Part shown: one piece after another, positions 1 through 64,000 of the stretch | Position numbering within the stretch: the first letter of the stretch is position 1 | How the letters are laid out: each line of letters opens with the position of its first letter | Assembly (NCBI GenBank): GCA_008933835.1 | Contig: WBUG01000009.1 | Location: 1-64,000, forward strand | DNA from: Bacteroidota bacterium | GTDB taxonomy: Bacteria; Bacteroidota; Ignavibacteria; UBA10030; UBA8401 | DNA length: 64,000 bases | Direction: 5' to 3' | Notes under the pieces: generated by a model | The model's database searches: none | Told to the model about the DNA's origin: nothing | The model's input: only the letters and a program-made list of their open reading frames with translations | Made by a program: the position numbers and the translations under genes

Positions 1-63
1 CCGATGGCCGCCGACTTCCAGCCGGCGTTCGAGAGCGTCGTCGCGTCGATGAAACTGAAGTAA
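1..63 (+). CDS. C-terminal end of an unidentified protein (partial)
   Basis: Frame 1 is open from the window edge and ends with TAA at 61-63, giving the last 20 residues of a protein (ending ...SVVASMKLK). It is followed directly by a clear transcription terminator, which supports a real gene end. Too little remains to identify a family. Confidence 0.6.
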   Translation, partial: PMAADFQPAFESVVASMKLK

Positions 64-83
64 ACGGAACGTCAACACCGAAC

Positions 84-123
84 GGACCCCGGAGCGGCAG
101 ACCGTCCGGGGTCCTTCGTTTTT
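84..123 (+). terminator. Rho-independent terminator
   Basis: Perfect 10-bp inverted repeat GGACCCCGGA (84-93) / TCCGGGGTCC (105-114) with an 11-base loop, followed by a T-rich tail (TTCGTTTTT). It closes the transcript of the partial gene at the left edge just before the ppa ribosome binding site. Confidence 0.85.
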
Positions 124-140
124 CGAGGAGGAGCACACCG

Positions 141-668
141 ATGAACCTGAAAGACCTGCCCATCGGCGACGGATTTCCCAAGACCATCAACGCGGTGGTC
201 GAGATCCCGAGCGGGAGCCGGAACAAGTACGAGTACGACGTCGACCTCGGCGTCTTCAAGCTCGACCGCGTCCTCTACTCCTCCATGCACTATCCCGAAG
301 CGTACGGGTTCGTCCCGAGCACGCTGTGGGACGACGGCGACCCGCTCGACATCCTCATCTTCATCGACCAGCCTCTCTTCACCGGCGTCATCGTCGAAGT
401 GAAGCCCATCGGCATCCTCCGTATGCAGGACGAGAAGGGACCGGACGACAAGATCCTCTCCGTGGCGGTGAACGACCCGACCTACAAGAACATCAGCGAC
501 GTGGCGGAGGTCCCCAAACACCTCCTCGTCGAGATCGAACACTTCTTCACCAGCTATAAACTCCTCGAGAACAAACACGTGCAGAGCTTCGGGTGGGACA
601 ATGTGCTGGTGGCGCTCGAAGCGGTGCGCCACGGGCATGAGCAGTACCGCCGCCTCAAGCGGCCGTGA
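141..668 (+). CDS. ppa: Inorganic pyrophosphatase (family I)
   Basis: This 175-residue protein matches the cytoplasmic family I soluble pyrophosphatases, which hydrolyse PPi to two phosphates and pull biosynthetic reactions forward. The family signature DDGDPLD lies at residues 64-70, giving the metal-binding aspartates D65 and D70, and a third acidic cluster (PDD) is at 101-103. Length is normal for bacterial enzymes. An AGGAGGAG ribosome binding site sits about 8 bases before the ATG. The gene starts just after a terminator, so it probably has its own promoter in the short gap or reads through. Identification is firm. Confidence 0.95.
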   Translation: MNLKDLPIGDGFPKTINAVVEIPSGSRNKYEYDVDLGVFKLDRVLYSSMHYPEAYGFVPSTLWDDGDPLDILIFIDQPLFTGVIVEVKPIGILRMQDEKGPDDKILSVAVNDPTYKNISDVAEVPKHLLVEIEHFFTSYKLLENKHVQSFGWDNVLVALEAVRHGHEQYRRLKRP

Positions 669-677
669 AGCGGCGCC

Positions 678-2738
678 TCAACGCAGGTAGAGCATCCGGC
701 GGGTCACGCTCTCCCCGCCGGCCGTGAGCCGGTACAGATAGACTCCCCCCGACAATCCCCGCCGTTCCGGTTCGAACCGGAGCGCATGCTCCCCCGACGG
801 GAACCAATCCCCCTCCGCGAGCGACGCCGCACGCCGTCCGAGAAGGTCGTACACGTCGAGCACGACCGGCCCTCCGGCCGGGAGGGAGAACCGTATCACC
901 GTCGCGGGATTGAACGGATTGGGGTGGTTCTGGGACAGAGAGAGGGAGGCCGGAACCGGTCCCTTCCTGCCGGTCCCGGCGATGCCGTGATGCCGGCGCA
1001 GCAGCGCGCTGAAATGTTCCGCCGTCACCGCCTGGATGCGGCTCCCGATGGCGGTGTCGTTCCGCATCAGGGAGAGGACCTGTTCGAGACGCGTCATGCT
1101 CAGGTCCGACGATGACGGATCGGGCCGGACGCCGAAATCGTCCTGCCGCATCCGCTGGTATCCGGCCAGCAGGAACCGCGGCGCCGGCTTCTTCTTCAGT
1201 TCGGCAAGGATGCGCGACGCCGCGGTCGAGATGTTCGCGACGTTCCCGTAGAAGCTACCGTCGTCGCAATGGTTGAACAGCAGGCCGCCGAACATCGTCA
1301 ACGGGGTCTGCAGCGCGAGCTGCGGGTCGTAGAGGAACGTGGTCCCCGCGCCCACGGCCTGCTGGAACTGTCCGTACTTCAGGAAATCGAAACTGTTGCT
1401 GATGGCCTTCCCGCGGTAGGTCGCCGTGCCTTTCCCTTCGTAATGCTTGTATCCGTAGACGGTCCGCAGACCGTACCGCTCCAGCAGCGACCGTGACGGA
1501 GCGACGGCGCCGCTGCGCACATCGATCGGCCAGAGATCGGGATACGCGTATCCCAACGGTGAAGTGACGCTGATGAATCCGTCGTTCGGCGTGGCGGTGT
1601 CATAGTAGTATCCGGCGACGAACGGACATTCCTCGAACAGATGCAGGTTCCATCCCCAGGTGAACGGGACGGCGCCGCGTTTCGGGGAGAGCCAGGCGCC
1701 GGAGTGGAACGAGAACTGCCAGTTCGATGCGTCCCCTTCGGAACCGATGAAGACGATGTAGTACTTCTCGCCGACCGTCACGGTGTCCGGATCGACCGCC
1801 GACGCCGGCACGAAGGAGCGCGGCGCCGCCGGGAAGGAGGAATGCCAGGAGAGATTGCCGAGGAGCGTTTCGTGAAAGCTCGCGCCGAACCATGCGAACC
1901 ACTGCGTCATCGGCTCCGGCCGTATCCATCCGTAGAGGTGGAACACCGACGCGCCGTTCCGTTGGCGCAGGAAGCTGAGGCACTTCTCCAGGATGTCGGC
2001 CTTCGGCGCCGGCATCGAATCCAGTTTCAGGTCGTCGTTGCCGGTGAGGTTCACCTGGAACATCCGGTGCCGGAGTGTGAAATCGGTGATCTCGCGGATG
2101 TACATCTTCGAGGGATTGCAGAGGGGAAGGACACACTCCGCGCCCCAGTTCAGCATCGTCAGGTACCGCTGTTCGGCCGAGAGACCGGCGGTGTTCCACG
2201 GATGCGACGGTGATTCCATCCGCGCCGGGAGCCACCGGGCGGAGTCGCCGTCGAACGGATCGGTGACGAACAGGGAGTCGGCCGACGCAAGGTTGTGCGT
2301 CACCGCCGCGGCGGCGGTGAGCGGAACACGGGAGGTCAGACCGCCGATCAGCGCGGCGTATTCCCCCTGCCACAGGAAGTTCTGTCCTGGAAAATTGCCG
2401 TACGTCGCTGCAGGGTCGTAGGTGACCGCCCCGGCGATGAACGGGCGGAACCGTTCGATGAGGTTCCCGATCCCGGCGATGCTGTCGAAGACGACTTTTC
2501 CCCGGCTTCGGTAGATATCCCTCCATGTCTCATCGGTCTGAGAATAGCTCCATGGTTCGTAGACGTTCAGTAAATAAAGACGGGCGGAATCGCGGTTGAC
2601 GATACCGGCGACGGCCATGGCGGTGAGCCGGTCCTGGGCGGACGAGCCCGTTCCATTATAGAGCACCGCATGGTATTGCGCGAAGAGCGGAGCGGCGGTC
2701 CAGAGCGCCAGCATGACGGACAAGAGGAGGCGGTTCAT
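678..2738 (-). CDS. GxGYxYP-family secreted protein with T9SS sorting domain
   Basis: The protein has a signal peptide (MNRLLLSVMLALWTAAPLFA), then a region resembling the GxGYxYP putative glycoside-hydrolase-like family: an N-terminal AVAGIVNRD segment typical of its first domain and a SPLGYAYPDLWP segment near residues 393-404 that is a variant of the name-giving motif. The C-terminus carries a NHPNPFNPATVIRFSL type IX sorting domain ending in YRLTAGGESVTRRMLYLR, so export through T9SS is expected. I start at 2738 because it opens a clean signal peptide; an upstream ATG at 2765 adds nine residues. Substrate is unknown. It is divergent from the cytochrome gene at 2862. Confidence 0.75.
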   Translation of the reverse strand: MNRLLLSVMLALWTAAPLFAQYHAVLYNGTGSSAQDRLTAMAVAGIVNRDSARLYLLNVYEPWSYSQTDETWRDIYRSRGKVVFDSIAGIGNLIERFRPFIAGAVTYDPAATYGNFPGQNFLWQGEYAALIGGLTSRVPLTAAAAVTHNLASADSLFVTDPFDGDSARWLPARMESPSHPWNTAGLSAEQRYLTMLNWGAECVLPLCNPSKMYIREITDFTLRHRMFQVNLTGNDDLKLDSMPAPKADILEKCLSFLRQRNGASVFHLYGWIRPEPMTQWFAWFGASFHETLLGNLSWHSSFPAAPRSFVPASAVDPDTVTVGEKYYIVFIGSEGDASNWQFSFHSGAWLSPKRGAVPFTWGWNLHLFEECPFVAGYYYDTATPNDGFISVTSPLGYAYPDLWPIDVRSGAVAPSRSLLERYGLRTVYGYKHYEGKGTATYRGKAISNSFDFLKYGQFQQAVGAGTTFLYDPQLALQTPLTMFGGLLFNHCDDGSFYGNVANISTAASRILAELKKKPAPRFLLAGYQRMRQDDFGVRPDPSSSDLSMTRLEQVLSLMRNDTAIGSRIQAVTAEHFSALLRRHHGIAGTGRKGPVPASLSLSQNHPNPFNPATVIRFSLPAGGPVVLDVYDLLGRRAASLAEGDWFPSGEHALRFEPERRGLSGGVYLYRLTAGGESVTRRMLYLR

Positions 2739-2861
2739 GCTGAAAAGTACCGAAAACCTGTCCATTCTGCAATGCAGTCACCGTCTTGGCCGCTTTTCCG
2801 GAAGGGAAAAAATGTTTACATTCATTCCGATAACCGAATTTCCATACAGGAGGAGGAGAAC

Positions 2862-3506
2862 ATGCGTCACGTGTTGATGTGCTGCATCGCTGTTGTGTTG
2901 TCTGTCGGTCTCGTGCAGGGGCAGACAGTGAGCTATACGGGGAACGTTCGGCCGATCTTCGACAGCTACGGTTGTCTCGGCTGTCACGGCGGGAGCGGGA
3001 ATCTGTTCCTCGATACATACTCGACCGTCTTCACGACCGGTGACCACAAACCGGTGGTGGTGGCGGGCGATACCAACAGTGTCCTCATCCTCAAGCTCAA
3101 GGGAACGGCGGGATTCGGCGCCCGGATGCCGAAAGGCGGAGAAGCGATGGCGCCTGCCGACCTGCAGACCATCATCGCGTGGGTGAAGGGCGGGGCGGTG
3201 GAGAACACGACATCGGCGGGTGAGAGCGGTGCACCGCTGCTGCGGACGTTCGATCTGCAGCAGAACTATCCGAACCCGTTCAATCCGTCGACACGGATCC
3301 GGTTCAGCGTACCGTCGGCGGGACCGGTGCGGCTGGCGGTCTACGACGCCGTGGGTCGTGAAGCGGCGGTCATCGTGAACGGCGTGCTTCCTGCGGGGAG
3401 CTATGAGTATCCCTTCTCCGGCCGCGGACTTTCGAGCGGAACGTACTATTACCGTCTGGAAGCGGACGGAAGCGTGTCGACGAAGAAATTCATCCTGACA
3501 AAATGA
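2862..3506 (+). CDS. Secreted monoheme cytochrome c with T9SS sorting domain
   Basis: A 214-residue protein with signal peptide (about residues 1-21), a single covalent heme motif CLGCH at residues 38-42, and a region ending MPKGGEAMAPADLQTIIAWVKGGA that matches planctomycete-type cytochrome c domains. After a short linker comes a NYPNPFNPSTRIRF type IX C-terminal domain ending in KKFILTK. The start is set by a very strong AGGAGGAGGAG site just upstream of the ATG; the longer in-frame ORF beginning near 2670 has no such support. A heme protein carrying a T9SS signal implies a cell-surface or outer-membrane location. Its stop overlaps the next start by ATGA. Confidence 0.85.
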   Translation: MRHVLMCCIAVVLSVGLVQGQTVSYTGNVRPIFDSYGCLGCHGGSGNLFLDTYSTVFTTGDHKPVVVAGDTNSVLILKLKGTAGFGARMPKGGEAMAPADLQTIIAWVKGGAVENTTSAGESGAPLLRTFDLQQNYPNPFNPSTRIRFSVPSAGPVRLAVYDAVGREAAVIVNGVLPAGSYEYPFSGRGLSSGTYYYRLEADGSVSTKKFILTK

Positions 3507-4333
3507 AGGATGCTCCGGTCACGGTCATCGGCGCAGGAGCGGTCGGCCGCTCGCTGGCACAGGCGCTGGTCCGGGCCGGTCTACGGTTGAAGGGGATCTA
3601 TTCCCTTAACGGAACGAGCGCGCGACGTCTCGCACGGAGTTTGCGCGTGCCGGACAGCGGCCCGCTTGACATGATGACGAACGCCGCCGGTACGGTCATC
3701 ATCGCTGTGCCGGACGACGGGATCCGTACCGTGGTCCGGCATCTCGCCCGGACCTCGGCTTCGCTGCGCGGTGTGGTCGTTCTTCACACGTCCGGAGCGT
3801 TGAACGGAGGAGCGCTCAAGCCGCTCAAACGCCTCGGCGCTTCGGTCGGCTCTCTGCATCCGATGCAGACCTTCCCCCGCGGCGCAGTGACTCCGCTCGC
3901 CGGATGCTGGATGGCGGTGGAGGGGGAAGTCCGGGCGGTCGCGGCGGCACGGATGCTGGCGCGGCGGACGGGTGCGTTCCCGGTGCGCATCGCTCCGGCG
4001 CAGAAAGCGGCATACCATGCGGCCGGCGTGTTCGTCTCCAACTATTTCGTGACGCTCGCCGGCGTCGCGGAAGAACTACACCGGCGCGCCGGCATCCCGC
4101 CGCGTACCTCCCGGCCGATGCTGGCGCCGCTCATGCGGCGGACCGTCGAGAACATCCTCGCGCTCGGACCGGCCGCAGCCCTGACCGGTCCTGTGGAACG
4201 GGGGGACTTCCGCACGGTGGAGCGGCATCGCAGGGCGCTCGCCGGCCACCGGTTCCTCGCTCTCTACGACGCCCTGGCCGCCGAGACCGCCCGCGTGGCC
4301 CGGCGCAAGAAACGGAATCGACATGCTCGTTGA
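3503..4333 (+). CDS. Rossmann-fold / DUF2520 domain protein
   Basis: 276 residues. The N-terminus has a dinucleotide-binding glycine pattern GAGAVG (residues 10-15), followed by AVPDDGI and LHTSGAL segments and GSLHPMQTF, the hallmark of the Rossmann-like plus DUF2520 protein family, which resembles F420/NADP oxidoreductases and ketopantoate reductase-type enzymes. Substrate is not known for the family. It overlaps the cytochrome gene by ATGA and the following histidinol-phosphatase gene by 11 bases, so it is translated as part of the 2862-7005 run. Family assignment is good, function open. Confidence 0.75.
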   Translation: MKDAPVTVIGAGAVGRSLAQALVRAGLRLKGIYSLNGTSARRLARSLRVPDSGPLDMMTNAAGTVIIAVPDDGIRTVVRHLARTSASLRGVVVLHTSGALNGGALKPLKRLGASVGSLHPMQTFPRGAVTPLAGCWMAVEGEVRAVAAARMLARRTGAFPVRIAPAQKAAYHAAGVFVSNYFVTLAGVAEELHRRAGIPPRTSRPMLAPLMRRTVENILALGPAAALTGPVERGDFRTVERHRRALAGHRFLALYDALAAETARVARRKKRNRHAR

Positions 4334-5123
4334 CTATCACACCCATAATGAACTGTGCAAACACGCCGACGGCGCACTGGAAGAGTACGTCCGCCACGCC
4401 GTCCGCATCGGATTGAAGGAGATCGGTCTTGCGGACCATTCGCCGATGCCGAACGACTGGGACATCGAGGTGCGGATGTACGAGGAGCAGTTCTGGTCCC
4501 TCTACAAACCGGCGGTGCTGGAGCTGCGGGAGAAGTACCGGGGGCAGATCGACATCAAGTTCGCGGTGGAGGGTGACTTCTTCCCCGGCACGGAGGAATG
4601 GGTGCGGGAGTTCAATGCGAAGAACGAGTTCGATTACGTCATCGGTTCGGTCCATTACCTCGGCGAGTGGGGCTTCGACAATCCGCTCTACGTTGGGAAG
4701 TTCGACCATGCGGAAATCGACCAGGTGTACCTGTCGTACTATGACCACATCAAACGCTCCGCCGCCTGCGGACTGTTCGACATCGTCGGACACTGCGACC
4801 TGGTGAAGAAGTTCGGCCACCGTCCCACGAAGGACATCGAGGAAGTGCTGCGGGAGACGTTGAAGGTCGTGAAGAACGCCGGGATGGCGGTGGAGATCAA
4901 CACCTCCGGCCTCCGCAAGCCGGTGAAGGAGGTCTACCCGAGCGAGACGATCCTCCGCATCTGTTCCGAACTGGACATTCCGCTCACGCTCGGCTCGGAC
5001 GCGCACACGCCGGGGGATGTGGGACGCGATTTCGAAGTCGCGAAAGGGCTCGTCGAGCGGTACGGCAAGGGACGCATCTCCCTCTACACGCGGCGGCAGC
5101 GCTCGGAGGTCTCCATCGCATGA
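4323..5123 (+). CDS. HisJ-type histidinol-phosphatase (PHP family)
   Basis: 266 residues with the PHP-domain metal motif DYHTHNELCKH near the N-terminus (H6, H8, H14), GLADHSP, GSVHYLG, DIVGHCDL and a C-terminal TLGSDAHTP block. This set matches the HisJ family, which removes phosphate from L-histidinol phosphate in histidine synthesis. No other his gene is nearby, so a different phosphate ester substrate is possible. The start overlaps the DUF2520 gene by 11 bases and the stop overlaps the next start by ATGA. Confidence 0.82.
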   Translation: MLVDYHTHNELCKHADGALEEYVRHAVRIGLKEIGLADHSPMPNDWDIEVRMYEEQFWSLYKPAVLELREKYRGQIDIKFAVEGDFFPGTEEWVREFNAKNEFDYVIGSVHYLGEWGFDNPLYVGKFDHAEIDQVYLSYYDHIKRSAACGLFDIVGHCDLVKKFGHRPTKDIEEVLRETLKVVKNAGMAVEINTSGLRKPVKEVYPSETILRICSELDIPLTLGSDAHTPGDVGRDFEVAKGLVERYGKGRISLYTRRQRSEVSIA

Positions 5124-5578
5124 ATCCGCGCATCCTCATCATCGCCCTGCTCGGCGTACTGGCCGCCCTCCTGACCTTCGTGCGGGAATCGGACGTACGG
5201 ATGCCCGATGCCGCACAGCTCGGTTTCGCGCGGAAGGAGCCGGTCGGCCCGGACAGGGTCGCGGCGATGGCGGACACGACGCTGCGGGTGCTGGGAGTGC
5301 CGGGGAAGAACATCCGTCCCGTCCGCAACCGGAACGACGTCCGGGTGAGCTATCCCCCCGGATTCGACATCCTGAACTTCATCAGCGCGATGAAGGACTC
5401 CCTCGACGGATTCGAGGCGGAGATCGTTTCGGTGGACAATGCGCGCGAGCGCTCCGCGGTGGTCCAGGTGACCTCTGGCGGCGCCATCGTCAGGAGCTAC
5501 ATCTTCAGCAAGGAACAGCAACCATCGGTACAGAAAGGAGCGACATCATCGGAACAAAAGAGAGCACCCCGGCGGTAA
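5120..5578 (+). CDS. Hypothetical membrane-anchored protein
   Basis: 152 residues, not recognised. An N-terminal hydrophobic stretch (residues 4-19, ILIIALLGVLAALLTF) looks like a signal anchor or signal peptide. The rest is a small soluble domain with the segment RVSYPPGFDILNFISAMKDSLDGFEAEIVSVDN, so the bulk is probably outside the cytoplasm. It begins with an ATGA overlap with the HisJ-type gene and ends with TAATG overlapping the glycyl-tRNA synthetase start, so it is translationally linked to both. Confidence 0.65.
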   Translation: MNPRILIIALLGVLAALLTFVRESDVRMPDAAQLGFARKEPVGPDRVAAMADTTLRVLGVPGKNIRPVRNRNDVRVSYPPGFDILNFISAMKDSLDGFEAEIVSVDNARERSAVVQVTSGGAIVRSYIFSKEQQPSVQKGATSSEQKRAPRR

Positions 5579-7005
5579 TGGACAAGATCGTTTCCCTCGC
5601 GAAACGCCGCGGCTTCGTCTTCCAGTCCAGCGAGATCTACGGCGGTCTGAACGGCTGCTGGGACTACGGTCCGCTCGGCGTGGAACTCCTCAACAACCTG
5701 AAGCAGTCCTGGTGGCGCGCGATGACCTACCGCGACGACATCGAGGGGGTGGACGCCTCCATCCTCATGCATCCGCGCGTGTGGGAGGCGTCGGGGCACG
5801 TCGCCAACTTCACGGACCCGATGGTGGACTGCCGGCAGTGCAAGGCGCGGTACCGGGTGGACGTGCTGATGGACGAACTGAACACGAAGAAGAAGAAGGA
5901 CGTCCTCCGCGAGCTCTATCCGGGCGAGTTCGACGGCCAGCAGCCGGACGAGCGCATCGCCTCGGAGTTCGCCGCCCGCATCGCCGGGGACGAGGCGACG
6001 GCGAAGGCCCTCACGGTCATCGCCTGTCCGAACTGCGGCACGAAGAGCTCGTTCACCGAGGCGCGGCAGTTCAACCTGATGTTCAAGACGTTCGTCGGTC
6101 CGGTCGAGGACTCGAACAACGTCGTCTACCTGCGTCCGGAGACCGCGCAGGGCATCTTCGTCAACTTCCTCAACGTGCAGAACGCGTCGCGGCAGAAGCT
6201 GCCGTTCGGCATCGCGCAGATCGGCAAGGCGTTCCGGAACGAGATCAACACGAAGAACTTCCTCTTCCGGACCCGCGAGTTCGAACAGATGGAGATGCAG
6301 TACTTCGTGAAGCCCGGCGAGGAGGACCGCTTCTTCGAGTACTGGCGCGGGGAGCGGATGAACTGGTTCCTGAGCCTCGGCATGAAACCGGAGCATCTCC
6401 AGTGGCACAAACATGAGAAGCTCGCCCACTATGCGAAGGCGGCGTTCGACATCGAGTTCAAGTTCCCGTTCGGGTGGGGCGAGGTGGAGGGGATCCACAG
6501 CCGCACCGATTTCGACCTCGGCAGCCACGAGAAGTTCTCCGGCAAGGCGATGAAGTACTTCGACGAACAGTCCAAGGAGAAGTTCGTCCCGTACGTCATC
6601 GAGACCTCGGTCGGTGCGAGCCGCTCCTTCATGGCGTTCCTCTGCGCCGCGTTCGACGAAGAGATGGTGGAGGGGGAGATGCGCACGGTGCTGCGGTTCC
6701 ATCCTTCGCTGGCCCCCATGAAGGCCGCCGTGCTGCCGCTCGTGAACCGCGACGGGATGGACGACATCGCCCGGTCGATGACCAGGGAACTGCAGAAGCA
6801 TTTCCGAGTCTTCTACGACGACAGCGGCGCCATCGGCCGCCGGTACCGCCGGCAGGACGAGATCGGAACGCCGTACTGCTTCACGGTCGACTCGCAGACG
6901 CTGCAGGACCGGACCGTGACGGTGCGCGAACGCGACTCGATGCAGCAGGAACGCATCGCCATGGACGCCGTGAAGGAGTATCTCCTGACGCGGATCCATC
7001 CCTGA
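5578..7005 (+). CDS. glyQS: Glycyl-tRNA synthetase (dimeric type)
   Basis: 475 residues from MDKIVSLAKRRGFVFQSSEIYGG, the standard start of the homodimeric class II glycyl-tRNA synthetase that charges tRNA-Gly. Diagnostic blocks include WDYGPLG, GHVANFTDPMVDC with paired CRQCK and CPNCG zinc-type motifs, RPETAQGIFVNF (motif 2 region), FRTREFEQMEMQYF and the C-terminal anticodon-binding domain ending ERIAMDAVKEYL. The reading frame is open further upstream, but family alignment puts the start at the ATG that overlaps the previous stop (TAATG). Ribosome binding is then likely by coupling. Confidence 0.95.
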   Translation: MDKIVSLAKRRGFVFQSSEIYGGLNGCWDYGPLGVELLNNLKQSWWRAMTYRDDIEGVDASILMHPRVWEASGHVANFTDPMVDCRQCKARYRVDVLMDELNTKKKKDVLRELYPGEFDGQQPDERIASEFAARIAGDEATAKALTVIACPNCGTKSSFTEARQFNLMFKTFVGPVEDSNNVVYLRPETAQGIFVNFLNVQNASRQKLPFGIAQIGKAFRNEINTKNFLFRTREFEQMEMQYFVKPGEEDRFFEYWRGERMNWFLSLGMKPEHLQWHKHEKLAHYAKAAFDIEFKFPFGWGEVEGIHSRTDFDLGSHEKFSGKAMKYFDEQSKEKFVPYVIETSVGASRSFMAFLCAAFDEEMVEGEMRTVLRFHPSLAPMKAAVLPLVNRDGMDDIARSMTRELQKHFRVFYDDSGAIGRRYRRQDEIGTPYCFTVDSQTLQDRTVTVRERDSMQQERIAMDAVKEYLLTRIHP

Positions 7006-7023
7006 CGAACCACCTATGGAGGA

Positions 7024-7977
7024 ATGATGAAGGACCTTTTCCTGAATCCGCAGCTGCAGTACCTCCGCGCCGGTTGGCGGATGGCCATCTTCGCCGTCAT
7101 CGCGTTCCTGACCGTGAACGTCCTGGTCGGACCGTTCGCACTCGCCTTCCGCGACCAGGCGTGGTTCAAGTTCGAATCGGTGCAGGTGCTCCTCACCTAC
7201 TCCGCGCTCACCGTCGCCGCCTGGGTGATGCTGCGGTTCGTCGACCGGAGGCCCTTCGTGTCCGTGGGACTCCACTTCCGTGCGGGCTGGGGGCGCGAGA
7301 TCGGACAGGGGGTGGCGATGGGGACGGCGATGATGTCCGCCATCGCCGCCGTACTGCACGGCGCCGGATGGGTGTCGGTGGAGTTCCGTTCGCTCGAGAC
7401 CGGCGAGATGCTTTTCATCCTCGGGAACAGTCTGGTCACGTACATCGCCGTGGGGTACGGCGAGGAGTTCATGTTCCGGGGATATCTGTTCCAGACCTTC
7501 CGCGAAGGGACGAACACGGTCGTTCCTGTCGCCGTCCTTTCGCTCCTCTTCGCCGCGGCGCACATGGGGAATCCGAACGTCTCCGTCTTCGGCCTCATCA
7601 ACATCGCCATGGCGGGTGTCTGGCTGTCGCTCGCGTACGTCAAGACGAACGCGCTCTGGTTCCCGATGGGTCTCCATTTCTCCTGGAACTTCACGCAGGG
7701 ATTCGTCTACTCGCTTCCGGTCAGCGGTACGACCTCGCCGAACACGCAGATCGGCACCGCCGTGGTGACGGGACCCGAATGGCTCACCGGCGGTTCGTTC
7801 GGTCCCGAAGGGGGTGCGCTCGCCACGATCGTTCTCATCGTCGCCACGCTCGCGATCGTGCTGTGGCCCGCCATCCGTCCCGCAGAGGGTTCGTGGACCT
7901 ATGCTTCGTGGCAAGAGGAGCGTCTGCGCGTCCTGACCCCGGCCGCACCCGCGGAGGAAGGGACCGTTCCGCAGTGA
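7024..7977 (+). CDS. CPBP-family intramembrane metalloprotease
   Basis: 317 residues, multi-spanning. The three family motifs are all present: EEFMFRG (E147, E148, R152), AAAHMGNP (H180) and HFSWN (H218). These form the zinc site of CAAX-type (CPBP/Rce1-like) intramembrane proteases. Substrates in bacteria are mostly unknown. A good AGGA sequence precedes the double ATG at 7024. The gene starts 18 bases after glyQS and its TGA is followed within two bases by the next gene, so it sits in a co-transcribed run. Confidence 0.88.
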   Translation: MMKDLFLNPQLQYLRAGWRMAIFAVIAFLTVNVLVGPFALAFRDQAWFKFESVQVLLTYSALTVAAWVMLRFVDRRPFVSVGLHFRAGWGREIGQGVAMGTAMMSAIAAVLHGAGWVSVEFRSLETGEMLFILGNSLVTYIAVGYGEEFMFRGYLFQTFREGTNTVVPVAVLSLLFAAAHMGNPNVSVFGLINIAMAGVWLSLAYVKTNALWFPMGLHFSWNFTQGFVYSLPVSGTTSPNTQIGTAVVTGPEWLTGGSFGPEGGALATIVLIVATLAIVLWPAIRPAEGSWTYASWQEERLRVLTPAAPAEEGTVPQ

Positions 7978-7979
7978 CG

Positions 7980-9122
7980 ATGGTGCGCCGGCTGACGCTG
8001 CTGCTGCTCCTGCCGGCGCTGGCCGGTGCGCAATGGCTCGCGTCGCCCGAGTTCGAAGAGCGGTCGCAGCGCGGCATCCAGGCGGTGTACAACCTGGAGT
8101 TCGAGAGGGCCGAGAGCGAGTTCCGTGCGCTCGCCGTGAAATTTCCCTCGCACCCGGCCGGCCGGTTCTTCCTCGGGATGATCGAGTGGTGGCGCATCCT
8201 GATCGATATGGAGGACGAATCGCGCGACGACCTGTTCATCGAGCGGATGGACGATGTCATCGACCTGTGCGACAGTCTGCTGGAGGCGAACGAGCACGAT
8301 GTGACGGCGCTCTTCTTCAAGGGGGGGGCGCTGGGGTTCCGCGGACGGCTCCGCGCGAACCGGAGCAACTGGATCACGGCGGCCAACGACGGCCGGAGGG
8401 CGCTCCCCATCGTGCAGCGGGCGTACGCCATCGCGCCGGAGAACGCGGACATCCTGCTCGGTATCGGCATCTATAATTACTATGCCGCCACCATCCCCGA
8501 GCGCTACCCCATCGTGAAGCCGGTGATGGTCTTCTTTCCCGAGGGGGACAAGCGGAAGGGGGTGGCGCAGCTCGAGACCGCATCGCGCGAGGCGCGGTAC
8601 GCCGCCATCGAGGCGACGTACTTCCTGCTGCAGCTGAACTACAACTATGAGCGGGAGTTCTCCGTCGCGCTCGCGCTGGCCGAGTCGCTCTTCCGGCGTT
8701 TCCCGGACAACGTCCTCTTCCAGCGGTACATCGGCCGGTGCGAGTACGTCCTCTCCCGGAACGACCGTGCCGCCGCCACCTTCGAGGAGATCGTGAAACG
8801 GTGCGGTGCGGGAGGGCGGGGATACGGACCTTCCGCGCTGCGGGAATCGCAGTACTACCTGGGGCTCCTTCGGATGCAGCAGAAGCGGTACGACGACGCC
8901 CTCCGGCACTTCTACGAGTGCGACCGACTCAGCCGCACGCTCGACCGGAAGGAGCAGTCCGGATTCATGATCTCCGCCAATCTCCGTGTGGGGATGATTT
9001 ACGACCTGCAGAAGCGCCGCGCCCTTGCTTTGAGGCAGTACGAGAAGGTGGAGGTGATGCGGGATTACGAAGGGTCGCGCGACATGGCGCGGCGGTATCG
9101 GAAGGAGCCATTCTCTCTATGA
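7980..9122 (+). CDS. Exported TPR-type repeat protein
   Basis: 380 residues starting with a signal peptide MVRRLTLLLLLPALAGA, then a helical-repeat protein: hydrophobic/aromatic spacing such as YNLEFERAESEFRALAVKFPSHPAGRFFLG, ALAESLFRRFPDNVLFQRYIGRCEYV and LGLLRMQQKRYDDALRHFYEC is typical of tetratricopeptide repeats. Probable scaffold in the periplasm. A GTG at 7974 that overlaps the upstream stop is an alternative start, but the ATG at 7980 gives the better signal peptide. The stop overlaps the ZIP transporter start (TATGA). Confidence 0.75.
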   Translation: MVRRLTLLLLLPALAGAQWLASPEFEERSQRGIQAVYNLEFERAESEFRALAVKFPSHPAGRFFLGMIEWWRILIDMEDESRDDLFIERMDDVIDLCDSLLEANEHDVTALFFKGGALGFRGRLRANRSNWITAANDGRRALPIVQRAYAIAPENADILLGIGIYNYYAATIPERYPIVKPVMVFFPEGDKRKGVAQLETASREARYAAIEATYFLLQLNYNYEREFSVALALAESLFRRFPDNVLFQRYIGRCEYVLSRNDRAAATFEEIVKRCGAGGRGYGPSALRESQYYLGLLRMQQKRYDDALRHFYECDRLSRTLDRKEQSGFMISANLRVGMIYDLQKRRALALRQYEKVEVMRDYEGSRDMARRYRKEPFSL

Positions 9123-9877
9123 ACGACACGACCATCGCCATCATCCTCGCGGGCATCGTCGCGGCGGGGGCCGAGATCCTCGGCGGAGGGTTCGTCGCCT
9201 GGCGGCGCGAGATCTCGCGCACCATCCAGGAGTACCTCATCGCGCTCGGTGCGGGTTTCCTGCTCGCCCTGGTGATGATCGACCTGCTGCCGGAGGCCAT
9301 CGGGAACATCGGCGCATCGGCGCCGCTCTGGGTGCTCTTCGGTTTCAGCGTCATCCACTTCGTGGAACACACCGTGGTGAAGCACCTCCACTTCGGCGAG
9401 GAGACGCATTCGCACATCATGGTGTCCAAAGTGGCGAGCACCTCCGCCTTCTGGGGGCTCTTCATCCACGCCTTCTTCGACGGACTCGCCATCTCGGCCG
9501 GCATGTACTACGACATGGCGCTCGGCATCATGATCTTCGTCGCCATCACGCTCCACAAGTTCCCCGAAGGCCTCACCATCGCCTCCATCATGCTCGCCTC
9601 GAACCAGTCGAAGGAGACCGCCCTCAAAGCCTCCGCGGGGGTGGCCGGCGGCACCATGCTCGGCATCTTCATGATCTTCTTCCTCGAATCGGTGGACCCC
9701 GCCGTCACCGGTTACGCGTTCGCCTTTTCTGCCGGCGCCTCCCTCTACGTCGGCGCGAGCGACCTCATCCCGGAGATCAACCGTTCCGACGACCGGAAAC
9801 TCTCGGTGATCGTGTTTGTGGGGATGATGCTCTATTATGTGAGCGGGGAGCTGTTGAAGAATTTTGTGGGGCACTGA
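9119..9877 (+). CDS. ZIP-family divalent metal transporter
   Basis: 252 residues with about eight hydrophobic segments. The two transport helices carry HAFFDGLAIS (H117, D121, G122) and HKFPEGLTIA (H146, E150, G151), the classic ZIP signatures for Zn2+/Fe2+ uptake. A His-rich loop (HFVEHTVVKHLHFGEETHSH, residues 80-99) lies between TM segments, also typical. It overlaps the TPR gene by four bases. It ends only 10 bases from the convergent mobA gene and marks the left border of the lower-GC block; no terminator is visible in that gap. Confidence 0.9.
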   Translation: MNDTTIAIILAGIVAAGAEILGGGFVAWRREISRTIQEYLIALGAGFLLALVMIDLLPEAIGNIGASAPLWVLFGFSVIHFVEHTVVKHLHFGEETHSHIMVSKVASTSAFWGLFIHAFFDGLAISAGMYYDMALGIMIFVAITLHKFPEGLTIASIMLASNQSKETALKASAGVAGGTMLGIFMIFFLESVDPAVTGYAFAFSAGASLYVGASDLIPEINRSDDRKLSVIVFVGMMLYYVSGELLKNFVGH

Positions 9878-9887
9878 GAAGGCAGGT

Positions 9888-10505
9888 TCAATTTCCATTT
9901 CCTAAGAGCCGCACGATCTCCCGATACTCTTCCGGGCGGTTCATGTTGAAGAATGTCCCCGGCTGATACGCGGATAACGCTTCTTCGATGGGAATGATGG
10001 TCGTCGGAACGGTCTTCGTTAACTCCAACAATCCGCAATTCTTTTTCCTTCCCTCTGCATTTCGCCGTTCTACCATGTGTGCGATCGTTCCGGTGATCCG
10101 CGGGTCATAGAGTCCGCACATCGGCTGAAGAAATCCATCCCCGCGGGCGATCACGACCGGATCATCGGAAGGGTATTCTACGATCGTCCGAATGACCTCA
10201 CGGGTCATCAACGGAATATCACACCCCAAGACGAACACTTTCCCTGCGGGAACGAATGACAGTGCCGCGTGGATCCCTCCCAACGGTCCGGCTTCAGAGT
10301 ATTGATCGGGAAACATGGGAACACCGAGAGCAGAGAACTCTTCCGGCGAATTCGTACTGATCGCTAATGCTGGAAAGAGTCCGGACAATACCTCCAATGC
10401 CCGCTCAGTCAAACTCTTTCCTCCGAGCGTCATCAATGCTTTATTCTGTCCCATCCGGGAGCTTTTCCCTCCCGCAAGCAATATGCCGGTTATAGCGGGA
10501 TACAT
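9888..10505 (-). CDS. mobA: Molybdenum cofactor guanylyltransferase
   Basis: 205 residues. The N-terminal GILLAGGKSSRMGQNKALM is the nucleotide-binding loop of MobA, which attaches GMP to molybdopterin to make the MGD form needed by NarG-type enzymes. Further family blocks are PDQYSEAGPLGGIHAAL and VFVLGCDIPLM (the metal-binding aspartate) and a C-terminal FFNMNRPEEY. I start at 10505 (MYPAITG), since upstream codons read through the end of moeA. The start lies inside the moeA coding region, overlapping by 16 bases. Last gene of the minus-strand Moco operon. Confidence 0.92.
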   Translation of the reverse strand: MYPAITGILLAGGKSSRMGQNKALMTLGGKSLTERALEVLSGLFPALAISTNSPEEFSALGVPMFPDQYSEAGPLGGIHAALSFVPAGKVFVLGCDIPLMTREVIRTIVEYPSDDPVVIARGDGFLQPMCGLYDPRITGTIAHMVERRNAEGRKKNCGLLELTKTVPTTIIPIEEALSAYQPGTFFNMNRPEEYREIVRLLGNGN

Positions 10506-11692
10506 TCGACAATGTCTCCCTGCCGCAATTCGGCGGTTTCTTCCGGAACAATGATCAGACAGTGTGCCCGAGCGAGCGCGGTCATTCCGCCGGACGATTG
10601 TGAACCGGAGACGATCACGGCCGGCAATCCGGAAGCAGAGGACGATTGCCACTGTCCGCAAAGGATATGCCGTTTATCATCCTTTTTGGAATATGAGGAA
10701 TTGAGATGAGCATAGTGGCGACGAGGAGGCGCCGGTGCGAGTGAGGGTGCGAAGAGTGTCGTCCAGGTGACGAATGCGGAGAGAGGATTTCCCGGTAATG
10801 ACATGATATATTTCGACCTGCCTCCCGGATTCCATCGCGAGAACATAACCGGTGTTCCCGGTTTCATCCGAACCCGCCAGAAAAGTTCCTCCGCTCCCAG
10901 CGTGTGCAGTTCTGAACGCAGCAGATCGCGCGTGCCGACGGAGACTCCGCCGGTGGTGATGATCAGATCGACGGATTCATCCTCCATCAATTGCCTCAAT
11001 GCCGCAGAGACATTCCCCGGATCATCGTTGATGATACCGAAATCCTTGACAGTGATTCCGGTCCGGAAGACAGCAGTGAGCAGCATCGGCCGGTTGGTAG
11101 CGCGAATCTGGTCTGCCGCCGGGACAGTCGAATGCGGGACCAATTCGTCTCCCGTTGTGACGATCGCGGCAGTCAGCGGTGCACGGACATTCACCGTCTC
11201 CTTCCCGCAGGCAGCGAGCAATGGAATCACGGAGGGTGTGATCGGTGTCCCTTTCGTTACCGCTGTGACATGCACTTCCATATCCTCGCCGCATCTCCGG
11301 ATGTTCATCCCTTTTTTCAATCGGGCACCGTCCCGGAACCGGATGTGGTCACCTTCCGGAATAAGATCCTCTACGGGGATCACCGTATCGGCATCCTCCG
11401 GCAACCGTGCTCCGGTCATGATGGAAGCTCCCTCATCCTCCCGCAGGAGGATCTGCCGGAAATGGCCCGCCGTGATCTCGGCAGCAACGGTCCATTCGCG
11501 TCGTCCTTCGCTGTAGCGGACTGCCACACCATCGACTGCGGAATTGGTGAAAGGGGGAAGAGGAGTGTCGGTGACGACATCCTCGGCCAGGATATGACCG
11601 ATCGCCTGTGTGAGCGGTACGGAAATGAATCGATCCGGCATCGACGAACATTCCTTCCGGACGATCTCGCATGCCTCTGCGAAGGAGATCAT
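10490..11692 (-). CDS. moeA: Molybdopterin molybdenumtransferase
   Basis: 400 residues, the usual MoeA length. MoeA inserts molybdate into adenylated molybdopterin. Recognisable blocks are LPPFTNSAVDGVAVRY, ITAGHF, IMTGARLPEDADTVIPVED, TTGDELV, ITTGGVSVGTRDLL and SLPGNPLSAFVTW. The start [11 protein letters not shown] at 11692 overlaps the MOSC stop by ATGA; longer in-frame reading runs into the MOSC gene. The separate adenylyl transferase (MogA/MoaB) that normally works with MoeA is not in this window. Confidence 0.93.
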   Translation of the reverse strand: MISFAEACEIVRKECSSMPDRFISVPLTQAIGHILAEDVVTDTPLPPFTNSAVDGVAVRYSEGRREWTVAAEITAGHFRQILLREDEGASIMTGARLPEDADTVIPVEDLIPEGDHIRFRDGARLKKGMNIRRCGEDMEVHVTAVTKGTPITPSVIPLLAACGKETVNVRAPLTAAIVTTGDELVPHSTVPAADQIRATNRPMLLTAVFRTGITVKDFGIINDDPGNVSAALRQLMEDESVDLIITTGGVSVGTRDLLRSELHTLGAEELFWRVRMKPGTPVMFSRWNPGGRSKYIMSLPGNPLSAFVTWTTLFAPSLAPAPPRRHYAHLNSSYSKKDDKRHILCGQWQSSSASGLPAVIVSGSQSSGGMTALARAHCLIIVPEETAELRQGDIVECIPL

Positions 11693-12174
11693 GCCGCCAC
11701 CGGAACATGGGAGGATTTCTGTACGACAGTGACGTGATCCCCAATGCGGATCTCTCCGCCGGCGATGACCTTTGCAAAGATCCCCTCCCGCGGCATCACA
11801 CAATCCCCGACTTTGAAGAAGATCGCGCATTTGTCATGGCACTCTTTGCCGATCTGCGTGATCTCCAGCTCTGCCTCCGCGCCGATCCGGACACGGGATC
11901 CGACGGTGAGGTGCGGGATATCGATGAACTCCGTCGTGATGTTCTCGGCGAACGCACCCGGGCGAAGATTGGGCAATCCTTTGGCCCGCATGGAATCGAT
12001 GCTCTCCAGCGCCAAAAAACTCACCTGACGGTGCCAATTCCCGCCGTGGACATCCCCTTCCAGGCCGAAGTTCTCGATCAGCCGGACGGAGTCGATATTC
12101 GATTTGGGGATCCCTTTGCGTTTGCTTGTGGAGATCGCAACGATGCGCCCCTGTGACTTCTGTTCATCCGGCAT
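11689..12174 (-). CDS. MOSC domain protein
   Basis: 161 residues covering one MOSC domain: [50 protein letters not shown] and [28 protein letters not shown] with conserved cysteines. MOSC domains occur in molybdenum-cofactor sulfurases and related molybdenum or sulfur-carrier enzymes; standalone forms are common in Moco operons but of uncertain role. Start chosen at 12174 (MPDEQKSQG) with GGAG just upstream; it overlaps the end of moaC by 11 bases and its stop overlaps moeA by ATGA. Confidence 0.85.
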
Positions 12175-12637
12175 GGTAGTCTCCGCTTTTTCCACCGGTC
12201 TTCTGCAGTAACCGGATATCGGTGATAGTGATGGATTTGTCCACGGCTTTACACATATCATAGATGGTCAAGGCGGCAACACTCGCGGCGGTCAACGCTT
12301 CCATTTCCACGCCGGTCTGGCCGACCGCGGCAGCCGTTGCCGTGAATACCACGGAGTGATGGTCATCGTCGATCGACACCCGCACATCCGCTGATGTCAG
12401 GAAAAGAGGATGACACAGCGGGATCAGTTCAAAGGTGCGTTTCGCCGCCTGGATCCCCGCCAGCCTCGCTACGGTCAGCACATCCCCTTTAGGGAGTCCG
12501 CCGTTGCGGACGAGGGTGAGAACTGCCGGTCCGAGGAGTACGGTGGCCGTGGCAACGGCGGTCCGCCGCGTTACCGGTTTATGTCCGACGTCCACCATAA
12601 CGGCGGACCCGTTTGCGTCAAGATGCGTCAATTCCAT
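12164..12637 (-). CDS. moaC: Cyclic pyranopterin monophosphate synthase
   Basis: 157 residues, typical for MoaC, which with MoaA turns GTP into cyclic pyranopterin monophosphate. Motifs: [52 protein letters not shown] and the C-terminal GGKSGDY. A clear GGAGG site precedes the ATG. The gene lies two bases downstream of moaA and overlaps the MOSC gene by 11 bases. Confidence 0.95.
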
Positions 12638-12638
12638 G

Positions 12639-13637
12639 CTATCCTCCGATGGCTCTCATGACATTCGACTGTGTTGCCGCCAATATTTCGGGATCGGGAT
12701 GCTTCTCCCATTTGTTCCTCAAGGCCTTCCGTACAGCATCAGCGACCGCTTCGTTCGATCCATGATCGCTGCGCAAGAGTGCGCGGAGATCTGTCTCCAT
12801 CTCCGGCAGTGCGAACAGACAGGTGCGGAGGCGTCCGTCCGCTGTCAGACGAAGCCGGTTGCAACCGCCGCAGAAATGTTCTGAAACGGAAGAGATGAAG
12901 CTCACCATGCCGCTTGACCCGGCTATGCGGTAATCTTTTGAGACGGAGTGCGGCTGATACGCCATCGGGATCAAGGTTCCTTCCTCTTCAGCGATTCGTT
13001 TCATCGAACGGTAGTCAAGGAATCTGCCTGTCTCCCATCTGTTCTGTGCCAACGGCATATATTCAATGAACCGTACGGTCAACGAATATTCTGCTGCAAA
13101 GCGGACGAATGCCGGTATCTCGTGATCGTTCACCCCCCGCATGATGACGACATTGGCTTTCACGGAAGGGAATACCAGCTCTTGTGCCCGTCGAAATGTC
13201 TCCAACACCTGTGGCAATGCATCCATGCCGGTGATGGAACGGAATAAATCCCGATCCAACGAATCGATACTAATATTGAGTGCATCAAGTCCCAGCGCAC
13301 GAAGAAAGGGAAGATGATCGCAGAGGAGCGTTCCGTTGGTCGTCATTCCGACAGAAAGTGGATACAATGTTTTCAATTCCGCGATCCCGTGAAAGAGCGA
13401 GAGGATATCCTTCCGCACCATCGGCTCTCCCCCGGTCATCCGCAATTTCGTGATCCCGTGTCTCGTAACGAACAAACGGACGAGACGCAGGATCTCTTCC
13501 ATGCTCAAAAGCCGGTCGTTCGTAAAACGTCCGGTGCGGAAGGGATCGCAATAGGTGCAGCGCATGTTGCACGCATCGGTCACCGAGACGCGGAGGTACG
13601 TGTGCTGCCGTCCGAAACTGTCAATGAATGGAATCAT
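12639..13637 (-). CDS. moaA: GTP 3',8-cyclase (radical SAM)
   Basis: 332 residues. The N-terminal radical-SAM cluster motif CNMRCTYC (C23, C27, C30) binds the SAM-reducing 4Fe-4S cluster; [10 protein letters not shown] follows. The C-terminal second cluster is formed by [18 protein letters not shown], and the protein ends in the double glycine (RAIGG) known to be needed in MoaA. It makes 3',8-cyclo-GTP, the first step of molybdopterin synthesis. Start overlaps the TauE-family gene by ATGA. Confidence 0.96.
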
Positions 13638-14368
13638 AGGAGGATCAGTTTCCCCCCGGCCAGCATCAGCACCGCTGCCAGGATCCGTTTAAGTGTGATC
13701 ACCGAAAAATGGCCGCTTCCCATGGTCGCGCCGATGCTCCCTCCGACGAGCGTTGAAACCGCCATCACCGGAAGTTGCGGCGAAAGATGGACCCCGCCGC
13801 CGTAAGCGACCCCGGCAAGACCGGACAAGGAATTCAGAAGGATGAAGAGGGAGGAGACACCCGCTGCAGTTTTGGTCGTTGACCACCGCAGTGAGATCAG
13901 CAATGGCGTTAAAAAGATCCCTCCCCCAACGCCGATCATGCCGGAGAGAAGGCCGATCGCGCCGCCAAGGACTAAGAGTATTGGCAACGGCGGTTCCGAG
14001 ATCTGTTCTGCTTCACGCGGACGGATGATGAACATGAATGCTGAATACACAAGTACAAGACCGATAAGGGTGTGCAAGAGCGTTGCGGGGAGCGTGATCA
14101 TCCCGCCGACGGCGGCAAGCGGCACAGAGGCAAGAGCGCTGGGAAAGAAGAGTCGGGCGGACCAGTGACCGCTCCGAAGAAACAGAACGGAGGTGACCAG
14201 AGAGACAAGAATGTTCAGCATAAGTGCGCTTGAACGCAGATCTTCTGCTGCGGTGCCAGTCAGCGCCAAGAGAGCAATATATCCGGACGCACCGGCGTGA
14301 CCGACAGAAGAATAGAGGAATGCGATGGCGGTCGTCGCAGAGCCGATGAGCCAATCTATCTCGGTCAT
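13634..14368 (-). CDS. TauE/SafE-family sulfite/anion exporter-like membrane protein
   Basis: 244 residues with about eight membrane segments in two homologous halves. The second half contains GLLSGMIGVGGGIFLTPLL, the glycine-rich signature of the TauE/SafE (DUF81) permeases, which move sulfite, sulfoacetate or related organosulfur anions. Good AAGGAG site before the ATG, which also overlaps the upstream stop. Its place in a Moco operon suggests a link to sulfur or oxyanion handling, possibly sulfur supply or molybdate/sulfite export, but this is a guess. Confidence 0.82.
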   Translation of the reverse strand: MTEIDWLIGSATTAIAFLYSSVGHAGASGYIALLALTGTAAEDLRSSALMLNILVSLVTSVLFLRSGHWSARLFFPSALASVPLAAVGGMITLPATLLHTLIGLVLVYSAFMFIIRPREAEQISEPPLPILLVLGGAIGLLSGMIGVGGGIFLTPLLISLRWSTTKTAAGVSSLFILLNSLSGLAGVAYGGGVHLSPQLPVMAVSTLVGGSIGATMGSGHFSVITLKRILAAVLMLAGGKLILL

Positions 14369-14700
14369 TGGTTCTCCTTATCTCCGTCCATGGGACGCAT
14401 GATCTCATCCACTGCTTTGAGAGCAGACATCATTGCTGGAAAGCCGATGGTCGGAAGGGAGAGGAGAACGACGTGGACCATCTCTCCATATGTGACGCCG
14501 GACTTCCGTGCTTTGCGCACATGGGAGTGCACAGCCCCATCGAGTCGTGCTCCCGTCGAGACCGCGATCTTCACTAATGCGCGGGTCCGTTCGTCGAGCG
14601 GCCCTGCGGCATGTACCGCATTTCCCAATGCCTCATAAGCGTTTCCGACTTCAGGGAAACGGGACATCAGTTCCTGGTACCGCTTTGGGATTCCGCTCAT
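14365..14700 (-). CDS. Carboxymuconolactone decarboxylase-like protein lacking the CxxC pair
   Basis: 111 residues of one AhpD/CMD fold: LDERTRALVKIAVSTGARLDGAVHSHVRKARKSGVTYGEMVHVVLLSLPTIG. The family histidine (HSHVRKA) is kept, but the redox CxxC found in AhpD-type members is LDGA here, so a peroxidase-type disulfide reaction is unlikely. First gene of the minus-strand Moco operon. Start at 14700 is fixed by a GAGGAG site; the frame stays open upstream through the leader, which instead contains a strong hairpin and spaced repeats. Role in the operon unknown. Confidence 0.75.
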   Translation of the reverse strand: MSGIPKRYQELMSRFPEVGNAYEALGNAVHAAGPLDERTRALVKIAVSTGARLDGAVHSHVRKARKSGVTYGEMVHVVLLSLPTIGFPAMMSALKAVDEIMRPMDGDKENQ

Positions 14701-14723
14701 CACTGCTCCTCTTTTATAGTCAA

Positions 14724-14759
14724 ATGCCCCGTTCACTTTGCAAAGAATGAACGGGGCAT
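14724..14759 (-). promoter_or_regulatory. Strong hairpin in the leader of the Moco operon
   Basis: Perfect 12-bp inverted repeat ATGCCCCGTTCA (14724-14735) / TGAACGGGGCAT (14748-14759), with a loop that itself contains CTTTG/CAAAG. On the minus strand it ends 23 bases before the CMD start codon and just before the GAGGAG ribosome site. The following bases are not a clean T-run (ATTTGACT), so it is less like a simple terminator and more like an attenuator, RNA-stability or regulatory element. A molybdenum-cofactor riboswitch is a natural hypothesis for this position but I cannot confirm its consensus by eye. Confidence 0.55.
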
Positions 14760-14830
14760 CGGCAATGCCGAAACGTTCTCCTTTGCGTACATCGGCAGGC
14801 GCGTCTGTTTCCCGGCGCACCCTATCGGCA
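14758..14830. repeat. Three ATCGGCA direct repeats at exact 33-bp spacing
   Basis: The 7-mer ATCGGCA (TGCCGAT on the minus strand) occurs at 14758-14764, 14791-14797 and 14824-14830, each start exactly 33 bases after the previous. The bases between copies are not similar to each other. Spacing of about three helical turns would place proteins on one face of the DNA; alternatively the copies pair within a structured leader RNA. The first copy overlaps the hairpin end. Confidence 0.5.
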
Positions 14831-15089
14831 GACGGTCATATCGTTGTGTCCCGACGTAGACCGTTCAACTCGGAGTGAATTGTCTGATTAAAAGCAAACC
14901 GAATGCCAGTGCATGATCAAGCGATCTATCTCGATAAATCACGCAGGATCGAAGAGTAAGAATAGAGAATATCTCAACCATAAAAAGGAGTCCGTTTTAC
15001 ATTACAATATTTAGGAAAGCACCCCATTTTATTGAATGATTAAGCAAAATCGGAGTTTTATTCCATACCATTTTCTCTGATATGAAATA

Positions 15090-15122
15090 CCAATTGCGTT
15101 GAATTGGATAATTCCGGCAATT
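15090..15122. promoter_or_regulatory. Overlapping AATT-centred inverted repeats upstream of the nar operon
   Basis: CCAATT-N6-AATTGG (15090-15107) overlaps GAATT-N4-AATTC (15101-15114), and AATT recurs at 15092, 15102, 15110 and 15119. The 5-4-5 layout resembles CRP/FNR-family sites in geometry but not in sequence. Located 110-140 bases before the first nar-cluster start codon in the AT-rich promoter zone, so a transcription factor operator is plausible. Confidence 0.35.
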
Positions 15123-15229
15123 CGTGTGGCACATTGATTGTATCAGTAATCAGACAAATTTATCCAGTATCGCTGGCGATAATCGGACAAAATCATCTGA
15201 AATATGGAATCAACAATCATCGAGGAACG

Positions 15230-16000
15230 ATGAAGCGTTCAGCACTGATTCTCCTCTACGGAATATGTGCCGCGACGGTATTGCAGGCACAACGTCCGCC
15301 GGATACAACCTCTCATCACAGCGCCGCTGTGAAAGAAGATCCCGCTGCGAAAAAATTTGTACGGGAATGCTCCTCCTGTCATACGATCGGCGGAGGGAAA
15401 ATGAAAGGACCGGACCTGATCACGGCGATCACCTGGAAGCCGGAAGATCTTGCCAAAGCGGTGAAGAAGATGGAGAAGGAGGTCGGTGCATTGAGCGAAC
15501 AAGTGGTGACCGATCTTGTTGCGTTGATGAAGGATCCCGCGCTCAAACCCCGTCTCGCAGCAGAGGAACAGCGTCTGATCCAATCCCGCCGCGCATTGCT
15601 TGCACCTCCTGATGCATCCATCGGTCATGATCTATTCTGGGGAACGCGTCGGTTCCAGAACGGCGGAATGAACTGCAGCGCCTGTCATGTCGTGAATGGT
15701 TTGGGAGGAACGCTTGGTCCTGATCTGACTCCGGCTGAAAAGAAGATGGGGGAGGTCGCGCTCATCTCGGCGGTGGAAAAAGCGGCGTACAAGGTGATGG
15801 AGCCGCATTACCGTTCACGTCCGGTCACCCCTCAGGAAGCGCTGCATCTTACTGCCTATCTAGCCCAAGTACCGCTCACCCGTACCAATGCTGAAGTCTC
15901 CTTTCATATGCTCGCTGTCCTTGCTGCAGTCGGACTGAGCGGTGCGATCGTCGCACTGTATGCCGCTGCCGGAAAAAAACAATCACCGTCGGGGAACTAA
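15230..16000 (+). CDS. Diheme cytochrome c with C-terminal membrane anchor (NarC-like position)
   Basis: 256 residues: signal peptide (1-20), first heme motif CSSCH (C47-H51), second CSACH (C149-H153), and one C-terminal transmembrane helix (about 226-246). The heme domains therefore face the periplasm. A gene for a diheme cytochrome c also opens the Thermus narCGHJIK operon, where it helps electron flow to the nitrate reductase; this one may do the same or carry electrons from the Rieske/cytochrome b module to the downstream CuA enzyme. Start at 15230 has GAGGA upstream; the frame is open further left but lacks a ribosome site and signal peptide. Confidence 0.87.
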
Positions 16001-16004
16001 CGTT

Positions 16005-19000
16005 ATGGCATGGATCAAAGACCTCTTCGCACCGGATCAGCGCAGCTGGGAAGAATTCTATCGCAACCGCTGGCAATACGACAAGGTCGTGCGGAGTACG
16101 CACGGGGTGAACTGCACCGGGTCCTGCAGCTGGAACATCTTTGTAAAAGGGGGGATCGTTACCTGGGAGATGCAGGCGCTGGATTATCCAGTGCTGCAGA
16201 ACCAGGAACTTCCGCCATATGAACCGCGCGGCTGCCAGCGCGGCATCTCTTATTCCTGGTATCTCTACAGCCCGATCCGCGTGAAGTATCCGTACATCCG
16301 CGGCGTGCTGGCGGACCTGTGGCAGGAGGCGAAATCGGCGCATCCGGACGACAATCTCGAAGCGTGGCGTTCCATTGTGACCGATCCGGAGAAACGCTCC
16401 GCACTGCACCGATCGCGCGGCAAGGGGGGATTCCGCCGAATGTTGTGGGATGAAGCATATGAAATCATGGCTGTTGCAAATATCTATACGGTGCTGGAGC
16501 ATGGCTCGGACCGCATTATCGGGTTCTCTCCTATTCCCGCAATGTCCATGCTGAGCTATGCCGGCGGTTCCCGGCTCATGCAACTGATGGGCGGAGTGAG
16601 TATGTCCTTCTATGATTGGTACTGCGATCTTCCCCCCGCATCGCCGGAAGTATGGGGCGAGCAGACGGATGTCGCAGAGAGCGCGGACTGGTACAATTCC
16701 AAATATATCGCCACTGTTGGGTCCAATGTGCTCATGACGAGAACGCCCGACTCGCATTTCCTGGTGGAAGCACGCCATCGCGGATCCAAAGTCGCCGTTT
16801 TCTCTCCCGACTTCTCCCAAACCTCCAAAGTGGCGGATGAATGGTTTCCGATTCATCAGGGACAAGACGGCGCGTTCTGGATGGCGGTGAATCATGTGCT
16901 GCTCCGTGAATATTATATCAAGAAACAGGTCCCGTACTTCCTGCAGTACCTCCAGCGGTACAGCGATGCGCCGTTCCTGGTGGTGATGGACCGGCAGGAG
17001 AACGGAACATACCGTCCCGGGAAATTGCTCCGCGCAAGCCAGCTCCATTCCACTGCGCATGTGGAGAATGCCGAATGGAAGACCTTTGTGTGGGATGCAA
17101 AGACCGATTCGCCGGTGCTTCCGCCCGGCACGGTGGGACACCGCTGGCAATCCAAAAAAGGGGAATGGAATCTTCAGGCGATGAATTCGCAGACCGGGGA
17201 TTCCATCGAACCGGTCCTCTTCTTTTCGAACGGCGCACAGGATCTGAAGGTCGAGCTGGACGATTTCAGCGACGGATCCATGGTGAAGCAATTCTCCGTT
17301 GCCGTCCCGTGCCGGCAGCTGAAGACGAATGACGGCGAGCTCTATGTGACGACCGCGTTCGAATTGATGCTTGCACAGTTCAATGTGAACAGGAGCGGGG
17401 ATGACCGGTATGAAGAGAGTATGGAGCTGCCGTTCACACCGAAATGGCAGGAACAATTCACCGGTATCAACTCTGCTGATGTGATCCGCTTTGCGAAGGA
17501 ATGGGGACATACCGCGGAACGGACCAATGGACAGGTCAGTGTTATCATCGGCGCGGGAGTGAATCACTGGTATCATAACAATCTCATTTACCGCTCCATC
17601 ATCTCCGCACTGATCTTCTCCGGTGCAGTGGGAGTGAACGGCGGGGGATTGAACCATTATGTGGGACAGGAAAAATTAGTGCCGCAGGCCTCGTGGGGTC
17701 CGATCGCGTTCGGCACGGACTGGGGCGGACCCCCGCGATTGATGAATACTCCTTCGTTCCATTATATGCATTCCAGTCAATGGCGGTATGACGGGAAATT
17801 CTCGGAAGTGTGTCCGGTGAACGACTCCGGCCATCCCATGGCGAACGGACATACGGCCGATAAGCAGGCACTGGCGGTGCGGAGCGGATGGCTGCCGTGT
17901 TTCCCGCAGTTCAATAAGAGCAACTTCGCCGTGGTGAAGGAAGCGATCGCGGCCGGTGCGAAGGATGATGCCGGCATCATTGAGTATGTGAAGGAGCAAT
18001 TGAAAAGCGGGAAATTAAGGTCTTCCATGGAGGATCCCGATAATCCCGCCAGCTTCCCTCGAGTGTGGTATATCTGGAGAGGGAACGCCCTGCTCTCGTC
18101 CGCCAAAGGACATGAGTATTTCCTGAAGCATTATCTCGGCACGCATCATAACTCCATCGCTGAAGAACAAGCCAAGGATAATGTCGAGGATGTGCTCTGG
18201 AAGGAACAGGCACAAAACGGGAAGTTCGATCTGATCGTGGACATCAATTTCCGGATGGATTCGTCCGCGCTCTATTCTGATATCGTCCTGCCGACCGCAA
18301 CCTATTACGAGAAGAATGATCTCAGCTCCACCGATATGCATTCGTTCATCCATCCGTTGCAGGCGGCCGTTCCGCCGGCATGGGAATCGCGGTCGGACTG
18401 GGAGATCTTCAAAGGGATCGCCAAGAAAGTTTCCGAGCTGGCCGTACGGTACATTCCCGAACCGCTCACGGATATCGTTGCCACTCCGCTGATGCATGAT
18501 ACGCCCGCTGAGATTGCGCAGCCGCATGTGAAGGATTGGAAGAAAGGGGAGTGTGCCATGATCCCCGGAACGACAATGCAGAATCTGAAGATCGTCAAAC
18601 GCGATTATGTGAACCTCTATAACAGGTTCATCTCTGCCGGACCCAACTTCAGGAATAACGGACTCGGCATCCATGGCACCACGTATATGGTGGACGACGT
18701 GTATGACGAATATCTGAAGGCGAAACCGACACATTCGTTCGGCGGCGGCACCTATCCTTCGCTGAAGGAAGATAAGGATGCCTGCAATGTCATCCTTTGG
18801 TTCGCAGCCGAGACGAACGGCGAACTCGCCTATCGCGCGTACGCCTCTGAATCCAAAAAGACCGGTATCGACCATACGCACCTTGCCGAAGGGTCGCGGA
18901 ACATCCGCATCACGTTCGAAGATATCTCCACGCAGCCCCGCCGGACCCTCACCACGCCGTTCTGGACCGGCATTACGAACAACGGCCGTGCCTACTCCGC

Positions 19001-19628
19001 GTATTGTCAGAACGTTGAAGAATTTGTCCCGTGGAGGACATTGACGGGACGACAGCATCTCTATCTGGATCACGATGCGTACATCGCGTACGGCGAGCAT
19101 CTTCCCACATACAAACCGCGCGCTGACCGGGGCACATTGCGGGACCTGATGAAATCGAATCTCGACGGCGAAGCGGTGGTGCTGAACTATCTTACACCGC
19201 ACGGGAAATGGCATATCCATTCCACCATGGGAGACACGCTGCGGATGGAAACACTGTCCCGCGGCATGGAACCGATCTGGGTCTCGGACAAGGATGCCGA
19301 ACGGCTCGGCATTAAGGATAATGATTGGGTGGAAGTGTACAACGATCACGGCGTTGTCTGCACGCGTGCCGTCGTTAGTCACCGCATCCCCGGCGGCATG
19401 TGCATGATCTATCATGCGCCAGAGCGGACCCTCTCCGTCCCGAAATCGCAGGAGCGGGGGAACCGGCGCGCGGGCGGACACAATTCGCTCACGCGCGTGC
19501 GGCTGAAACCGCTTTTCATGATCGGCGGATATGCACAATTCACCTACGGATTCAATTATTGGGGTCCGCAGGGAGTGAACCGTGATACGTTCGTCGCTGT
19601 CCGCAAGATGAAGAAACTTAACTGGTAA
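16005..19628 (+). CDS. narG: Respiratory nitrate reductase alpha subunit
   Basis: 1207 residues, matching cytoplasmic NarG, the bis-MGD molybdenum subunit that reduces nitrate to nitrite. The N-terminal [12 protein letters not shown] and EPRGCQRG give the His/Cys ligands of the FS0 cluster (H33, C37, C41, C77). [15 protein letters not shown] holds D204, aligned with the molybdenum-ligating aspartate of E. coli NarG. Long identities with NarG continue, for example [15 protein letters not shown] and [17 protein letters not shown]. There is no twin-arginine signal, so the enzyme faces the cytoplasm. Starts five bases after the cytochrome gene. Needs the mobA product encoded next door. Confidence 0.96.
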
Positions 19629-19653
19629 CCGACGCACTTACTCAGGAGCACGT

Positions 19654-21150
19654 ATGGATGTACGTTCGCATGTTTCCATGGTTTTCCACCTCGACAAATG
19701 CATCGGGTGCCACACCTGCAGCGTTGCCTGCAAGAACATCTGGACCGACCGCCAGGGGGCGGAGTACATGTGGTGGAACAATGTGGAGACCAAGCCGGGC
19801 ACCGGTTATCCCGGGAAATGGGAGGATCAGAAGAAGTTCAAAGGAGGATGGAAGAAGGACGGCGATGAACTGAAACTGAACTCGCAGAACAAATCCGATT
19901 ACTTCTTCAAGCTCTTCTACAATCCCAATCAGCCGACGCTGGAGGACTATTACGAGCCGTGGACCTATCAGTACAAGGACTTGTTCGATGCGCCGGCGGG
20001 GGATGACCAACCGACGGCGATCCCGGTCTCGCAGATCACCGGTGAGTATATCGATATCAAGAAGGGACCGAACTGGGATGACGATCTCTCCGGTTCGCCG
20101 GAATATGCCGCCAACGATGTGAATCTCGATTCGCTCACTCCGCAAGAGCGTTCGCAGCTGCTGGAGATCGAGCGGCTGGCGATGTTCTATCTTCCGCGCA
20201 TCTGCAACCATTGCGCGAATCCGAGCTGTGTGGCGGCATGTCCTTCCGGTGCGATCTACAAGCGGGGAGAGGACGGCATCGTGCTGGTGAATCAGCAGAC
20301 GTGCCGCGGATGGCGTGCCTGCGTCACCGCGTGCCCCTACAAGAAAGTCTATTACAACTGGAAAACCGGTAAATCCGAAAAATGTATCCTTTGTTATCCG
20401 CGTCTTGAAACCGGTCAGGCACCTGCCTGTTTCCATTCCTGCGTGGGGCGGATCCGGTATTTCGGTGTGCTGCTGTATGATGCGGATCGGGTGAAAGAGG
20501 CGATGAGCGTATCCGAACACAATCTGGTAGAGTCGCAGCGACGGATCTTCCTCGATCCGTTCGATCCGGAAGTGGTCGCGAAGGCAAAAGCGAACGGCAT
20601 CACGCAAGAGATCATCGATGCCGCGCAGAAATCACCGGTGTATAAGTACGTGGTGAAGTGGAAGATGGCCCTGCCGCTCCATGTGGAGTACCGCACCATG
20701 CCGATGCTCTTCTACGTTCCGCCCCTTCTGCCGGTGCTCGGAAAGAGCACCAATGATGTCTATGCCAATAGTCTGGACGGGACAGAATTCTCCGCGATGC
20801 TCGACAACGCACGCATTCCGCTCAAATATCTGGCGAGTCTGTTCAGCGCCGGGAATGAAGAGACGATCCGCGAGATCATGAAAAAGATGCTCGCTGTCCG
20901 CGCGGTGAAACGGTCCGAACAGCTCCGCGAAGAGCTGAATGAACCGACCAAGCGGATGGTGAAGGAGACCGGACTGACGCCGGAGGAGATCCAGGATATC
21001 TACCACCTCACCGCACTGAGCACGTTCAATGAACGATTCGTCATTCCCGAAACGCGGCGCGAGCAGGCGATCGAGGAGATGATCGATCCCGAATTCTGCA
21101 AAGGAAACTGCGGCCTGGGATTCAACGAGATGCCGCCGAAGATCTCATAA
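19654..21150 (+). CDS. narH: Respiratory nitrate reductase beta subunit
   Basis: 498 residues carrying four iron-sulfur clusters that pass electrons from NarI to NarG. The first cysteine set is CIGCHTCSVAC (C16, C19, C22, C26); others are CNHCANPSCVAACP, CRGWRACVTACPY and CILCYPR. The tryptophan in CRGW replaces a cysteine, as in the known 3Fe-4S site of NarH. Segments such as WWNNVETKPGTGYPGKWEDQKKFKGGW align closely with E. coli NarH. Good GGAGC spacing to the ATG. Second structural gene of the operon. Confidence 0.96.
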   Translation: MDVRSHVSMVFHLDKCIGCHTCSVACKNIWTDRQGAEYMWWNNVETKPGTGYPGKWEDQKKFKGGWKKDGDELKLNSQNKSDYFFKLFYNPNQPTLEDYYEPWTYQYKDLFDAPAGDDQPTAIPVSQITGEYIDIKKGPNWDDDLSGSPEYAANDVNLDSLTPQERSQLLEIERLAMFYLPRICNHCANPSCVAACPSGAIYKRGEDGIVLVNQQTCRGWRACVTACPYKKVYYNWKTGKSEKCILCYPRLETGQAPACFHSCVGRIRYFGVLLYDADRVKEAMSVSEHNLVESQRRIFLDPFDPEVVAKAKANGITQEIIDAAQKSPVYKYVVKWKMALPLHVEYRTMPMLFYVPPLLPVLGKSTNDVYANSLDGTEFSAMLDNARIPLKYLASLFSAGNEETIREIMKKMLAVRAVKRSEQLREELNEPTKRMVKETGLTPEEIQDIYHLTALSTFNERFVIPETRREQAIEEMIDPEFCKGNCGLGFNEMPPKIS

Positions 21151-21164
21151 GAAAGGAACAACGA

Positions 21165-21707
21165 ATGACCATCATGGAACTCTTTGCCGGAGCTTTGAGC
21201 TACCCGGATGAACGGATGCCGCAATTGCGGGCAGAATTGCTCGGCAGGACAGAAGAAGAACTCCCCGCTGCTGTCGATTCGCTGCGCCGGTATCTGGAAG
21301 CCACCGCCGGAATGTCCCGCGCGTCGCTGTGTGAACTCTATACACGCACGTTCGATCTGATGGCGGTCTGCTCCCCGTATGCCGGGATCCATCTGTACGG
21401 CGAGGACAACTATAAACGGGGTGGACTCATGGCGCGGCTGAAAGAGGCGTTCGCCGCTCAGCATTTTGATGCCGGCAATGAATTACCGGACCATCTTGCA
21501 GTGCTTCTGCGGTACAGCGCCGTTGCGCCAGCGGATGAAGCGGAGGAACTCCGTGACTATCTGCTGCGGGGACCGGTGGAAACGATGGTTACGATCCTCT
21601 CGAAAACGCAGAATCCCTACGCTCATCTCCTTACGGCTCTACAGACGGAACTGTCTGTGCCGAACCGGATGATCGTTCAGGATCACTCCATTACGGAGGG
21701 AGTATGA
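21165..21707 (+). CDS. narJ: Nitrate reductase assembly chaperone
   Basis: 180 residues of the NarJ/TorD chaperone family, which holds apo-NarGH until the molybdenum cofactor and clusters are inserted and it docks on NarI. Typical segments: LYTRTFDLMAVCSPYAGIHLYGEDNYKRGGLMARLKEAF and ELPDHLAVLLRY. AAAGGAAC precedes the ATG; the stop overlaps the next gene by ATGA. Confidence 0.92.
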   Translation: MTIMELFAGALSYPDERMPQLRAELLGRTEEELPAAVDSLRRYLEATAGMSRASLCELYTRTFDLMAVCSPYAGIHLYGEDNYKRGGLMARLKEAFAAQHFDAGNELPDHLAVLLRYSAVAPADEAEELRDYLLRGPVETMVTILSKTQNPYAHLLTALQTELSVPNRMIVQDHSITEGV

Positions 21708-23029
21708 TCATTCAATTCCTCTTCATCGGTCTTCCGTACGCGGCGATCGCCGCGGTGGTGATCGGGACGTATTACCGTCTCACCAGAAAGGAATATACCG
21801 TCTCATCCCTTTCCTCTCAATTCCTGGAAAGCAAGTATCTCAAGTGGGGATCAGTACCGTGGCATCTTGGTATTCTGGTGATCTTCGTCGGTCACCTCGT
21901 GCCGTTCCTTCTGCCGGATCTCTGGGCCGATCTCGTGAAACACCGTTCGATTCTGATCGCACTGGAAGCGGCCGGATTCGTTGCCGGTGTAATGTGTGTG
22001 CTGGGACTGGTCGTGCTCATCATCCGGCGTATTATCACCAGCACGCTTCAACTGGTGACCAAGCCGTTGGACTTCGTTGTCTACGTTCTGTTATTGTCAC
22101 AAATCCTTCTTGGTCTGGTCACCGCGTATTCGTACCGTTACGGTTCGGTCTGGGCGCCCGGGACGGTCTATGCCTATCTCTTTAGTGTTCTGCGTTTGAG
22201 TCCGGATATGACCTACGTGCAGGACATGCCGTTCGTCATCCAGGCGCACATCGCCCTTGCGTGGGTCATCCTCATGCTCATCCCCTTCACACGGCTCATT
22301 CATATGTTCAGCATCCCGCTGGAGTATCTGTTCCGTCTGCCGCAGAAGGTGGTCTGGACGAACGAAGTGCGCTGGAACCGGCGCTCCGAGCGGGCGCAGT
22401 ATATGGAATCACGGCGGTATTTCTTCCGGGGTGTGGCGGGAGTGACCGGTGCGGCGGGACTGCTTTCATTCGGTGTTCTCGAGAAATCCGGACATTACTT
22501 CCAGGGACAGACGCTTGATGATGCAAAAGAAGCGGCCTTGCTGGAAAAACGGTTGAAGCGGATGAAACTGACGACGGAAGAAAAGAGTTACGAGCTGGAG
22601 CGATTGAAGAACGAAGCGATCTACATTGCGGATCTGAAGGAACTGCAGCCGGCCACGGGGAAATATTTCATCGATTATGAGATGCGGCCGGCATTGGCGT
22701 TCCGTGATGCGAAAGGACTCCCCAATCTCTTATCGGCAAAATGCACGCATCTCGGCTGCACGGTCGGTAAGGATGTGGACGGACAGGGAAGGATCGTCTG
22801 TCCGTGTCACGTCTCCTATTTCGATATCCACACCGGCGTGCCGCAGGCCGGTTCACCGACCGAGATACCGCTCGAACATCTTGCATGGCATGTGCGGGCA
22901 TCGGACGGTACGATCGTTGCGCACGGTGCGCCGGACGGTACGGTGGCAACGACAGCGGCGTATGATGCGGCGAAGAGTGAAACATACAAAGTGTTCATCA
23001 TCAAATCTAAGGGAGTGACAGTCGCATGA
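21704..23029 (+). CDS. NarI-Rieske fusion: nitrate reductase gamma subunit joined to a Rieske 2Fe-2S domain
   Basis: 441 residues. Residues 1-220 form a complete NarI: five membrane helices with all four heme ligands in the E. coli spacing (H54 and H64; H182 and H200). Then follows a basic stretch with a twin-arginine-like motif SRRYFFRG (236-243) and a hydrophobic helix (243-258), a charged, probably helical linker (270-310), and a Rieske domain with CTHLGC (C347, H349, C352) and CPCHVS (C366, C368, H369). The NarI C-terminus is cytoplasmic, so the added Tat-type helix would place the Rieske domain in the periplasm. The next gene is its expected partner, cytochrome b. No stop, frameshift or internal start separates the two parts. 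Confidence 0.93.
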   Translation: MIIQFLFIGLPYAAIAAVVIGTYYRLTRKEYTVSSLSSQFLESKYLKWGSVPWHLGILVIFVGHLVPFLLPDLWADLVKHRSILIALEAAGFVAGVMCVLGLVVLIIRRIITSTLQLVTKPLDFVVYVLLLSQILLGLVTAYSYRYGSVWAPGTVYAYLFSVLRLSPDMTYVQDMPFVIQAHIALAWVILMLIPFTRLIHMFSIPLEYLFRLPQKVVWTNEVRWNRRSERAQYMESRRYFFRGVAGVTGAAGLLSFGVLEKSGHYFQGQTLDDAKEAALLEKRLKRMKLTTEEKSYELERLKNEAIYIADLKELQPATGKYFIDYEMRPALAFRDAKGLPNLLSAKCTHLGCTVGKDVDGQGRIVCPCHVSYFDIHTGVPQAGSPTEIPLEHLAWHVRASDGTIVAHGAPDGTVATTAAYDAAKSETYKVFIIKSKGVTVA

Positions 23030-24129
23030 TCAGGAGAACCATGACATCGGTCTGGGAATTCCTTGCGGAACGGTTCCCGGTGGAAAAGATGGACCTGCAG
23101 CATATGGTCCAGGGGAAAACGGTGCCCGTTCACCGCATGAGCTGGGCGTATTATCTCGGCGGTATCACATTGTTCCTGTTCCTGATCCAGGTCGTGACCG
23201 GATTGATGCTGCTCTTTTATTATCAGCCGACGGTGAACGATGCCTTTGAATCGGTGCAGTATATCACCGAAGAGGTCCCCGGCGGACACATCATCCGTAA
23301 CCTGCACGCCTGGTCCGCATCGGCGATGATCTTTTTCGTGCTGGCGCATCTGGTGACCACCTTCGCAATGAAGGCTTTCGCCAAACCGCGCGAAGTGACT
23401 TGGCTGGCGGGAATAGGACTGCTGCTCATCACATTCGGCTTCGGTTTTTCCGGGTATCTGCTCCCGTGGAATCAGATCGCCGTGAACGCTACGAAGATCG
23501 GACTGCAATCCATCGAAGCGATGGGGCAGTACCTGCCGGCGTCGATGGCGCACCTGCCGACGCAATTGAAGGAGATCATCCAGGGGGAAGCAAGCGTCGG
23601 TCAGGCAACATTGAGCCGTTTCTTCGTGCTGCATGTTGTGGTGCTGCCGCTCATCTCGTTCGGACTGATCGGCATCCATCTCTTCAGTGTACAGCTGCAC
23701 GGCATGAGCAAAGGGATCCCGGGTGAAGTGAAGCGGACGGAAAAATTCTTCCCGACGTTCATCATCAAGGATTTCTCCACCTGGGGAGCGGTCTTCTTCA
23801 TCATGTTCATCCTGGCGCTCACGCTGCCGTTCGATGCCTTCTTCTCCTTCCCGCTGATGGATCCGTACAATGCGCGGGGCTCCACACCGGATGGGATCAA
23901 ACCCGAGTGGTATTTCTACATGGTGTATTATCCGCTGGAAATGCTCCCGTACTGGCTTGTGATGCTGGCGGTGAACGGCGGCATCGTCGTTCTGCTGCTC
24001 GCTCCGTGGATCTTTAAACACACGTCGATCAAAACGCTGCGGATGCTCGCCGTCGGATTCGCACTCTATTTTGTCATCATCACACTCTTCGGTGATGTGA
24101 TCTATCATCTTGTGAAAGGGGGTGCGTGA
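23026..24129 (+). CDS. Cytochrome b of a Rieske/cytochrome b (bc-type) complex
   Basis: 367 residues, polytopic. Four heme-b histidines: H94/H108 and H203/H218. The 14 and 15 residue spacings are those of cytochrome b6. The protein continues into a subunit-IV-like part with the quinol-site motif PEWYF, so it is a long, fused form. The position of the cysteine that binds heme c-n in cytochrome b6 (FYCLGG) is tyrosine here (AYYLGG), so that extra heme is probably not covalently bound. Starts with an ATGA overlap with the NarI-Rieske gene, strongly suggesting the two products work together in quinol oxidation. Confidence 0.93.
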   Translation: MIRRTMTSVWEFLAERFPVEKMDLQHMVQGKTVPVHRMSWAYYLGGITLFLFLIQVVTGLMLLFYYQPTVNDAFESVQYITEEVPGGHIIRNLHAWSASAMIFFVLAHLVTTFAMKAFAKPREVTWLAGIGLLLITFGFGFSGYLLPWNQIAVNATKIGLQSIEAMGQYLPASMAHLPTQLKEIIQGEASVGQATLSRFFVLHVVVLPLISFGLIGIHLFSVQLHGMSKGIPGEVKRTEKFFPTFIIKDFSTWGAVFFIMFILALTLPFDAFFSFPLMDPYNARGSTPDGIKPEWYFYMVYYPLEMLPYWLVMLAVNGGIVVLLLAPWIFKHTSIKTLRMLAVGFALYFVIITLFGDVIYHLVKGGA

Positions 24130-24710
24130 TGATGGTGCGAATGATCTGTCTCCTTGCCTTCGCGGCAACGATGCTTCAGGCCTATCCGGAATTCCAGAAA
24201 TTCTCTCAGACACATTCCGGGCGGACGGTGAACTGCGGCATGTGTCACGCCAGTCCGGAAGGACCAGACGGATTATCGTTCGGGCAGGTGGGGAGTCTTG
24301 ATTCCGTGCAGATGGAACTACTGAAAGATGCACGCCGCGCCCAGCAGCCGGGAATGGATGTCAACAATCCGGTCTTGAATCCCTTCGGCAATAAACTCGT
24401 GCGGGTGATGGGGGTCCGCCTCCTGGTGGATGCGAAGAAGGACCCGGCGATGCTCCATTTTTACCTGAAGGATGCCGGGGATATGGACGGCGACGGCGTG
24501 ACCGATGCGCAGGAATTCCTGGACGGGACCAATCCCGATAACCGGTATCACGGCGATCCCCTGGCGCTCTTTTTGACGAATGTGCAGCACCATCTGTTCG
24601 AGATCGTGATGATCTTTATGGCGACCGGCGCCGGAATGTTCGGCTTGTCCAATCTGCTGATGGCATTTGCTGCCGGCGGAGAAGGAAAGAAGCGCAGCAA
24701 CTCCGTATAA
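24129..24710 (+). CDS. Monoheme cytochrome c with EF-hand-like loop and C-terminal anchor
   Basis: 193 residues: signal peptide (about 1-18), one heme motif CGMCH (C36-H40), a calcium-loop-like segment DMDGDGVTDAQEFLDGTNPD (residues 118-137, acidic residues spaced as in EF-hand or thrombospondin type 3 repeats) and one C-terminal transmembrane helix (about 156-182). AAAGGGGG lies upstream; a GTG at 24126 is an alternative start. Likely the cytochrome c partner of the Rieske/cytochrome b pair, a role inferred from its position. I do not recognise a named family. Confidence 0.82.
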   Translation: MMVRMICLLAFAATMLQAYPEFQKFSQTHSGRTVNCGMCHASPEGPDGLSFGQVGSLDSVQMELLKDARRAQQPGMDVNNPVLNPFGNKLVRVMGVRLLVDAKKDPAMLHFYLKDAGDMDGDGVTDAQEFLDGTNPDNRYHGDPLALFLTNVQHHLFEIVMIFMATGAGMFGLSNLLMAFAAGGEGKKRSNSV

Positions 24711-24899
24711 TCTTCGTTGTTCCGTATGAATCGTTGACACTCAAGATCGGTGACGGGTGTGCCCGCGAATTCGGCGGTACCGGATACCGTGTCGCTGGTT
24801 GTCACGGCGGGAAAGTATATAGCATCATTCATTCCGGGATTCCCGTCAGCGACACATACTACTCATGTGCGTATGCAATGCGCACCGTTCCGTTATGAT

Positions 24900-25946
24900 A
24901 TGAACACATCAAACATCACAGCATCCATCGAGCAATTATCTCCTGCCTATTTCGCCCTTATTATGGCGACGGGGATTATTTCCATTGCCGGTTTGTTGTT
25001 TGGTCTTAAAGAATTTGCCTCGCTTCTGCTTCTGGTGAATCTCATCAGTTATGTCCTCTTATGCATTTTGTATGTCTATCGGTATGTGAAATACTCTGCC
25101 AAGGTTGTCGACGATCTCACGGATCACGCCAAAAGTCCCGGGTTTTTGACATTTGTTGCGGCAAGTAACGTCCTGGGTGTTCAGTTCCTCTTGATATGGA
25201 ATGATGTCGTGACGGCAAAAATATTGTTTATGATCGGTGCGCTCTCCTGGGTGTTGTTGATCTATCTTTTTTTTAGTCTCGTAATCGTGAAGCAGGAAAA
25301 ACCGTCGATTGAGAAAGCGATCAGCGGAGTATGGCTGCTCACGGTGGTGTCCACTCAGTCAGTGTCGGTCCTGATGACACAATTGTCCGGACACATACCC
25401 TTTCCTGTAGAATGGACGCTCTTTAGTTCGCTGGTCTTTTTTCTTTGCGGTTGCATGTTGTACATTATTGTGATCACATTAATCATGTACCGGCTGGTCT
25501 TTTTCACTCTTCAGGCAGAGCAGTTTGCACCGCCGTATTGGATCAATATGGGTGCGGTGGCCATTACGACACTGGCCGGTTCGTTGTTGATCCACCGGCA
25601 TGCCGAATCAGCATTGATCGTTTCTCTGCTTCCATTCCTCAAGGGCTTTACGCTTTTATTCTGGTCCATCGGCACATGGTGGATTCCGTTGGTATTCATC
25701 CTCGGCATCTGGCGGCATTGGGTGAAGAAGATACCGCTCGAGTACCATCCGCAATATTGGGGCATGGTCTTTCCATTGGGAATGTATACCGTGTCGACGG
25801 TGAGATTGGCTGCGGCTATCGATATGCCTCTGATTCTAAAGATTGCGGATGTGTTCGTTGTTATCGCTTTGGTTGTATGGGGGATCGTGTTCTGGGGTAT
25901 GATCATAACGTTGTTCCGCGTGTTCTTCGTAACCCGGGATCCATGA
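24900..25946 (+). CDS. TDT-family (TehA/SLAC1-like) anion channel/transporter
   Basis: 348 residues, about ten membrane helices. The start MNTSNITASIEQLSPAYFALIMATGIISIAG is typical of the tellurite-resistance/dicarboxylate transporter family, which includes bacterial TehA and the plant anion channel SLAC1. The plant member conducts nitrate and chloride, and no NarK is encoded nearby, so nitrate/nitrite passage is a reasonable hypothesis. A 189-base gap separates it from the cytochrome gene, so a separate promoter is possible. No good ribosome site is seen; an ATG at 24873 is an alternative start. Confidence 0.82.
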   Translation: MNTSNITASIEQLSPAYFALIMATGIISIAGLLFGLKEFASLLLLVNLISYVLLCILYVYRYVKYSAKVVDDLTDHAKSPGFLTFVAASNVLGVQFLLIWNDVVTAKILFMIGALSWVLLIYLFFSLVIVKQEKPSIEKAISGVWLLTVVSTQSVSVLMTQLSGHIPFPVEWTLFSSLVFFLCGCMLYIIVITLIMYRLVFFTLQAEQFAPPYWINMGAVAITTLAGSLLIHRHAESALIVSLLPFLKGFTLLFWSIGTWWIPLVFILGIWRHWVKKIPLEYHPQYWGMVFPLGMYTVSTVRLAAAIDMPLILKIADVFVVIALVVWGIVFWGMIITLFRVFFVTRDP

Positions 25947-26825
25947 GCCGGACGACCGCAGAGTACGTTGGGTACGATCCATTGCGAGTGTTAAGGTTCG
26001 TCCATGAGAGAGTGTTTTTCGGTGAACACAAAGTGTTAACGATACCCCCATTTATCCCGGTGCGGGAACACGGTGCGTGGGTCATGATCATCGCCCCTAT
26101 GGTGTCCGGCATGCTGTTTGCACCGGAACTCTCTTGGAACATGCTCCTGTACGGCATTGCCGTACTCTGTGTGTTTATGGCTTATCCGTCCGCCGAACAA
26201 TTGTTCCGTATTTGGTCCGGTGCGCATCGTACCGCGGAGGAACGATGTGGGGCAAGAGTGTGGACCGCCGTGTTTGTGCTGACAGGAGTAGCGGCAGTGA
26301 TTCCGTTACTGTGGCAGGGGTACGGGATTAGGATCTCTTGCCGTCTTGTTCTTCGGTCTCCACGTTGTCATTGTCAGAATCGTGCACGACAAGCTTTTCG
26401 GTGACCTTCCTGCGGTCATCGCTGCCACACTGTCCGGTCCCGGAATGGTGTATGTCGGAGGTGAAAATGAGCTGTTCTCACTACTTGAGGCCTGGCTTCC
26501 CCCGACATTATTTATTTTATTGTCCGTAACGGTGGTGCATGTTCATCTTTTCCTGAAAAACAACACGGAGGTCCGGCGCACTTCGTCTGGTATGCGTCGT
26601 CCGGCGTTGTGGCTGACGGTGTGGTGCTGGGGAACCGGTCTTACAGTATCGATCATTGCTGAACGGATCCCGGTGATACTGCTGCTGGCGTACGTGCCCT
26701 TGACAGCGGAGTTCCTCGCGGTCGTTATCCGTCGCCAGCCGGCACGGTCGCTGAAATCGCTCGGCTTCCGGTTATTGGTTCATGCCGTGGCGTTTCTGGC
26801 GCTGGCGGCATTCGTCATCCTCTAA
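25943..26825 (+). pseudogene. YwiC-like membrane protein gene, interrupted by a frameshift
   Basis: The first frame begins with ATGA overlap (25943) and encodes PPFIPVREHGAWVMIIAPMVSGMLF, the hallmark start of YwiC-like proteins, up to about VAAVIPLLWQG (near 26320). The natural continuation (GLGSLAVLFFGLHVVIVRIVHDKLFGD... to 26825) lies in another frame. Skipping one base after the GGGG run at 26317-26320 restores a single protein of about 290 residues with several membrane helices. ywiC of Bacillus subtilis also lies in its nar-fnr gene region, which supports the assignment. The shift may be a true mutation or a sequencing error in the G run. Confidence 0.75.
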
Positions 26826-26852
26826 TCGTTCAACATCTATGGATAATAGCCT

Positions 26853-27371
26853 ATGACTGATTTCTCACTGCAATGGATAGTATTTCTTGCATGGTCGGTG
26901 CTGTCGATCATCGTCTTAACGGTCTTTTATATGATGTATCGGCAGTCCCGCCGGGATCCCTCGACCATGACGTATGATGTGATCAATAAAAAGCGATTCC
27001 GATTTTTCTACGGGACGATCGTTTTTTTACTGATTGCATTTTTCGCGGCAGTTTCCGGAGCACCCTATGCTGAACGGGAGACGCCTGAGGTGATCATCGG
27101 AGTGAAATCAAAAATGTTTCTGTTTGAAATGACGCAGGATACGGTTGGAACAAACCAATTGGTGGAGTTCCGGATCACGACCGAGGATGTGACGCATGGC
27201 TTCGGCATCTATGATTCGACCGGGACGATCCTGGGACAGGTACAGGCCATGCCGAAATATACGAACCGGCTCCGCATCCGGTTCCCTGAACCAGGGACAT
27301 ACAGTATCTTATGTCTGGAATACTGCGGTACGCTCCATCACCAGATGCGTTCCACCATAACTGTGAGATGA
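26853..27371 (+). CDS. Heme-copper oxidase/NO reductase subunit II with CuA site
   Basis: 172 residues: two N-terminal membrane helices (about 8-28 and 50-70), then a periplasmic cupredoxin domain. The CuA ligands are all present: H115 (VTHGF) and the motif CLEYCGTLHHQM (C154, E156, C158, H162, M165). CuA takes electrons from cytochrome c, so the associated catalytic subunit should be a cytochrome c-dependent enzyme. The stop overlaps the subunit I start by ATGA. Confidence 0.9.
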   Translation: MTDFSLQWIVFLAWSVLSIIVLTVFYMMYRQSRRDPSTMTYDVINKKRFRFFYGTIVFLLIAFFAAVSGAPYAERETPEVIIGVKSKMFLFEMTQDTVGTNQLVEFRITTEDVTHGFGIYDSTGTILGQVQAMPKYTNRLRIRFPEPGTYSILCLEYCGTLHHQMRSTITVR

Positions 27372-28825
27372 TAATCATGAAAGAACCCCTCTTTTCCGTT
27401 CCCATCAGCAATTTTCTGCTCCGCAGGGTGACACTGGTGTGGCTGATGCTGTCGCTGGTCTTGTTCCTCATCCCGGCGGTGTTCGGTTTGTTGATGCGTT
27501 CGATCCAGGCGCAGATCCCCGGAATATCCGCTCAATACTTCTACCATTTCCTCACATCGCATGGCTTGCTGATGGTGGGGATCTGGTTCACAACGTCACT
27601 GGCACTGTTATCGTTCGCTTTTAGTTCGTACGTCTCGCCGAATCCGCTGCTGATCATCATTGCCATCGCCCTGATCGTGGTCGGTGCTCTGATGTCGCTC
27701 TGGGCGGTCTTCATCGGCGACATGGCCACCGGATGGTATTTTCTCTACCCGTTGCCGTTACGATTGGGGACAGTGACAGGAAGAGTCATGTTCTTTGCCG
27801 CGATCGGTGTTCTGGGCGTAGGGTGGCTTCTCTGGTGTATCGCTCTGTTCTTAGCCGTTGCTCAGCGGTATACCCTGCGGGAGGCTCTCGGTTGGCATTA
27901 TATCGCGAAAGAGACAGCACCGAATGTACCGCCGATGATCATGATCGCCGGGGTTAGCCTTGTTGCCGTGATCATCTGTTTGCTCATGGCGGTGATCCTG
28001 CTGCTGCTGTTCGCGCTGGAATTCCTCAGTACCGCCTCCAACGATGCCCTGTTGATGAAGAATCTGGTATTTGTCTTCGGGCACACCCTTGTGAATATGA
28101 ACCTGTATCTGGTGATCGCTTTGGTCTATGAATATTTCCCCAAATACGGCGGGGGAGAATTCAAGAACAGCCGGATGCTTGCCATCGTCTGGAATAGCGT
28201 TCTGTGTATCGTCCTCTTCGCGTACTTCCACCATTTATACATGGACTTTGCCCAGCCCTCTGTCATACAGTATGTCGGACAATTTGCGTCGTATGGGGCA
28301 GGGCTGATGGCGGCCACGTTTACCATTTTTTCCGTACTGGCGTTTGTGATGACGCACCGGATGGAATGGTCCTTCTCCTCCATCGCGACGTTCACGGCCA
28401 TTGCGATGTGGACGATCGGCGGTATTGCTGCGGTGATCGATGCGACCATTCCGGTCAATTTTAAGATGCACAATACCTTGTGGGTGCCGGCACATTTCCA
28501 TTCCTACTATTTCACCGGTGCCGTGATGATGATGCTGGCATTCATGTGGACCATTGCCATGGAGGTCAGCGGACGGACAGAACAGACATGGATCCGCCGC
28601 GTAGTTCTCCCCTTGCTGTTTATCGGCGGCGGAGGATTCGTGCTGATGTTCTATCTCAGCGGTATGCAATCCGTACCGCGGCGGTATGCCCTGTATCCTG
28701 CACTGTTGGGTCATGGAACGGCGCTGTCGTACGTTGCCGTGGTCTTTATCCTGATCTTCCTGCTGGCATATCTTGTGCTTGCCGGTGTGCTGATCACCAG
28801 AATGATCCGCGGATTACGGCGGTGA
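27368..28825 (+). CDS. Heme-copper superfamily subunit I, candidate NO reductase
   Basis: 485 residues, about 12-14 membrane helices. Metal ligands: H65 (TSHG, low-spin heme), H239 (GHTLVN), H288/H289 (YFHHLY) for the active-site copper or iron, and H376/H378 (VPAHFHSY) for the two hemes. In oxygen reductases of the A and B types the helix VI motif HPEVY carries a tyrosine cross-linked to the first histidine; here the equivalent residue is N243 (HTLVN). Loss of that tyrosine is characteristic of NO reductases within the superfamily. Neighbours (nitrate reductase, SCO, RIC) agree. I start at 27368 because of the ATGA overlap; a second ATG lies at 27377. A divergent oxidase remains possible. 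Confidence 0.82.
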   Translation: MIIMKEPLFSVPISNFLLRRVTLVWLMLSLVLFLIPAVFGLLMRSIQAQIPGISAQYFYHFLTSHGLLMVGIWFTTSLALLSFAFSSYVSPNPLLIIIAIALIVVGALMSLWAVFIGDMATGWYFLYPLPLRLGTVTGRVMFFAAIGVLGVGWLLWCIALFLAVAQRYTLREALGWHYIAKETAPNVPPMIMIAGVSLVAVIICLLMAVILLLLFALEFLSTASNDALLMKNLVFVFGHTLVNMNLYLVIALVYEYFPKYGGGEFKNSRMLAIVWNSVLCIVLFAYFHHLYMDFAQPSVIQYVGQFASYGAGLMAATFTIFSVLAFVMTHRMEWSFSSIATFTAIAMWTIGGIAAVIDATIPVNFKMHNTLWVPAHFHSYYFTGAVMMMLAFMWTIAMEVSGRTEQTWIRRVVLPLLFIGGGGFVLMFYLSGMQSVPRRYALYPALLGHGTALSYVAVVFILIFLLAYLVLAGVLITRMIRGLRR

Positions 28826-29604
28826 GAACTGCGCTGTGGAACATCCTGGCCGTGCTGTTCGTGGTGCGGCCTGGTACCGCCGAGGAAGCGGTCCAAAATC
28901 TGTACCGTCGCGTTCCGGACATCGCGGTCATCACATCGGACGGTCGGACGGAGTCGTTGTCCGCACTCAGTAAGGGAATGCCGGTGATGATCACGATCGC
29001 CAACAGCCGCTGCACCGGCATCTGCTATCCCTGGCTCTTTCAGCTGCGAGACCGGGTATCGGAGTCCGGTGCGGAACTGAGCGGTATCCGGTTCATCATC
29101 CTCAGTATCGATGAACGGGACACCCCGATGAACGTCGCGGCCATGGCAGAGATGCTGAAAATGCATCATGACAAGCGATGGCTGTTCGGTACCGTGCGGA
29201 CGGAAGATCGGGATCGCTTTGCGGAGGCATTCGGTTTCACGTACCGGTTCGATTCACTTCGCAGTCAATACGACCATCCTCCGATGCTGGCGGGAGTGAA
29301 TGCGAACGGCGTGGTGCTGCGGATCCTCAGTTCCATGGAGCTGACGCCGACAGAGTTCTGGCTGCTGGTGCGGGAGATGCATGATGAATTCATTCCGATG
29401 ATGAAAGCGACCGAGGCGAGCTGGGTCACCTGTTTCACCTACGATCCGCTGAGCAATCAGTATTCTATCAGCTGGGGAGTGGTGATGCTGTATCTGCCGG
29501 TACTCGCCGGTTTCGCATTGGTATGGTGGATTTTCCGGAGCTCCGGTCGCAGGCGTCGTCAACAGTCCCCGGGGTTGCACACGGATCTGAATGGTTTATC
29601 GTGA
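28822..29604 (+). CDS. SCO1/SenC-like copper chaperone with C-terminal anchor
   Basis: 260 residues beginning with GTG (overlap GTGA) and a signal peptide. The thioredoxin-fold domain has the copper motif CTGIC (C64, C68) and the third ligand H152 (QYDHPP), as in SCO proteins that load CuA. Unlike many SCO proteins it ends with a transmembrane helix (WGVVMLYLPVLAGFALVWWIF) and a basic tail. Its position directly after the CuA-enzyme genes makes CuA assembly the likely job. Confidence 0.87.
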   Translation: MRTALWNILAVLFVVRPGTAEEAVQNLYRRVPDIAVITSDGRTESLSALSKGMPVMITIANSRCTGICYPWLFQLRDRVSESGAELSGIRFIILSIDERDTPMNVAAMAEMLKMHHDKRWLFGTVRTEDRDRFAEAFGFTYRFDSLRSQYDHPPMLAGVNANGVVLRILSSMELTPTEFWLLVREMHDEFIPMMKATEASWVTCFTYDPLSNQYSISWGVVMLYLPVLAGFALVWWIFRSSGRRRRQQSPGLHTDLNGLS

Positions 29605-29888
29605 TGGAACGGCAATGGTTCAAATGGCTTCCTGTGATCGATGCCGAACTCTGCACATCGTGCCGTGCGTGTGTTGATGCGTGCGGACCGGGATGTCTGA
29701 CGATCCCGGAACAGCGCACGGCTGTACTGACCAATCCGGACGCGTGCGGCAGTGAAGAGCATTGTATCGCCCCCTGTCCTGAACACTGCATTACGATGGA
29801 ATGGATTCCGTGGCGAGGAGATATCGGCCGCGGAGTCTGGACCTACCGGGATCCGGTCCATCGTGCGAACGAACCCGCGGGACAGTGA
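29604..29888 (+). CDS. Small ferredoxin-like 4Fe-4S protein
   Basis: 94 residues with no signal peptide. The first cluster motif is CTSCRACVDACGPGC (C17, C20, C23, C27, C31). The second cysteine group, CGSEEHCIAPCPEHC (C48, C54, C58, C62), has unusual spacing for a standard ferredoxin. Start by TGATG overlap with the SCO gene. Possible electron donor to a cytoplasmic protein such as the following RIC protein; partner not known. Confidence 0.78.
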   Translation: MERQWFKWLPVIDAELCTSCRACVDACGPGCLTIPEQRTAVLTNPDACGSEEHCIAPCPEHCITMEWIPWRGDIGRGVWTYRDPVHRANEPAGQ

Positions 29889-29951
29889 ATGTCTCGATTT
29901 ACAATTTCCCTCCACAATTACACAACGACAACAGAAAGGAATACCGGCGAC

Positions 29952-30689
29952 ATGGAGCACAACATACTCACAGAGAAAATGATCAACGATATCGTCACAG
30001 AGGACTACCGCACCGCGGCGATCTTTGAAAAGTATTCGCTCGATTTTTGCTGCAACGGCGGTGTGACCATCGAAGCGGCCTGCCGGGAAAAGAACATCGA
30101 TCCCGCACCGGTGCTCGCCGAATTGAGCCGGTTGTTCGAAGCGGCGGGTCCGGCTGTCGATACGGCCGCTTCCATGGAGCCTGATGCACTCATCGACCAT
30201 ATCGTATCGGTGCATCACGCGTATGTAGCACGGATGATCCCGGTGATCTATACGCATACACAGAAGGTCGCTGCCGTTCATGGAGGCCGGCATCCGGAAG
30301 TGGTGAAGATCGCCGATCTCTTTTCCTCGGTCGCGGAAGAACTGATCCATCACATGAAGAAGGAAGAGATGATCCTCTTCCCGTATATCGAACGGCTTGT
30401 TGCCGCGAAGCGGACCGGCACGCCGATCTCTGCTCCGCCCTTCGGAACCGCAAAGAATCCCATCGCCATGATGGAGCGGGAACATCAGGATGCCGGGGAC
30501 GGACTCTATCAGATACGCGAATTGTCGGCGAAATATCAGCCGCCGGCAGATGCATGCACCACCTATCGAGTGTCATTCAAGGAATTGCAGGAATTCGAAG
30601 AGGATCTGCACCGGCATGTTCATCTGGAGAACAACATCCTTTTTCCGTCAGCCATTCGGTTGGAAGAGGAGCTGACGTCCGTGCGCTGA
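29952..30689 (+). CDS. Iron-sulfur cluster repair di-iron protein (RIC/ScdA/YtfE)
   Basis: 245 residues. The N-terminal ScdA domain has AAIFEKYSLDFCCNGG (C33, C34), followed by a hemerythrin-like four-helix bundle with ligands in SVHHAYV, HHMKKEE, EREHQD and HVHLENNILFP. RIC proteins repair iron centres damaged by NO or peroxide and are usually induced by NO. This fits the last position in a nitrate/NO respiration cluster. I start at 29952 (AAAGGAA upstream); an ATG at 29889 directly after the ferredoxin stop would add 21 residues not typical of the family. Confidence 0.92.
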   Translation: MEHNILTEKMINDIVTEDYRTAAIFEKYSLDFCCNGGVTIEAACREKNIDPAPVLAELSRLFEAAGPAVDTAASMEPDALIDHIVSVHHAYVARMIPVIYTHTQKVAAVHGGRHPEVVKIADLFSSVAEELIHHMKKEEMILFPYIERLVAAKRTGTPISAPPFGTAKNPIAMMEREHQDAGDGLYQIRELSAKYQPPADACTTYRVSFKELQEFEEDLHRHVHLENNILFPSAIRLEEELTSVR

Positions 30690-30713
30690 ACGGTTTATCG
30701 GGAAGGAAAAACA

Positions 30714-30743
30714 GCGAAGGCCGGCATTAATGCCGGCCTTCGC
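30714..30743. terminator. Bidirectional hairpin terminator between convergent genes
   Basis: A perfect 30-base palindrome (arms GCGAAGGCCGGCATT and its complement) lies between the RIC gene (plus) and the PorV/PorQ-like gene (minus). On the minus strand it is followed by TGTTTTTCC, a proper T-tract; on the plus strand the tail is weak (TTGTACA). It therefore ends mainly the minus-strand transcript and also marks the right border of the low-GC block. Confidence 0.8.
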
Positions 30744-30776
30744 TTGTACACACCACGCAGGCGTTTCGTACGAGGT

Positions 30777-31709
30777 TTACACGTCCAGCGCCACGGTGAT
30801 CATGCTGATGCTGCCGATGCGGCTTCCCAGCGACGTGAACCCGTAATCGATGCGGAGCTTGTTCATCACCAGTCCTCCGCCGAGTGAGAAGCCCGCCATG
30901 CCGGCGGAAGAACCGATCTTCAGCTCCTTCCGACGTTCGTTGTTGTAGCCGAAGCGGAACCGCAGCGCCTTGCTGAGCGTGAACTCGCCGCCCACGGTGA
31001 AGCTGGTGAAGCGTTCGAAGAACGAATCGGCCGGGTCGTTGAGACGGTGGAAATTGAGGCTCAACTGCAGCGGAAGATGCTGCGGTTTGACGGTGCCGCC
31101 GATGCGGACGTCGAGCGGGAGCGGTTCTTTCGTGTCGACGTACGGATCGGTCTGGGTCCCCGCATTGGAGACGACGAGACCGATGGTGATGGGGTCGTCA
31201 CCAGGGATGAGGTAGAGCAGCCCGGCGTCCCCCGCGATCGCGGACGAGGAGGAGGCGTCGATGGTGGAACGGATGTAGCGGACCGTGACGCCGTAATAGA
31301 GGTTCTCCTCCAGCGGATTGGCCATGGAGAGGGAGAGGGCCAGGTCGCCCGCGGTGAACGTGCCGAGGTCGTTCGCGAAGATATCGGTCTTCGTGAAGTC
31401 GCCGTAGTCCATGTAATTGACCCCGAACCCGAACAGGCCGATCCCATCGACGGACTGCGCATAGGCGGCGAATCCGGCGTTGATGTCCAGCAGGTGATTG
31501 GTGTACCCGAAAGCGGCCTGGGGACCGGCAAGGGTCGCGAGACCGGCGGGATTGTAGAACATCGACACCGGATCGCCGTTCATCGAAACGAAGCTCCCCG
31601 CCATGGCGGACGCACGGGCGCCGACATCACCGCGGAGGAAGTCGTACGTGGGACGGTCACCGGAGAGGGCAAGGAACGGTACAACGAGCAGGCACAGAAC
31701 GGAACGCAT
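30777..31709 (-). CDS. PorV/PorQ-family outer-membrane protein
   Basis: 310 residues: signal peptide, then YDFLRGDVGARASAMAGSFVSMNGDPVSMFYNPAGLATLAG, the standard start of PorV/PorQ-type outer-membrane barrels, and a beta-rich remainder ending in a strand with terminal valine. PorV and PorQ act late in type IX secretion, in release and attachment of cargo at the cell surface. The four cargo-type proteins in the window fit with such a system. I cannot decide between PorV, PorQ and a paralogue. Divergent from the Ig-like lipoprotein gene. Confidence 0.78.
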   Translation of the reverse strand: MRSVLCLLVVPFLALSGDRPTYDFLRGDVGARASAMAGSFVSMNGDPVSMFYNPAGLATLAGPQAAFGYTNHLLDINAGFAAYAQSVDGIGLFGFGVNYMDYGDFTKTDIFANDLGTFTAGDLALSLSMANPLEENLYYGVTVRYIRSTIDASSSSAIAGDAGLLYLIPGDDPITIGLVVSNAGTQTDPYVDTKEPLPLDVRIGGTVKPQHLPLQLSLNFHRLNDPADSFFERFTSFTVGGEFTLSKALRFRFGYNNERRKELKIGSSAGMAGFSLGGGLVMNKLRIDYGFTSLGSRIGSISMITVALDV

Positions 31710-31790
31710 CAGAACTCCTCGACTATCGGTTCAATGTAGCCAAGTGCCTTCTCAAATTCAATATTTTATCTGGAGCGGATTATTGGTATT

Positions 31791-33470
31791 ATGACCGACA
31801 TGAGATTCGCCGCCGTCATCCTTCTCCTCGCGCTCGCCGGGTGCGCCGGTCAGCGTCCGCCCGAAGGGGGTCCGCTGGACACCACACCGCCGGAGATCCT
31901 CTCGATCTACCCCGCGCCCAACACCATCAATTTCGACGGGGACCGCATCGCGGTCGAGTTCAGCGAGTACGTGGACCGGCGCTCCGTGGAGGATGCGGTC
32001 TTCATCTCGCCCGCCATCGAAGACGCCGAGTTTGAATGGAGCGGTACGGAGATGGAGCTCGTCTTCACCTCCCCGCTCCGGACCAACACGACGTACGTGG
32101 TGACCATCGGTACGGACGTCGCCGACCACCGGAACCGGAACCGGATGGCCCACGCGGTGACGATCGCCTTCTCCACCGGTCCCGCCATCGACCGGGGGGC
32201 GGTGGAGGGGAGGATCTACGACGACGCTCCGCAGGGGGTGATGATCTTCTCGTACCGCACCGACGGCATCAAGGCCGACACACTGAACCCGGTCGTCACC
32301 AAACCCGACTACATCACGCAGGCGGGGACGGACGGGACCTTCCGCCTCACCAACATCGCGCCCGGAACGTACCGGCTCTTCGCCGTGAAGGACGAGTACC
32401 GCAACCTGCTCTATGACCCCGAAACGGACGCGGCGGGAGCGGCCGCCGACATCACCCTGACCCAGACCGACACGCTGACGCGGGACGTCCGTTTCATCCT
32501 CGCGTTGGAGGACACCACGGCCCCGCGGCTGCAGTCCGTGACCGCGCCGGACGACCGGCATCTCACGGTCCAGTTCAGCGAGCCGGTCGATTCGGCCAGC
32601 GTGGCCTCCGCGCGATTCTCCGTGACCGATACGAACGGCGTCGCCGCCCTTCCGCTGCTGTCGCTCTTCCGGGCCGCGGCCCCCGCCAACGCCTATTCCC
32701 TCGTCACCGGCGTGCAGACACGCGATTCGCAGTACGTGCTGTCAGCGGACGGTGTGCGGGACAAGGCAGGCTTTTCCATCAATCCGCTGGCGCGCGCGAA
32801 ATCGTTCAAGGGCTCGGCCGTTCCGGACACCGTTCCACCCGGCATCGCCTCCATCTCCATCGGCGGTCCGTCGGGCACGCTTCTGCCGGGCGCCGCCATC
32901 CTCATCCAGTACGACGATGCGGTCACGCTGCTCGAACCCGATTCGCTCGTCCGCATCGTCGCGATGAAGGACACGGCGGCCGTGCCGGTCACCGTCGCGA
33001 AGACATCCCCCGCCTCCATCGCCGTCATTCCGGTGAAGCCGGTCAGGTCGGGCGAATCGTACGTGCTGGAACATCATCACCGGTTCCTCCGAGATACTGC
33101 CGGCAACCGCCGGCGCGATTCGGTGTCGGTCTATCCCTTCACCGGGGACGATCCGGAACGGTTCGGCAGCATCGCCGGGAACGCCGCGGGACTGAGCGGC
33201 TCCGCTCCTAAAGTGGTGCAGGCGTTCAACATGAACGACCGGAAGCAGCCGCCGCTGACCGTGACGGTGGGCCCGAACGGGACGTTCCAGTTCACGATGA
33301 TGCCCGAGGGTCGGTACGCGCTGCGGATGTTCGACGACCGGAACGGCAACGGAACCCATGATGCGGGACGGCTGTATCCGCACGAACGCGGGGAACGGTT
33401 CATCATCGGAAAGGATACGGTGCGTGTGAGGGCCCGGTGGCCGGTGGACGGTGTCTTCCTGCGGGAGTGA
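31791..33470 (+). CDS. Ig-like domain lipoprotein
   Basis: 559 residues. The signal peptide ends in a lipobox (LALAGC), followed by GGPLDTTPPEILSIYPAPNTINFDGDRIAVEFSEYVD, the conserved start of Bacteroidota lipoproteins with a bacterial Ig-like (Big_5/SbsA-like) domain. A second such domain begins at TTAPRLQSVTAPDDRHLTVQFSEPVD and a third near PPGIASISIGG. Probably surface or periplasmic facing. An in-frame ATG at 31800 would shorten the signal peptide by three residues. Function unknown. It ends three bases from the convergent SPOR gene. Confidence 0.82.
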   Translation: MTDMRFAAVILLLALAGCAGQRPPEGGPLDTTPPEILSIYPAPNTINFDGDRIAVEFSEYVDRRSVEDAVFISPAIEDAEFEWSGTEMELVFTSPLRTNTTYVVTIGTDVADHRNRNRMAHAVTIAFSTGPAIDRGAVEGRIYDDAPQGVMIFSYRTDGIKADTLNPVVTKPDYITQAGTDGTFRLTNIAPGTYRLFAVKDEYRNLLYDPETDAAGAAADITLTQTDTLTRDVRFILALEDTTAPRLQSVTAPDDRHLTVQFSEPVDSASVASARFSVTDTNGVAALPLLSLFRAAAPANAYSLVTGVQTRDSQYVLSADGVRDKAGFSINPLARAKSFKGSAVPDTVPPGIASISIGGPSGTLLPGAAILIQYDDAVTLLEPDSLVRIVAMKDTAAVPVTVAKTSPASIAVIPVKPVRSGESYVLEHHHRFLRDTAGNRRRDSVSVYPFTGDDPERFGSIAGNAAGLSGSAPKVVQAFNMNDRKQPPLTVTVGPNGTFQFTMMPEGRYALRMFDDRNGNGTHDAGRLYPHERGERFIIGKDTVRVRARWPVDGVFLRE

Positions 33471-33473
33471 GGC

Positions 33474-34016
33474 TTACGGCTCCATGGGCACCGCTGCGGC
33501 GGTGCTGTCGATGGGCTGGGGAGCCGGCGGTTTGGGAGGCTGGTTCCTGATCACCCGGTCCGGAACGATCCAGGCGTTCTTGAACCCTTCCCCGCGGAAC
33601 TGTTCGAGGGTCCCTTTCGCTTCGGCGCGGCTGACGAAATCGCCCACCCGGATCTTGTAGGCGGGCACTTCGTACACCGTGTAGAACCATGAGGCGGGAA
33701 ATCGGGCGAGGAGGTCGTTGCGGACGGTGACCGCTTCGTCGTAGTTGTTCGTGGCGACCAGCTGTACGCGGTATCCCTGCAGCGTCTCGGGCGCCGCGAC
33801 GGTGAGCCGGTCGATGCCCCGCCCGAACGTCTTCGACGAATCGGTCCGTTTGTACAGATACACTTCGGTGTCGTAGAACGACGGCCGGAACGACCGCTCG
33901 AACGTGCTCAGCCGTTCCGTCCGGGGCTGCACAAAGACGGTGTCCTGCGCCTGCACGGCGGCCGCGCACCAGAGCACGCACACCACGGTCCATCGCGCCA
34001 TCCTTCCGCTCCTCAT
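33474..34016 (-). CDS. SPOR-domain protein
   Basis: 180 residues: signal peptide (MARWTVVCVLWCAAAVQA region) and a C-terminal SPOR domain (GYRVQLVATNNYDEAVTVRNDLLARFPASWFYTVYEVPAYKIRVGDFVSRAEAKGTLEQF), which binds denuded peptidoglycan glycan strands, often at division sites. The tail is proline-rich. Start set at 34016 by the ATGA overlap with the upstream SPOR lipoprotein gene. Second of a pair of SPOR proteins in one operon. Confidence 0.82.
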   Translation of the reverse strand: MRSGRMARWTVVCVLWCAAAVQAQDTVFVQPRTERLSTFERSFRPSFYDTEVYLYKRTDSSKTFGRGIDRLTVAAPETLQGYRVQLVATNNYDEAVTVRNDLLARFPASWFYTVYEVPAYKIRVGDFVSRAEAKGTLEQFRGEGFKNAWIVPDRVIRNQPPKPPAPQPIDSTAAAVPMEP

Positions 34017-34582
34017 CGCACCAGCTCCGCGATCCACGCTTGTCCGAACTCCTTCGGGAACTTCCCTTTCACGGCGGCCATGAACGCCGTCGCCTCCCGA
34101 AAGGAGGTGAAATGTCCGATGCAGAGCCGCTCCATCTTCAGCCGTTCCGACGAGAACCGGATGACCGGCTGCGAGAAGTGCTTCCGCAGCAGCTGTTCGT
34201 TCCGGTCCGCATTGCCGCGGAGCCGGAAGGCGCCGACCTGAACGGTATAGAAGCGCTGCGGCGCCGGGGTGCGGGTCGCCGCCGGCGTGGTGACGGGCTG
34301 TTTCTCCCGTTTCCGTGCGACGGCGGTGAGCGTGTCGGCCTGGACATCGAACCGGTGCGGGGCGTTGGAACGTGCGGGCCGCACCGAATCGGCCGGTGCA
34401 TCGGCGGCGGAGACGGACGGAGCCGACGTCTCAGGAACCGCTTCGGCCTCGGCCATCTCCGGTTCGGTCGTCTCGGTCATGTATTCGTCCTCCGACGTCA
34501 TCTCGGCGGAAGAACAGCCGGAGGCTGCAGCGCCGAGCAGGCACAGCAGAGCGGCAAGGATGAAGGACCTAATATTTCCCAC
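34013..34582 (-). CDS. SPOR-domain lipoprotein
   Basis: 189 residues with lipoprotein signal (FILAALLCLLGAAASGC), a long acidic and proline/alanine-rich linker, and a C-terminal SPOR domain (FYTVQVGAFRLRGNADRNEQLLRKHF...GHFTSFREATAFMAAVKGKFP). Peptidoglycan binding from the membrane is expected. I choose the GTG at 34582 because GGAG lies six bases upstream and the signal peptide starts cleanly; a TTG at 34603 is possible. It overlaps the end of the aldehyde-dehydrogenase-like gene by 14 bases. Confidence 0.8.
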   Translation of the reverse strand: MGNIRSFILAALLCLLGAAASGCSSAEMTSEDEYMTETTEPEMAEAEAVPETSAPSVSAADAPADSVRPARSNAPHRFDVQADTLTAVARKREKQPVTTPAATRTPAPQRFYTVQVGAFRLRGNADRNEQLLRKHFSQPVIRFSSERLKMERLCIGHFTSFREATAFMAAVKGKFPKEFGQAWIAELVR

Positions 34583-35450
34583 CGGACGCTCCGATCTGTT
34601 CAATGGGGTGCCATGTGGTCTTGACCTCCTGCAGGTCCATGATGAGGTACGGATGCTCCGCCTCCGGCTTCTCCCACTTCATGACCCAGGTGAAGGGCCG
34701 CTTCACGTTCAGCGCGGCGTTCTCGCGGATGGTCCGTTCCTCGCCGCGGTCGGTTCGGCAGTACACCACGGCGTTCACGTCCATGTGACTGGAGAAGTGG
34801 GTGTGCAGTTCGGCGCTGTCGCCGGTGAGGATGTTCACCACGCCGCCGGGGAGGTCCGACGTGGCCAGCACTTCGGCGAAGGTGACCGCGGAGAGGGGAC
34901 GCGACCGCGAGGCGAGCACCACGCAGCTGTTCCCGCCGGCGATGCACGGGGCGATCACCGAGACGAGACCGAGCAGGGGACTCTCTTCGGGCGCGATGAT
35001 GGAGACGACGCCCGTCGGTTCCGGCACGGAGAAGTTGAAGTGCGGCGTGGCGACCGGATTGACGGTGCCGAAGAGCTGCTGATACTTGTCGCACCATCCG
35101 CTGTAGTACACCATCCGGTCCACCGCCGCCGCGACCTCCTTCTTCGCCGCGGCCGGCGTCATCCCCGTCCGCACCATCTCTTCGACGAACTGCTCCTTCC
35201 GTCCCTCCATCATCTCCGCGATGCGGTAGAGGATCTGGCCCCGGTTGAAGGCGGCCCGTCCGGACCAGCCGGCGAATGCGCTCCGGGCGGCGACGACCGC
35301 GTTCCGGAAGTCTTTCCGGGAGGAGAGGCAGACGTCCGCGATGACGGTTCCCCGGCGGTCCTTGAGCGGATAGTACCGTCCGCTCTCCGTGCGGGGGAAC
35401 TGTCCGCCGATGTAGATCTTGTAGGTCTTCAGAACTTCGATGCGTGTCAT
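34569..35450 (-). CDS. Truncated aldehyde-dehydrogenase-like protein without catalytic residues
   Basis: 293 residues that follow the N-terminal (NAD-binding) half of aldehyde dehydrogenases: KTYKIYIGGQFPRTESGRYY, AFAGWSGRAAFNRGQILYRIAEMM, YYSGWCDKYQQLFG, and LPGGVVNILTG. The catalytic half is missing: no ELGGK glutamate and no catalytic cysteine. The usual PWNFP loop is changed to APEESP. The frame is intact and ends with its own stop, so it looks like a stable protein, perhaps a partner of the full enzyme encoded just upstream (20-base gap; a GTG at 35474 would overlap it). Could also be a decaying duplicate. Confidence 0.78.
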   Translation of the reverse strand: MTRIEVLKTYKIYIGGQFPRTESGRYYPLKDRRGTVIADVCLSSRKDFRNAVVAARSAFAGWSGRAAFNRGQILYRIAEMMEGRKEQFVEEMVRTGMTPAAAKKEVAAAVDRMVYYSGWCDKYQQLFGTVNPVATPHFNFSVPEPTGVVSIIAPEESPLLGLVSVIAPCIAGGNSCVVLASRSRPLSAVTFAEVLATSDLPGGVVNILTGDSAELHTHFSSHMDVNAVVYCRTDRGEERTIRENAALNVKRPFTWVMKWEKPEAEHPYLIMDLQEVKTTWHPIEQIGASGGKY

Positions 35451-35470
35451 GGTCGTTGCCGGTGGATGGT

Positions 35471-36952
35471 TCACAAGTGTACGTAGGGGAGGAGTCCGTG
35501 CAGTCCTCCTTCGCGGCCGAAACCGCTCTCCTTATAACCGCCGAAGGGGGAGGTCGGATCGAACTTATTGTACGTGTTCGCCCACACGACGCCGGCGCGC
35601 ATCTTGGACGTCATGTTGAAGATCTTCGAGCCTTTGTCGGTCCAAACGCCCGCGGAGAGGCCGTACGGGATGTTGTTCGCCTTCTCGATGGCCTCTTCCA
35701 CCGTGCGGAAGGTCTGCACGGCGAGCACCGGACCGAAGATCTCCTCCTGCACGAGGCGGTGCGACTGCGACGTATGGAGGAAGAGGGTCGGCTTGCAGAA
35801 CCAGCCTTTGGAGGGGAGGGTGGCGGAGGATTGGTGCAGTTCCGCCCCTTCGTTCACGCCGATGGCGATGTAGGACGATATCTTCTCGAGCTGTTCCTTC
35901 GAGTTGATGGCGCCGATGTCGGTGTTCTTGTCCAGCGGGTCCCCCACGATGAGGGTCTCCATCCGCTCCTTCAGCTTGCGGATGACGGCGTCCGCGACCC
36001 CTTCCTGGACGAGCAGGCGCGAACCGGCGCAGCAGACATGTCCCTGATTGAAGAAGATGCCGTTCACGATCCCTTCCACCGCCTGGTCGATGGCGGCGTC
36101 TTCGAAGACGATGTTCGCGGCCTTTCCGCCGAGTTCCAGCGTCACCTTCTTCGCCGTTCCGGCCACCGCCTTCTGGATGAGCTTCCCGACATCGGTGGAA
36201 CCGGTGAAGGCGATCTTGTTCACGTGCGGATGCGCCACGAGCGCCGCGCCGGTCTTTCCGAAACCGGTCAGGATGTTGACGACGCCGTCCGGCAGTCCGC
36301 TGTCGCGGATGACCTCGGCCAGTTTGAGCGCGGTGAGCGGAGTGGTCTCCGCCGGCTTGAGCACCACCGTGTTCCCGGCGGCGAGGGCCGGGGCGATCTT
36401 CCAGGCGGCCATGAGCAGCGGGAAGTTCCAGGGGATGATCTGTCCGGCGACGCCGAGCGGACGGGGGGAACGGTTCGGAAAGGCGTACGGCAGTTTGTCC
36501 GCCCAGCCGGCGTAGTAGAAGAAATGGTTCGCCGCCAGGGGAATGTCCACGTCCCGCGATTCGCGGATCGGTTTGCCGCCGTCCATGCTCTCGATGACGG
36601 CAAACTCCCTGGCGCGTTCCTGGATGATGCGCGCGATGCGGTAGATGTATTTCGCCCGCTCCTTCGCCGGGGTCCGGCTCCAGGTCCGTTCATAGGCCCG
36701 CTTCGCCGCGGAGACCGCGGCGTCGACGTCCTTCTCTCCCGCGTCGGCGACCTCCGCCAGGGCTCCTTCGGTCGCTGGATTCACCGTGACGTAGTGCCGT
36801 CCGCTCTTCGGCGGAACGAACGCGCCGTTGATGAAGAGTCCGTACCGGTCCTGCAGCCGGATGTGGTCGCTGCTCTCCGGCGCCGGAGCGTAGGTCCAGC
36901 CGGAGAAGAAGGAGAGCGCCGCGGCGCCGTCCGTTGTGTCCTGTGCTTTCAT
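35471..36952 (-). CDS. Aldehyde dehydrogenase
   Basis: 493 residues, full length. PWNFP (174-178), LELGGK (E273) and GHVCCAGSR (catalytic cysteine C307 or its neighbour C308) are all present, with the standard C-terminal EEIFGPVL and SPFGGYKESGFGREGG. It oxidises an aldehyde to the acid with NAD(P). Located 51 bases downstream of deoC, whose reaction yields acetaldehyde, so acetaldehyde to acetate is a good guess. A short extra N-terminus (about 30 residues) precedes the usual domain. Confidence 0.92.
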   Translation of the reverse strand: MKAQDTTDGAAALSFFSGWTYAPAPESSDHIRLQDRYGLFINGAFVPPKSGRHYVTVNPATEGALAEVADAGEKDVDAAVSAAKRAYERTWSRTPAKERAKYIYRIARIIQERAREFAVIESMDGGKPIRESRDVDIPLAANHFFYYAGWADKLPYAFPNRSPRPLGVAGQIIPWNFPLLMAAWKIAPALAAGNTVVLKPAETTPLTALKLAEVIRDSGLPDGVVNILTGFGKTGAALVAHPHVNKIAFTGSTDVGKLIQKAVAGTAKKVTLELGGKAANIVFEDAAIDQAVEGIVNGIFFNQGHVCCAGSRLLVQEGVADAVIRKLKERMETLIVGDPLDKNTDIGAINSKEQLEKISSYIAIGVNEGAELHQSSATLPSKGWFCKPTLFLHTSQSHRLVQEEIFGPVLAVQTFRTVEEAIEKANNIPYGLSAGVWTDKGSKIFNMTSKMRAGVVWANTYNKFDPTSPFGGYKESGFGREGGLHGLLPYVHL

Positions 36953-36969
36953 CGTCGTCCTTGGGGGAC

Positions 36970-36989
36970 CGGACCCGCGGAAGGGTCCG
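36970..36989 (-). other. Intergenic hairpin between deoC and the aldehyde dehydrogenase gene
   Basis: CGGACCC (36970-36976) and GGGTCCG (36983-36989) form a perfect 7-bp stem with a six-base loop in the 51-base gap. No T-run follows in either direction, so it is not a classical terminator. It may adjust relative expression or RNA stability inside the operon. Confidence 0.4.
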
Positions 36990-37003
36990 TCCGACCGTGG
37001 TGG

Positions 37004-37915
37004 TTAGTCGTTCGAGAAATAGTCCTTGCTCTGGTAGGCGCCGCGCCGTTCCTTCCCGATCTGCAGCAGCACGTCGTTCGCCAGACTGCTCGCGCCGAAG
37101 CGGAACCATTCGTTGCTCATCCACGCCGCGCCGAGGGTCTCGTGCAGCATCACGAGGTAGTGGATGGCGACCTTCGCGGTGGAGATGCCGCCGGCCGGCT
37201 TCATGCCGACCATCCGTCCGGTGCGGTGGTAATGGTCCTTGATGGCCTGCAGCATGACGAGAGTGACCGGCATCGTGGCGGCAGGCTGCACCTTGCCCGT
37301 GGAGGTCTTGATGAAATCGGCGCCGGCGGCGATGGCGATGTCACTGGCGCGCCGGACGTTGTCCAGGGTGGAGAGCTCACCGGTCTCGAGGATGACCTTC
37401 AGCCGCGCAGAACCGCACGCCTCCTTCACCGCCGCGATCTCGTCGAACACGTACGCGTAGTTGCCGTTGAGGAACTCGCCCCGGGAGATCACCATGTCGA
37501 TCTCGTCCGCCCCTTCCGACACCGCGAAGCGGGTGTCGGAGAGCCGGACATCGAGGGAAGCGTTGCCGCTGGGGAAGGAAGTGGCGACAGAGGCGACCCG
37601 GATCCCGGTTCCCGTCAGCGCCTTCTTTGCCGTGCGGACATGGTTCGGATAGACGCAGACCGCCGCGACGGTCGGCAGGTCCGGCAGATGGTCGCACAGA
37701 TGCGCCGCCTTATAGCACATCTGCGTCACCTTTCCCGGGGTGTCCTTCCCCTCCAGCGTCGTCAGGTCGATCATGCTCAGGGTGAGCGTCAGCGCCTGCA
37801 TCTTCGACCCTTTCTTGATGCTTCGGGCCGTGAATCGTGCCGCACGCTCCTCGACGCCGACCTGGTCGACGACGGGGCTGAGCCGGAACAGAGTATTCTT
37901 CTCGTCAGTGGTCAT
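37004..37915 (-). CDS. deoC: Deoxyribose-phosphate aldolase
   Basis: 303 residues. The Schiff-base lysine lies in FIKTSTGK (K203), with the other active-site lysines in RLKVILETGEL (K173) and GMKPAGGI (K239). It splits 2-deoxyribose 5-phosphate into glyceraldehyde 3-phosphate and acetaldehyde. It has an N-terminal extension of about 40 residues compared with the E. coli type, as in the longer DeoC group. The start overlaps the stop of the secreted peptidase gene upstream by ATGA, and aldehyde dehydrogenase genes follow. Confidence 0.93.
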   Translation of the reverse strand: MTTDEKNTLFRLSPVVDQVGVEERAARFTARSIKKGSKMQALTLTLSMIDLTTLEGKDTPGKVTQMCYKAAHLCDHLPDLPTVAAVCVYPNHVRTAKKALTGTGIRVASVATSFPSGNASLDVRLSDTRFAVSEGADEIDMVISRGEFLNGNYAYVFDEIAAVKEACGSARLKVILETGELSTLDNVRRASDIAIAAGADFIKTSTGKVQPAATMPVTLVMLQAIKDHYHRTGRMVGMKPAGGISTAKVAIHYLVMLHETLGAAWMSNEWFRFGASSLANDVLLQIGKERRGAYQSKDYFSND

Positions 37916-40272
37916 CGCAGCAGAGTCATTTTCCTCGTGGAAGTGAGCGGTCCTGACGTTAATCTATAAAAATATACCCCCGATGACAACTGCCGGGCGT
38001 CGAAAATCAACGAATGGGGGCCGGCGGTTAGGAACCCGTCCGTGATGACCGCCGCCTCCTGTCCTAAGGGCGTGTAGACACGGAGAGAGGTGTGTCCGGC
38101 GTGCGGAAGCGTGAACGAGATGACCGTGGAGGGATTGAACGGATTCGGGTGGTTCTGCGCCAGTGTGAACGACGCCGGAGCGGATGCTGGCTCGGCCGAT
38201 TGAGGTGATGCGGCATGGCCGGTGATGCGGATGTCGTCGACGCTCCATCCGTCGTGCTCGATGGCGCCGTCCGACAGGAGACGGAAACGGAGCTTCATCG
38301 GTTTCCCGGCGAAGAAGGAAAGGTCGGCGCGCTGCTCCAGCCATGTCATGCCGGGTGTGTATCCGTCATACCCGTGGAGTGTCGCCGGCTGCATGCTGCC
38401 GTCCCGTGCCGAGCCGCGCCTTGCGGACGTGGTGCGGAGCGGTGACCACGAGATTCCGCCGTTGGACGAGGCTTCGACGATGGCGAAATCCCACGTCGAT
38501 TCCACCTCCCATACCGTCCGGAAGGTGAGTTCCGCCGAACCGAACGCTGTGAGATCGAGCGGTGTCGTCAGGGTGAGTGCGTTGTTCGCGTTCGGCGCAT
38601 AGTCGCCGGCGGGACTGTCGGTGAAATACGTGTTCCCGTTCGACGTCTCCGTCGCGACGCCCCAACCGCTTCCGGTGTTCCACATCGCGGTGGTGGCCGC
38701 GCTGTCATGGAAGAGCACCGTTCCCGTGCCGCTGTAGAACCGCAGCGTGTCGCTCTTCAGGATGCCGGCGGAGTCCGAGGCCTGCACGACGACGGCGCGG
38801 GGTCCCTCCGGAACGGAAGGAATGAGGAAGACGACGGTCGATTCCGCCATGGAAGGAACGGCGCCGAGCGTCCGCTGCACCGGCGCTCCTCCGGGGAGCG
38901 GGGCGGCGGAGAGATTCCACACGCCGGAGCGCTGCAGTCCGATGTTGCGGACCTTGACCGCGAGCGCGGTGACGCCGGGCGCGGATTGCTCCGCCGTGAA
39001 GTCACGGAACGACGGAAACGCGCCCGCGGTGTACGCGAGGAGGACGTTCTGGTGCACGTTCTCTTCCGCGAGGGGATAGATCTCGGCCTTCGTCGGCCAG
39101 AAGCCGGTCGCGCCGACCTCGGGGGTGAAGGCGAAGGTCGGCACCTTTCCGGAATCGCTGTACATGTAATCGTCCGAGTTTCCCCGGGTCGAATACTGCA
39201 CCGTCTCCAGATCGGTGCCGGTGGTGTACCGGCTTCCGCCGGTCATCTCGTACGCCCAGTACCGGTACAGTATTGAATCATCGCTCTCACCAGAACGGTA
39301 TCCCCAGGGATAGATGAGGTAGTTGCCGTAGGTATGGTAGTTGAAACAGGTGCGGATGTTCCGTTGTTCGATGAACCGGCGAACCGCCTGCGTCTCCGGC
39401 TCGGAGAACGGGTCCGTGCCGCGGTAGGAGTCGTTGTTCGGCGTGGTGCTGGAGCCGAGCGGATTCGGATAGTCCCACATGAAGTGGGGACCGTAGTTCC
39501 GGTTCAGGTCCACTCCCTTGTTGGACGTGCCGACGTCCCTCCGGTTCTTCCGGTGCATACCGCCTCCCTCCGGATTGGTCGCTTCATTATAGAGGACGCC
39601 GTCCGGGTTCACCGCGGGGATGAACCACATCTGTCGGTTCTCCACCAGGTATGTGGCGACCGGATCGGTGCCGTAGTTCTCCAGCAGCCACCACATGAAA
39701 TAGATGACGGTCATCATGCTCTGCGGCTCCCGCGCGTGATGCAGCGACGTGTAGAGCACTTCCGGCTCTCCGGGCTCGTGGGTCCCGACGCCGTCGGAGA
39801 TCTTCACCGCGTAGATGGGACGGCCTTCGATGGTGATGCCGATGGAATCCTTCGCCGCGGCGAGGGCGGGAAAGAGCAGATGCATCGAATCGATCTGCTG
39901 CACCATCTCCTGATACCGGAGGAATCCCCCCATCGACCCGTAGCGGAAGTACGTCGGCGCACCGGACGGGAGGGAGGACGAGACCGGGAGAGCGGACGAA
40001 CGGCGAGCCGCATAGTGCCGTTCCCAGTCGGGGATGAGAACAGTGTACGGGATACCGTTCGCACGGAGCGCTTCCGCCTCGTCGCCGCTGACGAACACAT
40101 CGACCGCCGTACCGATCTTACCGCTGAAATGGTCCGTAGCGACGCCGAGTGCGGTGAGACGCCGGAACTCCTCCGCGGAACGGACCGGGATGCGCACCTG
40201 GCTGTAGCGCGGCTGTGCCGCGGCGGAGAACAAGGCGGTGATAATGAGGAGGAACAGGATGATTGGTTTCAT
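37912..40272 (-). CDS. Secreted M14 metallocarboxypeptidase with T9SS sorting domain
   Basis: 786 residues: signal peptide, a short N-terminal region, then an M14 zinc carboxypeptidase domain with HHAREPQS (zinc His and Glu), VDLNRNYGPHF, NYHTYGNYLIYPWGY and TPEVGATGFWP (catalytic Glu). A middle beta region contains an immune-inhibitor-A-like segment (FFAGKPMKLRFRLLSDGAIEHDGWSVDDIRI), and the C-terminus is a NHPNPFNPSTVISFTL type IX sorting domain. Expected outside the cell or on its surface. Start at 40272 overlaps the upstream stop by ATGA; the much longer frame extending to 41091 is antisense-type shadow of the upstream gene. Confidence 0.9.
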   Translation of the reverse strand: MKPIILFLLIITALFSAAAQPRYSQVRIPVRSAEEFRRLTALGVATDHFSGKIGTAVDVFVSGDEAEALRANGIPYTVLIPDWERHYAARRSSALPVSSSLPSGAPTYFRYGSMGGFLRYQEMVQQIDSMHLLFPALAAAKDSIGITIEGRPIYAVKISDGVGTHEPGEPEVLYTSLHHAREPQSMMTVIYFMWWLLENYGTDPVATYLVENRQMWFIPAVNPDGVLYNEATNPEGGGMHRKNRRDVGTSNKGVDLNRNYGPHFMWDYPNPLGSSTTPNNDSYRGTDPFSEPETQAVRRFIEQRNIRTCFNYHTYGNYLIYPWGYRSGESDDSILYRYWAYEMTGGSRYTTGTDLETVQYSTRGNSDDYMYSDSGKVPTFAFTPEVGATGFWPTKAEIYPLAEENVHQNVLLAYTAGAFPSFRDFTAEQSAPGVTALAVKVRNIGLQRSGVWNLSAAPLPGGAPVQRTLGAVPSMAESTVVFLIPSVPEGPRAVVVQASDSAGILKSDTLRFYSGTGTVLFHDSAATTAMWNTGSGWGVATETSNGNTYFTDSPAGDYAPNANNALTLTTPLDLTAFGSAELTFRTVWEVESTWDFAIVEASSNGGISWSPLRTTSARRGSARDGSMQPATLHGYDGYTPGMTWLEQRADLSFFAGKPMKLRFRLLSDGAIEHDGWSVDDIRITGHAASPQSAEPASAPASFTLAQNHPNPFNPSTVISFTLPHAGHTSLRVYTPLGQEAAVITDGFLTAGPHSLIFDARQLSSGVYFYRLTSGPLTSTRKMTLLR

Positions 40273-41963
40273 CGTGTGACGACCATCTTTCGGGTTCGTG
40301 TGTAAGGACCGGCGGTGAGCGTGTACAGATAGACGCCGGATGGGATGGAAGCGGCGCTGAACGTTTCGACGTGCCGTCCCGCAGGGCGCTGCGCCTGCAC
40401 CAGTGTCGCAATGCGGCGTCCGAGCAGGTCGTACACCGACAGGTCGACGAACTGCGCGGCGGCCAGCGTATAGCCGATGGTTGTGGATGGATTGAACGGA
40501 TTCGGCATGTTCTGTTCGAGATGGAACGAGCCGGGGAGCGGGATGTCGCTCCCGCCGGCATGGGTCACCGACGGGGCGAGCAGGACGTACACCGTGTCGG
40601 TCGTCCCCGCCTTCGTGACGATGCTGAGGGTGTCCGCGGTGTATCCGCTCTTCGCGAAGAGGACGGAATGCGTTCCCGCCGCGGTGCCGTAGCGGTAGAT
40701 GCCGGTCGCGGTCGTCGTCTGGATCCGTCCGGTCTCCAGCACCGTCACCGTCACGCCGGAGAGGGGGGCGTTCGTCAGCGCATCGCGCACGATGCCGACG
40801 ACGGAGCCGCCGGGCTTTTCGTTCACCGTCAAGACGTACAGGCCGGTGTTCATGTCCGACACGGCGACCTTGCCCGACGGGAAGTACGGATACACGCCCC
40901 AGGCGCCGTGGAACACCGGGTGGTCTCCGCTCTTCCGCGGTCCGGGGTACGTGTCGTAGAACGCCACCTCGATGGGATTCGCCGGGTTCGAAACGTCGAG
41001 GACGCGGAACCCGTCCCCGTAGTACGCGATGTACAGGAAGTTCCCCTTCACGAACACGTTGTGGATGCTGGCGGTCGCGGACGAGACCCACGATGCGATC
41101 TCGACCGGAGCGTTCCGGTTCGTGATGTCGTAGATGTGCAGCTTGTACGGGTTCGTGATGGTCGCGGAGGGGGCTTCGGTGGCGACGAACATCGTCCGAC
41201 CGTCGTCGCTCAGCCAGACCTGATGCGTCCGTCCTTCGGGTACGGTCGGCACCATGCTGACGACCTTCGATGCGGTGTTCTGCGTATAGTGTCCCTTCAC
41301 GGTGAGGTCCACGATGTCGAGTCGTCCGGCATTGATGGCGGCGGCGTAGAGCGTGTCGTTGCGGACGTATGCGTCGTGCACGTACGGCGTGCTTCCTTTG
41401 CCGTAGGAACCGACCTGCCGCGGATTCACCGGGTCCGAAACGTCCATGATGCGCGTGCCGCCGAAATCACCGCCGTTCGCATAGAGGAAGTGTCCGTCGA
41501 TGGTGAGCGTGTGGGCGCGGAGGTACGATTGGACGGACGTCGTGGTGTCCTTCCACGTGTACGTCTTCACGAACGTGACAGAATCGGGGAGCGTGCTCAG
41601 GTCGTGGATCTGGATGCCGGGACGTTTGGCCGGGTCGGTCCCTTCGGCGCCGACGTAGAGATGGTGACCGAACGTCCGGAACTCATGGTAATTGTAGCCG
41701 GAAGGCGGGCCAGGAAGGAGGGCCGTTTCCTTCAGCGGAAGCGACGAGATGTCCACGACGGAGGTCCCTTTGGACGTGCCGATGAACGCGTACTCTTTCC
41801 CGGACACGGTATCGGTCCAGCCCCACACTTCGGAGTAGTCCGCGCCGTTCGCTCCGCCGGTGTACGGATCGATGGAGCCGTAGAACGTCACGTTATAGGA
41901 TGACTGACCGTACAGCACTGCCGTCGTCACTGCACAAAGGAACACGCACCGCATCATCGTCAT
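40269..41963 (-). CDS. Choice-of-anchor B family secreted protein with T9SS sorting domain
   Basis: 564 residues: signal peptide, a repeated beta-propeller-like region with phrases YAFIGTSKGTSVVDIS, RIMDVSDPVNPRQVGSY, LHIYDITNRNAPVEIASW and FRVLDVSNPANPIEVAFYDTYPG typical of the choice-of-anchor B family (LVIVP-type repeats), a carboxypeptidase-regulatory-like domain (VVGIVRDALTNAPLSGVTVTVLETG), and a NMPNPFNPSTTIGYTL type IX sorting domain. AAGGAG lies just before the ATG. Function unknown; first gene of the run that includes the M14 peptidase and deoC. Confidence 0.85.
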   Translation of the reverse strand: MTMMRCVFLCAVTTAVLYGQSSYNVTFYGSIDPYTGGANGADYSEVWGWTDTVSGKEYAFIGTSKGTSVVDISSLPLKETALLPGPPSGYNYHEFRTFGHHLYVGAEGTDPAKRPGIQIHDLSTLPDSVTFVKTYTWKDTTTSVQSYLRAHTLTIDGHFLYANGGDFGGTRIMDVSDPVNPRQVGSYGKGSTPYVHDAYVRNDTLYAAAINAGRLDIVDLTVKGHYTQNTASKVVSMVPTVPEGRTHQVWLSDDGRTMFVATEAPSATITNPYKLHIYDITNRNAPVEIASWVSSATASIHNVFVKGNFLYIAYYGDGFRVLDVSNPANPIEVAFYDTYPGPRKSGDHPVFHGAWGVYPYFPSGKVAVSDMNTGLYVLTVNEKPGGSVVGIVRDALTNAPLSGVTVTVLETGRIQTTTATGIYRYGTAAGTHSVLFAKSGYTADTLSIVTKAGTTDTVYVLLAPSVTHAGGSDIPLPGSFHLEQNMPNPFNPSTTIGYTLAAAQFVDLSVYDLLGRRIATLVQAQRPAGRHVETFSAASIPSGVYLYTLTAGPYTRTRKMVVTR

Positions 41964-41979
41964 GGTCTCCTTCTCCAGT

Positions 41980-43731
41980 TCACTCCTCGCTGAATGTTAC
42001 CCGCCGCATGCCGCGCAGCGCGTTGCACAGGAACAACTCGTTCGCGTTCCGGACATCGTCCAATGTGATGACCGCTTCCTTCGCCCGCGGGTCGGTCTCG
42101 AGCACGTATCGGCGGTACACTCCCGGCAGGGCGCCGCTCTCCAACGGAGGGGTGAGCAGTCCGGTCCCTGTCTCTATAAATAGAGAGTGGATGGACCCTT
42201 CCGCCGCTTCGCCCCGTTCGTTCAGGAACAGATATTCCAGGATACCTTCCTCCGCCGCCGTCCGTGCATACCGGTCGTACACCTCCCGGTCGGTCGTCTT
42301 GTGCCGGCGTGAAGGATCGGTGGAGCGGATGCGTTCCGGTGCCAGTCGCATCACCGGCCGCACTGTTCTTTCGGCCAGTTCCGATGATTCGATGTCGTAC
42401 CGCCCGTCCCGACGGAGCAGCAGCCGGAACCGCCGCCTCGTTCCCGGAGGATGCTGAAGGGCTTCGTTCTTCAATGCCGCGCGAACGGTCCCTTCGTCCA
42501 TCGGAATGCCGAAGTATTCCGCGGAAGAGCGCAGCCGGTCCAGATGCAGGTCAAGGAGCGGAAATCCGTTCTCCCACAGCATCGTCTCGATGAGGGAATG
42601 GTCCGGTACGGCGCGGGTGAGGAACGACGCCTTCAACAGGCATTCGTCGTACTCCCGAACCGGGTCGGAGTCGAACACGATGCCGCTGCCGACACCCATC
42701 CGTCCGTTGCCGCCGGAGAGTTCGACGGTCCGGATGGGGACGTTGAAGACCGCGTCTCCTTCCGGTGAGATGAACCCCACCGCACCGCAGTACACGCCCC
42801 GCTCATGCCGTTCAAGTTCGCGGATGATCTGCATCGCCCGGATCTTCGGTGCGCCGGTGACCGAGCCGCAAGGGAAGAGGGCGCGGACGATGTCGAACAG
42901 ACGGACCTCCGGCCGGAGCGTCCCGGTCACGGTGGAGGTCATCTGCAGTACGGAATCGTACGTCTCGACGGAGAACATCGCGGGAACGGCGACGCTTCCC
43001 GGCACGCAGATGCGGCCGAGGTCGTTGCGGAGCAGGTCCACGATCATCAGGTTCTCGCTCCGGTTCTTCTCGTCCGTCCGGAGCCACTCGGCGTTGCGCC
43101 GGTCCCCGTCCAGGTCCGCTCCGCGGGGGGCCGTCCCCTTCATCGGCCGGCAGGTAATGGTCCGTCCCGCGGTCCGGAAGAAGAGTTCGGGTGAGAAGGA
43201 GAGGATGTGCCTCTCCCCGAGATTGAGGAACGCCGCATAGGGGACCCGCTGCCGCCGGCGAAGATGAACGTACAGTTCCTCCGGGGATGCATCGGTACCG
43301 AACGTCACAGCATCGGTGAAGTTCACCTGATAGGCGTCCCCCTCCGCGATGTACCGCCGGATGCGTTCGACGGCGTGATGGTACGCTTCGGCGCCGATGG
43401 AGATCTGCAGGTTGCGGACGGGACTCTCCGTGCTCTCGGGCACCTCGTCGTCCGTGACCGCCCCGAACGCCGTCGGCGCTTCGAAGATGCCGAACCGGGC
43501 CAGCGGCGTTCCGGCAGCGGCGGGGGGATGCGGCAGGACGTCGTCCAGATGGTATCCGCACTCGTACGCGATGAAACCGGCCGCCCACCGTCCTTCCGCA
43601 CGGCGGCGTTCCATCCGCTCGAAGAGGCCGGGGAGTTCGCCGGGCTCTGTCGCGGTCAGCGTTTCCAGAGGGGAATGAAAGAAGAGCGTGCGCGCCCCGT
43701 CCGAATCCGCCCGCGACGTTTCAAAGAGCAT
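41980..43731 (-). CDS. pabBC: Fused aminodeoxychorismate synthase component I / aminodeoxychorismate lyase
   Basis: 583 residues joining PabB (about 1-350) and PabC (about 370-583). The PabB part has GDAYQVNFTDA, the lysine-containing RPMKGTAPRG of the PabB type, NLMIVDLLRNDLG and GSVTGAPKIRAMQII. The PabC part has SLIETMLWENGFPLLDLHLDRL, HKTTDREVYDRYAR (PLP lysine) and LNERGEAAEGSIHSLF. Together they make p-aminobenzoate for folate from chorismate; the glutamine amidotransferase PabA is not in the window. I start at ATG 43731, downstream of the valS terminator; a TTG at 43758 inside the T-tract, or an ATG at 43815 before the terminator, are less likely. Confidence 0.9.
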   Translation of the reverse strand: MLFETSRADSDGARTLFFHSPLETLTATEPGELPGLFERMERRRAEGRWAAGFIAYECGYHLDDVLPHPPAAAGTPLARFGIFEAPTAFGAVTDDEVPESTESPVRNLQISIGAEAYHHAVERIRRYIAEGDAYQVNFTDAVTFGTDASPEELYVHLRRRQRVPYAAFLNLGERHILSFSPELFFRTAGRTITCRPMKGTAPRGADLDGDRRNAEWLRTDEKNRSENLMIVDLLRNDLGRICVPGSVAVPAMFSVETYDSVLQMTSTVTGTLRPEVRLFDIVRALFPCGSVTGAPKIRAMQIIRELERHERGVYCGAVGFISPEGDAVFNVPIRTVELSGGNGRMGVGSGIVFDSDPVREYDECLLKASFLTRAVPDHSLIETMLWENGFPLLDLHLDRLRSSAEYFGIPMDEGTVRAALKNEALQHPPGTRRRFRLLLRRDGRYDIESSELAERTVRPVMRLAPERIRSTDPSRRHKTTDREVYDRYARTAAEEGILEYLFLNERGEAAEGSIHSLFIETGTGLLTPPLESGALPGVYRRYVLETDPRAKEAVITLDDVRNANELFLCNALRGMRRVTFSEE

Positions 43732-43756
43732 GGCACCGGGACGCTGCAGCAGCGGC

Positions 43757-43790
43757 AATAAAAAAGCACGGCCGGCGGACCGGCCGTGCT
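43757..43790 (-). terminator. Rho-independent terminator after valS
   Basis: Perfect 11-bp stem (AGCACGGCCGG 43765-43775 / CCGGCCGTGCT 43780-43790) with a four-base loop. On the minus strand it is followed by TTTTTATT. It ends the valS transcript 18 bases after the valS stop. It also shows that the pabBC reading frame upstream of 43757 is unlikely to be used. Confidence 0.88.
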
Positions 43791-43807
43791 CCGGTGTCGC
43801 GCGGACC

Positions 43808-46489
<2,682 letters not shown>

Positions 46490-46513
46490 GGTCGTGCGTT
46501 GGTTGTTGTCGGC

Positions 46514-48163
46514 TCAGCCGTGGTTCTTGTTGACGATCTGCAGCAGCACGTCTCCCACCATCTCGTAGGGGAAGACGATCTCGTCGGCACCCAGTTCGCG
46601 CAGCAGTTCCGCCTGCGCGGTGGTGTCCGCCGTGGCGACGATGACGGCGCCGGGCGCGAGCATGCGGCAGGAACGCACCAGCTGGGCGTTGGTGGTCCCT
46701 TTCAGCAGGTAATCGGGGATGGTGGAGAGCACCATGCGCGCGCCGTCCACATGCGCATGGTGGAGCGTGTCGATGCTGCTGATGTCGCCGAACACCCCAC
46801 CCATGCCGCGGGAGCGGACCTCGCGGATGAGCTCCGTATTGAAATCGATGACGAGCACCTTCGAGAGCATGACCGCGTTGTGCTCCTCGATGCGCTGCAC
46901 GAGGGCGCGCGCCGCCCGGTGGAACCCGAGCAGCACCACCGCGTACCCGTCCCGCCCGTTCTCGCCGTCCGCCGGTTCGGCCGTGACGCGGACGCCGAGG
47001 GTGAAGAGGAGCCGGGTCCAGGCGGCGTGCAGTTCGTGGTTGTACTTGATGGCGTACGACGAGAGGACCGAGGCGAGCGCCATCGCGAAGACGAGGACCG
47101 ATACGAGCCCTTCGCCGATGTGGCCGTACCCGACGCCGAGCGCCGCGATGACGAGGGAGAACTCCGAGAGCTGCGCAAGGTTCAGCGCCGTCACCCAGGC
47201 GGACCGGCGGCCGACGCCGGTGAGGCGCAGCAGCGGCACCACGGTGGCGAAGCGCGAGACGATGATGAAGAGGACGATGACGCTTCCCGACGCCGCCATC
47301 GCGGCGTCCGGCACCGCCATCTTCATGCCGATGGAGATGAAAAAGAGCGTCAGGAAGAAATCGCGCAACGGCAGCGTCTTGGCGGTGACGTGCACGCTGT
47401 AGGGGAACGACGAGACCGAGACGCCGGCGACGAGCGCCCCCATCTCTTTGGACAATCCGAGCATCCCCGCGGCGCCCGCCACGAGTGCGCACCAGCCGAC
47501 CGAGATGAGCACCACCAGTTCCGGGGAACCGGCCACGCTGCCGAAGATGCGGCTCAGGCCGTACTTGCTGACGACGAATCCCGCGCCGAGCAGCAGCGCC
47601 GCCTTCAGGAGCGCTGTCACGACGGAGAGCAGTTCCGGACTCGCGAAGTTCGGCTGGAGCGTCAGCAAGAGGATGGCCCACACGTCCTGCAGGATGAGGA
47701 CGCCGAGCGTCAGCCGTCCCGCGATGGTGTCCGCCTCGAACTTGTCGTACAGCGCCTTCACCACGATGGCGGTGCTGCTCAGCGCGGTGAGCAGGGCGAG
47801 GTAGAGCCCTTCCAGAGAGGCGCCGGAGGCCGAGTATCCCAGCAGCGCGAAGAACGGAACGCCGATGAGCACCGAGAGAACGAACTGTCCGACCCCCGCG
47901 ACGATGAGCGGCCGGCCGGAGGCGATGACCTTGGCGGGGTTCAGTTCCAGGCCGATGATGAAGAGCAGCAGGATGAGGCCGAGTTCGGAGATGACCTCGA
48001 TGCTCTCGGGGTCCGTGATGAACCGGAAACCGATGGAGGGACCGATGAGCGCGCCGGCCAGCAGATAGCCGAGGATGATGGGCTGACGGAGGCGGTGGGT
48101 GATGTACCCCACGATGGTGGCGGCGAGCACCGCAATGCCGATGTCGTGCAGGAGTCCGTGCAT
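46514..48163 (-). CDS. Kef-type monovalent cation:proton antiporter (CPA2) with TrkA-N domain
   Basis: 549 residues: about 12 membrane helices of the CPA2 family (PIILGYLLAGALIGP, LGLILLLFIIGLELNP, ALSSTAIVVKAL, LILQDVWAILLL) followed by a cytoplasmic TrkA-N-like regulatory domain (YAVVLLGFHRAARALVQRIEE ... VLVIDFN ... GVFGDISSIDTL). It probably exchanges K+ or Na+ for H+. Start: ATG at 48163 with GAGGTGA upstream; a GTG at 48175 that overlaps the upstream stop would add four residues. Confidence 0.9.
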   Translation of the reverse strand: MHGLLHDIGIAVLAATIVGYITHRLRQPIILGYLLAGALIGPSIGFRFITDPESIEVISELGLILLLFIIGLELNPAKVIASGRPLIVAGVGQFVLSVLIGVPFFALLGYSASGASLEGLYLALLTALSSTAIVVKALYDKFEADTIAGRLTLGVLILQDVWAILLLTLQPNFASPELLSVVTALLKAALLLGAGFVVSKYGLSRIFGSVAGSPELVVLISVGWCALVAGAAGMLGLSKEMGALVAGVSVSSFPYSVHVTAKTLPLRDFFLTLFFISIGMKMAVPDAAMAASGSVIVLFIIVSRFATVVPLLRLTGVGRRSAWVTALNLAQLSEFSLVIAALGVGYGHIGEGLVSVLVFAMALASVLSSYAIKYNHELHAAWTRLLFTLGVRVTAEPADGENGRDGYAVVLLGFHRAARALVQRIEEHNAVMLSKVLVIDFNTELIREVRSRGMGGVFGDISSIDTLHHAHVDGARMVLSTIPDYLLKGTTNAQLVRSCRMLAPGAVIVATADTTAQAELLRELGADEIVFPYEMVGDVLLQIVNKNHG

Positions 48164-48171
48164 CGTGCCGG

Positions 48172-48834
48172 TCACCTCGCAACGATGCGGTGCGTGATGG
48201 AGACGAGGCCGTGCAGTTCGGCGGCGAGTTCGTCCCCCGCCGTGACGGCGGCGACCCCTTCCGGCGTTCCGGTGTAGATGACGTCGCCCGATTCGAGCGA
48301 GAAGACCGACGAAAGATATTCGATGAGCACGGCCACGGAGAAGTTCATCGTCGCGGTGCTCGTCCGCTGCCGGAGAGCGCCGTTCACGGCGAGCGAGATC
48401 TCCAGCGCCTGCGGATCGGGGACACGTGCCGCGGGGACGAACGGGGAGAGGGGGGCGGAGGTGTGGAACCCCTTCGCGGTCGCCCAGGGCATTCCCGCCT
48501 TCTTCGCCGCGCTCTGCACGTCGCGCATCGTCATGTCCAGACCGACACCGTACCCGGCGACGTGCGACAGTGCGCTGCTGCGAGGAATGTCACGCCCGCC
48601 GGTGCCGATGAGCACCGTCAGTTCCACTTCATGATGGAGCGAGGTCGTGATGGCGGGGATGATGACGGGAGCGCCGTCGGTGACGACGGCGTTCACCGGT
48701 TTGAAAAAGATGACCGGCGTGTCGGCTACCGTGCTTCCCATCTCCTTCGCATGCTCGGCGTAGTTCTGTCCGACACAGAAGAGGGTGTTGAGGGGGATGG
48801 GGGAGGAACCGTCGGTGAATGTCGCGTGCTTCAT
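48172..48834 (-). CDS. Fumarylacetoacetate hydrolase (FAH) family protein
   Basis: 220 residues with the compact FAH fold: FCVGQNYAEHAKEMGS, PVIFFKPVNAVV, LHHEVELTVLIG (metal-binding acidic residues), GYGVGLDMTMRDVQ, AKGFHTSAPLSPFVP and SGDVIYTGTPEGVAAV. This resembles short acylpyruvase/oxaloacetate-decarboxylase type members. The substrate cannot be told. Start at 48834 (MKHATFTDGSS). Divergent from purM across about 100 bases and linked to the antiporter gene downstream. Confidence 0.87.
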   Translation of the reverse strand: MKHATFTDGSSPIPLNTLFCVGQNYAEHAKEMGSTVADTPVIFFKPVNAVVTDGAPVIIPAITTSLHHEVELTVLIGTGGRDIPRSSALSHVAGYGVGLDMTMRDVQSAAKKAGMPWATAKGFHTSAPLSPFVPAARVPDPQALEISLAVNGALRQRTSTATMNFSVAVLIEYLSSVFSLESGDVIYTGTPEGVAAVTAGDELAAELHGLVSITHRIVAR

Positions 48835-48933
48835 AATAGAGGAATATAGAAAAACTCGCCGACAATTGAAATAACTATGAAACTCAGGCATTTTTGAGTA
48901 AATTCACGCGTCACCATTCCGAAAGGTCCCGCC

Positions 48934-49935
48934 GTGTCCGTCACCTACAAGCGATCCGGAGTCGATATCGATGCCGGCGAAGAGGTCGTCCGCCGCATCA
49001 AGAAGAGCGTCCGTTCCACCTTCAACCGCAACGTGCTGACGGACATCGGCATGTTCGGCGCGTTCTATGACGCCTCGTTCCCGCGGTACAAACGTCCCGT
49101 GCTCGTTTCGAGCGTGGACGGCGTCGGCACGAAACTGAAGGTCGCCTTCGCGATGAAGCGGTACGATACGGTCGGACGGGACCTGGTCAACCATTGTGTG
49201 AACGACATCGCCGTCTGCGGGGCCGAACCGCTCTATTTCATGGACTACTTCGCGACCGGCAAGCTCGCGCCCTCCGTCGCGGCGGAGGTCATCGGCGGAT
49301 TCGCGGCGGCATGCCGGGAGAACGGCTGTTCCATCATCGGGGGAGAGACGGCGGAGATGCCCGGGTTCTATCCGCCGGGGGAGTTCGACATCGCCGGGAC
49401 CATCGTGGGAGTGGTCGAGAGATCGAAGATCGTCAACGGGCGGTCCATCCGGAAGGGGGACGTGCTCATCGGGTTACCGTCCGACGGGCTGCATACGAAC
49501 GGATATTCGCTCGCTCGGCGGGTCCTGCTGCCCCGCTTCCCGCTCCGGAAGCGGTTCGACGGACTGAACGGGACCCTGGGCGACGCGCTGCTGGCGGTGC
49601 ACCGTTCCTATCTGAAGCCCATCCGCAGCCTCACCGCCCGGGGCCTGGTGAAGGGGATGTCGCACATCACCGGCGGCGGCATCGTCGGGAACACGATGCG
49701 CATCGTGCCGAAGGGATTGTCACTGAAGATCGATTGGTTCGCCTGGCAGCGGCCCTTCATCTACGACCTTATCCAGACCGCGGGGGGCGTTCCGGAGTAC
49801 GACATGACCCGCACGTTCAATCTCGGTGTCGGGCTCATCGTGGTCACGGCGAAGAAGGATGCCGATGCGGCGCTGACGGTGCTGCGGAAACAGAAAGAAC
49901 GTCCCTTTGTGATGGGGGAAGTGACCGCCGGCTGA
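48934..49935 (+). CDS. purM: Phosphoribosylformylglycinamidine cyclo-ligase
   Basis: 333 residues of the AIR synthetase family, the fifth step of purine synthesis, closing the imidazole ring with ATP. Key segments: VSSVDGVGTKLKVAF, NHCVNDIAVCGAEPLYFMDYFATG, GCSIIGGETAEMPGFY, GLPSDGLHTNGYSLAR and HITGGGIVGN. It starts with GTG, with AAAGG about nine bases upstream. It stands alone; the neighbouring lipoprotein gene converges with it. Confidence 0.95.
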   Translation: MSVTYKRSGVDIDAGEEVVRRIKKSVRSTFNRNVLTDIGMFGAFYDASFPRYKRPVLVSSVDGVGTKLKVAFAMKRYDTVGRDLVNHCVNDIAVCGAEPLYFMDYFATGKLAPSVAAEVIGGFAAACRENGCSIIGGETAEMPGFYPPGEFDIAGTIVGVVERSKIVNGRSIRKGDVLIGLPSDGLHTNGYSLARRVLLPRFPLRKRFDGLNGTLGDALLAVHRSYLKPIRSLTARGLVKGMSHITGGGIVGNTMRIVPKGLSLKIDWFAWQRPFIYDLIQTAGGVPEYDMTRTFNLGVGLIVVTAKKDADAALTVLRKQKERPFVMGEVTAG

Positions 49936-49946
49936 GCGGCCGCGGT

Positions 49947-50351
49947 TCAGCGGGCGGACGTCGTGTCCGCCGCGCGCCGCCGTTCGTCCGCCGTACGGAC
50001 GCTGTCCAGCGTGCCGGTCACTTCCTGCATGAACCTCTGCCACGCGTCGGGATATTTCGAAAGTTCCTCTACAACGCTCTTGAACGTCTTCTGATCGTAC
50101 GACCTCGCCCGAAAGAAACTGTCCACCTTCACTTGATAGAGTGAGTCCGTCACACGGTGGAGCATTTTCTCCTTCTCATACATCCATGTCAGTTCGACAT
50201 AGGTATTGACAAGAGCGTCATCGTACGGCTTTTTCGGTTCGGTGGTACAACCGCCCAACATCAGCATCACCATGACGAGAAGGAATCGGTCCCGGGCGGA
50301 ATGAAATGCGAAAAACGAACGGAATCCGGGGGCGAACGGCGCTCTGAGCAT
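49947..50351 (-). CDS. Small lipoprotein of unknown function
   Basis: 134 residues with a signal peptide ending in a lipobox (MLMLGGC). The mature part is helical and charged (YVELTWMYEKEKMLHRVTDSLYQVKVDSFFRARSYDQKTFKSVVEELSKYPDAWQRFMQEVTGTLDSVR), in overall layout like the Bacteroidota DUF4296 lipoproteins, but I am not certain. Start at 50351 with AAGGAA upstream. Divergent from efp; ends 11 bases from the purM stop. Confidence 0.7.
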   Translation of the reverse strand: MLRAPFAPGFRSFFAFHSARDRFLLVMVMLMLGGCTTEPKKPYDDALVNTYVELTWMYEKEKMLHRVTDSLYQVKVDSFFRARSYDQKTFKSVVEELSKYPDAWQRFMQEVTGTLDSVRTADERRRAADTTSAR

Positions 50352-50453
50352 CAAATGTTCCTTGATTATGTATCGTGTTCTCGGTATATTGAGGCACTTT
50401 TCTGTGATAAAATCTACCAATTTTCATTAAAAGTAAAGGATTTTTGTTACCGT

Positions 50454-51017
50454 ATGGCAACAACCGCAGATCTGAAAAATGGAATCTTCATCCGTTTCAA
50501 CAACGATCTCCACATGGTGGAGGAGCATCAGCACCGTACACCCGGGAATCTCCGGGCCTTCTATCAGGTGAAGATGCGCAGCGTGAAGAGCGGCAAGATC
50601 ACTGAAACGCGCTTCCGCTCCGGCGAAGAGATCGAACTGGTTCGTGTGGAACGCAAGAAGTATTCCTACGTCTACCATGACGGACAGAGCTACAATTTCA
50701 TGGATTCCGAGACGTACGACCAGATCCCGGTGGATGACGTGGTGCTGGGGGACGGTGCGAAGTACCTGAAGGAGGGTGAGGTGGTGGAGCTGATGTTCGA
50801 CGGTCCGCTCGTTGTGGGTGCCGACCTGCCGTTCAACGTGAACCTGAAGGTGGTCGAGACGGTCCCCGGCGTGAAGGGGGACACCGCCACGGGTGCCGTG
50901 AAGCCGGCGAAGGTGGAGACGGGGGCGATGGTCAACGTTCCGCTGTTCATCAACGAGGGGGACCTCATCAAAGTCGACGTGCGGACCGGCCAGTACCAGG
51001 AACGGGTGAAGCAGTAA
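50454..51017 (+). CDS. efp: Elongation factor P
   Basis: 187 residues, three-domain EF-P that rescues ribosomes stalled at polyproline. The domain I loop reads HRTPGNLRAF where E. coli has VKPGKGQAF, so the usual modified lysine (K34) is replaced by asparagine (N32); this loop form is, to my knowledge, the one seen in Chlorobi. Other family segments: NFMDSETYDQIPV, GVKGDTA, VPLFINEGDLIKVDVRTGQYQERVK. AAAGGA lies upstream. Followed by accB and accC, a common bacterial gene order. Confidence 0.95.
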   Translation: MATTADLKNGIFIRFNNDLHMVEEHQHRTPGNLRAFYQVKMRSVKSGKITETRFRSGEEIELVRVERKKYSYVYHDGQSYNFMDSETYDQIPVDDVVLGDGAKYLKEGEVVELMFDGPLVVGADLPFNVNLKVVETVPGVKGDTATGAVKPAKVETGAMVNVPLFINEGDLIKVDVRTGQYQERVKQ

Positions 51018-51047
51018 CGCCCAATCATCCATCATCACGGAGAATCA

Positions 51048-51509
51048 ATGGACCTCAAGTACGTCAAGCAGCTCCTCGAACTGGTGGAGAAGAGCAACGT
51101 GAACGAGATCGAGGTGGAGGAGAAGGGGCAGAAGATCCGCATCACGAAGTCTCCGGCCCCGCAGGGTCAGGGATACCTGGCGCCCATCCAGCATCAGGTG
51201 ATGATGCCCGCGCCGTCCGCCGCCGCGCCGTCCGAGCCGAAGCCCGCCGCTCCCGCTGCCGATACGAAGAAGTACCACGAGATCAAGTCCCCCATCGTCG
51301 GGACCTTCTACAAATCCCCCTCTCCCGACGCCGCTCCGTACGTGGACATCGGTTCAAAGGTGAAGCCGGGCAGCGTACTGTGCATCGTCGAAGCGATGAA
51401 GCTGATGAACGAGATCGAGAGCGACATCGCCGGCACCATCGTGAAGGTGAACGTCGAGAACGGAAAACCGGTCGAGTACGGACAGGTGCTCTTCCTCGTC
51501 GAACCGTGA
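51048..51509 (+). CDS. accB: Biotin carboxyl carrier protein of acetyl-CoA carboxylase
   Basis: 153 residues: an N-terminal helix region, a Pro/Ala-rich flexible linker (about 54-71) and a C-terminal biotinyl domain with [12 protein letters not shown], where K118 is biotinylated. It carries CO2 from AccC to the carboxyltransferase in fatty acid synthesis. Thirty bases downstream of efp and followed by accC. Confidence 0.95.
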
Positions 51510-51537
51510 CCGTCCCACCGAACCCCGGAGCCCCTGC

Positions 51538-52878
<1,341 letters not shown>

Positions 52879-52932
52879 CCGCGCGGCCGGCCGAACGATG
52901 TCCGGCCGCCGACCGCAGACAAGGACCTCCGT

Positions 52933-53313
52933 ATGAACTTCCCCAGCGAGTTGAAGTACACCAAGGACCATGAATGGATCCGCCTCGAAGGCGGCGTCGG
53001 CACCGTCGGCATCACCGAGTACGCCCAGGGCGAGCTCGGCGATGTGGTGTTCGTCGAGCTGCCGGCCGTCGGAGCGACGGTCGAGTTCGGACAGTCGTTC
53101 GGCACGGTGGAGGCGGTGAAAGCGGTGTCGGACCTCTACGCGCCCGTGTCGGGCGAAGTGGTGGAGGTGAACAAAGAGATTCAGGATTCCCCCGAGCTCG
53201 TGAACAAGGAACCGTACGAACGGGGCTGGATGATCAAGGTCAAACTGTCGAAGTCCGACGAGGCCGCCCGGCTTCTGGACGTCGACGCGTACAAAAAACT
53301 GATAGCGAAATAA
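52933..53313 (+). CDS. gcvH: Glycine cleavage system H protein
   Basis: 126 residues of the lipoyl carrier Gcv[37 protein letters not shown] and [21 protein letters not shown], with the lipoylated lysine K63. It shuttles the aminomethyl group between P, T and L proteins; gcvP and gcvT are not in the window. GGACC lies upstream of the ATG. Confidence 0.95.
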
Positions 53314-53324
53314 GGAACGAACCC

Positions 53325-54392
53325 ATGGCCGTCAACATTCCCGAACTGCTCGGCGCCGAAGCGAAGAGCCTGCTCGAGCACACCTGCACCACCATTCCGA
53401 AGGAATCCATCCACGTCCCCTCGCCGACGTTCGTCGGTGACGTCTTCGTCCAGACCGACCGTCCGACCCCGGTCCTGAAGAGCCTGCAGCAGCTCTTCGG
53501 CACGGGCCGCCTCGCGAACACCGGCTACCTCTCCATCCTGCCGGTGGACCAGGGCATCGAACACTCGGGGGGCGCCTCCTTCGCCAAGAACCCCATCTAC
53601 TTCGACGGCGAGAACATCGTGAAGCTCGCCATCGAGGGGGGGGGCAACGGCGTCGCCTCCACGCTCGGCGTGCTCGGCTCCGTCGCGCGGAAGTACGCGC
53701 ACCGCATCCCGTTCATCCTCAAGTTCAACCACAACGAGTTCATGTCGTATCCCAACACGTACGACCAGTCCCTCTTCGCCTCCATCAAGCAGGCGTGGGA
53801 CATGGGTTGCGTGGCGGTGGGCGCCACCGTGTACTTCGGTTCGCCGGAATCGCGCCGCCAGATCTGGGAGGTGAGCCAGATGTTCCAGCAGGCGCACGAG
53901 CTCGGCATGGGGACCATCCTGTGGTGCTACACGCGCAACAACGCCTTCAAGACGAAGGAGAAGGACTACCACGTGTCGGCGGACCTCACCGGCCAGGCCA
54001 ACCACCTCGGCGTCACCATCGAGGCGGACATCATCAAGCAGAAACTGCCGGAGAACAACGGCGGCTACACCGCGCTGAACATGAGCGGCTCGAGCTACGG
54101 TAAGATCGACAAGCTCGTCTACGAGAAGCTCTCCAGCGACCATCCCATCGACCTCACCCGCTACCAGGTGGCGAACTGCTACATGGGCCGCGCCGGCCTC
54201 ATCAACTCCGGCGGCGCCTCCGGGGCGAACGACCTGGCCGATGCGGTGAAGACGGCGGTCATCAACAAGCGCGCCGGCGGCATGGGCCTCATCTCCGGCC
54301 GCAAGGCGTTCCAGAAACCGATGGCCGACGGCGTCAAGATCCTGAACGCCATCCAGGACGTCTACCTGTCCAAGGACGTCACCATCGCGTAA
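53325..54392 (+). CDS. fbaB: Class I fructose-bisphosphate aldolase (FbaB/DhnA type)
   Basis: 355 residues, the length of the E. coli FbaB-type enzyme. Typical segments: [83 protein letters not shown] and [31 protein letters not shown]. It splits fructose 1,6-bisphosphate through a Schiff-base lysine. Start at 53325 with AAGGAAC upstream. A terminator follows. Confidence 0.93.
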
Positions 54393-54431
54393 CGGGGACG
54401 CACCGGCATCCGTTGCTCCACGGTCAACATC

Positions 54432-54478
54432 AAGGCGTCATCGGCATGCGACGAGCACCGTGACGCCTTTGTATTTTT
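54432..54478 (+). terminator. Rho-independent terminator after the aldolase gene
   Basis: AAGGCGTCA (54432-54440) pairs with TGACGCCTT (54461-54469); a further CGG/CCG extends the stem after one mismatch. The downstream TGTATTTTT tail makes a standard terminator. It ends the efp-fbaB run. Confidence 0.78.
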
Positions 54479-54485
54479 CGACGGC

Positions 54486-55139
54486 ATGAAACGCTACACC
54501 TGCATCATCTTCGACATGGACGGCACCGTCACAAGGACGAACCGGCTCATCTTCGATTCGTTCAACCACGTCGCGGCCAAGTACCTGGACCGGACCCTCA
54601 CCCCCGCGGAGGTCATCGCCTTCTTCGGTCCGCCGGAAGAGGGGGCCGTACGGGCGATGATCGGGCCGGAACGGCTCGCGCCGGCGATGGAGGAGTACTA
54701 CGCGTTCTACCGGAACGAGCACGCGCGCCTCGCGGAGATCTTTCCGGGGATGACTGGTGTGCTCGAACGGCTGAAGCGCCACGGCGTCATCATCGGGCTC
54801 TTCACCGGCAAGGGACGCCGCACCACCGACATCACGCTCGACGCGTTCGGCATCGGGCGGTACTTCGACGTGACCGTGACCGGAGACGACGTCGACGAGT
54901 ACAAACCGTCCGGGGACGGCATCCGGAAGATCCTCGGACGCTTCGCGCTGCGGCCGGAAGAGACGCTGATGGTGGGGGACGCCGTCGCCGACTTCGCCGC
55001 CGCCCGGGAGAGCGGGACCGACATCGCCTCCGTACTATGGGACTCGTATGCGAAGGAGGAGGTGCAGCGCCTCCCGTCGGACCATCATTTTCACAGCATC
55101 GACGAGTTCGATGCGTGGCTGCGCATGCTGTACCCGTAA
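54486..55139 (+). CDS. HAD-superfamily phosphatase (phosphoglycolate phosphatase-like)
   Basis: 217 residues with HAD motifs: FDMDGTVT (D10, D12), GLFTGKG (motif II Thr), DEYKPSGDGI (lysine) and MVGDAVADFAAA (motif IV acids), plus the helical cap typical of subfamily IA. The substrate could be phosphoglycolate, pyrophosphate (PpaX-like) or another phosphate ester. Ten bases separate it from the next gene. Confidence 0.87.
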   Translation: MKRYTCIIFDMDGTVTRTNRLIFDSFNHVAAKYLDRTLTPAEVIAFFGPPEEGAVRAMIGPERLAPAMEEYYAFYRNEHARLAEIFPGMTGVLERLKRHGVIIGLFTGKGRRTTDITLDAFGIGRYFDVTVTGDDVDEYKPSGDGIRKILGRFALRPEETLMVGDAVADFAAARESGTDIASVLWDSYAKEEVQRLPSDHHFHSIDEFDAWLRMLYP

Positions 55140-55148
55140 GGAAGCACC

Positions 55149-56513
55149 ATGGCGCTCATCATCGCCGCCCTGCTTCTCCTCTCCGCGCCGCAGGGCACGG
55201 ACATCATCGGTCTGCGCCTCTTCGCCGCGAACGACGAGTACCGTCCCCCGGTCATCGGCATGGACGAGACGGTCACCGTCGAGTTCGACGTCACCGCGGA
55301 ACGGGCGCCGAACCTCCGCATCGTCTTCCGCCACGCGTCACGGGACTGGGTGCCGGACGACAATCTCTTCGTGAACGATCCCGCGGCGATGTCGGCGGAC
55401 AATCTGCTGTACGCTCCGGCGCCGCAGGGGGTGTTCACCTATACGTTCCGGTACCGGAACTCCTTCCCGAACTCCCTGAACCAGGTCCGGTTCCGCCACT
55501 CCGGTAACTACATCGTGGAGATCGTGGACCGCGACGCCGGCGGCGTTGTGGTGGCCCGGGGGGAATGCATCGTCGCGGAGAACACCCTCTCCGTGAGCGG
55601 TTCCGTTTCGAACCGGTACCGCACCGATGCGGAACCGCCGCTGGACGAAGCGAACCATTTCGACCTCATGCTCAGCGCGCCGGAACTGTACCGTGCGGAC
55701 GATCCGCTCGCCATCGACCATCAGTGGCTCTCCGGTGCCGACATCATCCAGAACTGGCGGCTCACGCAGCCGTTCCGCATCGACACCGACCGTCCCGCGG
55801 CGGACGCGTACGTCGATGCTCCGTACCGGCCGGGCAAGCGATTCATCCTCCGGAACATGCCCATCGGGAACGAGTACCGGAAACTGGACCTCTCCGACGT
55901 GACGCGCTATCCCAACGGCGCCGTCGCGGTCCCCGTCGGCGGTCCCGACGTCTCGCGGTTCCGACGGCAGTCAAGGCCGGACGCCAACGGTGCGGCGAAA
56001 CTCCGGCCGTTCACCGGTGCGAACTCGGAGTACCTCGAAACGGAGTTCCGCCTCCGGCTCGCGGAAGCACCGGCGAAGAACATCTACGTCGTCGGACCCT
56101 TCAGTCAATGGAAGGCGCTGCCGGCGTACAAGATGACGCGCGATTCCGTCACCGGGCTTTTCGTCTTCCGTCTCTGGCTCCGGCGCGGCGTCTATGATTA
56201 TCAGTACGTGCTCGGCCGGGACGACGGGCAGGGGGGCGTGAGCGGGCAGGACTGGACGGCGCTGGAAGGGAACGATTTCCGTACGGTCAACCGTTACACC
56301 GTGGCGGTCTATTACCGCGACCGGCGGTTCGGCGGAGTGGACCGCGTCGTGGCGCTGGTCCGCGGACGGGGTCCCGGCGGAAGCGCGCGGCAGTCGGTGA
56401 ACATCCCGGAAACGAAACCGGGCCTGCCGGTGTACGAAGCACCGTCACCGGGCTGGTTCCCTCAAGGCGTTCCGTCCGTGCCGGATTCCACTGGAAAAAA
56501 AGGATACCTATGA
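55149..56513 (+). CDS. Type IX secretion plug-like protein (DUF5103 family)
   Basis: 454 residues with a short signal peptide. The beta-rich body matches the DUF5103/T9SS plug layout: LRIVFRHASRDWVPDDNLFVNDP, YRNSFPNSLNQVRFRHSGNYIVEIVD, NHFDLMLSAPEL, and a late segment IYVVGPFSQWKALPAYKMTRDSVTGLFVFRLWLRRGVYDYQYVL. In Flavobacterium the plug protein closes the SprA translocon on the periplasmic side. AAGGAAG precedes the ATG. Its stop overlaps the next gene by ATGA. The family call is by pattern, not search. Confidence 0.75.
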   Translation: MALIIAALLLLSAPQGTDIIGLRLFAANDEYRPPVIGMDETVTVEFDVTAERAPNLRIVFRHASRDWVPDDNLFVNDPAAMSADNLLYAPAPQGVFTYTFRYRNSFPNSLNQVRFRHSGNYIVEIVDRDAGGVVVARGECIVAENTLSVSGSVSNRYRTDAEPPLDEANHFDLMLSAPELYRADDPLAIDHQWLSGADIIQNWRLTQPFRIDTDRPAADAYVDAPYRPGKRFILRNMPIGNEYRKLDLSDVTRYPNGAVAVPVGGPDVSRFRRQSRPDANGAAKLRPFTGANSEYLETEFRLRLAEAPAKNIYVVGPFSQWKALPAYKMTRDSVTGLFVFRLWLRRGVYDYQYVLGRDDGQGGVSGQDWTALEGNDFRTVNRYTVAVYYRDRRFGGVDRVVALVRGRGPGGSARQSVNIPETKPGLPVYEAPSPGWFPQGVPSVPDSTGKKGYL

Positions 56514-57511
56514 AACCCATCGCTGTCGGCGTCATCGGCGTCGGTCACCTCGGCTCGCTGCATGCGAAGATGTATGCGGACATCCCTTCCGCGCGGTTCG
56601 TCGGCGTCTACGACGTCAATGAAGAGAAGCGGAAGGCGGCCGCCGCCTCGTACAAGGTGAAGGCGTTCGACTCGGTCGAGGCGCTGCTCGCCGAGACCGA
56701 GGCGGTGAGCATCGCCACCGTCACCACCACGCATTTCGACGTCGCCCGGACCGCGCTGTCGGCGGGACGGCACGTGCTCATCGAGAAACCCATCACCTCC
56801 ACGGTGGAGGAGGCGGACGAGCTCATCCGCATCGCGGCCGAACGGAAGGTGCTCATCCAGGTGGGGCACATCGAGCGGTTCAATCCCGCCATCCTCTCGC
56901 TGGAATCGTACCAGCTGGCGCCGATGTTCATCGAGTCGCACCGGCTGGCGCAGTTCAATCCGCGCGGCACGGACGTCGCCGTGGTGCTGGACCTGATGAT
57001 CCACGACATCGACATCATCCTCAGTCTCGTCGGCTCGCCCGTGACGCAGATCGATGCCAGCGGCGTGGCGGTGGTCTCGGACACGCCGGACATCGCCAAC
57101 GCGCGGCTGCAGTTCGCCAACGGCTGCGTGGCGAACGTCACCGCCAGCCGCATCTCGCAGAAGAAGATGCGGAAGATGCGGATGTTCCAGCACAACGCCT
57201 ACATCGGCATCGACTTCCAGCAGGGGAGCGCCGACGTGTTCCGGCTCGGCAAGGAGGGGGAGGGGAGCCTCTGGTCCACCATGCTGCTCGGCCAGATCGG
57301 CGAGGGGAAGAACAAGCGCTCCATCATCTACGAACAGCCGGAGATGAAGAAGGTGAACGCGCTGCACTATGAGCTCGAGTCGTTCGTGAACGCGGTGCGG
57401 ACCGGTTCCCGTCCGGTGGTGAACGGCGAGGACGGCCGGCACGCGCTGGACGTGGCGCAGCGCATCATGAAGAAGATTCAGGTCCAGAATCTCGGAGCCG
57501 TCGCCCCATGA
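56510..57511 (+). CDS. Gfo/Idh/MocA-family oxidoreductase
   Basis: 333 residues: N-terminal NAD(P)-binding Rossmann domain with GVGHLG (G10, G12, G15), the family motif EKPITST (E92, K93, P94) and a C-terminal alpha/beta domain (QVGHIERFNPAI, LDLMIHDIDIILSL). These enzymes oxidise or reduce sugars or nucleotide sugars; the GHIERFNPAI form resembles members linked to UDP-GlcNAc 3-dehydrogenation for lipid A in other bacteria, but no lpx gene is adjacent. Overlaps both neighbours by ATGA. Confidence 0.87.
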   Translation: MKPIAVGVIGVGHLGSLHAKMYADIPSARFVGVYDVNEEKRKAAAASYKVKAFDSVEALLAETEAVSIATVTTTHFDVARTALSAGRHVLIEKPITSTVEEADELIRIAAERKVLIQVGHIERFNPAILSLESYQLAPMFIESHRLAQFNPRGTDVAVVLDLMIHDIDIILSLVGSPVTQIDASGVAVVSDTPDIANARLQFANGCVANVTASRISQKKMRKMRMFQHNAYIGIDFQQGSADVFRLGKEGEGSLWSTMLLGQIGEGKNKRSIIYEQPEMKKVNALHYELESFVNAVRTGSRPVVNGEDGRHALDVAQRIMKKIQVQNLGAVAP

Positions 57512-58923
57512 CACCCGAACTCCGGCATCCCGTCCTTTCCGTCGTCGGCGCCGTTGCGGACGAGACCGGCACGGAGGCGTACGTCGTCGGCGGTTTCGTC
57601 CGCGACCTGCTCCTCGGCATCACCGTCAACGACATCGACGTGGCGGTGGTGGGGGACGGCGTGGCGTTCGCGCGCGCGGTGGCGGAACGGATGGGCCGGG
57701 TGAACGTGGTGGTGTTCGAGAAGTTCGGCACCGCCATGCTCCATGTGGACCCCGTCAAGCTCGAGTTCGTCGGCACGCGGAAGGAGAGCTACCGGCGCGA
57801 CTCCCGCAAACCGGAGGTCGGCGCCGGCACGCTGCACGACGACCTCTCGCGGCGCGACTTCACCATCAACGCGATGGCGATGTCCCTCAACGCGAAGAGC
57901 TGGGGCGCGCTCGCCGATCCGTTCGACGGCCGCGCGGACCTCGCCGCCGGACTCATCCGGACGCCGCTCGACCCGCTCGCCACGTTCGACGACGACCCGC
58001 TCCGCATCATGCGCGCGGTCCGGTTCGCCGCGCAGAAGGGGTTCACCATCCACGGGGCGACCCTCGCCGCCATTCCGGCGATGAAGGAGCGCCTCGCCAT
58101 CATCTCGCGCGAGCGCATCACCGACGAGTTCATGAAGGTGCTCGCGAGCCCGAAGCCGTCGGTCGGCCTGCGGCTCATGTACGACACCGGCATCCTGCAC
58201 ATCATCTTTCCCGAAGCGGCCGAGATGGCCGGCATCGACCAGCGGAAGGACTACCACCATAAGGACGTCTTCCTGCACACGTGCCAGGTGGTGGACAACA
58301 TCGCCGGCATGACCGAGAACGTGTACCTCCGGTTCGCCGCGCTGCTCCACGACATCGCTAAACCGAAGACGAAGAAGTTTGTCGAAGGGACGGGCTGGAC
58401 CTTCCACGGCCACGAAGAGATCGGCGCGCGGATGGTGAAGCACATCTTCCGCCGCTTCAAACTTCCGATGGAGCACGTTCCGTACGTGGAGAAGCTCGTG
58501 CGGCTGCACCAGCGTCCCATGCAGCTCGTGGACGAACTGGTCACCGATTCCGCGGTCCGGCGGATCCTCTTCGAAGCGGGAGAGGTCGCCGACGATCTGA
58601 TGACCCTCTGCCGGGCCGACATCACCTCCAAGAATCCCAAGCTCGTCCGGCGCTATTTCGAGAACTACGACGTCGTCTATCAGAAGATGAAGGAGGTGGA
58701 GGAGAAGGACCGGATGCGGGCATTCCAGCCCCCCGTTCGCGGGGACGAGATCATGCGGGTGTGCGGTCTTCCTGCCGGGAAGCTCGTCGGAGAACTGAAG
58801 GCGGCCATCGAGGAGGCCATTCTCGACGGGCGCATCCCCAATGAGCACGATCCGGCTCTCGAGTACCTCCTGAGCGTCAAGGACGACATCATCGCCCGGT
58901 ATTCCGCCGAGGAAAAGCCGTGA
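57508..58923 (+). CDS. cca: CCA-adding tRNA nucleotidyltransferase with HD domain
   Basis: 471 residues. The nucleotidyltransferase core has YVVGGFVRDLLLG and the metal aspartates NDIDVAVV (D42, D44), then DLSRRDFTINAMA and RIMRAVRFAAQKGF. Downstream an HD domain (HLHDIAKPKTK-type, actually LLHDIAKPKTK) suggests phosphodiesterase/phosphatase activity as in many bacterial CCA enzymes. It repairs or adds the 3' CCA of tRNAs. ATGA overlap with the previous gene. Confidence 0.92.
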   Translation: MTPELRHPVLSVVGAVADETGTEAYVVGGFVRDLLLGITVNDIDVAVVGDGVAFARAVAERMGRVNVVVFEKFGTAMLHVDPVKLEFVGTRKESYRRDSRKPEVGAGTLHDDLSRRDFTINAMAMSLNAKSWGALADPFDGRADLAAGLIRTPLDPLATFDDDPLRIMRAVRFAAQKGFTIHGATLAAIPAMKERLAIISRERITDEFMKVLASPKPSVGLRLMYDTGILHIIFPEAAEMAGIDQRKDYHHKDVFLHTCQVVDNIAGMTENVYLRFAALLHDIAKPKTKKFVEGTGWTFHGHEEIGARMVKHIFRRFKLPMEHVPYVEKLVRLHQRPMQLVDELVTDSAVRRILFEAGEVADDLMTLCRADITSKNPKLVRRYFENYDVVYQKMKEVEEKDRMRAFQPPVRGDEIMRVCGLPAGKLVGELKAAIEEAILDGRIPNEHDPALEYLLSVKDDIIARYSAEEKP

Positions 58924-58962
58924 TCCGCCGATGTTGTCGGGCATTTCCCGCAACTTTTGCAC

Positions 58963-58968
58963 TATAAT
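58963..58968 (+). promoter_or_regulatory. Candidate -10 element for the efflux operon
   Basis: TATAAT stands 43 bases before the TolC-type start codon in the only gap of the 54.5-63 kb run that is long enough for a promoter. No convincing -35 hexamer is found at 17 bases. A CGGG-N5-CCCG inverted repeat lies a little upstream. Confidence 0.35.
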
Positions 58969-59010
58969 ACCGTTCACTATTCAGTTTATCTCTCTATTCC
59001 GGAGAAAAAG

Positions 59011-60333
59011 ATGAAGAGATCCCTCGTAATCGCCCTGTTTTTCATCGTTCTACAGGTGCCGGTCGCCGCACAGCAGAAACTCTCCCTCCAGCAAGCCATC
59101 GCCACGGCTCTCGAAAAGAACATCAGTGTCATCAGCGCGAAGAACTCCATGGAGATCCGCCGTTCCGGCGTCCTGGCCGAGTACGGCCAGCTGCTGCCGA
59201 ACGTGTACGCCGCCGGGACGTGGAGCCGCGACGGACGGAGCTTCGAAGCGACGCCGCTCATCCCCTCAGGCGTCTCCGCCGGTGGCAGCACGGTCGCATC
59301 GCTGAACGCGCGGCTGTCGCTCTCCAACGGTCTGAGCAACTTCTCCAGCATCGACCGGGCGAAGAACCTTGCCGGTGCCGAGGAGTACAACTTCCAGCAG
59401 AGCCGGCAGAACATCGCCTTGTCGGTGCAGCAGTTCTACCTCGCCGTCCTGCGCAACAAGCAACTGCTCAAGGTGAGCGAGGACAATCTGACCCGCAGCA
59501 AGCAGCAGCTGTCGCGCATCGAAGAGTCCAACCGAGTCGGCGCTGTCGCCAAGGCGGACCTGTACCGGCAGCAGGTGCAGACCGCGAACGACGAACTGTC
59601 GCTCATCAATGCGCAGAACGCCTTCGACAACTCCAAGCTCGATTTGCTCTACCTGCTCTCGCTCGACGTGACGCAGCAGTACGAGTTCGACGACGATGGG
59701 GTGATGCAGGAGGTCGCGCGGATGGACAGCGTCTACCAGAACGAATCGTACGACTACACCGCCATCGTGGAGAACGCGCTGGCCAGCCGACCGGACTACC
59801 AGTCATCCCTTCTGTCGCGCGACGCCGCCTCCAACTCGCTCACCATCGCGAAGCTGGGGCACTATCCCTCGCTCTCCATCGACGGTGGCCTCGGATATTT
59901 CATGGCCGGCACCTCGGGATTCTCGGACTTCAAGAATTCCTCGTCCTGGGACGTCGCCCTGAGCGTGCGCATCCCCATCTTCAGCGGGTTCCAGACGAGC
60001 AACGCGGTGCAGACGAGCCGGCTCGGCTTCGAGCTCGCCGAACAGAACCTTGAACAGGCGAAGCGGAAGGTGCAGATGGACATCCGCTCGGCGCTGCTGG
60101 ACCTCGAGACCGCGCGGAAACGGTACGACGTCTCGCTGAAGAACGTCCGCTCCGCCGAAGAGGACCGCCGCATCGCCGAAGAGCGGTACAACCTCGGCGC
60201 GAACACGCTGCTCGACCTGCTCATCGCCAACGCCAACTACACGTCGGCGCTGAGCACGAAGGTCTCGTCCGCCTACGACTTCCTGTACGCGAAGCAGCAG
60301 TTCCGGATCGCGGCAGGACGCGACAAGTACTAA
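59011..60333 (+). CDS. TolC-family outer-membrane efflux protein
   Basis: 440 residues: signal peptide (MKRSLVIALFFIVLQVPVAAQ), then two long helical hairpin repeats typical of TolC proteins (LSLQQAIATALEKN, QSRQNIALSVQQFYLAVLRNKQLLKVSEDNL ... LEQAKRKVQMDIRSALLDLETARKRYDVSLKNVRSAEEDRRIAEERYNLGANTLLDLL). It forms the outer channel of a tripartite exporter with the next genes. Start at 59011 with CCGGAG upstream. Confidence 0.92.
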   Translation: MKRSLVIALFFIVLQVPVAAQQKLSLQQAIATALEKNISVISAKNSMEIRRSGVLAEYGQLLPNVYAAGTWSRDGRSFEATPLIPSGVSAGGSTVASLNARLSLSNGLSNFSSIDRAKNLAGAEEYNFQQSRQNIALSVQQFYLAVLRNKQLLKVSEDNLTRSKQQLSRIEESNRVGAVAKADLYRQQVQTANDELSLINAQNAFDNSKLDLLYLLSLDVTQQYEFDDDGVMQEVARMDSVYQNESYDYTAIVENALASRPDYQSSLLSRDAASNSLTIAKLGHYPSLSIDGGLGYFMAGTSGFSDFKNSSSWDVALSVRIPIFSGFQTSNAVQTSRLGFELAEQNLEQAKRKVQMDIRSALLDLETARKRYDVSLKNVRSAEEDRRIAEERYNLGANTLLDLLIANANYTSALSTKVSSAYDFLYAKQQFRIAAGRDKY

Positions 60334-60360
60334 TCACACCATAGAACGGAGCACAGCATC

Positions 60361-61653
60361 ATGGCCAACGGCAAGAAGAACAAGAAGAAGATCATCATCC
60401 TTGCGCTCATCGGGGTCATCGGCATCGCACTGGTGCTGGTGGTCATCCTCGGCGGGAAGAAGGAGAACGTCGTCTCCGTGCAGACGGAGGCCATCGGAAA
60501 GCGCACGATCACGCAGATCGTGAACGCGTCCGGGAAGATCCAGCCGGAGACCATGGTCAAGATCAACGCGGAAGTGAGCGGCGAGATCACGGCGCTGCCG
60601 GTGAAGGAGGGGGACAAGGTCCGCAAGGGGGACCTGCTCGTCCGCATCAAGCCGGACCAGTACCAGGCGCAGGTGGACCGCGCCGAGGCCGGACTCTCCT
60701 CCGCACGCGCCTCGCTCAACCTGCAGAAGGCGAACCTGGAGAAGGTGGAATCGGAGTTCAAGCGGGCGCAGGAGCTCTATGCGAAGACGCTGCTCTCCGA
60801 GCAGGAGTTCATCACCGCGAAGACCTCGATGAACACCGCCAAGTCGCAGTACGAGTCGGCCCAGGCCGGCGTGCGGCAGGCCGAAGCGTCGCTGCGCGAC
60901 GCACGCGAGAGCCTCGCCAAGACCGCCATCTACGCGCCGATGAACGGGACCGTGTCGCAGCTGCTGATGGAGCTCGGCGAACGCGTCAGCGGCTCGAGCT
61001 TCACGCAGGGGACGCACATCATGACCGTGGCGGACCTCACGGCGATGGAGGCGCGCGTCGATGTCGGCGAGAACGACATCGTCACCATCTCGATCGGCGA
61101 CACATCGCGCATCGTCATCGATGCGTTCCCCGACCAGAAGTTCAACGGCGTCGTGTACGAGATCGCGAACACCGCCACATCGAAAGGCCTCGGCACGCAG
61201 GACGAAGTGACCAACTTCCAGGTGAAGATCCGCGTCTTCAACGAGAAGGTCGCGCTCCGGCCCGGCATGTCCATGACCGCGGACATCGAAACGGAGACCC
61301 GGCGCGACGTACTGGCGGTCCCCATCCAGAGCGTCACCACCCGCGCTCCGAAGGCGAAGGGTGAAGAGGGCGCCAAGAAACCGGAAGAGGGCGAATCGCC
61401 CGGCATCGCCACGAACGAGAAGTCCATCGAGTGCATCTTCGTGGTCGAGGACGGCAAGGCGAAGATGGTTCCGGTGAAGCGCGGCATCAACGACGAAGGA
61501 TATGTGGAACTGCGGGACGGTGCGAAGGAGTCGGCCGAGGTGGTGAGCGGCAGCTACAAGGCCATCAACCGCGACCTCGAGGACGGTGCGGTGGTGCGGG
61601 TGGACAACCAGGCCAAGCGCTTCGCGATGAACAAGCCCGCCGAAGGCAAATGA
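60361..61653 (+). CDS. HlyD/MacA-type periplasmic adaptor protein
   Basis: 430 residues: an N-terminal membrane anchor (about 10-31) after a lysine-rich start, biotinyl-lipoyl-like halves (GKIQPETMVKINAEVSGEITALPVKEGDKVRKGDLLVRI and KTAIYAPMNGTVSQL), a coiled coil between them (about 110-185), and a beta-barrel domain. It joins the ABC transporter to the TolC channel. An acidic/lysine-rich insertion (KAKGEEGAKKPEEGESP) sits near residue 340. ATGA overlap with the TPR gene. Confidence 0.92.
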   Translation: MANGKKNKKKIIILALIGVIGIALVLVVILGGKKENVVSVQTEAIGKRTITQIVNASGKIQPETMVKINAEVSGEITALPVKEGDKVRKGDLLVRIKPDQYQAQVDRAEAGLSSARASLNLQKANLEKVESEFKRAQELYAKTLLSEQEFITAKTSMNTAKSQYESAQAGVRQAEASLRDARESLAKTAIYAPMNGTVSQLLMELGERVSGSSFTQGTHIMTVADLTAMEARVDVGENDIVTISIGDTSRIVIDAFPDQKFNGVVYEIANTATSKGLGTQDEVTNFQVKIRVFNEKVALRPGMSMTADIETETRRDVLAVPIQSVTTRAPKAKGEEGAKKPEEGESPGIATNEKSIECIFVVEDGKAKMVPVKRGINDEGYVELRDGAKESAEVVSGSYKAINRDLEDGAVVRVDNQAKRFAMNKPAEGK

Positions 61654-62603
61654 GCCGGACGGGATTCCGGACGGTGACGGCGCTCCTGCTGCTGGCAGCG
61701 GGCGCCGCCGCTCAGTCGGACAGCACCGGCATCAAGCTGATCGAACAGCGAAAGTTCGCCGACGCCGAACGTTTCTTCGATTCCGCGGTCGCCCGGAACG
61801 GGAAGGACGCCGAGGCCCGGTACTTCCACGCCATCGCTCTGATGATGGGGAAGGACCTCGACGCGGCGGAGGACGAGGTGGACGAAGCGATCGATCTCAA
61901 CGAGAACGCCGCCAAGTACCATCTGCTGCGCGGACAGATCCTCGGACAGCAGGCGATGACCGCGAACGTCATCTCGCAGGGTTTCCTGGCGCCGAAGATC
62001 AAGAACGCCTTCCTGCGCGCTTCCGAGCTCGACCCGAAGAACATCGAAGCGCGGGCCGCGCTCTTCAGTTATTACCTGATGGCTCCCGGCATCATGGGGG
62101 GGAGCGACGAGAAGGCGATGGAGCAGGCGGACGCGGTGGAGCGGCTGGAACCGATGCGCGGCAAACTGATGCGCGCCTCGTACTTCCTCCGCAAGAAGGA
62201 CACCGCCCGGGCCGAAGGGGAGATGAAGGGGGCCATCGCCGCGGCGCCGGAGAAGGGGGCGGGGCATAAACAGCTCGGCTACCTGAACCTGAACCGCAAA
62301 CGGTACGCCGAAGCGTCGTCGAACATGGAGCGGTACATCGCGCTCGAACCGAAGAACCCCGACGCGTACGACAGCATGGGAGACGTGCTGGCGGCGCAGG
62401 AGAAGTACGACCAGGCCATCGAGCGGTACCTGCAGGCGCTGGCGGTGGACCGGACGTTCAGTCCCTCGGTGTTCGCCCTCGCCGGGTGCTACGAAAAGAA
62501 GAACATGAAGCAGAAGGCCAAAGAGACGTATCAATGGTTCCTCACGCTGGAGCAGAACACCCGGCGGGCGGAGACCGCGGAGAAAAAAATAAAGGAACTC
62601 TGA
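61650..62603 (+). CDS. Exported TPR protein inside the efflux operon
   Basis: 317 residues: signal peptide (about 1-22), then tetratricopeptide repeats (KFADAERFFDSAVARNGKDAEARYFHAIALM, GHKQLGYLNLNRKRYAEASSNMERYIALEPKNPDAYDSMGDVLAAQEKYDQAIERYLQAL). It overlaps the adaptor gene by ATGA and ends three bases before the ABC ATPase gene, so it is co-translated with the exporter. A periplasmic scaffold or accessory role is inferred from position. Confidence 0.82.
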   Translation: MSRTGFRTVTALLLLAAGAAAQSDSTGIKLIEQRKFADAERFFDSAVARNGKDAEARYFHAIALMMGKDLDAAEDEVDEAIDLNENAAKYHLLRGQILGQQAMTANVISQGFLAPKIKNAFLRASELDPKNIEARAALFSYYLMAPGIMGGSDEKAMEQADAVERLEPMRGKLMRASYFLRKKDTARAEGEMKGAIAAAPEKGAGHKQLGYLNLNRKRYAEASSNMERYIALEPKNPDAYDSMGDVLAAQEKYDQAIERYLQALAVDRTFSPSVFALAGCYEKKNMKQKAKETYQWFLTLEQNTRRAETAEKKIKEL

Positions 62604-62606
62604 CCT

Positions 62607-63320
62607 ATGCAGCCTGTCATCCGCATCCAGAACATCAAGAAGACCTACGTCATGGGATCGGTCGAGGTCCACGCGCTCGTCGACGTCACGCTCAACATCA
62701 ACAAGAACGAGTACGTGGCGATCATGGGACCCTCCGGTTCCGGCAAGTCGACCCTGATGAACATCATCGGATGCCTGGACACCCCGTCGTCCGGCCTCTA
62801 CGAGTTCAACGGTGTGAACGTGAGCGACATGAACGACAACGAACTGGCGAAGATCCGCAACCGGGAGATCGGGTTCGTGTTCCAGACGTTCAACCTGCTG
62901 GCCCGGTCCGACGCGCTCCACAATGTGGAGCTGCCGCTCATCTACGCCGGCATGAAGAAGACCGACCGCAAGCGGCTGGCGGCGGAAGCGCTGCAGCACG
63001 TGAAGCTGGAGGACCGCATGCACCACAAGCCGAACGAACTCTCCGGCGGCCAGCGCCAGCGCGTGGCCATCGCCCGGGCGCTCGTCACGAACCCCTCCAT
63101 CATCCTGGCGGACGAACCGACGGGGAACCTGGATTCGAAGACCGGCGTGGAGATCATGGGCTTGTTCAACGAACTCCACGCGCAGGGGAACACCATCATC
63201 CTCGTCACGCACGAAGAGGACATCGCCCGCCATGCGCACCGCGTCATCCGGGTCCGCGACGGCGAGGTGGAGCACGACGGACCGGTGGAGCACCGCATCC
63301 TCCCGGGCGTGCATGCGTGA
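62607..63320 (+). CDS. ABC transporter ATP-binding protein (MacB/LolD type)
   Basis: 237 residues: Walker [10 protein letters not shown] (41-49), Q-loop FVFQTFNLL, signature [15 protein letters not shown], Walker [15 protein letters not shown] and the switch histidine in [13 protein letters not shown]. This set is typical of the MacB/LolD/FtsE-like group that energises tripartite exporters. The permease follows after 45 bases. Confidence 0.94.
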
Positions 63321-63365
63321 CGGAGCGGTACGGCAACGAACGATCATCAATGACGGAACGGAACC

Positions 63366-64000
63366 ATGAGACTGACCGACTGGGGCTATGAGATCAAGGA
63401 GGGGCTCGCCATCTCGTTCCAGGCCATCCGTGCGAACAAGATGCGCTCCGTGCTCACCACGCTCGGCATCGTCATCGGCATCGTGTCGGTGACGCTGATG
63501 GGGACCGCCATCGAGGGATTGAGCCGCGCGTTCAACGACACGGTCTCGAAGATCGGCGCGGACGTGCTGTACGTGCAGAAGTTCCCCTGGTTCGACGGCG
63601 GGGACAACTGGTGGAAGTACCGGAACCGGAAGAACCTCGACCTGAAGCAGTACCGCGCCGTGCGGGAACAGGCGACGCAGGTGGCGGCCCTCACCCCCGC
63701 CGCCGGCACCCGCGTTCCCATCAAGTACCGCAGCATCAGCGCGGACGGCATCATCGTCATCGGCGCGAACGAACAGTACGTGCAGACCGCCGGCGTCGGA
63801 GTGGAGGCCGGCCGCTTCTTCTCGCAGGCCGAATCGAACGGCGACCGTCCGGTGGCGGTGCTCGGCTACACCGTGGCGGAGAAGCTCTTCCCCAGCGAGA
63901 CCCCCCTCGGCAAGAACGTCAAGATCGGTTCGCATACCTTCCGTGTGGTGGGGGTCATGACCAAGCAGGGGAGCTTCCTCGGCATGAACATGGACGACCG
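63366..64000 (+). CDS. ABC transporter permease, MacB-like (partial, runs off the window)
   Basis: The first 211 residues are present. A transmembrane helix near residues 30-50 (MRSVLTTLGIVIGIVSVTLMGTAIEGL) is followed by a large periplasmic (MacB-PCD type) domain with PVAVLGYTVAEKLFPSETPLGKNVKIGSHTFRVVGVM. This is the usual layout of MacB-type permeases. Start ATG at 63366 with ACGGAAC upstream. The C-terminal helices lie beyond the window. Confidence 0.9.
   Translation, partial: MRLTDWGYEIKEGLAISFQAIRANKMRSVLTTLGIVIGIVSVTLMGTAIEGLSRAFNDTVSKIGADVLYVQKFPWFDGGDNWWKYRNRKNLDLKQYRAVREQATQVAALTPAAGTRVPIKYRSISADGIIVIGANEQYVQTAGVGVEAGRFFSQAESNGDRPVAVLGYTVAEKLFPSETPLGKNVKIGSHTFRVVGVMTKQGSFLGMNMDD

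Follow-up and report, generated by a model that had tools for sequence, protein, structure and literature searches.

Organisation of the locus

The window, which is the whole stretch of 64,000 nucleotides that was analysed, carries the genes of a CuA-bearing subunit II and of a heme-copper subunit I, followed on the same strand by an SCO/SenC-like gene, a small ferredoxin-like gene and a gene of the RIC type, with a nitrate reductase cluster upstream (Table 1). The first three genes are tightly packed, since the stop codon of subunit II overlaps the start codon of subunit I (ATGA) and the SCO-like gene, which starts with GTG, overlaps the stop codon of subunit I (GTGA). The 4Fe-4S ferredoxin-like gene probably lies on the same transcript as these three genes, and no homologue of its product was found in the relatives' loci that were compared. 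Residues of subunit I are counted here from the ATG at 27377; adding 3 gives the numbering of the first-pass annotation, which started at the ATG at 27368, so that its N243 and Y286 correspond to N240 and Y283.

Table 1. Coordinates of the features discussed, in positions of the window
Feature	Coordinates	Strand	Remarks
narGHJ, NarI-Rieske fusion and cytochrome b, upstream of the CuA genes	15999-24129	+	NCBIfam models, Rieske domain
Subunit II (CuA)	26853-27371	+	172 aa, intact
Subunit I (heme-copper superfamily, putative sNOR type)	27368-28825	+	intact; alternative ATG 27377
Helix VI active-site motif GHTLVN	28079-28096	+	residues 235-240 from ATG 27377
SCO/SenC-like copper chaperone	28822-29604	+	Pfam SCO1-SenC, operon position
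Small 4Fe-4S ferredoxin-like protein	29604-29888	+	Pfam Fer4
RIC (YtfE/ScdA-type) iron-sulfur cluster repair di-iron protein	29889-30689	+	TIGR03652

The first-pass annotation had pointed to nitrate reductase, RIC and SCO as context in favour of NO as substrate, and this context was recovered with most of its members above the curated thresholds. NarG, NarH and NarI exceed the NCBIfam cut-offs (TIGR01580, TIGR01660 and TIGR00351), and RIC, which is a marker of NO stress, reaches 239.8 bits against a cut-off of 204.7. NarJ falls slightly below its cut-off, as does the SCO-like protein (Pfam SCO1-SenC, 22.4 bits against 22.8), in which the CxxxC motif is present (NSRCTGICYPW). Within the nitrate reductase cluster, a Rieske domain is fused to the C-terminus of NarI (21704-23029) and a cytochrome b gene follows (23026-24129), which is an unusual link between a nitrate reductase and a bc-type complex. 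Between this cluster and subunit II, the reading frame of a YwiC-like gene (26033-26825) is split by a frameshift near 26317-26328, either through decay or through an assembly error, and the gene is intact in a near relative (L028:3614-4429).

The CuA subunit and the active site

Subunit II was recognised by the NCBIfam CoxB model (E=8e-17) and by Pfam COX2 (22.1 bits, cut-off 22), and consists of two N-terminal transmembrane helices (residues 9-27 and 51-69) and a cupredoxin domain. Its CuA site is complete (DVTH ... CLEYCGTLHHQM, with the spacing C-x3-C-x3-H-x2-M), as had been claimed from the first reading, and the nearest solved chains in the PDB are CuA domains of the ba3 type. Among the subunits II of the relatives, the C-x3-C-x3-4-H-x2-M motif is retained in 83 of 84, and the upstream His pattern is matched in 74 of 84, the exceptions printed retaining the histidine and differing in the next residue. 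Additionally, a CxxCH motif was observed in 20 of the 84 CuA subunits (loci L027-L106), and the one that was checked (L045) carries an N-terminal cytochrome c domain; both features point to cytochrome c as the electron donor. An SCO homologue lies immediately downstream in 78 of 80 relatives, and the order CuA, subunit I, SCO was found in 67 of 80 family loci.

Subunit I is short and 12-TM-like, and matches Pfam COX1 with E=3e-41. Its six metal histidines (H62, H236, H285, H286, H373 and H375) all align with the ligands of the Thermus thermophilus ba3 oxidase, whereas the cross-linked Tyr237 of that enzyme aligns with N240, the last residue of the GHTLVN motif in which H236 is the metal ligand. 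The early observation that the histidines are kept and the helix VI tyrosine is replaced was thus upheld by the ba3 alignment. Asparagine occupies position 240 in 88/88 homologues, and therefore N240 does not represent a chance or sequencing change, while the A-type controls carry tyrosine there; the eight sNOR references aligned likewise have asparagine at the cross-link position (8/8). Invariant across the 88 homologues are N240, Y244, Y251, D290, G301, Q302, W345 and D355.

Other tyrosines were considered as substitutes for the missing residue. Y283, which had been named as a possible cross-link partner, is phenylalanine in 31 of 88 homologues and hence is not an obligatory cross-link. The tyrosine of cbb3 (C-type) oxidases, which lies in helix VII, six residues before the HH pair, has no counterpart, as V279 occupies that position. 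Regarding the ba3 K-channel, which bears on the expectation that sNOR has no conserved proton channel, the alignment places asparagine at Y237, V, L or I at Y244 and mostly alanine at S309, and the equivalents of Y248 and T312 are retained in the window family. The AF2 model of subunit I (pLDDT 85) confirmed the fold, with low confidence for residues 359-372, around H365. In Foldseek, aa3 oxidases ranked first for this predicted model (TM about 0.8), a ranking that is best read as mirroring the structures that have been solved and not function.

Phylogenetic position and comparison with known families

The position of subunit I was evaluated in a maximum-likelihood tree, of which the careful version comprises 61 rows (LG+C20+F+G4). 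The references were the sNOR candidate, CcoN and cNOR NorB of the Ruegeria pomeroyi megaplasmid, the qNOR of Cupriavidus necator pHG1, the ba3 oxidases of Haloarcula and Thermus, A-type oxidases and the PF00115 genes from twelve genomes that were located by way of named loci; bNOR and nNOR references were outside this set. The A, B, C, qNOR and eNOR (Gln) groups each formed a starred clade, and cNOR a weaker one (94/47). The window family formed a clade of its own (99/91), which joined the sNOR clade and Thermomicrobium at 100/100 to the exclusion of A, B, C, eNOR, cNOR and qNOR. The tree check proposed with the first-pass annotation therefore placed subunit I outside all the Tyr-bearing oxygen-reductase clades sampled (A, B and C) and beside sNOR. 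Neither this outcome nor the lack of conservation of Y283 refuted the initial reading.

In approximately unbiased (AU) tests, grouping the window family with B was 170 log units worse (p=5e-69) and grouping it with A was 96 log units worse (p=5.7e-6), and with asparagine in place of the helix VI tyrosine neither an A-type nor a B-type oxygen reductase was retained as a candidate. A cbb3 oxygen reductase was set aside because the C clade is separate and valine stands at the place of the tyrosine. The same applies to cNOR and qNOR, given the asparagine instead of the Glu signature and the separation from the NorB clade, and to eNOR, a relative of the B family with CuA, which has glutamine at the cross-link position and forms a separate 100/100 clade, sister to ba3. 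A topology that unites the sNOR lineage, B and eNOR, as in published work, was not rejected (p=0.195). Automatic annotation would label these genes as an ordinary cytochrome c oxidase, an identity that is extremely improbable: although the best automatic matches are the CtaD/CoxA and CoxB models and relatives on plasmids carry the label of a cbb3-type or cytochrome c oxidase, the NCBIfam oxidase models match the window genes far under their curated cut-offs, the cross-link tyrosine is absent and the AU tests reject both placements.

The sNOR clade contains Ruegeria pomeroyi, formerly Silicibacter, and a betaproteobacterium (G370) in which an AMO match of 380 bits indicates an ammonia oxidiser. 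Previous studies reported sNOR, with its asparagine, from Betaproteobacteria and Silicibacter (PMC8756737), and norSY-senC-orf1 was found in several ammonia oxidisers (PMC4940428). The sNOR (norSY-senC) of ammonia oxidisers and R. pomeroyi shares with the window enzyme the asparagine, the metal ligands and the invariant Y244 and D290, and its genes for the CuA subunit and SCO are arranged as in the window. However, the R. pomeroyi and window subunits I are 31% identical, the motif is GHTLVN or GHVLVN in the window family and GHVFINA in sNOR, and, unlike norSY-senC loci, the window genes have no adjoining formate/nitrite transporter or orf1. It is rather unlikely that the window family represents a very widespread sister family apart from sNOR proper, with an Asn-type CuA enzyme in which Y244 would take part in the chemistry and NO, or possibly O2, would be reduced by a variant mechanism.

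The naming is also informed by Methylomirabilis, for which one qNOR, one sNOR, one gNOR and two NODs have been described (PMC6094997) and sNOR/norSY is listed (PMC6094997, PMC8906906). In the Methylomirabilis genome that was searched, the only Asn-type heme-copper gene found belongs to the window family, and thus, by elimination, the sNOR name covers the window clade. The sNOR of this genus (Damo_0801-0802) accordingly falls inside the clade, a match made by elimination among the heme-copper oxidase genes of another Methylomirabilis genome and not by locus tag. Two heme-copper homologues, L136 (G300, Methylomirabilis) and L147 (G296), were seen to have lost the helix VI metal histidine (GLDLIADG instead of GHxxxY) and probably belong to the proposed gNOR family. 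A further divergent homologue (L158:1003-2565, minus strand, G301) has HNLME on helix VI and SGHFM replacing HFH, such that one low-spin heme histidine appears, from the sequence, to be replaced by methionine.

It is very unlikely that the window genes belong instead to another proposed NOR family, either the Asn-type bNOR/CuANOR or nNOR, and in that case the reaction would still be NO reduction. bNOR also carries asparagine at the cross-link position (PMC8756737 Table A4; PMC3475470), and the sequences and signature of nNOR were outside the comparison. However, bNOR, or CuANOR type I, purified from Bacillus azotoformans and sharing the CuA subunit with the window enzyme, is ba3-like and so far known from Bacillota only; by description it is set apart by a long subunit I (gene of 1707 bases, 13 TM), a one-TM subunit II and a small third peptide, whereas in the window enzyme subunit I is short, subunit II has two TM helices and the tree position is with sNOR (100/100). 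The 'type II qCuANOR' of B. azotoformans (BAZO_04705-04710), also compared by description, comes closer, with asparagine, a short 12-TM subunit I, a two-TM CuA subunit II and a linked SCO, as in the window, but has a linked extra protein of 4-5 TM, none of which was seen beside the window genes (PMC3475470).

Genomic context and proposed function

A scan of species genomes yielded at least 521 confirmed relatives, distant ones included, and the window family was found in Bacteroidota, Acidobacteriota, Methylomirabilota, Myxococcota, Spirochaetota, Planctomycetota and others. N-oxide markers (RIC, nitrite/formate transporter, Nar, qNOR and NirS genes) were present within about 5 kb in 24 of 80 family loci and in none of 36 A/C-type oxidase loci that were handled identically (Fisher p=3.7e-5), and when the transporter was left out the counts were 12 and 0 (p=0.009), in a comparison where the loci are phylogenetically non-independent and the oxidase control is unmatched by lineage. 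The remaining 56 of the 80 family loci have no such marker within about 5 kb. The two loci nearest in sequence share 68-70% identity with the window; at L027/L159 (68%), genes for a Crp/Fnr-like regulator, a hemerythrin-like protein, RIC, CuA, subunit I, SCO and qNOR are consecutive, the first two being named from sequence by eye. In three family loci, a gene is 55-62% identical to the cytochrome d1-type nitrite reductase of Ruegeria. A membrane protein of about 425 aa, weakly COX1-like (Pfam 35 bits) and perhaps NnrS-like or heme-copper-related, also recurs beside family genes (L054, L058, L077, L095 and L097).

The host genome has only three COX1 genes, which correspond to an A-type oxidase, a cbb3 oxidase and the window subunit I. 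Searches for NirK, NirS and NosZ in this genome found none, the NosZ matches being cross-matches of CuA domains, and no cNOR, qNOR or other NOR was found besides the window enzyme. A single NrfA gene is present (G000:C41:42769-44040, L173), which together with narGHI makes the host look like a nitrate ammonifier. The combination of Nar and NrfA without NirK, NirS, NosZ, cNOR or qNOR suggests that the enzyme protects a nitrate ammonifier against NO, and the source of NO in this host is indirect, since NirK and NirS are absent.

Taken together, the tree position beside sNOR, the invariant asparagine and the N-oxide context favour the candidate CuA-type NOR reading given at first, and the window genes probably encode a CuA nitric oxide reductase of the sNOR type (norSY-senC-like), as judged from sequence comparison. 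The statement that several less-studied NOR families keep CuA was also right and could be narrowed to sNOR. This family has already been proposed and is usually misannotated as cytochrome oxidase, and the window enzyme is, by this assignment, a further member.

It is distinctly unlikely that the window enzyme is instead a member of the sNOR lineage that reduces O2 with high affinity, working without the His-Tyr cofactor and perhaps with Y244 or Y288 as an alternative redox or proton group. Such a role would fit with Y244, which in the alignment is shared without exception by the window family, sNOR and Thermomicrobium and is missing from A, B and eNOR, and with the sNOR of Nitrosomonas europaea, which is induced under O2 limitation and for which a role as O2 reductase was suggested (PMC6967387). 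On the other hand, NORs are told apart from oxidases by the missing cofactor (PMC3475470), A-type and cbb3 oxidases are already present in the host, and N-oxide neighbours are far commoner than at oxidase loci.

In the NO reductase proposed here, electrons from cytochrome c, or from a cupredoxin, would enter at CuA in subunit II and pass through the low-spin heme (H62/H375) to the binuclear heme/metal-B centre (H373; H236/H285/H286), where two NO would be converted into N2O. Without the His-Tyr cofactor, this centre would lack the fourth electron/proton for cleavage of the O-O bond. Considering that several ba3 proton-channel residues are lost, little or no proton pumping is expected, and coupling would be weak if present at all. 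SCO would supply copper to CuA, the enzyme would most likely clear NO leaked from nitrite reduction or made by neighbours, and RIC would mend Fe-S clusters damaged by NO.

No sNOR has been biochemically characterised, and the family stands as a proposed NO reductase (PMC11388526); given this, a defined operon in a clear NO-stress setting represents a usable target. In standard libraries such genes match cytochrome c oxidase models only, and NO reduction and N2O production are consequently easily overlooked across many genomes. The host of the window genes is likely a nitrate ammonifier and lacks a denitrifying nitrite reductase; in such an organism, a CuA NOR would both protect against NO and produce N2O.
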